Virus record (IMG/VR): IMGVR_UViG_3300020472_000074
Location: 1-37,972 of that record
From: a virus
Length of the DNA stretch: 37,972 nt
Strand: one strand, 5' to 3'
In this document: positions 1-37,972 of the stretch, one piece after another
Numbering within the stretch: position 1 is the first letter of the stretch
Layout of the letters: every line of letters starts with the position of its first letter
Translations under genes and position numbers: made by a program
The notes under the pieces: generated by a model
What the model was told of the DNA's origin: nothing
The model's input: only the letters and a program-made list of their open reading frames with translations
Databases searched by the model: none

Positions 1-121
<121 letters not shown>

Positions 122-126
122 AGTCG

Positions 127-148
127 TATATTATTTCGACTTTTGATT
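127..148 (+). repeat. 22-bp direct repeat, copy 1
   Basis: These 22 bases recur exactly at 14299-14320. The similarity continues more weakly into the A-run and the GGTATTTTT that follow both copies. This copy contributes CGACTTT to a small hairpin directly after psbA. Confidence 0.85.
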
Positions 149-151
149 ACC

Positions 152-184
152 AAATACCCCGAAAAAAAATCGGGGTATTTTTTT
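152..184 (+). terminator. Intrinsic terminator after psbA
   Basis: ATACCCCGA pairs with TCGGGGTAT across an A-rich loop, and seven or more T residues follow. A second small hairpin lies just upstream: AAAGTCG (120-126) pairs with CGACTTT (137-143). Together they make a double stem-loop that closes the psbA transcript. Confidence 0.92.
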
Positions 185-207
185 GGTCTGCAGGGATTTT
201 AAAAATA

Positions 208-221
208 TGCTATACTAAATA
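208..221 (+). promoter_or_regulatory. Candidate early promoter (extended -10) for the purC unit
   Basis: TGC followed by TATACT (211-216) is a good extended -10 element, but the -35 region is poor. ACTAAATA (214-221) overlaps it and differs from the T4 late octamer at one position. It lies just after the psbA terminator and about 27 bases before the first start codon, the layout of a stem-loop plus early-promoter cassette. Confidence 0.55.
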
Positions 222-247
222 CTATCACTCACCCCCTACCACTGGCA

Positions 248-433
248 ATGGACTGGGATCTAGAATTACACGCAGAAAAACTCCAGCATATGTTAACAGT
301 CTACCAAGATCACATCGAGGAACTAGAAGCAGAAGCAAAGGAAATGCAGAAGGAGATACTCTTTCTGAAAGAGCAGCTTGACTTAAAAACACTTGGTTAT
401 GAGAAGTATGAAGACCTTAATTCACGAGGGTAA
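248..433 (+). CDS. Small coiled-coil protein, unknown function
   Basis: I do not recognise this 61-residue protein. Residues 10-45 are rich in Glu, Lys and Leu with heptad-like spacing (EELEAEAKEMQKEILFLKEQ), consistent with a single coiled-coil helix. It is the first ORF after the promoter near 211 and overlaps the start of purC by 26 bases, suggesting translational coupling. No clear Shine-Dalgarno sequence precedes the ATG. A real gene is likely from its position and sensible composition, but no function can be given. Confidence 0.6.
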   Translation: MDWDLELHAEKLQHMLTVYQDHIEELEAEAKEMQKEILFLKEQLDLKTLGYEKYEDLNSRG

Positions 434-1106
434 AGTAAAGAGTGTCTATGACTGTCCTGGTGATGCCCAGAAGGTCGAGATGCTTTTTCATGATAAAGTT
501 ACAGCATGGAATGGTAAGCACGTAGAATACCCTGAAGAGAAGGGTGCTACGTGCTGTTTAATTTCTGCGTTACTCTTTGAGGTGCTAGAAAAGGAAGGTA
601 TTAGGACACACTACCTTGATCTACCATCACTTAACACTATGGTGTGTAGGAAACTAACTATCATACCTGTTGAGGTTATCGTTAGGAACATTGCTGCTGG
701 TAGTATCGTAAAGAACACCAACATAACAGAAGGACAGTTAATTAATCCACCTATAGTGGAGTACTTCTTAAAGGATGATGCTAGAGATGATCCTCTCCTT
801 ACATATGATAGAGTAAGACTGATGGGTATTGACCCTGAACCTATGAAGGAGCAAGCACTGCTAGTTAACTATCAGTTGCAATCCTTATTCACCCTTATGG
901 GTATTGACCTTGTAGATTTTAAATTGGAGTTTGGACACGATGCTCACGGCGATTTATTCCTGGCTGATGAACTATCACCTGACAACATGCGACTCTGGAA
1001 AAAAGATACGAAAGAGAGATTCGATAAAGATCTTTTTCGTAAAGATGAAGGAGACATTGTAGAAGCATATAAGAAAATACTATTACAACTGAGGCAGTTC
1101 GCATGA
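408..1106 (+). CDS. purC: Phosphoribosylaminoimidazole-succinocarboxamide synthase (SAICAR synthetase)
   Basis: PurC joins CAIR and aspartate using ATP to make SAICAR, a step of de novo purine synthesis in the cytoplasm. The protein opens MKTLIHEGKVKSVYD, the nucleotide-binding start of the family, and carries both family signatures: LVDFKLEFG near residue 170 and FLADELSPDN near residue 185. At about 232 residues it has the usual bacterial length and looks intact. Start 408 is chosen because family members begin a few residues before EGK; in-frame ATGs at 393 and 399 are possible. The ORF at 248 overlaps it and the next small gene overlaps its stop. It probably raises purine supply for phage DNA synthesis. 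Confidence 0.95.
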   Translation: MKTLIHEGKVKSVYDCPGDAQKVEMLFHDKVTAWNGKHVEYPEEKGATCCLISALLFEVLEKEGIRTHYLDLPSLNTMVCRKLTIIPVEVIVRNIAAGSIVKNTNITEGQLINPPIVEYFLKDDARDDPLLTYDRVRLMGIDPEPMKEQALLVNYQLQSLFTLMGIDLVDFKLEFGHDAHGDLFLADELSPDNMRLWKKDTKERFDKDLFRKDEGDIVEAYKKILLQLRQFA

Positions 1107-1264
1107 AGATTACTCAAAAGATTATTGATGATCTCACTGAGGCATTAGCACACACCAAGAAGGATGGTACTGAGAACTGGAAAGATGGAGATGAAATAGA
1201 TGTCTGTCTTGCTGGTACATTTGCAGCAGATAAATTTATTACATTGATCAATAGATCCAAATGA
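1103..1264 (+). CDS. Small hypothetical protein (53 aa)
   Basis: A 53-codon ORF fills the gap between purC and the oxygenase gene. It overlaps the purC stop by four bases and shares an ATGA with the next gene at 1261. The protein starts MKITQKIIDDLTEALAHTKK and contains the charged segment DGTENWKDGDEIDV; there is no signal peptide or membrane segment. The exact overlaps on both sides are the main support for a translated gene. Function unknown. Confidence 0.72.
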   Translation: MKITQKIIDDLTEALAHTKKDGTENWKDGDEIDVCLAGTFAADKFITLINRSK

Positions 1265-1770
1265 AAGTAATCAGAGACTGTATCTCTCAGAAACTACATG
1301 ATGAATTAAATACTGAGATCAGATCCTTAGCAGGTCATCAGGTTTGGTTGTCTAGTGCAGTAGACTGGTGTGATTCCATCAAGCAAGGTGTTCAGGGTAG
1401 TACATTGACTACACCTATGCCTGATGGATTATGTCAGATGTTAGAAGAAGAGATAAAGGAACACTTACCTCCCTATGATAAACTGAACTGTTCTTTTTAT
1501 ATTTGGCAAGCAAACTCTGGTATTGCCATGCATAATGACAACAACTATAAGTTTGGTGGTACTATCTACCTCAATGATGAGTGGTATCCTCAATGGGGTG
1601 GGTTATATGTGTGGATAGACAAGGGAGCACCAGCGGATGCTGTAGGGCATGCTTTACTGCCTAAGGCTCGGACGTGTGTCCTAAATAATCAGAGTGAGTA
1701 CCATATGGTAACCCCAGTGTCACCATATGCTCAAGCACCACGATTTACAGTACAGTTTAGATCTCAATGA
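1261..1770 (+). CDS. 2OG-Fe(II) oxygenase
   Basis: Members of this superfamily hydroxylate substrates using 2-oxoglutarate and O2. The metal triad is visible as H91-x-D93 in MHNDNNYKFGGTIYLND and H148 in SEYHMVTPV, with the 2OG-binding Arg probably R161 in PRFTVQF. The 169-residue length suits a single double-stranded beta-helix domain. The stop overlaps the start of the proline-rich 1256-residue structural gene in an ATGA, so the two are probably translated together. That makes the structural protein a candidate substrate, which is inference only. It is one of five such oxygenases in the window. Confidence 0.85.
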   Translation: MKVIRDCISQKLHDELNTEIRSLAGHQVWLSSAVDWCDSIKQGVQGSTLTTPMPDGLCQMLEEEIKEHLPPYDKLNCSFYIWQANSGIAMHNDNNYKFGGTIYLNDEWYPQWGGLYVWIDKGAPADAVGHALLPKARTCVLNNQSEYHMVTPVSPYAQAPRFTVQFRSQ

Positions 1771-4700
1771 CGTTAGGTCATACATGTTATAGTTCTGGTC
1801 CGATTCCACTTCTACCAGACGGTGCAATACCTGGTCAGAACCCTGCTCAAACTCAGGGTACACCTCCACCAGTACCTGTCACGCAGCCTGGTGCAGAGAT
1901 TAGAACCATAGTTGGTACATGTTATGGTCCCCCGTTACCTTTAACACCATCAATAGATATACCTCCCTATAGACAGGGACCACAGACACCTCCACCTACC
2001 ATAGATCCTGGTGAAACTATAAGGACTATCGTAGCGAGATGTTATCCACCTATTCTTCCTCCTCCAGTTGGTCCACCACCAGATGGTCCTCCACCACCTG
2101 TTATAGACCCACCTAATTTCTGTGACATTATACCTTGGGAAGAGTTGGGTTTAGAGATACCATCTTTCTGTGGTCAGTTAGATATTATAATTACACCACC
2201 CAGTCCACCACCTGATCTACCTCCATGGTGGGGAAAGGGTGCTGACTGTAAGCGTCTAGCACCACTGTTAGACATGGATCCCCCTGCTGCACGTAAGCAT
2301 GAGGACTGGAACCAGAGTGCATTACAACCACCAGACGGTAAGAAGTTTGTCTGGGTTGTGCTTAGAGACTATGGAACAGGTGTAGATGCAGTACGTAAGG
2401 GTGAAGAATTAATATGTGACAACGAACAGCACCCACAAAACCCTGACTGGGGTGATTGTGTAAAGGATGCTATCGAGTGTCTATTTAAACCATATATTAC
2501 TGGTACATGGAGACCACCTACTGCCAACTGTGAGACACATTATTTTAGAGGTCAGAACTCTACTACAGGTAAGATCTGTGTTAAGAACTGCTTCCCAAAT
2601 CGTATGCCTATCTATGAGTACAGGAAAGGTGCTCCAGTAGGTAACATACAGATCATGCCTTTTGGTAGAGGATTCCATAACCGTAGGTTTGTTACTACTA
2701 GAGCAGATGGTTCGTGGAATGAAAGAAAGGTACGTTGTGAAGGTGGTAACGCAGTCTTTAATAGTACTACTACACAGACACAAACTTTTACTGCCAATGG
2801 ATTGACTATCACTGTCAAGGTCACACCTATAGATGATGGTGGTGAGTATGATAGTAGATGGTGGGTTGAGTCATGGTCAGGAACCATGCCTGCTATTGGT
2901 ACTACATGGGAACACTCATGGAATGCTGGTAAAGGTACAGTATATGTAAAGGTTACTGTTGTTGATGGTGCTGACAGTGGACAAGATCATAGTTATGGTA
3001 GAGAGATGGTAGCACCTGCAGGGTATGATCGTGTTCATACTGGACCTGCTTTCCATATCTTACAGTACCCTGAGAGGGGCACAGTGCCTCTGTATAAGTT
3101 CTATAGTCCCACGACTATAGATACTTTCCTTACGACCAATCCAGGTGCTCCAGACACCGAAGGTGCTGGTGAGAGAGCGACTATGGATGCTGCTGGCATG
3201 TCACAAGGTGAGATATTAGGGTATGCCTTTAAGAATAAAGAGGATGCCATTGCATACTTGGGTGAAGACGAACAGATAGTGGAATTGCATAGGTATTTTG
3301 CTAACTCTGTTACTAACAGTGCATATAATGACCACATGTATTCCATTGTACAGCAGGGTACTGAGACTCCTCCCAAGTATGGAAAGCGTCAGACATATAG
3401 ACTACCCACTAACCCTAAGACTTCATACATCGTTTCATATAAGATGATGAAGCCTGCTGCTTCTTATAAGAACTCATGGGGTGTTGTTATACACAATAAG
3501 GAATGTACTGAGATCTACTGGACTAAGACCATCGAGTCTAATGTTAACCAGAACAGTGAGTTCAGACAGTTTGAGGTTCCATTGTCTGTTCTTAAGACAC
3601 ATCCTGGTCAGGAGATGGGATTCTATCTCATACCTGATGGGCATGACTATAGTGTAACTAATAACGATGCACCTCAGTTCTATCCGTCTGGTGATGGGTG
3701 GAAGAGGACAGGAGGTAGTGCTCAGAGTGATTGGGTGTTCTTCTCTGATCCTCAGATGAATCCAGGTAATAGAAATAAGACCAAGTGGGTAGGTAACAAC
3801 TGGCAGTGGTGGGAAGATTTACTTGCTGGTGATGATGACTACGATGACTTTAAGGTACACTATGAGGTATTAGCAGGAGGCGGTGCCTATTATTATGAGG
3901 GTGTACAGTGCTATGTCTTTGCAGATCCTGCACCAGAGAAGATACTTGTTGATATAGTTGAGAAAGATAATTGTTCTACTAATCTATTTGATGGTACCTT
4001 TGATGATGTACTGTTGACTAGATCAGATTGTGGTCCTCTAGCACCACCTACCACGTGGACTGCAGAGAGTACCATTATGGGATGTGGTACATGTACTGGT
4101 GACTATGTAATGGACATGCATAGAGAGCAGACATTGACCTGTCTTAAGAGTGCTTCTCTGCAACTGAAATCATTTGGTTGTATTATCTCTGCACCTGAGC
4201 AGGAGTGTATGACCTTTAGGTTCCTTGTTAAGAAGAATGGTGCTACCGTAGTCGATGAGACCTATGAGTTAACAACCTTCCCCTTTGTTGGTATGGATAT
4301 AGGTAACTCCTTTAGTGTTGCTAAGAATGATACCGTAACCTTTAGGTTGGAATCAATTGACTCTGGTCCTTATTTCGGTAATGCATCTGCTAACTTTATA
4401 TTCATGGTGAATGGTGCTGAGTTCACTGGGTCATGGTCTGCTAGACTGGGTACTATATCTGCTGATGATAAGATTGCTGGTCGTGCTGAGACCTATGCTA
4501 GTAATCCCTATGGTGGTGGATCTATTAAGAAGATGTCTGTTGAGGTGTGGGATCACGAGAAGAAAGAGTGGAGTCCTGCTGTTAATGTTTGGGATAATGG
4601 ACAACAGAATACTAATAATGCTAATGGTCAGACAGCAGATTGGTCTAATGTATACTTCAGTGGTAACACTTGGAACTGTTCTGGTTTAGACCCATGTCCT

Positions 4701-5537
4701 GCACCATACTATGAGAATGGTACGACGGATCGTAATGGACATGTACTTACTACTCGTATTAATGCCAATGGTCAGACTACTAATGATGGTATCCAGTACG
4801 ACAAACTATTTGGACACTCACGTGGTCTGATCATGAAGGCTTCAGAACCTAATGTCAGGAACACCAGTGACCTAGGTAACATGACTGACTGGGTGCACCA
4901 TTCTATAGGTGACGGTTATACTTCTTGGTTCATTAACAAACAGTTATCCAAGGCAGGTGATGCACAAGATGCTATCAATGACATAGATGCTGTGTATTCA
5001 GCAGGTATACAGGCATGGAACGGTGCTGTAACTGGTCCTGCATACAATGGATCCTATAGTAAGATGGCATTCTTCCACGACTATGTACTAGGTGCTGCAT
5101 TGGATGGTACATTTAGAACCTTGGTACAACCAACAGGTAAGGTACGCATGGCATTCTGGCCCTATGCTGACGAGGGTGATGAGGATGCAAGAGATAGGTG
5201 GGGTTGTGCTATAGAACTATTCGGTTTGGTTAATGCTGGCAGTAACTATAGACAAGGAGACCAATTTGAGTTAGTATGGCCACCTAGGCAACCAAAAGAC
5301 ACTGCTTATCAAGCACTGCCTGGTACTACTCCTTACTTCCCTAAGGATGACCCCTCTTATTCTTTCCCAGACAGGTTAGAGTTATTAGTACGAGGGGAGG
5401 AGGATCCAGAGCAGTTCACACCTAGAGAAGCATTCTATCAAGAGTCACACAACAGAACCTCTAACGTTTGGTTACTCTGTCAACATAAGATAGATAGAGT
5501 TAGATTTAGAATCACCATTGATGAGATTACAACATGA
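1767..5537 (+). CDS. Large virion-type protein, proline/cysteine-rich N-terminus, DUF5648-like and DUF4114-like segments
   Basis: This 1256-residue protein has no signal peptide. Residues 1-130 are very proline-rich and contain imperfect repeats of about 40 residues, with IRTIVGTCY at 45-53 and IRTIVARCY at 85-93; an earlier HTCY at 5-8 belongs to the same pattern. Residues about 430-525 resemble DUF5648 (PLYKFYSPTTIDTFLTTNP, later ELHRYF). Residues about 608-705 resemble DUF4114 (DWVFFSDPQMNP, then WEDLLAGDDDYDDF), a Ca-type acidic module of extracellular proteins. The remainder is beta-rich with Cys and Trp. A fibre, adhesin or decoration role is likely, possibly in host attachment. Oxygenase genes lie on both sides. 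The domain names come from pattern memory, not a search. Confidence 0.75.
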   Translation: MTLGHTCYSSGPIPLLPDGAIPGQNPAQTQGTPPPVPVTQPGAEIRTIVGTCYGPPLPLTPSIDIPPYRQGPQTPPPTIDPGETIRTIVARCYPPILPPPVGPPPDGPPPPVIDPPNFCDIIPWEELGLEIPSFCGQLDIIITPPSPPPDLPPWWGKGADCKRLAPLLDMDPPAARKHEDWNQSALQPPDGKKFVWVVLRDYGTGVDAVRKGEELICDNEQHPQNPDWGDCVKDAIECLFKPYITGTWRPPTANCETHYFRGQNSTTGKICVKNCFPNRMPIYEYRKGAPVGNIQIMPFGRGFHNRRFVTTRADGSWNERKVRCEGGNAVFNSTTTQTQTFTANGLTITVKVTPIDDGGEYDSRWWVESWSGTMPAIGTTWEHSWNAGKGTVYVKVTVVDGADSGQDHSYGREMVAPAGYDRVHTGPAFHILQYPERGTVPLYKFYSPTTIDTFLTTNPGAPDTEGAGERATMDAAGMSQGEILGYAFKNKEDAIAYLGEDEQIVELHRYFANSVTNSAYNDHMYSIVQQGTETPPKYGKRQTYRLPTNPKTSYIVSYKMMKPAASYKNSWGVVIHNKECTEIYWTKTIESNVNQNSEFRQFEVPLSVLKTHPGQEMGFYLIPDGHDYSVTNNDAPQFYPSGDGWKRTGGSAQSDWVFFSDPQMNPGNRNKTKWVGNNWQWWEDLLAGDDDYDDFKVHYEVLAGGGAYYYEGVQCYVFADPAPEKILVDIVEKDNCSTNLFDGTFDDVLLTRSDCGPLAPPTTWTAESTIMGCGTCTGDYVMDMHREQTLTCLKSASLQLKSFGCIISAPEQECMTFRFLVKKNGATVVDETYELTTFPFVGMDIGNSFSVAKNDTVTFRLESIDSGPYFGNASANFIFMVNGAEFTGSWSARLGTISADDKIAGRAETYASNPYGGGSIKKMSVEVWDHEKKEWSPAVNVWDNGQQNTNNANGQTADWSNVYFSGNTWNCSGLDPCPAPYYENGTTDRNGHVLTTRINANGQTTNDGIQYDKLFGHSRGLIMKASEPNVRNTSDLGNMTDWVHHSIGDGYTSWFINKQLSKAGDAQDAINDIDAVYSAGIQAWNGAVTGPAYNGSYSKMAFFHDYVLGAALDGTFRTLVQPTGKVRMAFWPYADEGDEDARDRWGCAIELFGLVNAGSNYRQGDQFELVWPPRQPKDTAYQALPGTTPYFPKDDPSYSFPDRLELLVRGEEDPEQFTPREAFYQESHNRTSNVWLLCQHKIDRVRFRITIDEITT

Positions 5538-5869
5538 GTAACGCTGAAGGATTTGGACCAAGAGCAACTAAGGCAGACAGAGATCTTTATAAGTCTGCTA
5601 GAGAGTTGTCTGCTATTCATAAGGTTCTTAGGAAGAACCCAAGCGATAGTGCTGGTCGTCGCAAGATGTTAAAGCAACTGAAGAGATACTATCGTGGTCC
5701 TCTTGCTGAACTAGATCGTATTGACATGAAGGAACCCACCTTCCCTAAGGATGCTGAGTGGATGAAGACAGATGAGGAGATAGAACAGATAGAACAAGAT
5801 CAGAAGGTTCAGATCAATACAGATAAACTTCGTCAATCATTGGGTAAAGATGTTTCAGAAACTAATTAA
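5534..5869 (+). CDS. Hypothetical charged helical protein
   Basis: The 111-residue protein is strongly charged and looks helical: Lys/Arg-rich in the middle (RRKMLKQLKRYYRG), acidic towards the end (DEEIEQIEQDQK). No membrane segment, signal peptide or known motif is visible. Its ATG overlaps the stop of the large structural gene in an ATGA, and its 3' end overlaps the next oxygenase by 20 bases. It therefore belongs to the same operon and may help fold or assemble the large protein, but that is inference from position only. Confidence 0.72.
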   Translation: MSNAEGFGPRATKADRDLYKSARELSAIHKVLRKNPSDSAGRRKMLKQLKRYYRGPLAELDRIDMKEPTFPKDAEWMKTDEEIEQIEQDQKVQINTDKLRQSLGKDVSETN

Positions 5870-6410
5870 CCCTAAGACTGAAACCTATAAGTTAGTTAAG
5901 CAGTTCGCACTATCACCAGAGTTTCCATGGTTCTACGTGGAGAATGCCACACCACAGGATGTATCTGATGATAAGTTCCAAACTGTACCCTTCTACAGTC
6001 ATGTACTGATAGCAAGACCTAAGTGGCAGGGCATAGGTGGTAACTATATGTTCCCTGAACCTCAGTCAGAGCATTTAACACAGTTCTACCCTCTATTAGA
6101 GGAGATTATGGTTGCGAATGAGATACCAGTCACCACATTGCTCAGATATAATGTGAACTGTACTCATCCACAGGAAGATGATCGGTTATCCACACCACAC
6201 ATCGATCACCCCTATCCTCACAAGAATATAATTGTGTACCTCCAAGGCGAAGGTGACACAGTGTGTTTCCCAGATGGAGTTGATCCATCATGGTCAAATG
6301 CTGACAGTTTTACACCAGAAGAGGATGATGTGGTAGTATTTGAGGGACTTCACTGCATGAGACCACCCGAAACAGGGAGGAGGATTGTTTTAGTTGCTAC
6401 ATTCATTTAG
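5850..6410 (+). CDS. 2OG-Fe(II) oxygenase
   Basis: This 186-residue protein shows the double-stranded beta-helix pattern of 2OG oxygenases. Metal ligands are H117-x-D119 in TPHIDHPYPHKNIIVYL and H168 in FEGLHCMRPP, with a 2OG-binding Arg in GRRIVLVATFI (R177 or R178). The N-terminal 60 residues are variable, as is common among phage members. The start overlaps the previous ORF by 20 bases. It is the last gene of the first operon, since a promoter and an independent unit follow. The substrate is unknown. Confidence 0.82.
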   Translation: MFQKLINPKTETYKLVKQFALSPEFPWFYVENATPQDVSDDKFQTVPFYSHVLIARPKWQGIGGNYMFPEPQSEHLTQFYPLLEEIMVANEIPVTTLLRYNVNCTHPQEDDRLSTPHIDHPYPHKNIIVYLQGEGDTVCFPDGVDPSWSNADSFTPEEDDVVVFEGLHCMRPPETGRRIVLVATFI

Positions 6411-6447
6411 TTTCCCCAAGTTCACGCCAGTTTCTCAACTGGCACAC

Positions 6448-6481
6448 TTGACAGGATTTTAAAAGTCTGTTAGTATAAATA
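6448..6481 (+). promoter_or_regulatory. Strong promoter with overlapping sigma-70 and late elements
   Basis: TTGACA (6448-6453), a 17-base spacer and TAGTAT (6471-6476) make a good sigma-70 promoter. TATAAATA (6474-6481) is a perfect T4-type late octamer overlapping the -10. The downstream gene could be read both by host-type holoenzyme and by gp55/gp33-modified polymerase. Confidence 0.8.
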
Positions 6482-6516
6482 ACTTAACATAACAACACAG
6501 GACTCGAAAGATCGTA

Positions 6517-6573
6517 CCCCTGCGTCGAATGTTTAAAGATTTCCATGTCGAGGAAGTCAAACATCCGCAGGGG
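6517..6573 (+). promoter_or_regulatory. Structured 5' leader of the secreted beta-barrel gene
   Basis: The leader is about 115 bases long. CCCCTGCG (6517-6524) is exactly complementary to CGCAGGGG (6566-6573), enclosing about 41 bases that include a second short complementarity around TCGA and TCGA. No clear Shine-Dalgarno site precedes the ATG at 6604, so folding of this leader may control translation or RNA stability. That role is inferred. Confidence 0.6.
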
Positions 6574-6603
6574 TTTATCCTTGCGAGACACTACACATCT
6601 ATT

Positions 6604-6990
6604 ATGTCTATTAAATCAACAATCGCTGCTATCGCAGCAAGCCCTTTTCTACTCGCTGGAGCCGCCTTTGCTGGTCCTTACGTGAATGTAGAAAGCAATC
6701 TATCATATCCTGATGGAGACTATTCTGCCGCAACTACCGACGTTCACGTAGGTTATGAAGGTGGAGAAGGACAACTCGGCTACTACGTACAAGCAGGTCC
6801 TGCATTTGTACATAGCGAATCTGCTTCTGATACAGAAACAGAATTCTCAGGTAAGGTTGGTCTTAACGTAGCTGCTACTGAATCTCTTGGAGTATACGGC
6901 GAAATCGCTGGTATCTCTAATGGCGAAGACAGTGGTGGAGACACCATCATTGACTGGGGTGCTAAAGTTGGTGCTAAGTTCACTTTCTGA
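6604..6990 (+). CDS. Secreted outer-membrane beta-barrel-like protein
   Basis: The 128-residue product starts MSIKSTIAAIAASPFLLAGA and has a clear Sec signal peptide ending AFA before GPYVNVE. The mature part alternates polar and aromatic/hydrophobic residues in strands (VHVGYEG, LGYYVQAGPAF, GKVGLNVAA, GVYGEIAGI) and ends in GAKVGAKFTF. A terminal Phe is the usual outer-membrane barrel signal. I chose 6604 because the signal peptide begins there; an in-frame ATG at 6529 would put 25 charged residues in front and disrupt the leader hairpin. All glutamates are encoded by GAA, unlike its neighbours, suggesting high expression. It has its own promoter and terminator. Remodelling of the host envelope is possible. 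Confidence 0.85.
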   Translation: MSIKSTIAAIAASPFLLAGAAFAGPYVNVESNLSYPDGDYSAATTDVHVGYEGGEGQLGYYVQAGPAFVHSESASDTETEFSGKVGLNVAATESLGVYGEIAGISNGEDSGGDTIIDWGAKVGAKFTF

Positions 6991-7006
6991 TCACTGATCA
7001 ATATAA

Positions 7007-7014
7007 ACTAAATA
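7007..7014 (+). promoter_or_regulatory. Weak late-promoter-like octamer before glutaredoxin
   Basis: ACTAAATA lies directly upstream of the 7015-7038 terminator hairpin and 41 bases before the glutaredoxin ATG. A transcript from it would begin inside or after the hairpin and so bypass termination. One mismatch from consensus, hence low confidence. Confidence 0.3.
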
Positions 7015-7038
7015 GGGTGTCTCATGACACCCTTTTTT
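7015..7038 (+). terminator. Intrinsic terminator after the beta-barrel gene
   Basis: GGGTGTC (7015-7021) pairs perfectly with GACACCC (7026-7032) around a four-base loop TCAT, followed by six T residues. It makes the 6604 gene monocistronic. Confidence 0.95.
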
Positions 7039-7054
7039 ATTGGAGAATAAACAT

Positions 7055-7303
7055 ATGGCAAATCCTGGTGGTACAGTAATCTACACCCGAAGTGGGTGTC
7101 CCTATTGCACAAAGATAAAAGAGGTGTATAATGCTAAGGGATGGCCCTTCACTGATTACTCTCTAGGCAATCAGTTCACACGTGAACAGTTTAAACAGGA
7201 GTTTGGTCAGCAGGCAACGTTCCCTCAGGTACTCATCAACGGTCAACGTATTGGTGGGTGTACAGAAACAATTAAATTTCTAAGGGAGACTAAGCAACTC
7301 TGA
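7055..7303 (+). CDS. Glutaredoxin
   Basis: The 82-residue protein has the glutaredoxin active site CPYC in TRSGCPYCTKIKEVY, the cis-Pro segment TFPQVLINGQRIGG and the CTE turn after it. Glutaredoxins reduce disulfides with glutathione, and phage versions commonly supply electrons to ribonucleotide reductase. Start 7055 is supported by GGAG at 7042-7045 with nine bases of spacing; an in-frame TTG at 7040 would overlap that site. Its stop overlaps the next ATG, and the 7015-7038 terminator lies just before it. Any transcription would have to start within or read through that terminator; ACTAAATA at 7007-7014 is a possible weak late site. Confidence 0.95.
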   Translation: MANPGGTVIYTRSGCPYCTKIKEVYNAKGWPFTDYSLGNQFTREQFKQEFGQQATFPQVLINGQRIGGCTETIKFLRETKQL

Positions 7304-7680
7304 TGCCTAACTACGACCCTGATAATGAAGCTCTTTACTCTTTGTTAGATAAAGCGATTGACACTGCGATGATCCAACAGAAGTTTCTTTTTAACATGAA
7401 GAAATATCTTGAGGATCATTCGTACACTCGTAAACAGACGAAAGAATTGTTAGAATCTTCAGTCATGAATGAGGTTGTCACTAACACTGGCGATCTCAAT
7501 GGGTACTTAGACGGTGATAAGCAATGCAAAGAAGCATACGGTCACCTAAAGAAGGTACAGGTGGTTAAGATTCGTAATTATCTTGCTAAGATAACAACGG
7601 ATGTTCATGAGTACTATGCTCATCGAAAACCAGGCAGACCTAAAGGTTCTAAAAACAAGAGAAAGAAGGCATCTAAATAA
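7303..7680 (+). CDS. Hypothetical protein with C-terminal AT-hook-like tail
   Basis: The first 105 residues look helical with no recognised domain. The C-terminus is strongly basic and contains KPGRPKGSKNKRKK, matching the GRP core of AT-hook motifs that bind the minor groove of A/T-rich DNA. The start overlaps the stop of the glutaredoxin gene by one base. DNA binding is a reasonable guess from the tail alone; the target and role are unknown. A TCTAAATA at 7672-7679, at its 3' end, resembles a late promoter for the next gene. Confidence 0.75.
   Translation: MPNYDPDNEALYSLLDKAIDTAMIQQKFLFNMKKYLEDHSYTRKQTKELLESSVMNEVVTNTGDLNGYLDGDKQCKEAYGHLKKVQVVKIRNYLAKITTDVHEYYAHRKPGRPKGSKNKRKKASK
7672..7679 (+). 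promoter_or_regulatory. Weak late-promoter-like octamer before the 7703 gene
   Basis: TCTAAATA overlaps the stop of the AT-hook gene and lies 24 bases before the membrane-protein ATG. One mismatch from consensus. Confidence 0.3.
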
Positions 7681-7702
7681 AAAAAAGTAAGGGAGTATCC
7701 GT

Positions 7703-7945
7703 ATGGAACATTTAGATTTTTTATACATTTCTCTCTTTCTGACCATCGGAAGTTTTCTACTAGGGTTCCTAGTATCTTGGAACATCAAAGCAGTCTATGA
7801 TTCATGGGTTGCTAGAGCAGACTATGCTGCTATGGTCATGCACCCTGAAATGTATGACGAACATGGCGCACTAATTAGTCCTGACGAGTTGATGTACTTG
7901 CGAATTACTGACGATGATGATACAATTGATGATGACGATGAGTAA
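7703..7945 (+). CDS. Small membrane protein with acidic tail
   Basis: This 80-residue protein has one clear N-terminal transmembrane helix (about residues 6-27, LYISLFLTIGSFLLGFLVSW) and a very acidic C-terminus (DDDDTIDDDDE). Upstream AAGGGAG at about 7688-7694 is a plausible ribosome site for the 7703 ATG. The topology suggests an inner-membrane anchor with a cytoplasmic acidic domain. It is followed after three bases by the DUF6433 gene. Function unknown. Confidence 0.75.
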   Translation: MEHLDFLYISLFLTIGSFLLGFLVSWNIKAVYDSWVARADYAAMVMHPEMYDEHGALISPDELMYLRITDDDDTIDDDDE

Positions 7946-7948
7946 ACT

Positions 7949-8380
7949 ATGAAATTATTAATTTCTGAGGTGCTCCAGAAGGCACACAATGCCAAGACTA
8001 AGGCAGAGAAGGTGAAGATTTTACGTGATAATAAGACAGATGCACTACTGTCTGTCTTTATTATTAACTACGATGAGTCTGTTGTCTCTCTACTACCTGA
8101 AGGCAATGTACCTTACCGAGAGAACGAAGCACCCGAAGGTACTGAACATACCAAACTGGAACATGAAGCGAGACTTCTATTCCATTTCTTTAAAGGTGGA
8201 TCTAATTTACCTGGTCTTAAGAGAGAGACCATGTTTATTCAGATGCTAGAAGGTTTACATCCTTCGGAATCACAAGTTATTATCCTTGCTAAGGATAAGA
8301 AACTCAATACTAAGTATAAAGTAACCAAAGCCTGTGTAACGGAAGCATTTCCAGAGATTACATGGGGCGGTAGGTCATGA
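7949..8380 (+). CDS. DUF6433-type conserved cyanophage protein
   Basis: The 143-residue protein resembles a conserved family of T4-like cyanophages, which I recall as DUF6433. The shared features are an N-terminal KAKTKAEKVKILRDN segment, then SLLPEGNVPY, the segment RETMFIQMLEGLHPSE, and the end AFPEITWGGRS. It has no signal peptide or membrane helix. In such genomes it sits among small replication-era genes, as it does here between a membrane protein and a hypothetical gene. Its stop overlaps the next start. Biochemical function is not known to me. Confidence 0.8.
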   Translation: MKLLISEVLQKAHNAKTKAEKVKILRDNKTDALLSVFIINYDESVVSLLPEGNVPYRENEAPEGTEHTKLEHEARLLFHFFKGGSNLPGLKRETMFIQMLEGLHPSESQVIILAKDKKLNTKYKVTKACVTEAFPEITWGGRS

Positions 8381-8658
8381 ACCTCAAGATATTAGTGCAA
8401 GGATGCACTGACGAGGACGTAGCAGATAAGAAACTACCAGTCCATTCATATGTGGTATCATATGTGAAGGAGGATAAAGTTTGTCGTGACATTGTACTCG
8501 CTGGTAGTAAAGGAACGGTAGAGATCTTTGATCACTACTGGGACCTCTACAAGGAGGGGTTACAAGGTTGGAAACAAACTAATGGTCGTGTACCAGTGAG
8601 TAGATGGAACAATCAACGCAAGGTGGAGGAGAAACCAAAACCCAAAAGGAAAAAATGA
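8377..8658 (+). CDS. Hypothetical protein, basic C-terminus
   Basis: A 93-residue protein whose start overlaps the previous gene in an ATGA and whose end overlaps the next by four bases. The N-terminal half is beta-like (LKILVQGCTDED, HSYVVSYVKED), and the C-terminus is basic (EEKPKPKRKK). I recognise no family. Tight coupling to its neighbours supports it being translated. Confidence 0.7.
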   Translation: MNLKILVQGCTDEDVADKKLPVHSYVVSYVKEDKVCRDIVLAGSKGTVEIFDHYWDLYKEGLQGWKQTNGRVPVSRWNNQRKVEEKPKPKRKK

Positions 8659-8879
8659 ATTCGATATATGATTTTGCAAAAGGTAACAAGACCGATGAGA
8701 TCGACAAGGAGTCTAAGATTCTTGGAGCACAAGCTGCTACTGCGATCTTGGGTATAATATTTGGACCTTTTGTAGTGTGGGCAGCATGGAATGTAGTGAT
8801 GCCAGCACTCTTCGGACTACCTACTATAGGGTATGTCTATTCTTTAGCACTTTATGTACTTGTTAAGACCCTGAAATGA
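8655..8879 (+). CDS. Small membrane protein
   Basis: The 74-residue product has two hydrophobic segments: about residues 24-45 (AATAILGIIFGPFVVWAAW) and 50-70 (LFGLPTIGYVYSLALYVLV). It therefore probably spans the inner membrane twice. Start 8655 is favoured over an upstream in-frame ATG at 8604 because AAAGGA lies just before it and the overlap with the upstream gene is then only four bases. Its stop overlaps thyX in an ATGA. Function unknown. Confidence 0.72.
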   Translation: MNSIYDFAKGNKTDEIDKESKILGAQAATAILGIIFGPFVVWAAWNVVMPALFGLPTIGYVYSLALYVLVKTLK

Positions 8880-9583
8880 CAGATAAAGTATGTGTAATCT
8901 CCGTCACTCCAGATGCTGAGAGAACTATAGGATACATAGCACGTGTATCTAACCCAAAGAACCAGGACAACGAGAAGGTCTCTGGTCTTTTAAAGTATTG
9001 CATTAAGCATGGACACTGGTCTATCTTTGAGCAAGCACACATGACTGTTGAGATTAATACAACACGTGGACTTGCTGCACAGATACTGAGACACAGGTCA
9101 TTCACATACCAAGAGTTCAGTCAGAGGTATGCTGATTCATCTTTACTATGTGATGAGATACCACTACCAGAACTAAGAAGACAGGACACTAAGAACCGTC
9201 AGAATAGTATCAATGATCTTGACCCTAAGGTGGTCAACAAGTATGAGATACTCATGGCAGATCACTTCAGACATGGTATGGATCTCTATCAGCAGATGCT
9301 TAATGATGGTATCGCTAAGGAGTGTGCTAGGTTTGTACTACCACTAGCGACACCCACTAGGTTATACATGACAGGTAGTGTACGTAGTTGGATTCATTAT
9401 ATAAACTTACGCTCTGCTAATGGTACTCAGAAAGAGCACATGGATATTGCTAATACTATTAAGAGACACTTTGTGTGTCAGTTTCCAGCAGTAGCAGAAG
9501 CATTGGAGTGGTGTGATGATGATTGTGACTGTAAAGAAGAGGATTATTGGGGTGATACACAACCCTGCCTACGTATAGATTGA
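8876..9583 (+). CDS. thyX: Flavin-dependent thymidylate synthase
   Basis: ThyX makes dTMP from dUMP using FAD, NADPH and methylenetetrahydrofolate. The family motif appears as RHRSFTYQEFSQRYA around residues 73-87, including the Arg, His, Arg and Ser residues of the FAD/dUMP site. GHWSIFEQAHMT upstream and GSVRSWIHYINLR downstream are also typical. At 235 residues it has normal length and looks complete. The start overlaps the preceding membrane-protein gene, and its stop shares a base with the next ATG. Phage ThyX raises the thymidine supply for DNA replication. Confidence 0.97.
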   Translation: MTDKVCVISVTPDAERTIGYIARVSNPKNQDNEKVSGLLKYCIKHGHWSIFEQAHMTVEINTTRGLAAQILRHRSFTYQEFSQRYADSSLLCDEIPLPELRRQDTKNRQNSINDLDPKVVNKYEILMADHFRHGMDLYQQMLNDGIAKECARFVLPLATPTRLYMTGSVRSWIHYINLRSANGTQKEHMDIANTIKRHFVCQFPAVAEALEWCDDDCDCKEEDYWGDTQPCLRID

Positions 9584-10170
9584 TGGCAGAAGTAGTACCA
9601 GCATTCTCATCACCCATCTATGTGACAGGTGAGGACAGAGACTTTCCAATGATTAACTGGGAGTGTCTAGAGTTCACACCATATAATATAGAGAGTGTGG
9701 GATACCGTACAGTTGATCAGCATGTTTTAGACTCATTCCCTGACTTAGAGGGGTGGGTCTTTCAGCATGTATTGGACTATGTTATTGGTGCAATGGGAGT
9801 TGATCCTGATATCCATTGGCCTGAGATAACATGCTCATGGATCAACAAGTATAAGAAGGGACAAGCATCAGTACCTCACCACCATGCTAACAGCATGTAC
9901 TCAGGTAATATATTCTTGCAAGGAGACACAGGTAACCTAGTGTTTGAGAAACCTAAACATATGGTTGTAGAACCCACGCTCTCCCAACAGAACCTATATA
10001 ATTCTACTAGCTTTACTTTACCACCAATAAAGTCAGTGCTATGTATGTTTCCGTCTGATCTTATGCATCATACCTTGCCAAATGAATCAGAATCGGATAG
10101 AATAACACTCTCCTTTAATGTAATGGTTAGAGGACAACCACGATGGATAGAAGACAATGCCAACGTATGA
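9583..10170 (+). CDS. 2OG-Fe(II) oxygenase, TIGR02466-like
   Basis: The 195-residue protein fits the putative 2OG-Fe(II) oxygenase family TIGR02466. It has a histidine cluster H99-H101 followed by NSMYSGNIFL, then MFPSDLMHHTLPN with H162/H163, and SDRITLSFNVMV with Arg 173. The N-terminal FSSPIYV opening is also usual for the family. Start 9583 is the ATG overlapping the thyX stop; a TTG three bases earlier is unlikely. Its 3' end overlaps the next gene by 14 bases. Substrate unknown. Confidence 0.85.
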   Translation: MAEVVPAFSSPIYVTGEDRDFPMINWECLEFTPYNIESVGYRTVDQHVLDSFPDLEGWVFQHVLDYVIGAMGVDPDIHWPEITCSWINKYKKGQASVPHHHANSMYSGNIFLQGDTGNLVFEKPKHMVVEPTLSQQNLYNSTSFTLPPIKSVLCMFPSDLMHHTLPNESESDRITLSFNVMVRGQPRWIEDNANV

Positions 10171-10390
10171 TTTTAGAAACAAAGAGACAGGTGAGATCAT
10201 CGAGAACGTAGTCATGTCTATGCATGACCTCGATAAATATAAGGAGGAGCATCCAGAGTTAGAAAGATACTTTGGTAACCAAGCTCCAAAGGTTGCCTAT
10301 GGCTTACCTAAGCAGTCAGATGGATTTAAAGATGTGATGAGTAAGATACAATCTAATCATCCTGCCGCTGACTTATCAAGATTTACTTAA
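10157..10390 (+). CDS. Small FmdB-like protein lacking zinc-ribbon cysteines
   Basis: The opening MPTYDFRNKETGEIIE resembles the start of FmdB-type zinc-ribbon proteins (MPTYEYRC), but no cysteine is present in the 77 residues, so it cannot bind zinc through that ribbon. The following MHDLDKYKEEHPELERYFG and SRFT end are helical and charged. It overlaps the oxygenase gene upstream and lies three bases before phoH. Function unknown; the family link is tentative. Confidence 0.7.
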   Translation: MPTYDFRNKETGEIIENVVMSMHDLDKYKEEHPELERYFGNQAPKVAYGLPKQSDGFKDVMSKIQSNHPAADLSRFT

Positions 10391-10393
10391 ATT

Positions 10394-11149
10394 ATGGCAG
10401 TAAAAAAGCGTAAGACAACCTCTCAAAACAACAGCAGAAGTGCTAAAGCAATGAGACGCAAGAAGCCTATAAACATAGACCAACTTAAACAGATCGAACC
10501 GATAGGTGACAATCAGAAGTTGGTCTTTGATTCCTTTAAAGAGGGTAAGAATCTTGTGTTGCATGGTGCTGCTGGTACTGGTAAGACATTCATCAGTCTT
10601 TACCTAGCACTGGAGCAGGTACTTGACTTATCGTCACCATATGAGAAAATATATATGGTTCGCTCTCTTGTACCTACGAGAGAGATTGGTTTCCTACCAG
10701 GAGATCACGAGGACAAGTCAAACCTATATCAGATACCTTATAAGAACATGGTGAAATACATGTTCGAGATGCCTGATGAACCTTCATTTGAGATGCTTTA
10801 CGATGGTTTAAGAGCACAGCAGACCATATCTTTTTGGTCTACCTCTTTCATACGTGGCACAACATTTGACAGGTCTATTATAATAGTAGATGAGTTCTCT
10901 AACTTAAACTTCCATGAGCTTGACTCTATTGTTACTCGTGTGGGGCAGGACTGTAGGATTATATTCTCAGGAGACTATTCACAATCTGACTTAATCAAAA
11001 CAGGAGAACGTCAAGGTGTGCTAGACTTCATGAAGATCCTCCAATCTATGCCGTCCTTTGAGACTGTAGAGTTTGGTATCGGAGACATCGTACGCTCTGG
11101 TTTAGTACGTGAGTACTTAGTCAGCAAAATCAATCTAGGGTTTCATTAA
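10394..11149 (+). CDS. phoH: PhoH-like P-loop ATPase
   Basis: This 251-residue protein has a Walker A motif GAAGTGKT (about residues 58-65), a Walker B segment IIIVDEFSN and the downstream IIFSGDYSQSD typical of PhoH/RNA-helicase-like ATPases. A basic 30-residue N-terminus (KKRKTTSQNN and RRKKPIN) precedes the domain. PhoH is very common in marine phages, and although named for phosphate-starvation induction its phage role is unsettled; RNA binding or turnover is suspected. The gene follows the FmdB-like ORF by three bases, and its stop overlaps the exonuclease start. Confidence 0.93.
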   Translation: MAVKKRKTTSQNNSRSAKAMRRKKPINIDQLKQIEPIGDNQKLVFDSFKEGKNLVLHGAAGTGKTFISLYLALEQVLDLSSPYEKIYMVRSLVPTREIGFLPGDHEDKSNLYQIPYKNMVKYMFEMPDEPSFEMLYDGLRAQQTISFWSTSFIRGTTFDRSIIIVDEFSNLNFHELDSIVTRVGQDCRIIFSGDYSQSDLIKTGERQGVLDFMKILQSMPSFETVEFGIGDIVRSGLVREYLVSKINLGFH

Positions 11150-11853
11150 TGAAAGTGTTTAATCATGTGGGTCCTGCGAGGAAGTTGGAAGAACTTCCCA
11201 CCCAAAACGTTGACGGTAGACGATTTTATAAGTCTCCCGAAGGTCATTGGTATCCCTCTGTTACTACTGTGGTTGGTAAACAATCCATAGATGGTATAAA
11301 GAAATGGGAAGAGAGAATAGGTTGGGTTAAAGCAGAGAAGATTCGTAGAGAATCATCTTGGCGTGGTACTCAGTACCATACTATAGTGGAGTATTATCTT
11401 AACAATGACATTACGAAAGTTGAGAAGAGCGAGGGTCTTCCCTCGTACCTTTTTGGGTTTAGTCGTGAGATCCTTGATCGTATTGATAATATTCACCTTC
11501 TGGAAGCCCCTCTTTATTCTAATGATCTACGGATTGGTGGGCGTGTTGATTGTATTGCTGAGTTTGATGGCGAGCTTGCTATAATAGACTTTAAGACAAC
11601 CAAGGACATCAAGAAGGTAGAATGGTTGGAGAAGTATTTTGTACAGGAAGCAGCGTACGCTTACATGTACTACGAACGCACTGGTGTGGAGGTTAAGAAA
11701 CTTGTGACCTTATCTGTTGCAGAGAATGGTCAGACTCAAGTCGAAGAACGCTACGACAAGGCTCCTTACATAGACACATTGTGTGAGTGGATCAAAGAGT
11801 TTCAGATGGAATTTCTAACTGAAGCTGTAACTAATGGAGTCATTACAGAATGA
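11149..11853 (+). CDS. PD-(D/E)XK exonuclease (RecB/Cas4-type)
   Basis: The 234-residue protein has the PD-(D/E)XK nuclease core: GGRVDCIAEFDG supplies the first Asp, ELAIIDFKTTK supplies the D-x-K pair, and the helix YFVQEAAYAYMYYERTG carries the QxxxY motif of RecB-like nucleases. An N-terminal YPSVTTVVG segment is typical of phage exonucleases of this kind. It probably resects or degrades DNA during replication-recombination or host DNA breakdown. It is coupled to phoH by a one-base overlap and followed by gp33. Confidence 0.87.
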   Translation: MKVFNHVGPARKLEELPTQNVDGRRFYKSPEGHWYPSVTTVVGKQSIDGIKKWEERIGWVKAEKIRRESSWRGTQYHTIVEYYLNNDITKVEKSEGLPSYLFGFSREILDRIDNIHLLEAPLYSNDLRIGGRVDCIAEFDGELAIIDFKTTKDIKKVEWLEKYFVQEAAYAYMYYERTGVEVKKLVTLSVAENGQTQVEERYDKAPYIDTLCEWIKEFQMEFLTEAVTNGVITE

Positions 11854-11873
11854 AAGAGCTTGAGGAAAATTTT

Positions 11874-12095
11874 ATGACACAAAGTAAATTCAGCACTCTG
11901 GTAGAACATACCGTACAGAATAGTAATGGTCTGATAAACTACATAGAGGCAGTCGCAGCAGTCTGTGACGACTATGATATTGAGATAGAAGTCGTTAACA
12001 AACTGATCTCTAAACCACTGAAGGATAAGATCAAAGCTAACGCACAACAATTAAATTGTATCAAACGCACAAGTAGAGGGGTTTTACCATTATGA
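11874..12095 (+). CDS. 33: Late transcription co-activator gp33
   Basis: The 73-residue protein matches the conserved core of T4 gp33. An Ile/Tyr-Ile-Glu-Ala helix (LINYIEAVAAVCDDYDIE) is followed by LISKPLKDKIKANAQQLN, aligning with the T4 segment that binds the RNA polymerase flap. gp33 bridges RNA polymerase, gp55 and the sliding clamp at late promoters such as those listed here. Start 11874 is chosen because GAGG (11862-11865) stands eight bases upstream; an in-frame ATG at 11850, overlapping the exonuclease stop, would add eight residues. T4 also has gene 33 close to gene 32. Confidence 0.82.
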   Translation: MTQSKFSTLVEHTVQNSNGLINYIEAVAAVCDDYDIEIEVVNKLISKPLKDKIKANAQQLNCIKRTSRGVLPL

Positions 12096-12466
12096 ACGAA
12101 GATTTCTTCCGTTCTGAAGTGATACAGGCCGAACTAGATGATCTTCAGACAACATATAATGATTTGCTTCAGATGTCTAGCAAGTTAAACCAGTTAGACA
12201 AGTCTCAACAGTTGGAGCACATCAATAAAACATTAGAGTTGATTGCCAAGCAGAAAGTATTTTATGCTCGTCTTCAGTTGATGAGTAACTATGTCACAGA
12301 CGATGAAGACGGAGAGTCATCAGACGTTAAAGAGGTGAAGGAAAGGATCGATCAGGTCAGTAACCTATACTCTGGTGGTAACAGTAATCTTTTAGATATA
12401 TTACAGGCGATGGAGGATAAACTCCTGTGTTGGAAGAGGGATTTGGAGGGGGTTGACAACGCATAA
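12092..12466 (+). CDS. DUF1825 family protein
   Basis: The 124-residue protein matches the cyanobacterial DUF1825 pattern: an opening of the form FF-x-SE-x-x-x-x-ELD (FFRSEVIQAELDDLQ), then DKSQQLEHINKTLELIAKQKVFYARLQL, then a charged linker and EVKERI. It is all-helical with no Cys cluster. Homologues are common in cyanobacteria and cyanophages, with no function known to me. It sits between gp33 and gp32, where T4 carries gp59, the helicase loader. Whether it plays a comparable role is speculation. Confidence 0.85.
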   Translation: MNEDFFRSEVIQAELDDLQTTYNDLLQMSSKLNQLDKSQQLEHINKTLELIAKQKVFYARLQLMSNYVTDDEDGESSDVKEVKERIDQVSNLYSGGNSNLLDILQAMEDKLLCWKRDLEGVDNA

Positions 12467-12469
12467 ATA
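12462..12469 (+). promoter_or_regulatory. Late promoter octamer for gp32
   Basis: CATAAATA differs from the T4 late octamer only at the first base and is followed by GTATG. TTGACA at 12453-12458 precedes it, but no matching -10 is spaced correctly. Transcription would start about 50 bases before gp32. Confidence 0.65.
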
Positions 12470-12474
12470 GTATG

Positions 12475-12488
12475 CCATCATATGATGG
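12475..12488. promoter_or_regulatory. Perfect 14-bp palindrome in the gp32 leader
   Basis: CCATCATATGATGG is its own reverse complement. It lies just downstream of the late octamer, inside the expected gp32 leader, followed by an A-rich single-stranded-looking stretch and GGAG (12515-12518). It could be a protein operator or an RNA hairpin used for autoregulation, as T4 gp32 does with its own leader. Confidence 0.5.
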
Positions 12489-12524
12489 TAAACAAGCCAA
12501 ATACAAAAACACACGGAGAATACA

Positions 12525-13433
12525 ATGTCATTTGCATCCCTTAAGAAGTCCTCTAGGTCTTCCATTGCTAGTTTAACAAAGGAACTAGAGAAACTGAACA
12601 CTAAGGGTGGCGGTAACGGTCCTGACGAACGACTCTGGAAACCAGAAGTCGATAAGGCAGGCAACGGTTATGCTGTCATTCGTTTCCTTCCTGCTCCAAC
12701 AGGTGAGGAACTACCTTGGGCACAGGTATGGTCACATGCTTTCCAAGGACCAGGAGGTTGGTACATCGAGAACAGTTTGACTACATTAGGTCAGAATGAT
12801 CCAGTCGGTGAACTCAATCGTATCCTATGGAACAGTGGTCTGGATACAGACAAGGACGTTGCACGTAAGCAGAAGCGTAAGCTTTCTTACTACAGTAACA
12901 TCTTGGTCGTTAAAGATCCTCTGCACCCAGAGAATGAAGGAAGAGTCTTCCTGTATAAGTACGGTAAGAAGATTCATGACAAGTTAGTTGAGGCAATGAA
13001 GCCACAGTTTGAGGATGAAGAACCCATCAACCCATTCGATTTTTGGAAGGGTGCTGACTTTAAGTTAAAGATTGTCAAGCAAGATGGATACTGGAACTAT
13101 GATCGTTCTGAGTTTGCATCACCATCAGTCCTAGGTGACTATGAAGATGCTAAACTAGAGGAGATCTATAACCAAGAGTATAGTCTCGCAGCATTTACTA
13201 ATGCTGAGAACTTTAAACCTTACGAGGCATTAGAGAAGAGATTAAACCTAGTTCTAGGTAAGAACAAGGCACGTGTACAGACACGTGATGAGGAACTGGA
13301 AGAACCTGTGCCAGTTGTAGAAGAGAACACTACGGTCACCGCAGGGTTCGGAAACAGTGTAGAATCATTAAAGACAGATGGTCCTGAGGATCCTGATCTG
13401 TCATACTTTGCACGATTAGCTGAGGAAGGTTAA
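12525..13433 (+). CDS. 32: Single-stranded DNA-binding protein gp32
   Basis: This 302-residue protein matches T4 gp32 in layout. It has a basic N-terminal B-domain (SFASLKKSSRSSIASLTKEL) for cooperativity, a core OB-fold region (VIRFLPAPTGEELPWAQVW, NSGLDTDKDVARKQKRK, YYSNILVVKDPLHPENEG, PINPFDFWKGADFKLKI), and an acidic C-terminus ending DPDLSYFARLAEEG for protein contacts. It coats ssDNA during phage replication, recombination and repair. The ATG has GGAG six bases upstream. A late promoter and a palindrome precede it. The stop shares a base with the next ATG. Zinc ligands of T4 gp32 are not evident. Confidence 0.95.
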   Translation: MSFASLKKSSRSSIASLTKELEKLNTKGGGNGPDERLWKPEVDKAGNGYAVIRFLPAPTGEELPWAQVWSHAFQGPGGWYIENSLTTLGQNDPVGELNRILWNSGLDTDKDVARKQKRKLSYYSNILVVKDPLHPENEGRVFLYKYGKKIHDKLVEAMKPQFEDEEPINPFDFWKGADFKLKIVKQDGYWNYDRSEFASPSVLGDYEDAKLEEIYNQEYSLAAFTNAENFKPYEALEKRLNLVLGKNKARVQTRDEELEEPVPVVEENTTVTAGFGNSVESLKTDGPEDPDLSYFARLAEEG

Positions 13434-13747
13434 TGAAGAAATGGTTACTAGCACTACCTCTGTTCATGTTTGCAGCACCTGCTCAAGCATTAACATGGGA
13501 ACAGTTAGTAGAGTGGGCAGAAACGCCCACTCATTACCATTCTGCACCCTACCATAGTCACTACCATCCACATGGTCACTATTATGAGTCTCCACATCGT
13601 TGGTGTAATCAGATAGTATATAAGGAAGAGTACGTACCAGGCAGACCTGATTACCATGGTAATTGGATGCCAGGACATGTTAATAAGTGGCAAGAGACAG
13701 TCAAAGTCCCATGTAGAAGACTTCTGAGGAGGAGACACTATCACTGA
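13433..13747 (+). CDS. Secreted histidine-rich protein
   Basis: The 104-residue product has a textbook Sec signal peptide (KKWLLALPLFMFAAPAQA), predicted to be cleaved after AQA. The mature part contains eight histidines within about 25 residues (THYHSAPYHSHYHPHGH) and ends RRRHYH. Two cysteines (WCNQ and VPCRR) flank a YVPGRPDYHGNWMPGH segment and could form a disulfide. A periplasmic metal-binding role (Fe, Zn, Ni or Cu) is plausible from composition. The gene overlaps the gp32 stop by one base and shares one base with the downstream oxygenase gene. No family recognised. Confidence 0.8.
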   Translation: MKKWLLALPLFMFAAPAQALTWEQLVEWAETPTHYHSAPYHSHYHPHGHYYESPHRWCNQIVYKEEYVPGRPDYHGNWMPGHVNKWQETVKVPCRRLLRRRHYH

Positions 13748-14298
13748 TGCTATATCAAACATATATTAATCCTGAAGCAAAGGAAATGAATCCTAAGCTT
13801 CACGAAAGTGTGAAGAAATACGTTGTCACTGACCTTGCTAAGGGTGGTGCATCAAGAACAGAATTTAACTTCCATAAGAAGAAAATAGACGACCTAAGTC
13901 GTCTTTTTAATTGGATAGAAGATGTGTTACCTCAAGCAGCATTTCATTTCGCTCAGGGTAGTGTTGATGATGAATATGATCCAACTCTATTAGGGTTTGA
14001 TCCAAAAAGATTTAAGATAGCAGAGTGTTGGGGTATAGAGTTTAACAAAGGGGATACTGTAGAAGCACACAATCATTTCCCATACTCCATGTCATTCTGT
14101 TACTATGTTAAGGTACCAGACAAGGATACACCACTAGTCCTCTTTAATGAACTAGGAAATAGTAGTGACATGATGGGTGAAGCAGTCCCTATTGAGGACG
14201 GTATGTTATGCTTCTTCCATGCTAAGACATTCCATTTTGTACCCCCAAGTCAGAGCGACGAACGCTGTGCTATTGTAGGAAATATTTTATATAATTGA
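13747..14298 (+). CDS. 2OG-Fe(II) oxygenase-like protein
   Basis: The 183-residue protein has the pattern of phage 2OG oxygenases related to TIGR02466: AECWGIEFNKGDTVEAHNHF with H108 and H110, then DGMLCFFHAKTFHFVPPS with H163, and DERCAIVGNI with Arg 173. The first metal motif is H-x-H rather than the usual H-x-D, so metal binding may differ. It is the last plus-strand gene before the minus-strand gp53-gp48 pair and is coupled to the histidine-rich secreted protein upstream. Substrate unknown. Confidence 0.75.
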   Translation: MLYQTYINPEAKEMNPKLHESVKKYVVTDLAKGGASRTEFNFHKKKIDDLSRLFNWIEDVLPQAAFHFAQGSVDDEYDPTLLGFDPKRFKIAECWGIEFNKGDTVEAHNHFPYSMSFCYYVKVPDKDTPLVLFNELGNSSDMMGEAVPIEDGMLCFFHAKTFHFVPPSQSDERCAIVGNILYN

Positions 14299-14320
14299 TA
14301 TATTATTTCGACTTTTGATT
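14299..14320 (+). repeat. 22-bp direct repeat, copy 2
   Basis: An exact match to 127-148, placed right after the 13747 gene. Here the shared CGACTT pairs with a downstream AAGTCG (14327-14332) instead of an upstream one. The terminator part that follows in copy 1 is degraded in this copy. Confidence 0.85.
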
Positions 14321-14341
14321 GCAGATAAGTCGGAAAAAAAA

Positions 14342-14366
14342 CTCAAGGTATTTTTAACTTCCAGAG
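14342..14366 (-). terminator. Possible weak terminator for the gp48-gp53 transcript
   Basis: Read on the minus strand, CTCTGG spanning the gp53 stop region can pair imperfectly with CCTTGAG, and eight T residues follow (plus-strand A-run 14334-14341). The stem has mismatches. The plus-strand terminator expected here from copy 1 of the repeat has lost its GC pairing. Confidence 0.35.
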
Positions 14367-15238
14367 GTTGAGCTAGAATCTGTAGTACCAGAGATAACTC
14401 CAGATGAGTTGACAGTACCAGCATTTGATGTATCTACAGTTCTGACCTGTTCACCAGATGACAGTGTAGTTATTGTAACGGTTCTATTGACTAATTCTTG
14501 ATTAGACGCAAAAGCGACTGTAGCATTTTGACCATATACTGTGCTATATCCGTTTTTCTCTGTAACGAAGATTTCCTCTACAGCACCCCAAGTCATTTTT
14601 ACGTCACCAGCGTCAATTTCGTCATGTGGCTCATATTCGCATAATCGTCTAAATTCCTCTGCAAAGGTTTCTACGTATGCAGGTTTTAATAACCATATAT
14701 TTGCTTTATAGTCATTTAGCTGTTTTTCGTATTCATAGTTGGTAATAGGTATTGACGCATTTGACACTGTGATTCCCTGAATCTTATAGGTGAAATTTTC
14801 GTTTACTTGTAATCCTGCAGGTACAACAATCTCACCTCTATTGGATATTACCTCTTCATCTTGGTGGTAGTCATTTGATCTTATTTCGTTAGTTTCATAA
14901 TGATGGATTCCATCAGGATTACCATACATCTTCACAATTACCTTATATAATTGATCTTCGGATAATGGCCATTCATCATAAACATTGACAATATTGTTAC
15001 ACAGCAAAACAACCCAATCATAGTCAGTAGACCCATAAACCCTATGAGCGACCTGATCTGGTCTTTCATTGTTTCTTACAGTTGTTTGCTCAAATCCAAG
15101 AATTGCTTTTTGGAGCGAATCAATGATTTTAGCTCTTCTAAAGATGTTTTTGGCTACAATATATGGTTCGACGTTATTGCGTCGTATACTGGTAACCCTT
15201 ACTTTGACTTTAGGTAGATATTTAAAATAATTTGCCAT
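14354..15238 (-). CDS. 53: Baseplate wedge subunit gp53
   Basis: The 294-residue minus-strand protein matches T4 gp53. It starts MANYFKYLPKVKVRV, has RPDQVAHRVYGSTDYDWVVLLCNNIVNVYDEWPLS (the LysM-like segment that clamps baseplate wedges), and continues with YGNPDGIHHYETNE. The C-terminal third is Ser/Thr-rich (GVISGTTDSSSTSGS) and longer than in T4. gp53 joins adjacent wedges around the hub. Its start overlaps the gp48 stop in a TAATG, so the two genes are co-translated. They form the only minus-strand pair in the window. Confidence 0.93.
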   Translation of the reverse strand: MANYFKYLPKVKVRVTSIRRNNVEPYIVAKNIFRRAKIIDSLQKAILGFEQTTVRNNERPDQVAHRVYGSTDYDWVVLLCNNIVNVYDEWPLSEDQLYKVIVKMYGNPDGIHHYETNEIRSNDYHQDEEVISNRGEIVVPAGLQVNENFTYKIQGITVSNASIPITNYEYEKQLNDYKANIWLLKPAYVETFAEEFRRLCEYEPHDEIDAGDVKMTWGAVEEIFVTEKNGYSTVYGQNATVAFASNQELVNRTVTITTLSSGEQVRTVDTSNAGTVNSSGVISGTTDSSSTSGS

Positions 15239-16422
15239 TATGTGCCTCGTGGTCCAACATTAGGGTTAATTGCCTCTCTAGCAGAATCAGACATAACGAA
15301 ATCAAATCCAACTGGACGTTCTTGACCCCATACTCCAGTACCTTTCGTCTGATCATCATTAAGTTCACTCCATATAAGATCGCTGGTGATGAATGCAGTT
15401 TCATCAAATCTTAGGGTCATCTTATAAGCACCAGGACCATAATCATAGTCTAATGCTTTTCCCTGCGGGTCATAGGATCTAAGGGACGTGTTTTGACCAT
15501 TAGGGGTCAAGTTTAACTGCATATCTGTCAATACCATTTTGACAGGGAATTGCATAATCTTGGTTAATGTGTCTGGTCTTGTTAACCTATCTCCACCAAC
15601 TAGACCTGTAGATGATGGTGTAAAACGGACAATATCAGTTTTAAAGAATTTAGGGATAGTTAGCCATTCCTGATTTTCACCCGATTTCTTGGGTAGCATT
15701 GCATTTCTTAGACAATCAATAATTCCCTGAATAGACCTCATTTCACTATAGTTTCTAGGTTGCATATCGAAGTTAAAGGAATGACTACGATACCTAACAC
15801 CTTTAAATGTAGTCTCTTCGTATGGGTTAAATACTGCCTTCTTTTGTAGTGCTGCTAATGCGTCTTTATCTGTTATTGATCCACCTGTGATTGCTGAAGC
15901 ACCATTAAATGCACCTGTAATTGCTTGGAATACTGCCTGTTTTCCTCTAGCTCTTGCACCTGCTTGTAGCATTTCTGTCCCAAACGCTTCTCCAGTTATA
16001 TTACCTTCTCCTCCCTGCATTATATTATCTTCTGCCCATGAAGCAGCACCAAGTAATGAATTACCAAATGGTCCTAGAGCACTTCTATTGTAGTTGACAC
16101 TATATTGTTCGTTAAGTTGGTGAGGTAGATATAAATATACAGTACGCCATATCCCTTGTGTACTATCACCCTCCTTCCGTCCACCTTGGAATCCAATCCT
16201 TCCTTGATTCACAGAATATCCTTCTTCGCCAGGACCTTGAGATTTTCTCTCTGAACTTATGTAATTATATGGATTTGAGTGTTCTGGATCATATATGGTG
16301 AACTTAAGGTAATCCATTACCTTAGTTTCGAATTTGGCTCTATGCTTTATCTCATCATTACTACTACCTGGACCTGCAGGAGGAATCTCTGGATAAATTA
16401 ATCTACTTGAGGAGGCTGACAT
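15238..16422 (-). CDS. 48: Baseplate tail-tube cap gp48
   Basis: The 394-residue protein resembles cyanophage gp48: IKHRAKFETKVMDYLKFTIYDPEHSNPYNY, WRTVYLYLPHQLNEQYSVNYN, a glycine/alanine-rich middle, then the tube-fold segment YRSHSFNFDMQPRNYSEM, IIDCLRNAMLP and VKMVLTDMQLNLTPNG. gp48 binds the hub and, with gp54, starts tail-tube polymerisation. Its ATG abuts the gp4 ATG on the other strand (CAT-ATG). No good ribosome site is visible before it, because that sequence also codes for gp4. A perfect minus-strand late octamer lies 66 bases upstream. Confidence 0.9.
   Translation of the reverse strand: MSASSSRLIYPEIPPAGPGSSNDEIKHRAKFETKVMDYLKFTIYDPEHSNPYNYISSERKSQGPGEEGYSVNQGRIGFQGGRKEGDSTQGIWRTVYLYLPHQLNEQYSVNYNRSALGPFGNSLLGAASWAEDNIMQGGEGNITGEAFGTEMLQAGARARGKQAVFQAITGAFNGASAITGGSITDKDALAALQKKAVFNPYEETTFKGVRYRSHSFNFDMQPRNYSEMRSIQGIIDCLRNAMLPKKSGENQEWLTIPKFFKTDIVRFTPSSTGLVGGDRLTRPDTLTKIMQFPVKMVLTDMQLNLTPNGQNTSLRSYDPQGKALDYDYGPGAYKMTLRFDETAFITSDLIWSELNDDQTKGTGVWGQERPVGFDFVMSDSAREAINPNVGPRGT
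16130..16137 (+). promoter_or_regulatory. Plus-strand late octamer inside gp48 (antisense)
   Basis: A perfect TATAAATA on the plus strand, within the coding region of minus-strand gp48 and 285 bases before gp4. It is a candidate promoter for the gp4 operon, which otherwise has no upstream intergenic space. One chance hit in a window of this size is possible. Confidence 0.45.
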
Positions 16423-16863
16423 ATGAGTTATTCAGGAAAATTCAGACCATCACAAAGACATAAGTATAAAGGGGATCCTACAAACATTATTTATAGAAGT
16501 TTATGGGAACTCAAATTTATGAAGTGGTGTGACAAGAATGAAAACGTTTTGGAGTGGGGAAGTGAAGAAATTATTATTCCATATATCTCTCCCGTGGATA
16601 ATCGTATCCATCGTTATTATCCCGATTTTTATGTTAAAGCAATCACCAGAGAGGGAAGATCCTCAAAAAGCATCATTGAGATCAAACCTTATGATCAGAC
16701 TAAACAACCGAAACGCAAGTCCACTCGTAAGGTGACTAGAAGATATCTCAGTGAAGTTAAGACATTTGCCATCAATAACGCTAAATGGAAAGCAGCAGAC
16801 AGTTATTGTAAGGATCGTAGAATGACGTTTCGTATACTCACAGAAAAAGAACTCAAAGTATGA
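16423..16863 (+). CDS. 4: Head completion protein gp4
   Basis: The 146-residue protein matches T4 gp4 (gp50/65 class). It starts MSYSGKFRPSQRHKYKGDP and continues TNIIYRSLWELKFMKWCDKN, then the nuclease-like core HRYYPDFYVKAI and IIEIKPYDQTKQP, an arrangement like the TnsA/endonuclease fold (Asp, then E-x-K). gp4 completes DNA-filled heads before tail joining. GAGGAGG (16409-16415) seven bases upstream makes the ATG at 16423 secure. It is divergent from gp48 with no intergenic base, and the next gene overlaps in an ATGA. Confidence 0.92.
   Translation: MSYSGKFRPSQRHKYKGDPTNIIYRSLWELKFMKWCDKNENVLEWGSEEIIIPYISPVDNRIHRYYPDFYVKAITREGRSSKSIIEIKPYDQTKQPKRKSTRKVTRRYLSEVKTFAINNAKWKAADSYCKDRRMTFRILTEKELKV
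16488..16495 (-). promoter_or_regulatory. Minus-strand late octamer for gp48-gp53
   Basis: TATTTATA on the plus strand reads TATAAATA on the minus strand, 66 bases upstream of the gp48 start and inside the gp4 coding region. It is the only minus-strand perfect octamer I noticed in the window, and it lies exactly where the minus-strand pair needs a promoter. Confidence 0.75.
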
Positions 16864-17330
16864 GCATCTTTAAGGACATTAAAGAACTCTCTGGTGGTAA
16901 ACCTCAATCAAAAGATTGGTATCGCTCACAGATGTTCTATGGGTTACCAGATTTACAGACAGATATAAAGGCAGGATTGATATTATTTTATAATTACAAT
17001 GCCACTACTGAGAAATTACCATTCTTTGATCGTTATCCGATGACTCTGATTACTGGGATTAGTCCAGTTACAGGTCATTTTTGGGGCGGTAATCTACACT
17101 ATTTGCGTCCAGAAGTTAGACAGGGAGTGGCAAAAACATGGGGTAATGGTGGTACTGCATATCCTCTCCGTTGCCATCATAAATACTTAATGTCAAATGC
17201 TACAACTATAAAGGTGGTAGAACCTATAGAACTGCGTGATATGATCCCGTTACCGTTAGAAAAATTTGTTGTTAACGTTGCTGGTCAGAGACTTGATATA
17301 CCTAGTAGCTTCATTTGGAGTCGAGTCTAA
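16860..17330 (+). CDS. Conserved T4-like structural/assembly protein, unknown
   Basis: The 156-residue protein contains LILFYNYNATTEKLPFFDRYP and GHFWGGNLHYLRPEVRQG. This FYNY, DRYP and N-HYL pattern recurs in a small conserved protein of T4-like phages. I cannot name it with certainty. It starts in an ATGA overlap with gp4 and ends one base into the next start. Position between gp4 and the gp54-like gene suggests a role in tail or neck assembly. Confidence 0.72.
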   Translation: MSIFKDIKELSGGKPQSKDWYRSQMFYGLPDLQTDIKAGLILFYNYNATTEKLPFFDRYPMTLITGISPVTGHFWGGNLHYLRPEVRQGVAKTWGNGGTAYPLRCHHKYLMSNATTIKVVEPIELRDMIPLPLEKFVVNVAGQRLDIPSSFIWSRV

Positions 17331-18109
17331 TGGCAATGCACACCCATCCCAATAATTATCAGGCTTTTACAGAAGCAGTAGCAACTGGAAAATTAGAACC
17401 ATCTAGACAGAATTTATATGGTGTTACGATAGCACCTCCTATAACTTTACGAAAGATACTAGGTACCAGTGATACAGCGAATACAGGTGTATCGATGGAT
17501 CAATTTATGCGTAATGTTAATTTGTTTTCATCTGCAGTTACTATTCCCAGTAGAGCAGTTACCACTGGTCAGGTTAATAACCATGGTATGATGCGTAGAT
17601 TTGGTACTGGTCAGACTAGTTCACAGATCAGTATGAGTTTCTTATCTACTAAGGATAATTTTATTAGAGAATGGTTTGAGATGTGGTTACATATTATAAG
17701 CTCTGATTCCGATAATACTGTAGGATTCTATGATGATTATGTAACATCAGCAGAAATAATAAAGTGGGAAGTAGGGTCTAATGTAGTGCAGTCCTTTGAT
17801 TTTTATAAGACAGAAATACCTCAAGTTCCTAGGAAGTATACTGGTAAAGCAACATTAAATCAGGCAACTGCTGTATACCAATTCTATAATCTATTTCCTT
17901 TTAATATAAGTACTCAAACTCTTGATAACGAAGCAATGTCATTGATGCGAGTTGATATACAGTTCTATTATGAACGTTATCGTTTTGATACTGTTAATGT
18001 AGATACTCTTAAGTGGTTAGGACCTAAAAATGCGAGGAACAGGGGTATTTCTGAAGATGAAGTTGCTGAGAAGAATGCACAGAGTAAGTATTCTGCGTAC
18101 GGGACCTAG
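17330..18109 (+). CDS. 54: Baseplate tail-tube initiator, gp54-like
   Basis: The 259-residue protein looks like a tail-tube-fold protein: NLYGVTIAPPITLRKI, then FSSAVTIPSRAVTTGQVNNHGMMRRFGTGQ, SQISMSFLSTKDNFIREWFEMW and a terminal beta segment SLMRVDIQFYYERYRFDT. This order of a ligand loop, a W-rich helix and a closing strand is what gp54, gp48 and gp19 relatives show. Together with gp48 nearby it fits gp54, which starts the tube on the baseplate. The start at 17330 shares its first base with the preceding stop. A late promoter follows the gene. Confidence 0.68.
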   Translation: MAMHTHPNNYQAFTEAVATGKLEPSRQNLYGVTIAPPITLRKILGTSDTANTGVSMDQFMRNVNLFSSAVTIPSRAVTTGQVNNHGMMRRFGTGQTSSQISMSFLSTKDNFIREWFEMWLHIISSDSDNTVGFYDDYVTSAEIIKWEVGSNVVQSFDFYKTEIPQVPRKYTGKATLNQATAVYQFYNLFPFNISTQTLDNEAMSLMRVDIQFYYERYRFDTVNVDTLKWLGPKNARNRGISEDEVAEKNAQSKYSAYGT

Positions 18110-18117
18110 ATAAGGGG

Positions 18118-18125
18118 TATAAATA
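18118..18125 (+). promoter_or_regulatory. Late promoter for gp26 and the hub operon
   Basis: A perfect TATAAATA in the 38-base gap between the gp54-like gene and gp26, 22 bases before the gp26 ATG. Confidence 0.85.
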
Positions 18126-18147
18126 ATTTCATCGTTATAATCTAATT

Positions 18148-18849
18148 ATGCCTTTACCAAAGCTTGCGGTGCCCGAATATGAGTGTACCCTACCTGTTAG
18201 TGGGACAAAAGTCTCATATCGACCTTTTCTTGTAAAAGAAGAGAAACTGCTTTATATCGCTATGGAATCTCAAGATGAGAAAGAAATGATCAAAGCAGTG
18301 AAGAATATATTAAAAGCATGTACTAATGTCAAAAAAGTGGATGATCTCGCTACATTCGAGATTGAGTATTTGTTTTTAAGGATTCGTTCCAAGGCAGTTG
18401 GTGGTATTAGTGAGTTTAAAGTAGTATGTGAAGATGATGGTGTGACATCTGCATCTGTTAAAATCGATTTGGAGGATATTGAGGTAGTAGTACCCAAGAC
18501 CCACAAAAAGATTCTTGATATAGGTGATGATGTCAAAGTTGAGATGAAATATCCTTCCCTCAATGCATTCGTTGATAGGAATATGAAGGATAAACCTACA
18601 ATGGATGATATATTTGATCTTGCTGCAACATGTGTAGATAAGGTATATCAAGGTGATGAGATTTACGACTCTTTTACTAAGAAAGAAGCATTGGACTTCT
18701 TGGGTGATATGAACAATTCTCAATTTGAGAAGGTTCAGGGTTTCTTTGAGTCGATGCCCAAACTAGAACATACCATAGAAGTTATTAATCCTAAGACTAA
18801 AGTAGTGAACGAAACTAAACTTGAGGGTCTAGCGGCTTTTTTCGCATAG
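18148..18849 (+). CDS. 26: Baseplate hub/tail assembly protein gp26
   Basis: This 233-residue protein fits T4-like gp26: VPEYECTLPVSGTKVSYRPFLVKEEKLLYIAMES near the N-terminus, a helical MIKAVKNILKACTNVKKV segment, and FEIEYLFLRIRSKAVGG. gp26 is needed to build the baseplate hub and resembles tail assembly chaperones. The gene ends GLAAFFA at a stop preceded by T TTT TTC, and slipping back one base there joins it in frame to the next ORF. No Shine-Dalgarno site stands directly before that next ORF. Late promoter 18118 precedes the gene. Confidence 0.88.
   Translation: MPLPKLAVPEYECTLPVSGTKVSYRPFLVKEEKLLYIAMESQDEKEMIKAVKNILKACTNVKKVDDLATFEIEYLFLRIRSKAVGGISEFKVVCEDDGVTSASVKIDLEDIEVVVPKTHKKILDIGDDVKVEMKYPSLNAFVDRNMKDKPTMDDIFDLAATCVDKVYQGDEIYDSFTKKEALDFLGDMNNSQFEKVQGFFESMPKLEHTIEVINPKTKVVNETKLEGLAAFFA
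18837..18843 (+). promoter_or_regulatory. Candidate -1 programmed frameshift site (gp26 to gp51-like)
   Basis: The heptamer T TTT TTC fits the X-XXY-YYZ slippery rule in the gp26 frame (codons TTT 18838, TTC 18841). A -1 shift continues CGC ATA GCG TTA into the ATG of the next ORF at 18855 without a stop, giving a fusion of about 298 residues. GAGGG (18823-18827), nine bases upstream, resembles the stimulatory Shine-Dalgarno of dnaX, and a small GCAT...ATGC hairpin follows. Confidence 0.6.
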
Positions 18850-18854
18850 CGTTA

Positions 18855-19043
18855 ATGCATGATAGTCTTGAGAATCATTTTAAGACTAACTTTGCATTAA
18901 TGCAGCACCACAAGTACAGTTTAACTGAATTAGATAATATGATGCCTTGGGAGCGAGATGTATACGTTAACCTATTGATTGCTCATTTGCAGGAAGAGGA
19001 ACGTAGACGTGATAAAGAAAATCAACAATCAAACGCCCTATAA
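18855..19043 (+). CDS. 51: Small gp51-like hub assembly protein
   Basis: The 62-residue protein (LENHFKTNFALMQHHKYSLTELDNMMPWERDVYVNLLIAHLQEEERRR) is a conserved short ORF of cyanomyoviruses after gp26, often labelled gp51. The MPWERDVYVNLLI helix and basic tail look like the C-terminal part of a tail assembly chaperone GT fusion. It is much shorter than T4 gp51 (about 249 residues). It could be made by reinitiation, since its ATG is six bases after the gp26 stop, or as a frameshift extension of gp26. The next gene starts on its stop. Confidence 0.75.
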   Translation: MHDSLENHFKTNFALMQHHKYSLTELDNMMPWERDVYVNLLIAHLQEEERRRDKENQQSNAL

Positions 19044-21691
19044 TGGCAGAAGCCGCCTTAAGAAAATTTATATCAGTAGTACCTGATGAGGAAGGTAAGA
19101 AGTCTGGTGCCTTTGCTGCGACTACATCTGTTAACAGAATGGGTCATGCTATTACTGGCATAGGTAAGAGTTTTCTACAGGTTAATGAACTCATTAAGTT
19201 TCAGAATGAGTGGATTCTTGGTGTTAAGGATAAGGAAATCGAAAGGATAGATGATCAATATAAAAAGGAGAAGGATGATGAAGCAGAAGCAGATAAGAAA
19301 AAGAAAAAGAGAGCAAATCTAGCTAAAGACCTCAGTTCTGAGAAATTACAAGCAGATGGTAAGAAGTTAGGTGTAAAGTTATTTAAGAAGGATAAGAAGG
19401 ATAAGCGTAAATGGGGATGGGCAGAGAGTCTTCTTAAAGCCATGTCTCCTATTTTTAATGCGATACAGTGGTTTGCACAGACTGTTATCACCTATGTTGT
19501 CTTTAAATGGTTAGGTGATCCAAAGAATAAGGATAATATAGAGAAATTTCTTAAGTTTATCTCATCATTAGGTAAGTTTGCATGGTGGTTGACTGAGAAT
19601 AGTATCGGTCTATTGATGGATGGTGTTACTAAGACATTTAGTTGGGATCCTAATAAGAATGCTATAGAGAACACATTTGAGACTTTGTTTGGTGCTCTCC
19701 AAATACTTGGGGGATTGGCAGGTATCTGGGCAGTATCCAGAATTCTTATGCCATGGAAGATACTAGGTGATGTCAGAGCCATGGCAGCACTTGGTACAGC
19801 AGTCACTGCTGCTGAGGCATCTGGATGTGGACCTAGAGGAAGAAGATATAAACCAAAAGGTGTTGATGGTAAACCTAGGTTTGACCCTAAGGAGGTAAGA
19901 CGCAGAGCAGATAATATACGACGTATTAGAAGAAATAAGAGGTTGGCAAAACTTTATAGGAGGTTATCTGCTTTACAAGAAGCAGGTGCTAAACTTGTAA
20001 GGAAAACTGCTTCTAACACTAAGGCACTGATTGAGTCATCTCAAGTAGCTCTGAAATCAGAAATTACCAGATTAAATAAACTTATTAATGAGAGGGCTGC
20101 AAAGAGGGCATTACAAAAGCAGGCACTAGAAGAATCTACTCAAAAGATAATCCAGAAAGGAACTTCTAATGCGACTCAGAAGGGTGTCAAAAATGTTACT
20201 CAAGAGATATTACAAAAAAGTGTGATAACAGCCACACAAGAAGGTAGTGAAAAGATTGGCAAGGAAATTGTTATCCAAACACAAAAGGAAGTTGTTGAGA
20301 GCGTTATAAAAGCAATGGAGGTGGAGAAGGTAATACCTGAGGTAGTAGAAGAGGGGTCAAATGTAGCCAAGAAAACTCGTTGGCAGAAGATTACAGGATT
20401 TATAAATGATACGAAGAATAAAACTGGAGATATCATAGTTGCTGTTGCAGACACTACAAAGAAAGGTTTCGAGATAGCTGGTAAGTTCATGTGGAACAGG
20501 ATCATTGTTCCAACAGGTAGAGGACTTGTAGAACTTGGTGGTGTCATCGATAGGAGGACAGCTGGTATTAGGCAATCAATAGCATCAGCTCCAGGTAAAT
20601 TAGTTGAGGCAGGTACTAGTATAGGTAAAGGTTTAGCAGATAAGTGGAAAAACTTTGATGAGTTTATCAAAAATCCTGATAAATTGATGGAGGTTATCCA
20701 AAATATGATGAAGGGCAAGATAGATGGTCTTGTTAAGGATAATCCTTTAATAAAAAATATAGGGGATGTTGCCAAAAACCCTGGGAAGACACTGCCAGGG
20801 TTATATCAGAATGTTATGGATAACCCAATCCTTAAGGAATGGCAGACTGCTTTTCTTGATGGAAGTGCTAGTGGAGCATCAAAGGTAGATGCAGCAAATG
20901 CAATCAATATGGGACCAATAGATCTTCTTATTGATGCTGCTATGGCAATTTTTGATTATGCTTATTTGGGAGAATCACCTATTAATGCTTTTGCTAAAGC
21001 AGCAGGTAGTTTTGTAGGATATGGTGTTGGTTTTACTGCTGCATCACTAATACCAGGAGCACAAGGTTGGGGATCATTCCTTGGTGGTATCGCAGGTGCA
21101 ATGCTAGGTGAATGGGCAGGTGAAAAGATTGCAGAAGGTATAGGACATTTATCAGAGCAAGGAAATGTCCCAGGTCCTGGTGGTCTTTATAATATGAGAG
21201 ATCCACTTGCTAAAGCTATATTAGGTAATAAGGAGCATCCACAGAATAAGCAAGAGAGTGATGGAAATATATTAACACCAGATTTTAAAGAGAGACCTGT
21301 TTTACGTCATAAGAAGGCAGCAAAGTTTGAGTTTGGTAATCCAAATCTAGAAGATAGGGGTGCACCTTATATGGATGGTGGTTTTGTACCAGAAGATAAG
21401 AAACCAGCATTTAAAATGCCTGCTTATATGAGTATGATGGATCATATGAGAAAGCGTACACCTTATCAAATTGGGAAAGCAACAGAAAAGATTCGTGGAT
21501 CTGAAATAAATATTACAACAATGATGTCTGAATTATCCTTACGTAAGGTGAGAAGGGTGAAAGAAATACAAATGCATACTCATGTTGTTGCTGTCACTCA
21601 ACCAGTTATAAAAACAGTACACAAAAAAGCAACACCACCATCAATACATTATACATCAACAAATCCACATGTCTCCATGTTCTCTAAGTAA
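19043..21691 (+). CDS. Tape-measure-like tail protein (gp29 position)
   Basis: This 882-residue protein is Lys/Glu-rich and mainly helical, with a coiled-coil-like charged region (residues about 70-110), a hydrophobic stretch (WFAQTVITYVVFKWLG, about 145-160), a basic RRRADNIRRIRRNKRLAK region near 290, a Gln/Thr/Lys-rich repeat-like region (about 355-430) and a Gly/Ala-rich hydrophobic segment near 660-700. It sits between gp26/gp51 and gp27, where T4 places the tape measure and hub proteins. The next gene is a paralogue. It could be the gp29 length ruler, possibly inserting into the host membrane during DNA transfer. The product name is inference. Confidence 0.65.
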   Translation: MAEAALRKFISVVPDEEGKKSGAFAATTSVNRMGHAITGIGKSFLQVNELIKFQNEWILGVKDKEIERIDDQYKKEKDDEAEADKKKKKRANLAKDLSSEKLQADGKKLGVKLFKKDKKDKRKWGWAESLLKAMSPIFNAIQWFAQTVITYVVFKWLGDPKNKDNIEKFLKFISSLGKFAWWLTENSIGLLMDGVTKTFSWDPNKNAIENTFETLFGALQILGGLAGIWAVSRILMPWKILGDVRAMAALGTAVTAAEASGCGPRGRRYKPKGVDGKPRFDPKEVRRRADNIRRIRRNKRLAKLYRRLSALQEAGAKLVRKTASNTKALIESSQVALKSEITRLNKLINERAAKRALQKQALEESTQKIIQKGTSNATQKGVKNVTQEILQKSVITATQEGSEKIGKEIVIQTQKEVVESVIKAMEVEKVIPEVVEEGSNVAKKTRWQKITGFINDTKNKTGDIIVAVADTTKKGFEIAGKFMWNRIIVPTGRGLVELGGVIDRRTAGIRQSIASAPGKLVEAGTSIGKGLADKWKNFDEFIKNPDKLMEVIQNMMKGKIDGLVKDNPLIKNIGDVAKNPGKTLPGLYQNVMDNPILKEWQTAFLDGSASGASKVDAANAINMGPIDLLIDAAMAIFDYAYLGESPINAFAKAAGSFVGYGVGFTAASLIPGAQGWGSFLGGIAGAMLGEWAGEKIAEGIGHLSEQGNVPGPGGLYNMRDPLAKAILGNKEHPQNKQESDGNILTPDFKERPVLRHKKAAKFEFGNPNLEDRGAPYMDGGFVPEDKKPAFKMPAYMSMMDHMRKRTPYQIGKATEKIRGSEINITTMMSELSLRKVRRVKEIQMHTHVVAVTQPVIKTVHKKATPPSIHYTSTNPHVSMFSK

Positions 21692-23962
21692 ATGGCAACA
21701 ATAGGTCAACCCACTCTTTATAAAATGGTCACTCCTCCCAAAGGTGAGGGTAGTGGCATGGGTTCTCTTGTCAAATCAATGAATAGTCTTGGCACTACTA
21801 TTAATAGTATTGCATTCATTGCTGCTGATATGAATAAGAATTTTGCTAAGGGTATCAAGCATCAAATCAGTAAGCAAGAAGATATATCTAAGAAGCATAC
21901 TAAAATAGAGAATAAGAAGTTAACAGATAAGAAGAAGAAGGAAGCTGCCCTTAGAAAGTTAATGAATAGGAGGCAGGATCAGGACGCAGAATCTGATCAA
22001 AAGAGTATCATAGCTCAGTTTGGTGGCACTATGATCAAAGCTGCCAAGGGTGTTTTAGGATTCTTCGAAGGTTTGGCAGCAGCACTGGAAGCAATATTCG
22101 TAGGTTTTGTTTCTTATGCTGTCTTTAATTGGTTAGGTAAGGCAGAGAATAAGAAGAAGGTTAAGAAGTTCCTTGAGTTCATGTCATCCCTTGGTAAGTT
22201 TATAATCTGGGCAGTTACTGGACTGGTTAACATGGGATTGGGTGGTATCACAGATTTCTTAGAGAATCCAGTATCATTTAAAGGTTTGTTTGGTCTGGTA
22301 AAATTCCTGACAGCATTGGGACTAGTATTTGCTCCAGGTGCTACAATATCTGTGGCGTTAGCTGGGGTCATGACCCTCTTTAAGGCAGGTAGACTGGTAC
22401 CTTTACTGAAGGGATTCTTTACTGGTGTATGGGGTTTAGTCAAAGGTCTTTTGGCATTTCTTGCTAAACGACCTCTCGTTGCTGCAGGTTTATTAGCTGC
22501 TGGTTGGGGTGCTTACATGATATTTGGTAGAGATGATGAAGGTGAAGGTGATGCTGTTGACAACATTGAGGATAATCAAAAGGAAAGACCAACTCTCGAA
22601 AATAGTAGTGAGAAGGAAGTACTTAGTGCCATGGATGAGCGTATTATTGCTCTCCAAAATCAGATTGATAGTATGACATGGTGGGAAAAACTCACTACAA
22701 ATCAAGATGATAACTTGAGGCAAGAAATTACTGAGATTAAGAACCAAAATCAAACTGACACATCTGGAGATGTTACACCTAATAAAGTTGAGACAAATGA
22801 AAAATTACCTGAGAAGAAACAAGGTGGATCAGTCGTTATACCATCCAATCCTTTCGTACCAAAAATGGACATGGGTGGGTGGATTACTGGTCCTCAGTCT
22901 GGTTACCCCGTCAGCCTCGATGGCGGTGGTTCCACCTCTTTCATTGGACATGGAACAGAGTGGGTTGGATTCCCCAAAGCATCAAGGGGTGGAGCATTTG
23001 TGGTGCCCTTCGATACTCCCTCCACCCGAACTAATCCTGGCTTAACTAATAAGAGACTTGGTGAAGCAAAGAAAGGTGGTTTCGCTATGCCTTCCTTCCA
23101 GATGGGAGGTTTACATGCTACTAAGAATACACATAGTCCTATATTTAATCTTCCAAGTTTCTCTCAAGGTGGAAGTCTTAGAGATGGAACTAATGAGGAG
23201 AAGTGGGCAAAGGTTAAAGGTATGGCAGAGAAAGCAGGTGCTAAGTATCCTAATTTAGTTGCTGCACAGTTTGCTTTAGAATCTGATTGGGGTCGTGCAA
23301 CTGGTGCTAAGAATAATTACTTTGGTATTAAGGCTCTTGCCAGTGAATTATCTACTAATTCTGGCACTTGGGAAGTATATAATGGCAAGAGAGTAAATAC
23401 CAGTGCAAACTTTAAGCAATTTGAGACACCTTACGCAGCAATTGAGCATTTAGTTACTCAGTGGTATAAAGACTATAAAGGATATAAGGGTGTAAATAAT
23501 GCTGCATCTGCTATGGATGCAGCAGTAATGCTTAAGACTGAAAACTATGCTACTGATCCAATATATCCTCAAAAATTGCAGTCTTTACTGAAGACTTATA
23601 GTAATGTTCCAGCAGCAAGACAACCTGTTGTTACATCTGAGACAATTAAACCTTCTAATAAAGCATGGTGGGATCCTCTTGGAGTATTTACTGGTAAACC
23701 AGAGGAAAAAGCATCAACTTCTGGTAATACTATAGGTGAATCTGCTTTAAATGACTCTAGTTTACCGTGGGGTGAAGATGCTGACGTTAGTGTACAACCA
23801 ATGCAGCTACCAGCAATAGATACAACACCACCATCTATTGATGAAGATATACCACAACCTATCTTTATACCTAATGAATATGAACCACCTGCTCATCCAT
23901 ATATTAAAGCAAGATTTGGAATGATGGCAGATGCTGATACTTGTCCCGATAGACTATTCTAA
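21692..23962 (+). CDS. Tape-measure-like hub protein with GH73 glucosaminidase domain
   Basis: The 756-residue protein is a paralogue of the preceding one: both share VFxWLG followed by KxxKFLxFxSSLGKFxxW and a Lys-rich N-terminus. Residues about 503-643 form a glucosaminidase (GH73) domain, with VAAQFALESDWG carrying the catalytic Glu (E530) and NNYFGIKA after it. This cuts peptidoglycan and is the likely tail lysozyme, since gp5 here has no recognisable lysozyme. Residues about 400-480 contain the GPQSGYPVSLDGGGS and GGAFVVPFDTPSTR segments. It begins directly after the previous stop and ends overlapping gp27 by one base. Confidence 0.82.
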   Translation: MATIGQPTLYKMVTPPKGEGSGMGSLVKSMNSLGTTINSIAFIAADMNKNFAKGIKHQISKQEDISKKHTKIENKKLTDKKKKEAALRKLMNRRQDQDAESDQKSIIAQFGGTMIKAAKGVLGFFEGLAAALEAIFVGFVSYAVFNWLGKAENKKKVKKFLEFMSSLGKFIIWAVTGLVNMGLGGITDFLENPVSFKGLFGLVKFLTALGLVFAPGATISVALAGVMTLFKAGRLVPLLKGFFTGVWGLVKGLLAFLAKRPLVAAGLLAAGWGAYMIFGRDDEGEGDAVDNIEDNQKERPTLENSSEKEVLSAMDERIIALQNQIDSMTWWEKLTTNQDDNLRQEITEIKNQNQTDTSGDVTPNKVETNEKLPEKKQGGSVVIPSNPFVPKMDMGGWITGPQSGYPVSLDGGGSTSFIGHGTEWVGFPKASRGGAFVVPFDTPSTRTNPGLTNKRLGEAKKGGFAMPSFQMGGLHATKNTHSPIFNLPSFSQGGSLRDGTNEEKWAKVKGMAEKAGAKYPNLVAAQFALESDWGRATGAKNNYFGIKALASELSTNSGTWEVYNGKRVNTSANFKQFETPYAAIEHLVTQWYKDYKGYKGVNNAASAMDAAVMLKTENYATDPIYPQKLQSLLKTYSNVPAARQPVVTSETIKPSNKAWWDPLGVFTGKPEEKASTSGNTIGESALNDSSLPWGEDADVSVQPMQLPAIDTTPPSIDEDIPQPIFIPNEYEPPAHPYIKARFGMMADADTCPDRLF

Positions 23963-25587
23963 TGGCAACAACAGTTAACAATAGTAAATCATATAAACTG
24001 ATTGACTTATACATTCAGAGATCGGACGATTCTAAGGAGGATATTCGTGATCTTTGTGCTGAATTTATATGGTATGAGTCTATTGATTCACCATTTGTAC
24101 GTTTAGATATTACAATTCTTGACTCTGTTAACTATGCTGAGTCATTGTTAGGTGATGAGATGCTTCATATTGGTTTTAATACTTTTGCTTCTAAGATGGG
24201 TGGTAAAGAACCTGTTGATCTCCACTATGATATGCAGATCTATAAGATCAGTAATGTTGTTAAGGATGAACGTGCTAAGGTATGTACTATCAATTGTATT
24301 TCACCACAAGCATATCTTAATGAAGCGAACAGAGCATTTGGATCCTTTGGTCCTTTGACTGGTAAGCATGATATTGTTAGAGTGATATGTGATAAGTATC
24401 TTAAATGTAGTAATAAGATTAAGCATGTTGGTGCATTGGAAGAATGTACATCAATGAATATGATTTCTCCTAATTGGAGACCAATTGATGTTATATCATA
24501 CATCTCGGATAAGGTTGTTAGGAAGAAGCAGGGTAAAGGTAGTAAGGTTAATAAGAGAAAGGGTAAAGGTAATATTCAGTCTGGGTTCATGTTCTATGAG
24601 ACTAGACAAGGATTTAATTGGAGATCTATTGATGATTTGTGTGAGCAAGATCCAATAGGAACATTTAGTTATACTCAGAAGAATATAGGTACACCCGATG
24701 CACATACACAATGGGCTAATATTGAGCAACTGGGATACCCTGATAGGACTAATCATCTAGAGAAGATGAGGACAGGTTTATATAAGACTGTTACTCATGG
24801 TATTGTTATGGATGCATTGACAGAGAGTGCTTCTATTAACCCAGCTTTGAGTAGTAGTGGGGTGTTTGATAGGTTCCAAGAGTTAGGTAATAAGTTTAGT
24901 GCTTCTATATCAGGACAGTTTGGTTCTAAGTCCTTGTCTACAGATCAGTTTTCTAAGTTCTTATCTGATAGTAAAAATGCTGGTAGTAGTACTTTTTATG
25001 GTCCTGGTGGTGATAGTAAATTTGATTGGTCAAAGTATGCTGCTAACCTCAATTTTGGTACATCTCAGAAGCAAGCAGCTCTAGCAGAGAAGAAGAGTAA
25101 ACCTGCAGGAACTGTACAAGGTCCTAGAGTTATGCATATTGGAGAGATAACTGACCTTGCTTCTACTTTGGAGAAGGGGTTTGCTTTTGACAATAAGATT
25201 ATTGAGAAGTTTGAGAAAGATTATCCTACTCGTACGAAGTTTAGGATTCTTCCCAAGTATAAGAACCAGAGTGCTAAAGCACCTAATGGTGGTGCAGATG
25301 ATGCTCCTGATAACATGGTACTTGCTGGTGCATATGCTGCTGCTCGGTTTGCACTACTTAAGACACATGTAATGAACATTACTATACCAGGTAACACAGC
25401 ATTATATGCTGGTGCCGTTGTTAAGACTAGGATACCTATGTCAGAGCAAAACAAAAGTGGTAGAGTAGAGATGGACAAAAAATTCTCTGGTAAATATTTG
25501 GTCTCAGGACTCAAGCACATTTATAAGAAGGAAGGAGTTACCACTGAATTATTCTTATGTCGTGATTCCCTACCCGTAAATACTTGA
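23962..25587 (+). CDS. 27: Baseplate hub subunit gp27
   Basis: The 541-residue protein fits cyanophage gp27. The N-terminal tube-like domain reads SYKLIDLYIQRSDDSKEDIRDL, then ESIDSPFVRLDITILDSVNYAESLL; the second half contains SGFMFYETRQGFNWRSIDDL and, near the end, NMVLAGAYAAARFALLKTHVMNITIPGNTALYAG. gp27 forms the trimeric hub that holds the gp5 spike. It overlaps its upstream neighbour by one base. Its stop codon lies inside the -35 box of the sigma-70 promoter for the CP12-like gene. Confidence 0.88.
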   Translation: MATTVNNSKSYKLIDLYIQRSDDSKEDIRDLCAEFIWYESIDSPFVRLDITILDSVNYAESLLGDEMLHIGFNTFASKMGGKEPVDLHYDMQIYKISNVVKDERAKVCTINCISPQAYLNEANRAFGSFGPLTGKHDIVRVICDKYLKCSNKIKHVGALEECTSMNMISPNWRPIDVISYISDKVVRKKQGKGSKVNKRKGKGNIQSGFMFYETRQGFNWRSIDDLCEQDPIGTFSYTQKNIGTPDAHTQWANIEQLGYPDRTNHLEKMRTGLYKTVTHGIVMDALTESASINPALSSSGVFDRFQELGNKFSASISGQFGSKSLSTDQFSKFLSDSKNAGSSTFYGPGGDSKFDWSKYAANLNFGTSQKQAALAEKKSKPAGTVQGPRVMHIGEITDLASTLEKGFAFDNKIIEKFEKDYPTRTKFRILPKYKNQSAKAPNGGADDAPDNMVLAGAYAAARFALLKTHVMNITIPGNTALYAGAVVKTRIPMSEQNKSGRVEMDKKFSGKYLVSGLKHIYKKEGVTTELFLCRDSLPVNT

Positions 25588-25612
25588 CAACAGGTCAAAG
25601 AATAAATATAAT
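25584..25612 (+). promoter_or_regulatory. Consensus sigma-70 promoter before the metabolic cassette
   Basis: TTGACA (25584-25589), exactly 17 bases, then TATAAT (25607-25612): a perfect consensus promoter. AATAAATA (25601-25608), one base off the late octamer, overlaps it. It starts at the gp27 stop codon and lies 22 bases before the CP12-like ATG. Confidence 0.88.
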
Positions 25613-25633
25613 TGACGAATAAGCGAGAGAACA

Positions 25634-25915
25634 ATGAGTGAATTCGGAGAAAATCCACAAGCTAAACGAAGTCACGATCTAGATCATGAAGTTTACATTG
25701 ATCCAAAGGATCACAAAGAGCATACTAATCATGGTATGCATGAGTATTCTGAAGATGATCTCAAGAACGTAACAGCTAACTACGAAGAGTATCATAAGGG
25801 AGATGAACCTGAAACTGGTATTAATGATTATCATATTAGACATCAGGATAAGCAGTTAGATCAATATTGTGACAACCATCCAGATGCATTTGAGTGTAGA
25901 GTATACGATGAATGA
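25634..25915 (+). CDS. cp12: CP12-like protein (C-terminal CP12 motif)
   Basis: The last 19 residues, LDQYCDNHPDAFECRVYDE, match the C-terminal GAPDH-binding end of CP12, including the C-x8-C spacing (C79, C88) and the ECR-Y-D end. CP12 locks GAPDH and phosphoribulokinase in an inactive complex when oxidised, shutting the Calvin cycle. Phage CP12 is thought to divert NADPH and carbon to the pentose phosphate route. Here the N-terminal Cys pair of host CP12 is missing; residues 1-70 are His/Asp/Glu-rich instead. The protein could bind GAPDH only. It starts the three-gene cassette and its stop overlaps the next start in an ATGA. Confidence 0.7.
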   Translation: MSEFGENPQAKRSHDLDHEVYIDPKDHKEHTNHGMHEYSEDDLKNVTANYEEYHKGDEPETGINDYHIRHQDKQLDQYCDNHPDAFECRVYDE

Positions 25916-26520
25916 TAGGTGAATACATTGATATTGATGCTGCCTACAGTTTTATAGGAGGTGGCATGATCGACCCAGATGTGGTCGATGGCGTGATTGA
26001 GTTTTGGAATGACTGTGACTATCTTGATAGAGAAGATGGTCATGTAGGTGGTTACACTTCAGGTGTACCCAACGGTCAAGACAAAAAAGTCAAAGAGTCA
26101 AAAGACCTGACTATTCCTAGGTACATTAAAGATCCTAGAATATGCAGGTATATTGATGAGCTTGCAGATGTTACTACAGCATACTGTGAGAATTATCCAG
26201 CACTAAAGAATGTCAAATGGGATTTGATGTCGGATTTTAATATCCAATGGTATCCCAAGGGTGGTGGGTTTCATGCATTACATTGCGAAAGATCAGACGC
26301 ACATCCACAATGCTGCAATCGTATGGTAGCATGGATGACATATCTCAATGATATAGAAGAGGGTGGAGAGACATATTTTAAACAACAAGAGTGTAAGGTA
26401 AGACCTAAGAAGGGATTGACTTTACTTTGGCCAGCAGACTGGACTCATTTCCATAAGGGAATACCAGCACCTAATGAAGAAAAAATGATTATTACAGGAT
26501 GGTATGATCACGTCATTTGA
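25912..26520 (+). CDS. Prolyl-4-hydroxylase-type 2OG-Fe(II) oxygenase
   Basis: The 202-residue protein has the prolyl 4-hydroxylase core: FNIQWYPKGGGFHALHCE with H124-x-E126 as the first metal pair, MTYLNDIEEGGETYF, VRPKKGLTLLWP, H179 or H181 in DWTHFHKG, and EEKMIITGWYD with the 2OG-binding Lys (K191). Such enzymes hydroxylate proline using Fe(II), O2 and 2-oxoglutarate. An H-x-E replaces the usual H-x-D. It lies between the CP12-like and cpeT genes, overlapping both, in a tail operon. Substrate unknown. Confidence 0.87.
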   Translation: MIGEYIDIDAAYSFIGGGMIDPDVVDGVIEFWNDCDYLDREDGHVGGYTSGVPNGQDKKVKESKDLTIPRYIKDPRICRYIDELADVTTAYCENYPALKNVKWDLMSDFNIQWYPKGGGFHALHCERSDAHPQCCNRMVAWMTYLNDIEEGGETYFKQQECKVRPKKGLTLLWPADWTHFHKGIPAPNEEKMIITGWYDHVI

Positions 26521-27001
26521 CAATTTAATATTAGGTCATTATAATAACAAACAGCAGGCATATAGTAATCCTACTAAATGGCCACAGGTACATATTCTAT
26601 ACTCTAAGATCAAATCAAATGTCTTGGAGTTAAAGCAGTGGTATAATTATGAAGGTGAGGATAAACCATATAGACATTATCATATTACTATCAACTATAT
26701 GACACATGACACTGCATATACAAAAGCACATAACCTATTGACCGACACCCCAGGGTGTGAGATGCAGTGGGGATTCTTTGATACGTGGTGGTTTGGTAGT
26801 GTTCGGGGTGATTGTATCGTTCCTAAACCTGATGGGGATACATATGTTGTTAGCGACGTACAGTTTGATGGTGACATGTATATGTCACGTGACACTGGAT
26901 ATTACGTCAAGGATGATAAATTTGCCTGGGGCAAGGAGGAGGGTGAAGGTATGTTTACTTTTACTAGACTAAATAATGGCAGGAAACTAGATTACACATA
27001 A
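26504..27001 (+). CDS. cpeT: CpeT-like phycobiliprotein lyase
   Basis: The 165-residue protein follows the CpeT/CpcT pattern: GHYNNKQQAYSNPTKWPQVH, PYRHYHITI at about 55-63, LLTDTPGCEMQWG, GDTYVVSDVQFDGDMYMSRDTGY and FAWGKEEGEGMFTFTRL. Host CpeT attaches or helps attach phycoerythrobilin to phycoerythrin, and T4-like cyanophages carry cpeT as an auxiliary metabolic gene. Length is somewhat below the roughly 190-200 residues of host proteins. It overlaps the oxygenase gene by 17 bases and gp5 by one base, so it is co-transcribed with the tail spike. Confidence 0.9.
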   Translation: MITSFDNLILGHYNNKQQAYSNPTKWPQVHILYSKIKSNVLELKQWYNYEGEDKPYRHYHITINYMTHDTAYTKAHNLLTDTPGCEMQWGFFDTWWFGSVRGDCIVPKPDGDTYVVSDVQFDGDMYMSRDTGYYVKDDKFAWGKEEGEGMFTFTRLNNGRKLDYT

Positions 27002-29772
27002 TGTTAGGCAGTTCATCAAAAGCAGATTTCGCTGGAAGAGATGGTTTCGCCTGGTGGATCGGTGAAGTAGAAGACCATATGGATCCATCACAGTTGGGTC
27101 GTGTAAAGGTTCGTATTATAGGTTGGTATACTGGTACTAAGACCGATTCAGAAGGTAAGAACCAGTACTTAACTGAATTACCTACTAAAGATTTACCATG
27201 GGCAACCGTACTTCTACCAACTGATAGACCCCAGACCAAGAATGCTGGATCTACCACTGAGTTACAACCTGGCGCACAGGTTCTAGGTTTCTTCATGGAT
27301 GGTGAAGAGGCACAACTTCCTTGTGTCTTGGGTGCATTCCGTGGTTTCCGTCATTCTGAGAATAGTAATCAAGCAGGTTCTAGTGGTAGAGAGCGTGGTG
27401 CTCCTAAAGAAATGGCAAGGACTGTCTTTGCTGATCCTGCAATTGCTGATCAGAATGCAACAGATACACCACAGCAGAAAGGACAAGATAATCAGGATTC
27501 ATTAGGTGGATCACCATTTGTTAAAGCACAAGGTCAACAAGGTGGTGGTGCTACTGGTGGAGAAGAAGCATCTAAAGGTGCCATATCTATTGGTGAAGCA
27601 GACACACCATTTAATGTGTACACTAACCCCATAGGTCCACCATCTATGGAAGGTGGTATTGCTGATGGTACTACAGGACCTGCCAATTCAGGATTCACTA
27701 AGGATCTCAAGCGTATGCTTACTGAGATTGGTGTTGAGGTTGGTGGGTTAGCACGTAACTCATCTACTGGTGACTTTTTGTCCACTATTAGTGGTAGAGT
27801 TATAGAAGGTAAGAACATACTCAATCAGTTATCTAATGTTACTAACTACCTGACCAATGCTATCAGTGGTATGCTTGCACCTCTTAAGGAGCTAGCAGCA
27901 AGAGTCATTCAGATGTTGATTGATAAGATCCTACAGGTTCTTTCTAACATCCTACCTGTTGTTGTTATTACCCTGATTGGTGAGATACTAGCATTAATAT
28001 TTGCATTATTCTGTAAACCTACTCCACAGTGGGTCAGTATAATGGGGAATATAATGGGGTACATATCGTCGTACCTGAACTCCCTATTTGCTAAGGTAAT
28101 GGATTTCATCGCTGAGATGGAAGCTAAGATCCTTGACACTGTTGAGAGGATGATGTCTGGTATTCAGAACAGCATCTGTAAAGCAATGTCGGCAATCAAT
28201 AAGGTTGCGAACTTTATAATTACAGCAATTAATACTGTTAAAGCACTTAAGGAACTTGCTAACGGTATTCAGTCTATCTTCTCTATTGACTTTACTAAGT
28301 TAGACTTTAAATCAGTCCTTAAGATCCTTAAGGCAATACTCGCACTGATAGCGGGGCTGAAAGATTGCGGCAGGAAGAGTCGAAAACCGAAAGCCACAGG
28401 GTGGCTCCCTCTATTAGGAACCACCCAGTGCGAGGATATAGATGATGCTCTCCAAGGTCCAGGTGGAGGAGACTATAGTAGTTGTCCACCATCAGGTCGT
28501 GCAAATCCTAAGGGTACTTTCTTTGATGATTTCTTTAAGAACATAAATCCGTTCTTAATGGAAACCAAGATGGCACTCAATGGTACCAAAGAGATCAATG
28601 ACGCTACTCCTGGTAAGGAGAAACGAGTTATCCAAGGTCCTGGTGGTGTAAGTACTTTTGAGGATAAGAGAGGTAATAAGCATACCAATAATCCTAACAA
28701 TGAAACTGCAATTATTGGTCGTGACCAAGTAACAAACGTTAAGAATAATAAGGTTGTAACTGTTGAGGGTGACTACTACCTCAAGGTTATGGGTGACTAT
28801 CATATTGAGGTCTCTGGATCTATCAACCAGCATGAGTCTAATGGTCCAGGTGCCAAGGCAACAGATGCTAATGGTGGATTTGCTAGTGGTCAGAAGTGGG
28901 ATGATCAAAAGGATCTACCAGATGCAGCAGGAGACTTCCAGATCTATACATCACCAGATGTTAGTCCAGAAGAGTATGACAAGTTGACTGATGAGGAGAA
29001 GACACAATATTATGCATCTAAGAGTGCTTCAGATGCTGCATCACAAGCAACAGCACCATTAAAAGAAGAGACTGCTAGTCAAACTGCTAAGAAGTTTAAT
29101 GAATTGGCAGCAAAGAATGCTGCTGGTGATGGTAAGAAGAATCCAACTCCTAAGTTTAACACTGAGGTTGGAGAAAGGGAAGTTAAGTCAGTAAGAACCA
29201 CTGCTGGTGACCATGACATGAACTTCCAAGGTGACTGGAAGGTACAAGCAGCACGTTTTAACTTCACTGCTATTGAGGCAATCAACCTCAAAGCACAAGA
29301 GATCAACCTATCTGCTGGTGGTATTACCAATGAAGCAACAGGTGAGATCATTAATGAAGCGAACTGGATCAGTTCATTCCTTAACTGTGGTAGATTTGAT
29401 ATTGTTGGTATTTTCCAGTTGATGCCTGTCCTGACTGGTCAGTTCAGCATTGTTAAGGGATCTATCGTGGACGTGGCAATGGACAGTCCATTCCCAGGAG
29501 CAGCCCCACCTGCACAGGTTAGGATGACTCTAGGTACAACGATGCCATCTGCTATGGCAGACATAATCGTAGGCTCCAACGCAGGTGCACACATAACTTT
29601 GGTCGGAACTCCTACAGGAGGTATCGGAGAGGTTGTCACAGGAGGAGCAGGTGCTATAATAAATCAGGTAACTACTGGTGTCGTAGCCATGAGTACTGGT
29701 GTGGGTGCCGCATGGTTTGGATGTGGACTCGGACCTACCTCAGTCTTCGGACTGCCCGTTATGCTTAATTAA
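27001..29772 (+). CDS. 5: Baseplate central spike gp5
   Basis: This 923-residue protein begins with the VgrG/gp5-type OB domain (about residues 10-120: WWIGEVEDHMDPSQLGRVKVRIIGWYT, LPWATVLLP, PGAQVLGFFMDGEEAQLPCVLGAFRG). No T4-type lysozyme follows. Residues about 225-460 instead hold amphipathic and hydrophobic helices, including a membrane-like stretch near 315-339 (LPVVVITLIGEILALIFALF). Beta-helix-type repeats come next (about 567-612 and 735-777, such as VVTVEGDYYLKVMGDYHIEV). The spike pierces the outer membrane during infection; cell-wall cutting is probably done by the GH73 protein. It overlaps cpeT by one base. Confidence 0.9.
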   Translation: MLGSSSKADFAGRDGFAWWIGEVEDHMDPSQLGRVKVRIIGWYTGTKTDSEGKNQYLTELPTKDLPWATVLLPTDRPQTKNAGSTTELQPGAQVLGFFMDGEEAQLPCVLGAFRGFRHSENSNQAGSSGRERGAPKEMARTVFADPAIADQNATDTPQQKGQDNQDSLGGSPFVKAQGQQGGGATGGEEASKGAISIGEADTPFNVYTNPIGPPSMEGGIADGTTGPANSGFTKDLKRMLTEIGVEVGGLARNSSTGDFLSTISGRVIEGKNILNQLSNVTNYLTNAISGMLAPLKELAARVIQMLIDKILQVLSNILPVVVITLIGEILALIFALFCKPTPQWVSIMGNIMGYISSYLNSLFAKVMDFIAEMEAKILDTVERMMSGIQNSICKAMSAINKVANFIITAINTVKALKELANGIQSIFSIDFTKLDFKSVLKILKAILALIAGLKDCGRKSRKPKATGWLPLLGTTQCEDIDDALQGPGGGDYSSCPPSGRANPKGTFFDDFFKNINPFLMETKMALNGTKEINDATPGKEKRVIQGPGGVSTFEDKRGNKHTNNPNNETAIIGRDQVTNVKNNKVVTVEGDYYLKVMGDYHIEVSGSINQHESNGPGAKATDANGGFASGQKWDDQKDLPDAAGDFQIYTSPDVSPEEYDKLTDEEKTQYYASKSASDAASQATAPLKEETASQTAKKFNELAAKNAAGDGKKNPTPKFNTEVGEREVKSVRTTAGDHDMNFQGDWKVQAARFNFTAIEAINLKAQEINLSAGGITNEATGEIINEANWISSFLNCGRFDIVGIFQLMPVLTGQFSIVKGSIVDVAMDSPFPGAAPPAQVRMTLGTTMPSAMADIIVGSNAGAHITLVGTPTGGIGEVVTGGAGAIINQVTTGVVAMSTGVGAAWFGCGLGPTSVFGLPVMLN

Positions 29773-29779
29773 TTAAACT

Positions 29780-29977
29780 ATGGAAGAAACCGTCGATTAT
29801 GTTGCACATGCCTTCATAAATTTTCCCAAGAGAAAAATCACTCTCAGGGATCAGGAAGGTTATGAGGCCGAAGTGCGCTATAAATTTGATTCTGATGGAT
29901 CTTACAGTTTCGCAGAGACTGTTGACATTCTGAAAGAATTCCTGGATAATGAGGACGAACTTACCTTTATATACTGA
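29780..29977 (+). CDS. Small hypothetical protein
   Basis: A 65-residue protein with alternating beta and charged segments (ITLRDQEGYEAEVRYKF, then TVDILKEFLDNEDELTFIY). No family recognised. It lies eight bases after gp5 and its stop overlaps the next ATG, so it opens a run of eight small coupled ORFs. Confidence 0.65.
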   Translation: MEETVDYVAHAFINFPKRKITLRDQEGYEAEVRYKFDSDGSYSFAETVDILKEFLDNEDELTFIY

Positions 29978-30309
29978 TGGCAATCTACAGAACAAATGAG
30001 ATCAGAATTGATCTTAATGAATTGGTAGCCATTAGATCAGCATTCTTGGGTGAGGAACTATCCGAAGAGAACGTAGAAGAACTTGGTGATTCCCTTAAGT
30101 ATGGTCTCACATTTGATACTTTATATGGTATGGTGGATCAGGCAATCCTTGAGTATCTTGATAAAGATGAGAATCATTATGGTGAGATCCAACCTGAGCC
30201 TGGTCGTGAAGCATATCTGATTCAGATAGAAAAGAATAAGAAACAGTTTGAGATGGTTGATCTAGTGTCTCCATCATGGACAATCCAAGTACCAAGGAGA
30301 AAGAAATGA
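29977..30309 (+). CDS. Hypothetical acidic protein
   Basis: This 110-residue protein is acidic and helical, with DLNELVAIRSAFLGEELSEENVEELGDSLKYG and MVDQAILEYLDKDENHYGE. The C-terminus becomes basic (VPRRKK). Its start and stop both overlap neighbours by a base or two. Function unknown. Confidence 0.68.
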   Translation: MAIYRTNEIRIDLNELVAIRSAFLGEELSEENVEELGDSLKYGLTFDTLYGMVDQAILEYLDKDENHYGEIQPEPGREAYLIQIEKNKKQFEMVDLVSPSWTIQVPRRKK

Positions 30310-30596
30310 ACAATTTGATTGAGGTCTCTGTAGAAGAGATTAAAACAAATCTTGACTTCCTCTTGACATTATTGGAAAGAGGTCATACAATCAAGATAAT
30401 TCAGGAAGGTAAACAGAGTATCATCATGTCACCTCTACCAGAGTTCGTCAATAAGTACGAACAAGAGGAATTGCCTGATATACCTATGCCTGCCGATTGG
30501 AAACCTGACCCAGTTGGAGTACAAACTTATGTCACAGAAACCCTCTCAGAGATGCAGAAAGAACTTGACGATGGACATCAAGATGCACTTCAGTGA
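30306..30596 (+). CDS. Phd/YefM antitoxin-like small protein
   Basis: Residues 4-45 of this 96-residue protein (IEVSVEEIKTNLDFLLTLLE, then RGHTIKIIQEGKQSIIMSPL) follow the Phd/YefM antitoxin pattern: a short strand, a helix with E-x-K-x-x-L, a second helix ending in a Gly turn, and an I-x-x-x-G-K strand. The rest is acidic and proline-containing (LPDIPMPADWKPDP). No toxin gene is seen next to it. Start 30306 is the ATG overlapping the previous stop; an earlier in-frame ATG at 30276 would overlap more. Possible roles are countering a host toxin or acting as a DNA-binding repressor, both inferred. Confidence 0.6.
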   Translation: MNNLIEVSVEEIKTNLDFLLTLLERGHTIKIIQEGKQSIIMSPLPEFVNKYEQEELPDIPMPADWKPDPVGVQTYVTETLSEMQKELDDGHQDALQ

Positions 30597-30747
30597 ATGG
30601 GACCACATGTGGCATTGGACACTTGTGGGATATGAAGATGCATCCGCAATACATAGTAGTAAATCTCTCGATATCAGTACAGCACTGAATGATATCAAAG
30701 AGAGAATCGCTGTGATGATGGATGATGAAGCTAAGAATTACCGCTGA
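30571..30747 (+). CDS. Small hypothetical protein, W-rich
   Basis: A 58-residue protein with HFSEWDHMWHWTLVGYEDASAIH followed by ALNDIKERIAV. The same order, W-x-W-x-LV then A-x-x-DI, occurs in the protein at 31011, so the two look like distant paralogues. The start could also be the ATG at 30583. It overlaps the antitoxin-like gene by 26 bases. Function unknown. Confidence 0.55.
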   Translation: MDIKMHFSEWDHMWHWTLVGYEDASAIHSSKSLDISTALNDIKERIAVMMDDEAKNYR

Positions 30748-31003
30748 GTATTGCATCCTAGATTATATGGATGGTCATGAAGGTATAGTACTCCTCCATA
30801 TGATTAATTGTATTCCATTTACATTCGATGATGAGGGTTTCGACACTACTGACGAAGAGATTATTACAAAGGCAGTTAATAACCCAAAATTCAGTATAGA
30901 AGACCTATATCGATGGTCTTCTTATCTTATAGAGGAGGAATGTCACCCTATTATGTTCGAAATGGGTGAATGGATTGAGAATTATCAAGACGTTCCAAAC
31001 TAA
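30722..31003 (+). CDS. Hypothetical protein
   Basis: A 93-residue acidic protein (ITAEYCILDYMDGHEGIVLLHMINCIPF, IIEDLYRW-like helix, MFEMGEWIENYQ). It overlaps the preceding ORF by 26 bases and begins with two consecutive ATG codons, so the exact start is uncertain by one residue. No family or motif recognised. Confidence 0.62.
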   Translation: MMKLRITAEYCILDYMDGHEGIVLLHMINCIPFTFDDEGFDTTDEEIITKAVNNPKFSIEDLYRWSSYLIEEECHPIMFEMGEWIENYQDVPN

Positions 31004-31006
31004 ATA
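30999..31006 (+). promoter_or_regulatory. Late-promoter-like octamer close to a start codon
   Basis: ACTAAATA differs from the consensus octamer at one position and is followed by GTAC, as at 35289. It lies only four bases before the ATG at 31011, so a transcript from it would be nearly leaderless or begin inside that gene. Confidence 0.35.
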
Positions 31007-31010
31007 GTAC

Positions 31011-31238
31011 ATGCAAATACGATTATGGTACAACAAGGACATGCGCCAATGGCGATGGTCTTTGGTTGACCATCAGTTACATCAGGAATCAGGTCAACAA
31101 CCTGTGCTTAGAGATGCTATGGGTGATATTGCAAACACAGTAGAGTATCTAACAGAAAAGTATGACGACACGGAGATGGCACATGAAATGGAGAGAGGAC
31201 TACAAGAGTATGAAAGTACTCAGTGCATATCAGACTGA
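31011..31238 (+). CDS. Small hypothetical protein, W-rich paralogue
   Basis: A 75-residue protein opening MQIRLWYNKDMRQWRWSLVD and continuing AMGDIANTVEYLTEKY. It resembles the 30571 protein in its W-x-W-x-LV opening and following A-x-x-DI helix. The acidic C-terminus (EMERGLQEYESTQ) is helical. A shorter start at 31041 is possible given the promoter-like octamer just before 31011. Function unknown. Confidence 0.58.
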   Translation: MQIRLWYNKDMRQWRWSLVDHQLHQESGQQPVLRDAMGDIANTVEYLTEKYDDTEMAHEMERGLQEYESTQCISD

Positions 31239-31428
31239 TCTCCTAGAAAATGGACCAAAGAGTCTAGCCCAATCATGGGTGCTACAGGCAATGTATGTTG
31301 ACTGGAAGCGAAAAACTGGTAATATGGAACCTGAACCACCGAATTGCCAATCAAGTTATTCGGTACTAAATAAACGCATTGAGGAAGGACTTTATGATGA
31401 CGCAAACGACCCATACGGGGGACATTAA
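31183..31428 (+). CDS. Hypothetical protein
   Basis: The 81-residue product (VLSAYQTDLLENGPKSLAQSWVLQAMYVDWKRKTGN, then SVLNKRIEEGLYDDAND) is charged with no recognised domain. Start 31183 is chosen for GGAG (31172-31175) seven bases upstream; ATGs at 31162 and 31210 are alternatives. It overlaps the previous ORF by 56 bases, a large overlap, and the next by 35 bases. Confidence 0.55.
   Translation: MKWREDYKSMKVLSAYQTDLLENGPKSLAQSWVLQAMYVDWKRKTGNMEPEPPNCQSSYSVLNKRIEEGLYDDANDPYGGH
31365..31372 (+). promoter_or_regulatory. Late-promoter-like octamer before 31394
   Basis: ACTAAATA, one change from TATAAATA, lies 21 bases before the 31394 ATG, the same distance as at gp26. It is inside the preceding coding region. 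Confidence 0.4.
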
Positions 31429-31690
31429 GGTGGCAGGTACACATGATAATGAACAGTACCTGAAGAATTATCTAGAATCTCCAGGTAATATTGTGGATAA
31501 GCGAGAAAGAATGAATCGCTTAAGTGAAATTGTAGGAGATTATCTCACTGATGAAACCCTTGATGCACGTCACACATACGAAGAAATTCTCCAAGAAGTG
31601 AACTTTTGGATCAATTACCATTCGCAGCATATGACTAAAGCGAAAAAGCTGCGTAGTCTCCTCATGGGAGAGAGGGATTTGACGTTATAA
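31394..31690 (+). CDS. Hypothetical charged protein
   Basis: A 98-residue helical protein (NIVDKRERMNRLSEIVGDYL, EILQEVNFWINYHSQHMTKAKKLRSLL) with no known motif. GAGGAAGGAC stands just before the tandem ATG-ATG start. The stop codon TAA is part of the late octamer for the next gene. It could be a small assembly chaperone for the fibre proteins that follow, by position only. Confidence 0.6.
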   Translation: MMTQTTHTGDIKVAGTHDNEQYLKNYLESPGNIVDKRERMNRLSEIVGDYLTDETLDARHTYEEILQEVNFWINYHSQHMTKAKKLRSLLMGERDLTL

Positions 31691-31693
31691 ATA
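31686..31693 (+). promoter_or_regulatory. Late promoter for the fibre genes
   Basis: A perfect TATAAATA that overlaps the stop codon of the preceding ORF and lies 26 bases before the GTG start at 31720. Confidence 0.8.
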
Positions 31694-31719
31694 ACTTGGA
31701 ATACCGTAGATAGTGAATA

Positions 31720-33054
31720 GTGGGAACCAAGAGAATATCACAACTTGAGACTATTGCTGATGCATTGGTGACTGGAGAAGCAGTCCTTCCCATTGTTATA
31801 TCAGATCCACTGATCCCCAATAGGAAATCAAAAGTTAATCAACTGTTTAGGTCAGTTTCTGCAGGCTCACAGAGTTCTCCAGGACTGGCTTTTGACTTAG
31901 ACAGGGATACTGGGGTATACCAGTCTGCCGAGAATGAAATTGGTCTGACTTTTGGTACTGCATCGATCTATAATAGTCGCAATTTAAACAACGACGGGTC
32001 ATCGACCTTACAGATACGTGCAATTGATACAGGATCTGCTAACTCTAGTGTGGAGATAGTTCCACAGGGTAGTGGATATTTTACTGTCAATGGTACTACA
32101 GAGTTAACTGATACTAATTTTTACATTTCTGGTGACCAGAACCCTGCTAAAAAGGTAGTATTTAACGTTGATACAGTTTCCACTGCTGGTGGTACTCGTA
32201 GATTTGACATGCCTAGTGTAGGTTCTAATACATCTACGACAATAGTTGCAACAGACACGTTCCAGACTCTAACTAATAAGTCTATTATCATTAAAGATAA
32301 TGACCTACAGATTACTGGTTCTACGGATGTTGCTAAAATAGCAAAGTTTGAGACTGATGCATGGTCAGCACCAGGTCAACACATCTATCGTTTACCTGAC
32401 TATGGTACTACGATTACACAGTCAACGTTACTCGATGACTTGACTGAACAAGACTTATATAATAAGAATCACGTTAACCCTAAGTTTTCTGGTACTCCTT
32501 CTACGGATGAACAGAACCCTACCAAGTACATCATCTTTGATCAATCATTATTGACATCAAATAGAACTGTACAATGGCCAGATTTAAACGTTAAGGTTGT
32601 TGGTGAATCGTCTACACAGACATTGACTAACAAGATCTATAAGGGTGCTATCTTTGAGGATAGTGCAGATGCAACTAAGAAGATTACATTTAACTTAGTT
32701 AACCTTAATGCTAATACAAACTTGCAGTGGACCTTCCCAGAAGGATCAGTTGCAGAACCACTAAATAATGGAACAGATACTAACGTCGTAGTTGGAGAGC
32801 GAGCATCGCAGACTCTTGCATTTAAAACGATGGAGTATATGAAGATCAATAACCCTGATGAGGTTAACGGTCTTATCTCTATTGATGCTTCTAATATAAC
32901 TGAGCCAGTCTCAATTAAATTCCCAGGAGCAGACGCTACACTATTATCTACTAACAACATCGAAGCGGTGGGTGTTAGTTTCGGTGGTGCTATCAGTGCA
33001 CCGAGTCTCGGAGGAAGACTCCGATTACAATCATTCTTCCAAGCAGGTTGGTAA
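31720..33054 (+). CDS. Tail fibre/baseplate-associated structural protein
   Basis: The 444-residue protein starts KRISQLETIADALVTGEAVLPIV, the opening of many cyanophage fibre proteins. It contains repeated TLTNK segments (FQTLTNKSIIIKD and STQTLTNKIYKG) spaced through a Thr/Asn/Ser-rich beta structure, typical of trimeric phage fibres. The start is GTG: an in-frame TGA lies six bases upstream and no ATG follows for a long way. It is preceded by a perfect late octamer and followed by another structural gene after seven bases. Which T4 tail or baseplate protein it corresponds to is not clear from the sequence. Confidence 0.75.
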   Translation: MGTKRISQLETIADALVTGEAVLPIVISDPLIPNRKSKVNQLFRSVSAGSQSSPGLAFDLDRDTGVYQSAENEIGLTFGTASIYNSRNLNNDGSSTLQIRAIDTGSANSSVEIVPQGSGYFTVNGTTELTDTNFYISGDQNPAKKVVFNVDTVSTAGGTRRFDMPSVGSNTSTTIVATDTFQTLTNKSIIIKDNDLQITGSTDVAKIAKFETDAWSAPGQHIYRLPDYGTTITQSTLLDDLTEQDLYNKNHVNPKFSGTPSTDEQNPTKYIIFDQSLLTSNRTVQWPDLNVKVVGESSTQTLTNKIYKGAIFEDSADATKKITFNLVNLNANTNLQWTFPEGSVAEPLNNGTDTNVVVGERASQTLAFKTMEYMKINNPDEVNGLISIDASNITEPVSIKFPGADATLLSTNNIEAVGVSFGGAISAPSLGGRLRLQSFFQAGW

Positions 33055-33061
33055 TTAAACA

Positions 33062-35281
33062 ATGACAGCAGCAGGACGCTTAGCCGCAGCAAAACCAGTG
33101 GCTACTACGAATACAAAACTTTACGGTACTGACATTAACAACACTGGCGCAGTAGTCTTTTCTGCTACTAATCAGTCTGGTTCTGGTGTTAGTTATCGTG
33201 CAGCAGTTCGAGACTACAATCAGATACTTACGTTGGACGGAGATGAGTCAACGAGTACTGATGATAGTAAGAGCTATGAGTTTACTAAGGGTAATGCCTT
33301 TGCAAACTACAAATTAACTGTTACCCCTGGCATTCAGTTTAACGAAGCAACTCCAGGTGCTGATATTGCTACTACTGATGGTAGTATTGCTAAGTTGTTA
33401 GATGTTTATAAGTCTACTGATACAGTTCAGCGTTATATAAAGGTTGCCAAAATCCTGCAAACTGAAGGCGACAGTGAGCAAGTAACAGGTTCATTTACTA
33501 TTGGTGAAACTCTTACTGGTAGTCTTTCTACATTAACTGGTACACTTAGTGCTTTCGAATCAACTACTGCTGCCATGTATTTGGAAGTAGCAGACGTTGC
33601 AAGTAATGCTACTGCTGTTAACGTATCAAGAAACACAGGTCTTGCTGATGGTGCAAGGTTGATGATCGCAATTGACTCTGTTTCTGCAACTGAGATTATC
33701 GAAATCGATCCTACTGGTATTAACGTTGCTAATAATGAACTGACTGTTACTCGTGGTGTTCTTGGTACAACTGCTGCGGCTATCCCTGCTGGATCATATG
33801 CCAAATCATACATTGACTCTGCAACCACAAGTACAATTGACGAGTCTGGAACATTTGCTGCTGGTGATACTACACTAACTATTGCAGATGCTACTGGATT
33901 CCTAGGAGGTGCATTTATTCTTATTGGTAACGAGATTCTTCAGGTTACTGAGGTTGCTGGTAATGACTTAACTGTTGTACGTGGACAGTATGGTACTTCT
34001 GCTGTTAACCATAACGATGGTTCTGCTATTACTCAACTAACAGATGCTGGTGACTATTATCTAAACTTCTTTAGTGAAGGTGAAGTCCTTACTGGTGGCA
34101 CTAGTTCTGCTACTGTAGTATTAAACTACTCACAGGGTTCATCTGATATTATTAATACTGAGAAATTCATTTATGCAGAGGGATCTGCAGGTGGTGTGTA
34201 TGGATTACCATTAACACCTGAGATGGAAGTGGATCGTACTATTAGATATCACCAAACAGATGCTAGTAACACTGGTCATCCGTTTAGGTTATCAGAAGAA
34301 ATAGATGGTACGCAGGGTTTAACTGGTACAGAGTATACAACTGGTGTAACGAAAGCTGGTACTGCTGGTCAAGCGGGATGTTATCTAGAGATTGCAATCA
34401 CTAGTGCCACTCCATTGACATTAAACTCTTATGCTGAACCTGCTGTAGCTAATACTCAAGATGGTAATGCTGGATTTGGTTGGGCTATTACTACAGTAAT
34501 AGAACCATTCTATAAAGACATATACGTATATGCTGTGAGAGGCAAAGCATTTGCTGCTGCATCACAGTTTACGATTGGTGCTACAACATATACTATTGAT
34601 GCTAGTGGTGTTACACCTGGTTTCTATGGATATGTTCATGATTGGGATGCTGATAGAAATGTTCTAAAAGTATCACTAGATGAAGGATCTCCTAATGTTG
34701 CTGTAGGTGACAATCTATATGACAGTATTACTACTGTTGATGGATCACGTCGTTGGACTACGGTTGTATCAGGTAAAGCACAGACTCTAGATAGTGTTGG
34801 TGGTGCTGATGCTTCTAGAACAGCAGGAACATATAATGGAATTCTACCTACGGGTGGTTCTGGATCTTTACTCAAGGTTAATGTTGTTGTTGCTGCATCT
34901 ACTGGTGCTGCCACTGTTACATTAGTCAACGGTGGAAAAGATTATGCTGCTGCAGAAACGTTAACTATCACTGACGCTCAACTCGGAGGTGGTGGTGCTG
35001 CAAACTTAACGTTTAATGTGGCGACTATTGGTACTGGTGACGCTGCTGGTGCTACTGCAAACACTTATGTGAATGCTGAAGATTGGTTTGTTTATGATAA
35101 AGCGATTACAGCAAATACTACAGATCGAATTACTGGAGTAGTAGTTGGACCTGGACAGAATATACTTGTATACTCCAGTGCAGCAGACATTAGTTATTCT
35201 GTTACTGGATTTGAGAGTAATGCTGATGATTATGTTGTGCTTTCTGTATCCAAGAACGCCGCTGGTGGAACCACCCCTTAA
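33062..35281 (+). CDS. Fibre-like virion structural protein with internal repeats
   Basis: This 739-residue protein is rich in Thr, Gly, Ala and Ser. It has two tandem copies of a module ending LTVTRGVLGTTAAA and LTVVRGQYGTSAVNH (about residues 193-260 and 259-325), and two copies of a G-E-x-LTG motif (IGETLTGSLSTLTG, EGEVLTGGTSSATV). The C-terminal part includes TGAATVTLVNGGKDYAAAETL, common in cyanophage structural proteins. There is one clear cysteine. It is probably a fibre or baseplate-periphery protein. It follows the preceding gene by seven bases. Confidence 0.75.
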   Translation: MTAAGRLAAAKPVATTNTKLYGTDINNTGAVVFSATNQSGSGVSYRAAVRDYNQILTLDGDESTSTDDSKSYEFTKGNAFANYKLTVTPGIQFNEATPGADIATTDGSIAKLLDVYKSTDTVQRYIKVAKILQTEGDSEQVTGSFTIGETLTGSLSTLTGTLSAFESTTAAMYLEVADVASNATAVNVSRNTGLADGARLMIAIDSVSATEIIEIDPTGINVANNELTVTRGVLGTTAAAIPAGSYAKSYIDSATTSTIDESGTFAAGDTTLTIADATGFLGGAFILIGNEILQVTEVAGNDLTVVRGQYGTSAVNHNDGSAITQLTDAGDYYLNFFSEGEVLTGGTSSATVVLNYSQGSSDIINTEKFIYAEGSAGGVYGLPLTPEMEVDRTIRYHQTDASNTGHPFRLSEEIDGTQGLTGTEYTTGVTKAGTAGQAGCYLEIAITSATPLTLNSYAEPAVANTQDGNAGFGWAITTVIEPFYKDIYVYAVRGKAFAAASQFTIGATTYTIDASGVTPGFYGYVHDWDADRNVLKVSLDEGSPNVAVGDNLYDSITTVDGSRRWTTVVSGKAQTLDSVGGADASRTAGTYNGILPTGGSGSLLKVNVVVAASTGAATVTLVNGGKDYAAAETLTITDAQLGGGGAANLTFNVATIGTGDAAGATANTYVNAEDWFVYDKAITANTTDRITGVVVGPGQNILVYSSAADISYSVTGFESNADDYVVLSVSKNAAGGTTP

Positions 35282-35288
35282 GGTGTGA

Positions 35289-35296
35289 AATAAATA
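35289..35296 (+). promoter_or_regulatory. Late-promoter-like octamer before the last gene
   Basis: AATAAATA, one base from consensus, followed by GTAC, lies in the 40-base gap between the 739-residue structural gene and the 35322 start. Confidence 0.6.
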
Positions 35297-35321
35297 GTAC
35301 AATAGGACAGAGATCAATTAA

Positions 35322-37972
35322 ATGGCACTTACTCGTCTTAAAAATATCATCACGTCGAGGACTGGACGTATTATATACGTCAACCCCGACGACTTTGATG
35401 CATCGGATGCTTACGATAACCGAGGTAACTCTGCATTGCGTCCGTTTAAGACGTTGCAACGTGCATTTCTAGAGGTAGCTAGATTTTCATATAGAGTCGG
35501 ACTTAGTAATGATGAATTTGACGCATTCTCAATCTACCTATACCCATCAGATTACGTTATAGACAATAGACCTGGTGTTGCAAACTATAATGACATACAA
35601 CCGTTTGACGCTAACTCTAATTTTGATTTAACTTCTTCCAGTAATGTTCTTTATAAATTTAATGCTGCTGCTGGTGGTATTATTGTCCCTAGGGGTTGTT
35701 CTGTTGTTGGTTCGGACTTACGTAGAACCAAAGTCGTTCCGAAATATGTCCCTTATCCCACAGTACAGGGTAGTCTCGGTATTACTGCTACTAATGAACC
35801 TACTACTGCTGGTATTTTTAAACTCACAGGTGGTTGCTACTTCTGGCAACAGTCGTTCTTTGACGGAGATACCAACGGAGTTTACTACAGGGCTGATGAC
35901 ATAAGCACTATTGCACCAAACTTCTCACACCATAAGTTAACGTGTTTTGAGTTTGCTAATATAACTGATCTTAATCTGTATTATCAGAAGATCTCTAAAG
36001 CATATGCAACTATACCTGACTCTTCAGGTGTTGTCGCACAAGACCAATTACAGGCAAGAGTCGAAGAGAACAGGATTGTTGGTCCTATCTCCGACGAATT
36101 TGCTGTATCACAAATAATCCGAAATGGACAAACCGCCACAGCATTCACAGTGGATGCGTTGGGCAATCCGAAGAACCATGGATTCTCCGTGGGTGTCGCT
36201 GTTAATATATCTGGGGTTACTGGTCCTACTGAGCAGGATCAACTCCTCTATAATGGTTCATTCTTGGTAACATCTGCACAAGGTAACCAGTTTACCTATC
36301 AGATGTCAACTGAACCATCTGGTAATGCTATCGGTTCCAACATTCTTGTTAAGGTCGAAATCGATACGGTTGACTCAGCATCACCATATGTCTTTAACTG
36401 TTCACTAAGATCAGTTTGGGGTATCAATGGTATGCATGCTGATGGTGATGAAGCGACTGGATTTAAGTCTATGGTTGTTGCCCAGTTTACGGGTATATCA
36501 CTCCAAAAAGATGACAGAGCGTTCGTACTATACAACCAAAGTACTGGAGCATATGAAGCACAACCTGCGGGATCTGGTGCTCATATTAATGGACTATCCG
36601 AGTATAGAAAGGGTTGGAGGCATCGTCACATTAAAGCATCGAATGATGCGTTTATCCAAGTCGTCTCGGTGTTCGCTGTTGGTTTCGGTGATCACTTCTT
36701 CTCCGATAGCGGCGGTGACTTGTCTATCACCAACTCAAACTCAAACTTTGGTAACACTTCTCTCCGAAGTAAAGGATTTAAGAAAGCAGCATTCACAAAA
36801 GATAAAGCAGGTGAATTAACACACGTTATACCACCAAAGTCTTTAAGTGATGTTACTGAGATATCAATCAACTGGGTTACTATTGATATCAATGCAACTA
36901 GAGCAGAAGCAGACGCATCTAGATTGTATCTCTATGGATATACTAGCCAATTAGGTAGACCACCTTCGAAGATTCAGGGTTATACTGTTGGTGCTAGAAG
37001 AGATGATGTCAATACACCAGATAAAATCTATGTTGCCCTGGTTGCCTCAGGTGCCTCAGAACCAACGACCCATTATGCAGACGTTAACCCTGCAGGTCCT
37101 ACAGTTACTGGTACTAGAGCAGGTGATGATGAGAACCCAATCAAGTATGATACTAATAGAAACCAATGGTACGTACAGGTAGATAGTTCTGCTAACACAA
37201 TATATACTACACTACAGGCAAATAACCTGTATCAGAACTTAGGATTCACACCTACTACATTTATTAGAAGGGTACCCGATGCTAGAGACCTTAATGACAG
37301 AACCTACAGATTTAGGTATACTCTCAATAAAGACGCATTCCCAATCCCAAGACCTCCTATTACTGGTTTTGTTCTGCAGCCTCGCTCTTCGGAGACCAAT
37401 AGCCCTGCCTACAGTAAGACCTACTATATCTACGATGTTGAGACACACCAAGAGTTTGAGCGTGGTGTCAAAGACGGTATCTACTACCTCACACTACTTT
37501 CTGCATCAGTCTCACCAGCGACATCGAACTTCGATGATTTCGCCTTCTCACAGGCAACAATAGATATATACCCTGCATTTGACAGAGACAACCCAGTTGC
37601 TGACCCTGCTGCTGCTGTATCTGTTGCAGATAATGAAGTATTGGGTGTGGTTAAGACCACTGATGGTGCTACACCAACACCTAATGAGAATAAGCAACTT
37701 TCTATCACTAAGGAGACAACACAGTTCTTACTCTTAGAGACAGAGAATAACCTAGGATATAACACTACATCCAACTCACTGAATGGAATATTAGTTACTG
37801 CTAGGTTAGGTGATGAGGAAGAAAGAAAGATTGCACTGAAACTTAACACAGACCAGTCTGTTGCTCCACTACAGATAGAACTTCGAAGATATTCTATTCT
37901 GAGAGCATCAGGTCACACGTTTGAGTATCTTGGATTTGGTCCAGGTAACTACTCAACTGCATTCCCATCTAC
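35322..37972 (+). CDS. Large virion structural/fibre protein (partial, runs off the right edge)
   Basis: The frame opening at 35322 stays open to the end of the window, giving at least 883 codons. It starts MALTRLKNIITSRTGRIIYV, then DAYDNRGNSALRPFKTLQRAF and LEVARFSYRVG, then YPSDYVIDNRPG, an N-terminal pattern conserved in a large structural protein of T4-like cyanophages. Later GIIVPRGCSVVGSDLRRTKV and KAYATIPDS resemble right-handed beta-helix or pectate-lyase-like fibre domains. It probably belongs to the tail fibre or baseplate periphery. GGACAG about 15 bases upstream is a weak ribosome site, and a late octamer precedes it. Confidence 0.82.
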   Translation, partial: MALTRLKNIITSRTGRIIYVNPDDFDASDAYDNRGNSALRPFKTLQRAFLEVARFSYRVGLSNDEFDAFSIYLYPSDYVIDNRPGVANYNDIQPFDANSNFDLTSSSNVLYKFNAAAGGIIVPRGCSVVGSDLRRTKVVPKYVPYPTVQGSLGITATNEPTTAGIFKLTGGCYFWQQSFFDGDTNGVYYRADDISTIAPNFSHHKLTCFEFANITDLNLYYQKISKAYATIPDSSGVVAQDQLQARVEENRIVGPISDEFAVSQIIRNGQTATAFTVDALGNPKNHGFSVGVAVNISGVTGPTEQDQLLYNGSFLVTSAQGNQFTYQMSTEPSGNAIGSNILVKVEIDTVDSASPYVFNCSLRSVWGINGMHADGDEATGFKSMVVAQFTGISLQKDDRAFVLYNQSTGAYEAQPAGSGAHINGLSEYRKGWRHRHIKASNDAFIQVVSVFAVGFGDHFFSDSGGDLSITNSNSNFGNTSLRSKGFKKAAFTKDKAGELTHVIPPKSLSDVTEISINWVTIDINATRAEADASRLYLYGYTSQLGRPPSKIQGYTVGARRDDVNTPDKIYVALVASGASEPTTHYADVNPAGPTVTGTRAGDDENPIKYDTNRNQWYVQVDSSANTIYTTLQANNLYQNLGFTPTTFIRRVPDARDLNDRTYRFRYTLNKDAFPIPRPPITGFVLQPRSSETNSPAYSKTYYIYDVETHQEFERGVKDGIYYLTLLSASVSPATSNFDDFAFSQATIDIYPAFDRDNPVADPAAAVSVADNEVLGVVKTTDGATPTPNENKQLSITKETTQFLLLETENNLGYNTTSNSLNGILVTARLGDEEERKIALKLNTDQSVAPLQIELRRYSILRASGHTFEYLGFGPGNYSTAFPS

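Follow-up and report, generated by a model that had tools for sequence, protein, structure and literature searches.

Genes 26 and 51 of marine cyanophages as a probable single tail assembly chaperone gene read through a conserved poly-T -1 frameshift site

Other long-tailed phages use a programmed frameshift of this kind to give their tails the correct length, and in lambda G/GT the slippery heptamer is G GGA AAG. In Escherichia coli dnaX the heptamer is A AAA AAG and the shift gives the shorter product. For the T4-like phages, the abstract of a 2022 study by Vladimirov and colleagues reportedly names genes 26 and 51 and reports frameshifting as conserved in several T4-like groups, and T4 itself is said to use separate genes 26 and 51 with no frameshift. 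As summarised in the papers that cite it (PMC12846349, PMC10885494 and others), that work identified the tail assembly chaperone (TAC) genes of T4-like phages (Vladimirov, Gautam & Davidson 2022, Virology 566:9-15, doi 10.1016/j.virol.2021.11.003), and a passage of PMC12846349 describes poly-T slippery sequences in their TAC-N genes as known. The functional model is the lambda gpG/gpGT pair, both members of which act on the tape measure protein (PMC5009743). Both T4 proteins, gp26 and gp51, already appear as hub assembly chaperones in PMC3004832, which states that gp51 is missing from the finished particle. The Pakpunavirus/Andersonviridae TAC (phage Adele, PMC12846349) likewise has a conserved -1 extension and, where TAC-N ends, a T-rich site, with the motif GTTTTT and in phage families other than that of the locus described here.

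The stretch of viral DNA analysed (37,972 nt, IMG/VR record IMGVR_UViG_3300020472_000074; hereafter the window) carries a gp26 frame that ends GCT TTT TTC GCA TAG and is followed by a gp51-like ORF (Table 1). A sequence-only reading had proposed a -1 frameshift joining the two, and its coordinates for the gp26 end, the heptamer and the -1 reading proved exact, as did its estimate of about 298 residues for the joined product, which has 298. The heptamer T TTT TTC stands in the zero-frame phase that fits the slippery rule X XXY YYZ, as had been claimed, and a -1 slip reads TTT TTT CGC ATA GCG TTA ATG and onwards into the gp51-like ORF, open until the TAA at 19041-19043, with the peptide FF-R-I-A-L-M-H-D-S-L across the junction. 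The -1 frame opens no earlier than position 18825, which leaves about 25 nt of usable overlap, with the heptamer inside it. The sequence features expected of a -1 frameshift are present, namely the in-phase heptamer, a codon bias at a Shine-Dalgarno (SD)-like sequence and a predicted hairpin behind a 5-nt spacer. This is the same three-part signal as in dnaX (upstream SD, heptamer, downstream stem-loop), although the shifted product would be longer here and is shorter in dnaX; the heptamer differs from that of lambda, and the TAC-N/TAC-NC logic is that of the T4-like TAC genes as later papers outline it. The +1 frame closes 13-64 nt past the stop in the 81 loci (80 relatives and the window), which rules out a +1 shift.

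Table 1. Features of the gp26/gp51 junction and its neighbours in the window.
Feature	Coordinates	Strand	Remarks
Tail tube protein (gp19-like), upstream of the pair	17315..18109	+	phrog_45 'tail tube', E 8e-36
gp26 frame, putative short chaperone form (TAC-N)	18148..18849	+	233 aa; Pfam T4_baseplate E 6e-63, phrog_150 E 5e-68
SD-like GAGGG	18823..18827	+	nine bases upstream of heptamer; codon choice constrained
Slippery heptamer T TTT TTC	18837..18843	+	81/81 loci including the window
Post-slip -1 frame, putative C-terminal domain (TAC-C, 'gp51')	18843..19043	+	66 codons + stop; open in all loci
Profile basis of the 'gp51' -1 frame	18843..19043	+	phrog_634 E 2e-28; C-terminus of phrog_150 E 3e-4; aligns with T4 gp51 C-terminus
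Zero-frame stop TAG	18847..18849	+	one sense codon past heptamer
Predicted stimulatory hairpin	18849..18903	+	55 nt; starts 6 nt past heptamer (5-nt spacer)
ATG, annotated-style gp51 start	18855..18857	+	probably not a true start
Probable tape measure protein, 882-aa ORF directly downstream	19043..21691	+	identity by position

The best explanation, to which we give a probability of about 0.93, is that in this T4-like cyanophage genes 26 and 51 are one tail assembly chaperone gene giving two nested proteins through a -1 frameshift. Most ribosomes would finish at the gp26 stop and release the short form (TAC-N, 233 aa), and a minority would slip by -1 on U UUU UUC into the gp51 frame and produce the long form (TAC-NC, 298 aa), the slip being stimulated by the SD-like GAGGG upstream and the hairpin just downstream. 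By analogy with lambda G/GT, the short and long forms would coat the tape measure protein, with the C-terminal domain recruiting tail tube subunits. The computation establishes the site, its conservation and constraint, the homology and the gene order; from these we infer the shift in cells, a ratio of short to long form and the chaperone function.

The junction was compared in 80 loci from metagenomic viral contigs, whose gp26 is 47-77% identical to that of the window, and in a wider table of 108 loci that includes phages of distant hosts. In such an alignment the T run could have been missing or the -1 frame interrupted by stops; both were kept, T TTT TTC preceding the gp26 stop by exactly ten bases in 80/80 metagenomic relatives and the -1 frame being open into the same C-terminal domain in 80/80. 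In the wider table the heptamer is placed exactly 10 nt before the stop in 101 of the 108 loci, and six T followed by C is the conserved form in 106. The heptamer T TTT TTC is kept in Cronobacter phage S13, Stenotrophomonas phage Bhz51, Vibrio phages 6E35-1b and KVP40, Aeromonas phage CC2, Pseudomonas phage Milchi, Agrobacterium phage OLIVR6 and Synechococcus phage MC09, and is replaced by T TTT TTT in Sinorhizobium phage phiN3 and Pelagibacter phage HTVC008M (in a longer T run, TTTTTTTT) and by T TTT TTA in Rhizobium phage RHph_I1_18. The distance to the stop is not strictly fixed, since in two loci (L101 and L103) the heptamer lies 16 nt, not 10, before it, with three sense codons in between. 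The T6 heptamer is absent from Vibrio phages K393 and SD25, two of the most distant gp26 relatives examined. The gp26 gene of K393 (L111) ends in a TAATG stop-start overlap and that of SD25 (L113) has a GTTTTT run close to its stop; coupled translation or another slip site may be in use there. The Vibrio gp26, used as a query against viral contigs, gave no match.

A closer look at codon usage showed that this conservation is far beyond chance. The Phe-Phe pair at the junction is written T TTT TTC in 81/81 loci, against 5 of the 251 Phe-Phe pairs that these loci have elsewhere in long ORFs (2%; TTT TTC in 14/251); the loci are related and these counts are hence not independent trials, but variation at synonymous positions outside the junction is free. 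The SD-like sequence is under a similar constraint. The Glu codon of its Glu-Gly pair is GAG in 60/81 loci against a background of 34%; in the other 21 it is GAA, and there the Gly codon is without exception GGA or GGG (background 40%; p ~4e-9 if independent). This choice of codons shows that the match to the anti-SD is kept, and it supports the stimulatory SD on the model of dnaX that the sequence-only reading had proposed.

The predicted downstream hairpin is an element of the signal that the earlier reading had missed. In the window it folds with -26.2 kcal/mol over 75 nt (z -5.6), and the mean folding z over the 108 loci is -1.95. RNAalifold found no common structure on the 80 ungapped junctions, no single consensus covering all loci, and because the register of the hairpin differs between two subgroups these were tested apart (14 and 49 loci). 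Compensatory pairing in both subgroups is suggestive, with shuffles that leave relatedness in: in the closest 14 loci 81% of the cells are paired, and double-sided changes number 11, against 4.2 +- 1.6 for shuffled sets; in a second set of 49 cyanophage loci the hairpin is another one (GGTCC-ATAT-GGACC and variants), with 25 against 6.9 +- 3.8, and an alternative stem in the same loci has 35 against 12.8 +- 4.2.

The translation of gp51 as a separate protein by termination-reinitiation, in which ribosomes would terminate at the TAG of gp26 and begin again at an ATG a few bases on, would agree with the short stop-to-ATG spacing of the window (5 nt) and with the many GenBank records that annotate gp51 from such an ATG, and this coupling needs no SD. 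No SD (a 4-base match 5-16 nt upstream) was found at the candidate gp51 starts in any of 73 loci, the window included, which bears out the earlier remark that the gp51-like ORF at 18855 has no ribosome site of its own. However, the position of the start is not conserved, the first ATG of the -1 frame moving among loci between 5, 8, 14 and 23 nt past the gp26 stop, and 8/81 loci have no ATG, GTG or TTG in the first 18 codons of that frame. The protein sequence FFR[IVL] ahead of the gp51 ATG is conserved, the heptamer would have no reason to persist in 81/81 loci, and T4 gp51 is itself a naturally in-frame long form. Reinitiation is on these grounds very improbable. The GenBank records of ACG-2014d, S13 and CC2 leave the gp51 ORF unannotated; in S13 (L081:4712-4875) and CC2 (L085:4700-4866) the C-terminal domain in the -1 frame lies in a gap between annotated genes. 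Slightly less probable still is transcriptional slippage, in which the polymerase would add or drop a base on the T6 run and a fraction of the mRNAs would encode the fusion: T runs are prone to it in principle, a mix of products would follow and the HTVC008M run is longer, but it is six T then C and not longer runs that is conserved, the run is always in the X XXY YYZ phase, and the SD-like codon bias and the hairpin are signals to the ribosome and not to the polymerase.

The putative frameshifted chaperone pair can be related to its T4 counterparts. T4 and phage 133 carry genes 26 and 51 on opposite strands. Homology to T4 gp26/gp51 extends over the full length of the pair in hhalign comparisons: cyanophage gp26 matches T4 gp26 with a probability of 99.7, and the joined product matches T4-type gp51 with 99.0 over 243 columns, end to end, in an alignment that crosses the junction (FFRIAM.. 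opposite IFKLLI..). T4 gp26 and T4 gp51 are themselves paralogs (98.8). The PHROG profiles point the same way: the gp51 ORF of the window is matched by the C-terminus of phrog_150 (gp26). Judged from the end-to-end alignment of the fusion with T4 gp51 and the paralogy of the two T4 proteins, T4 has its short form in gene 26 and its long form in a separate paralogous gene, 51. The T4-type gene 26 has no heptamer in any of the loci examined, the FF pair being written TTC TTT or lost. We lean slightly towards a scenario that goes further than the published frameshift, in which cyanophages tune the short:long ratio through the SD-like GAGG, T TTT TTC and clade-specific downstream hairpins, whose pairing is kept by compensatory changes although the same bases encode TAC-C, and in which the T4 clade swapped this arrangement for a duplication, losing the heptamer.

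The pair is placed between the tail tube gene and the putative tape measure gene, the order seen in G/GT-type chaperone pairs. Profile searches of the Pfam/PHROG type gave no family match strong enough to prove the 882-aa ORF a tape measure; the equivalent downstream gene is annotated as such in HTVC008M and Rhizobium phage RHph_I1_18. The tail tube ORF as listed begins with a TTG that overlaps the end of the previous gene (17315-17345), and a nearby ATG is probably the true start. Downstream, the 882-aa ORF and a 756-aa ORF (21692-23962), the latter with a Glucosaminidase domain, stand in tandem and have an N-terminal region in common (28% identity over 237 aa, E 3e-11); they are probable duplicated tape-measure-type genes.

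The AlphaFold2 model of the window gp26 (pLDDT 83.7) has an N-terminal domain (residues 1-94) that resembles, as modeled, the HK97 tail assembly chaperone (2ob9, Z 7.5), with 3fgx (Z 7.5) and YqbN (3klu, Z 6.8) as the other matches; all lie below Z 8, and the next unrelated structure follows at Z 2.2. These values come from a second aligner, since plain Foldseek with the same model returned nothing at E <0.001 and placed the HK97 chaperone fourth (E 2.0). Known TACs were not retrieved among the PDB matches of the T4-type gp51 (long form) model, and the gp26 profile, run against PDB sequences, found no credible relative. The link of gp26/gp51 to the lambda G/GT family, which the sequence-only reading had drawn, is supported by the heptamer, the open frame and the gene order, and by this analogy the pair would act as tail chaperones.

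We judge the frameshift reading of gp26/gp51 correct but already known. The sequence-only reading knew of no established case at T4 gp26/gp51, but the T4-like TAC genes were published in 2022 according to the papers that cite that work (Vladimirov et al. 2022). Because the central idea was published then, the value of the present analysis lies in confirmation, in the extension to a large marine clade and in the correction of annotation; the quantified three-part signal, with its codon-level and hairpin evidence, may be a new addition. The small 'gp51' ORF of cyanomyoviruses, often misannotated or omitted (S13, CC2, ACG-2014d), would not be a hub catalyst gene in its own right but would encode the C-terminal half of a tail chaperone made by frameshifting. 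This reading would tie 26 and 51, the classical hub genes of T4, to the lambda G/GT mechanism, and the pair would offer a ready test bench for the effect of the frameshift ratio on tail building.
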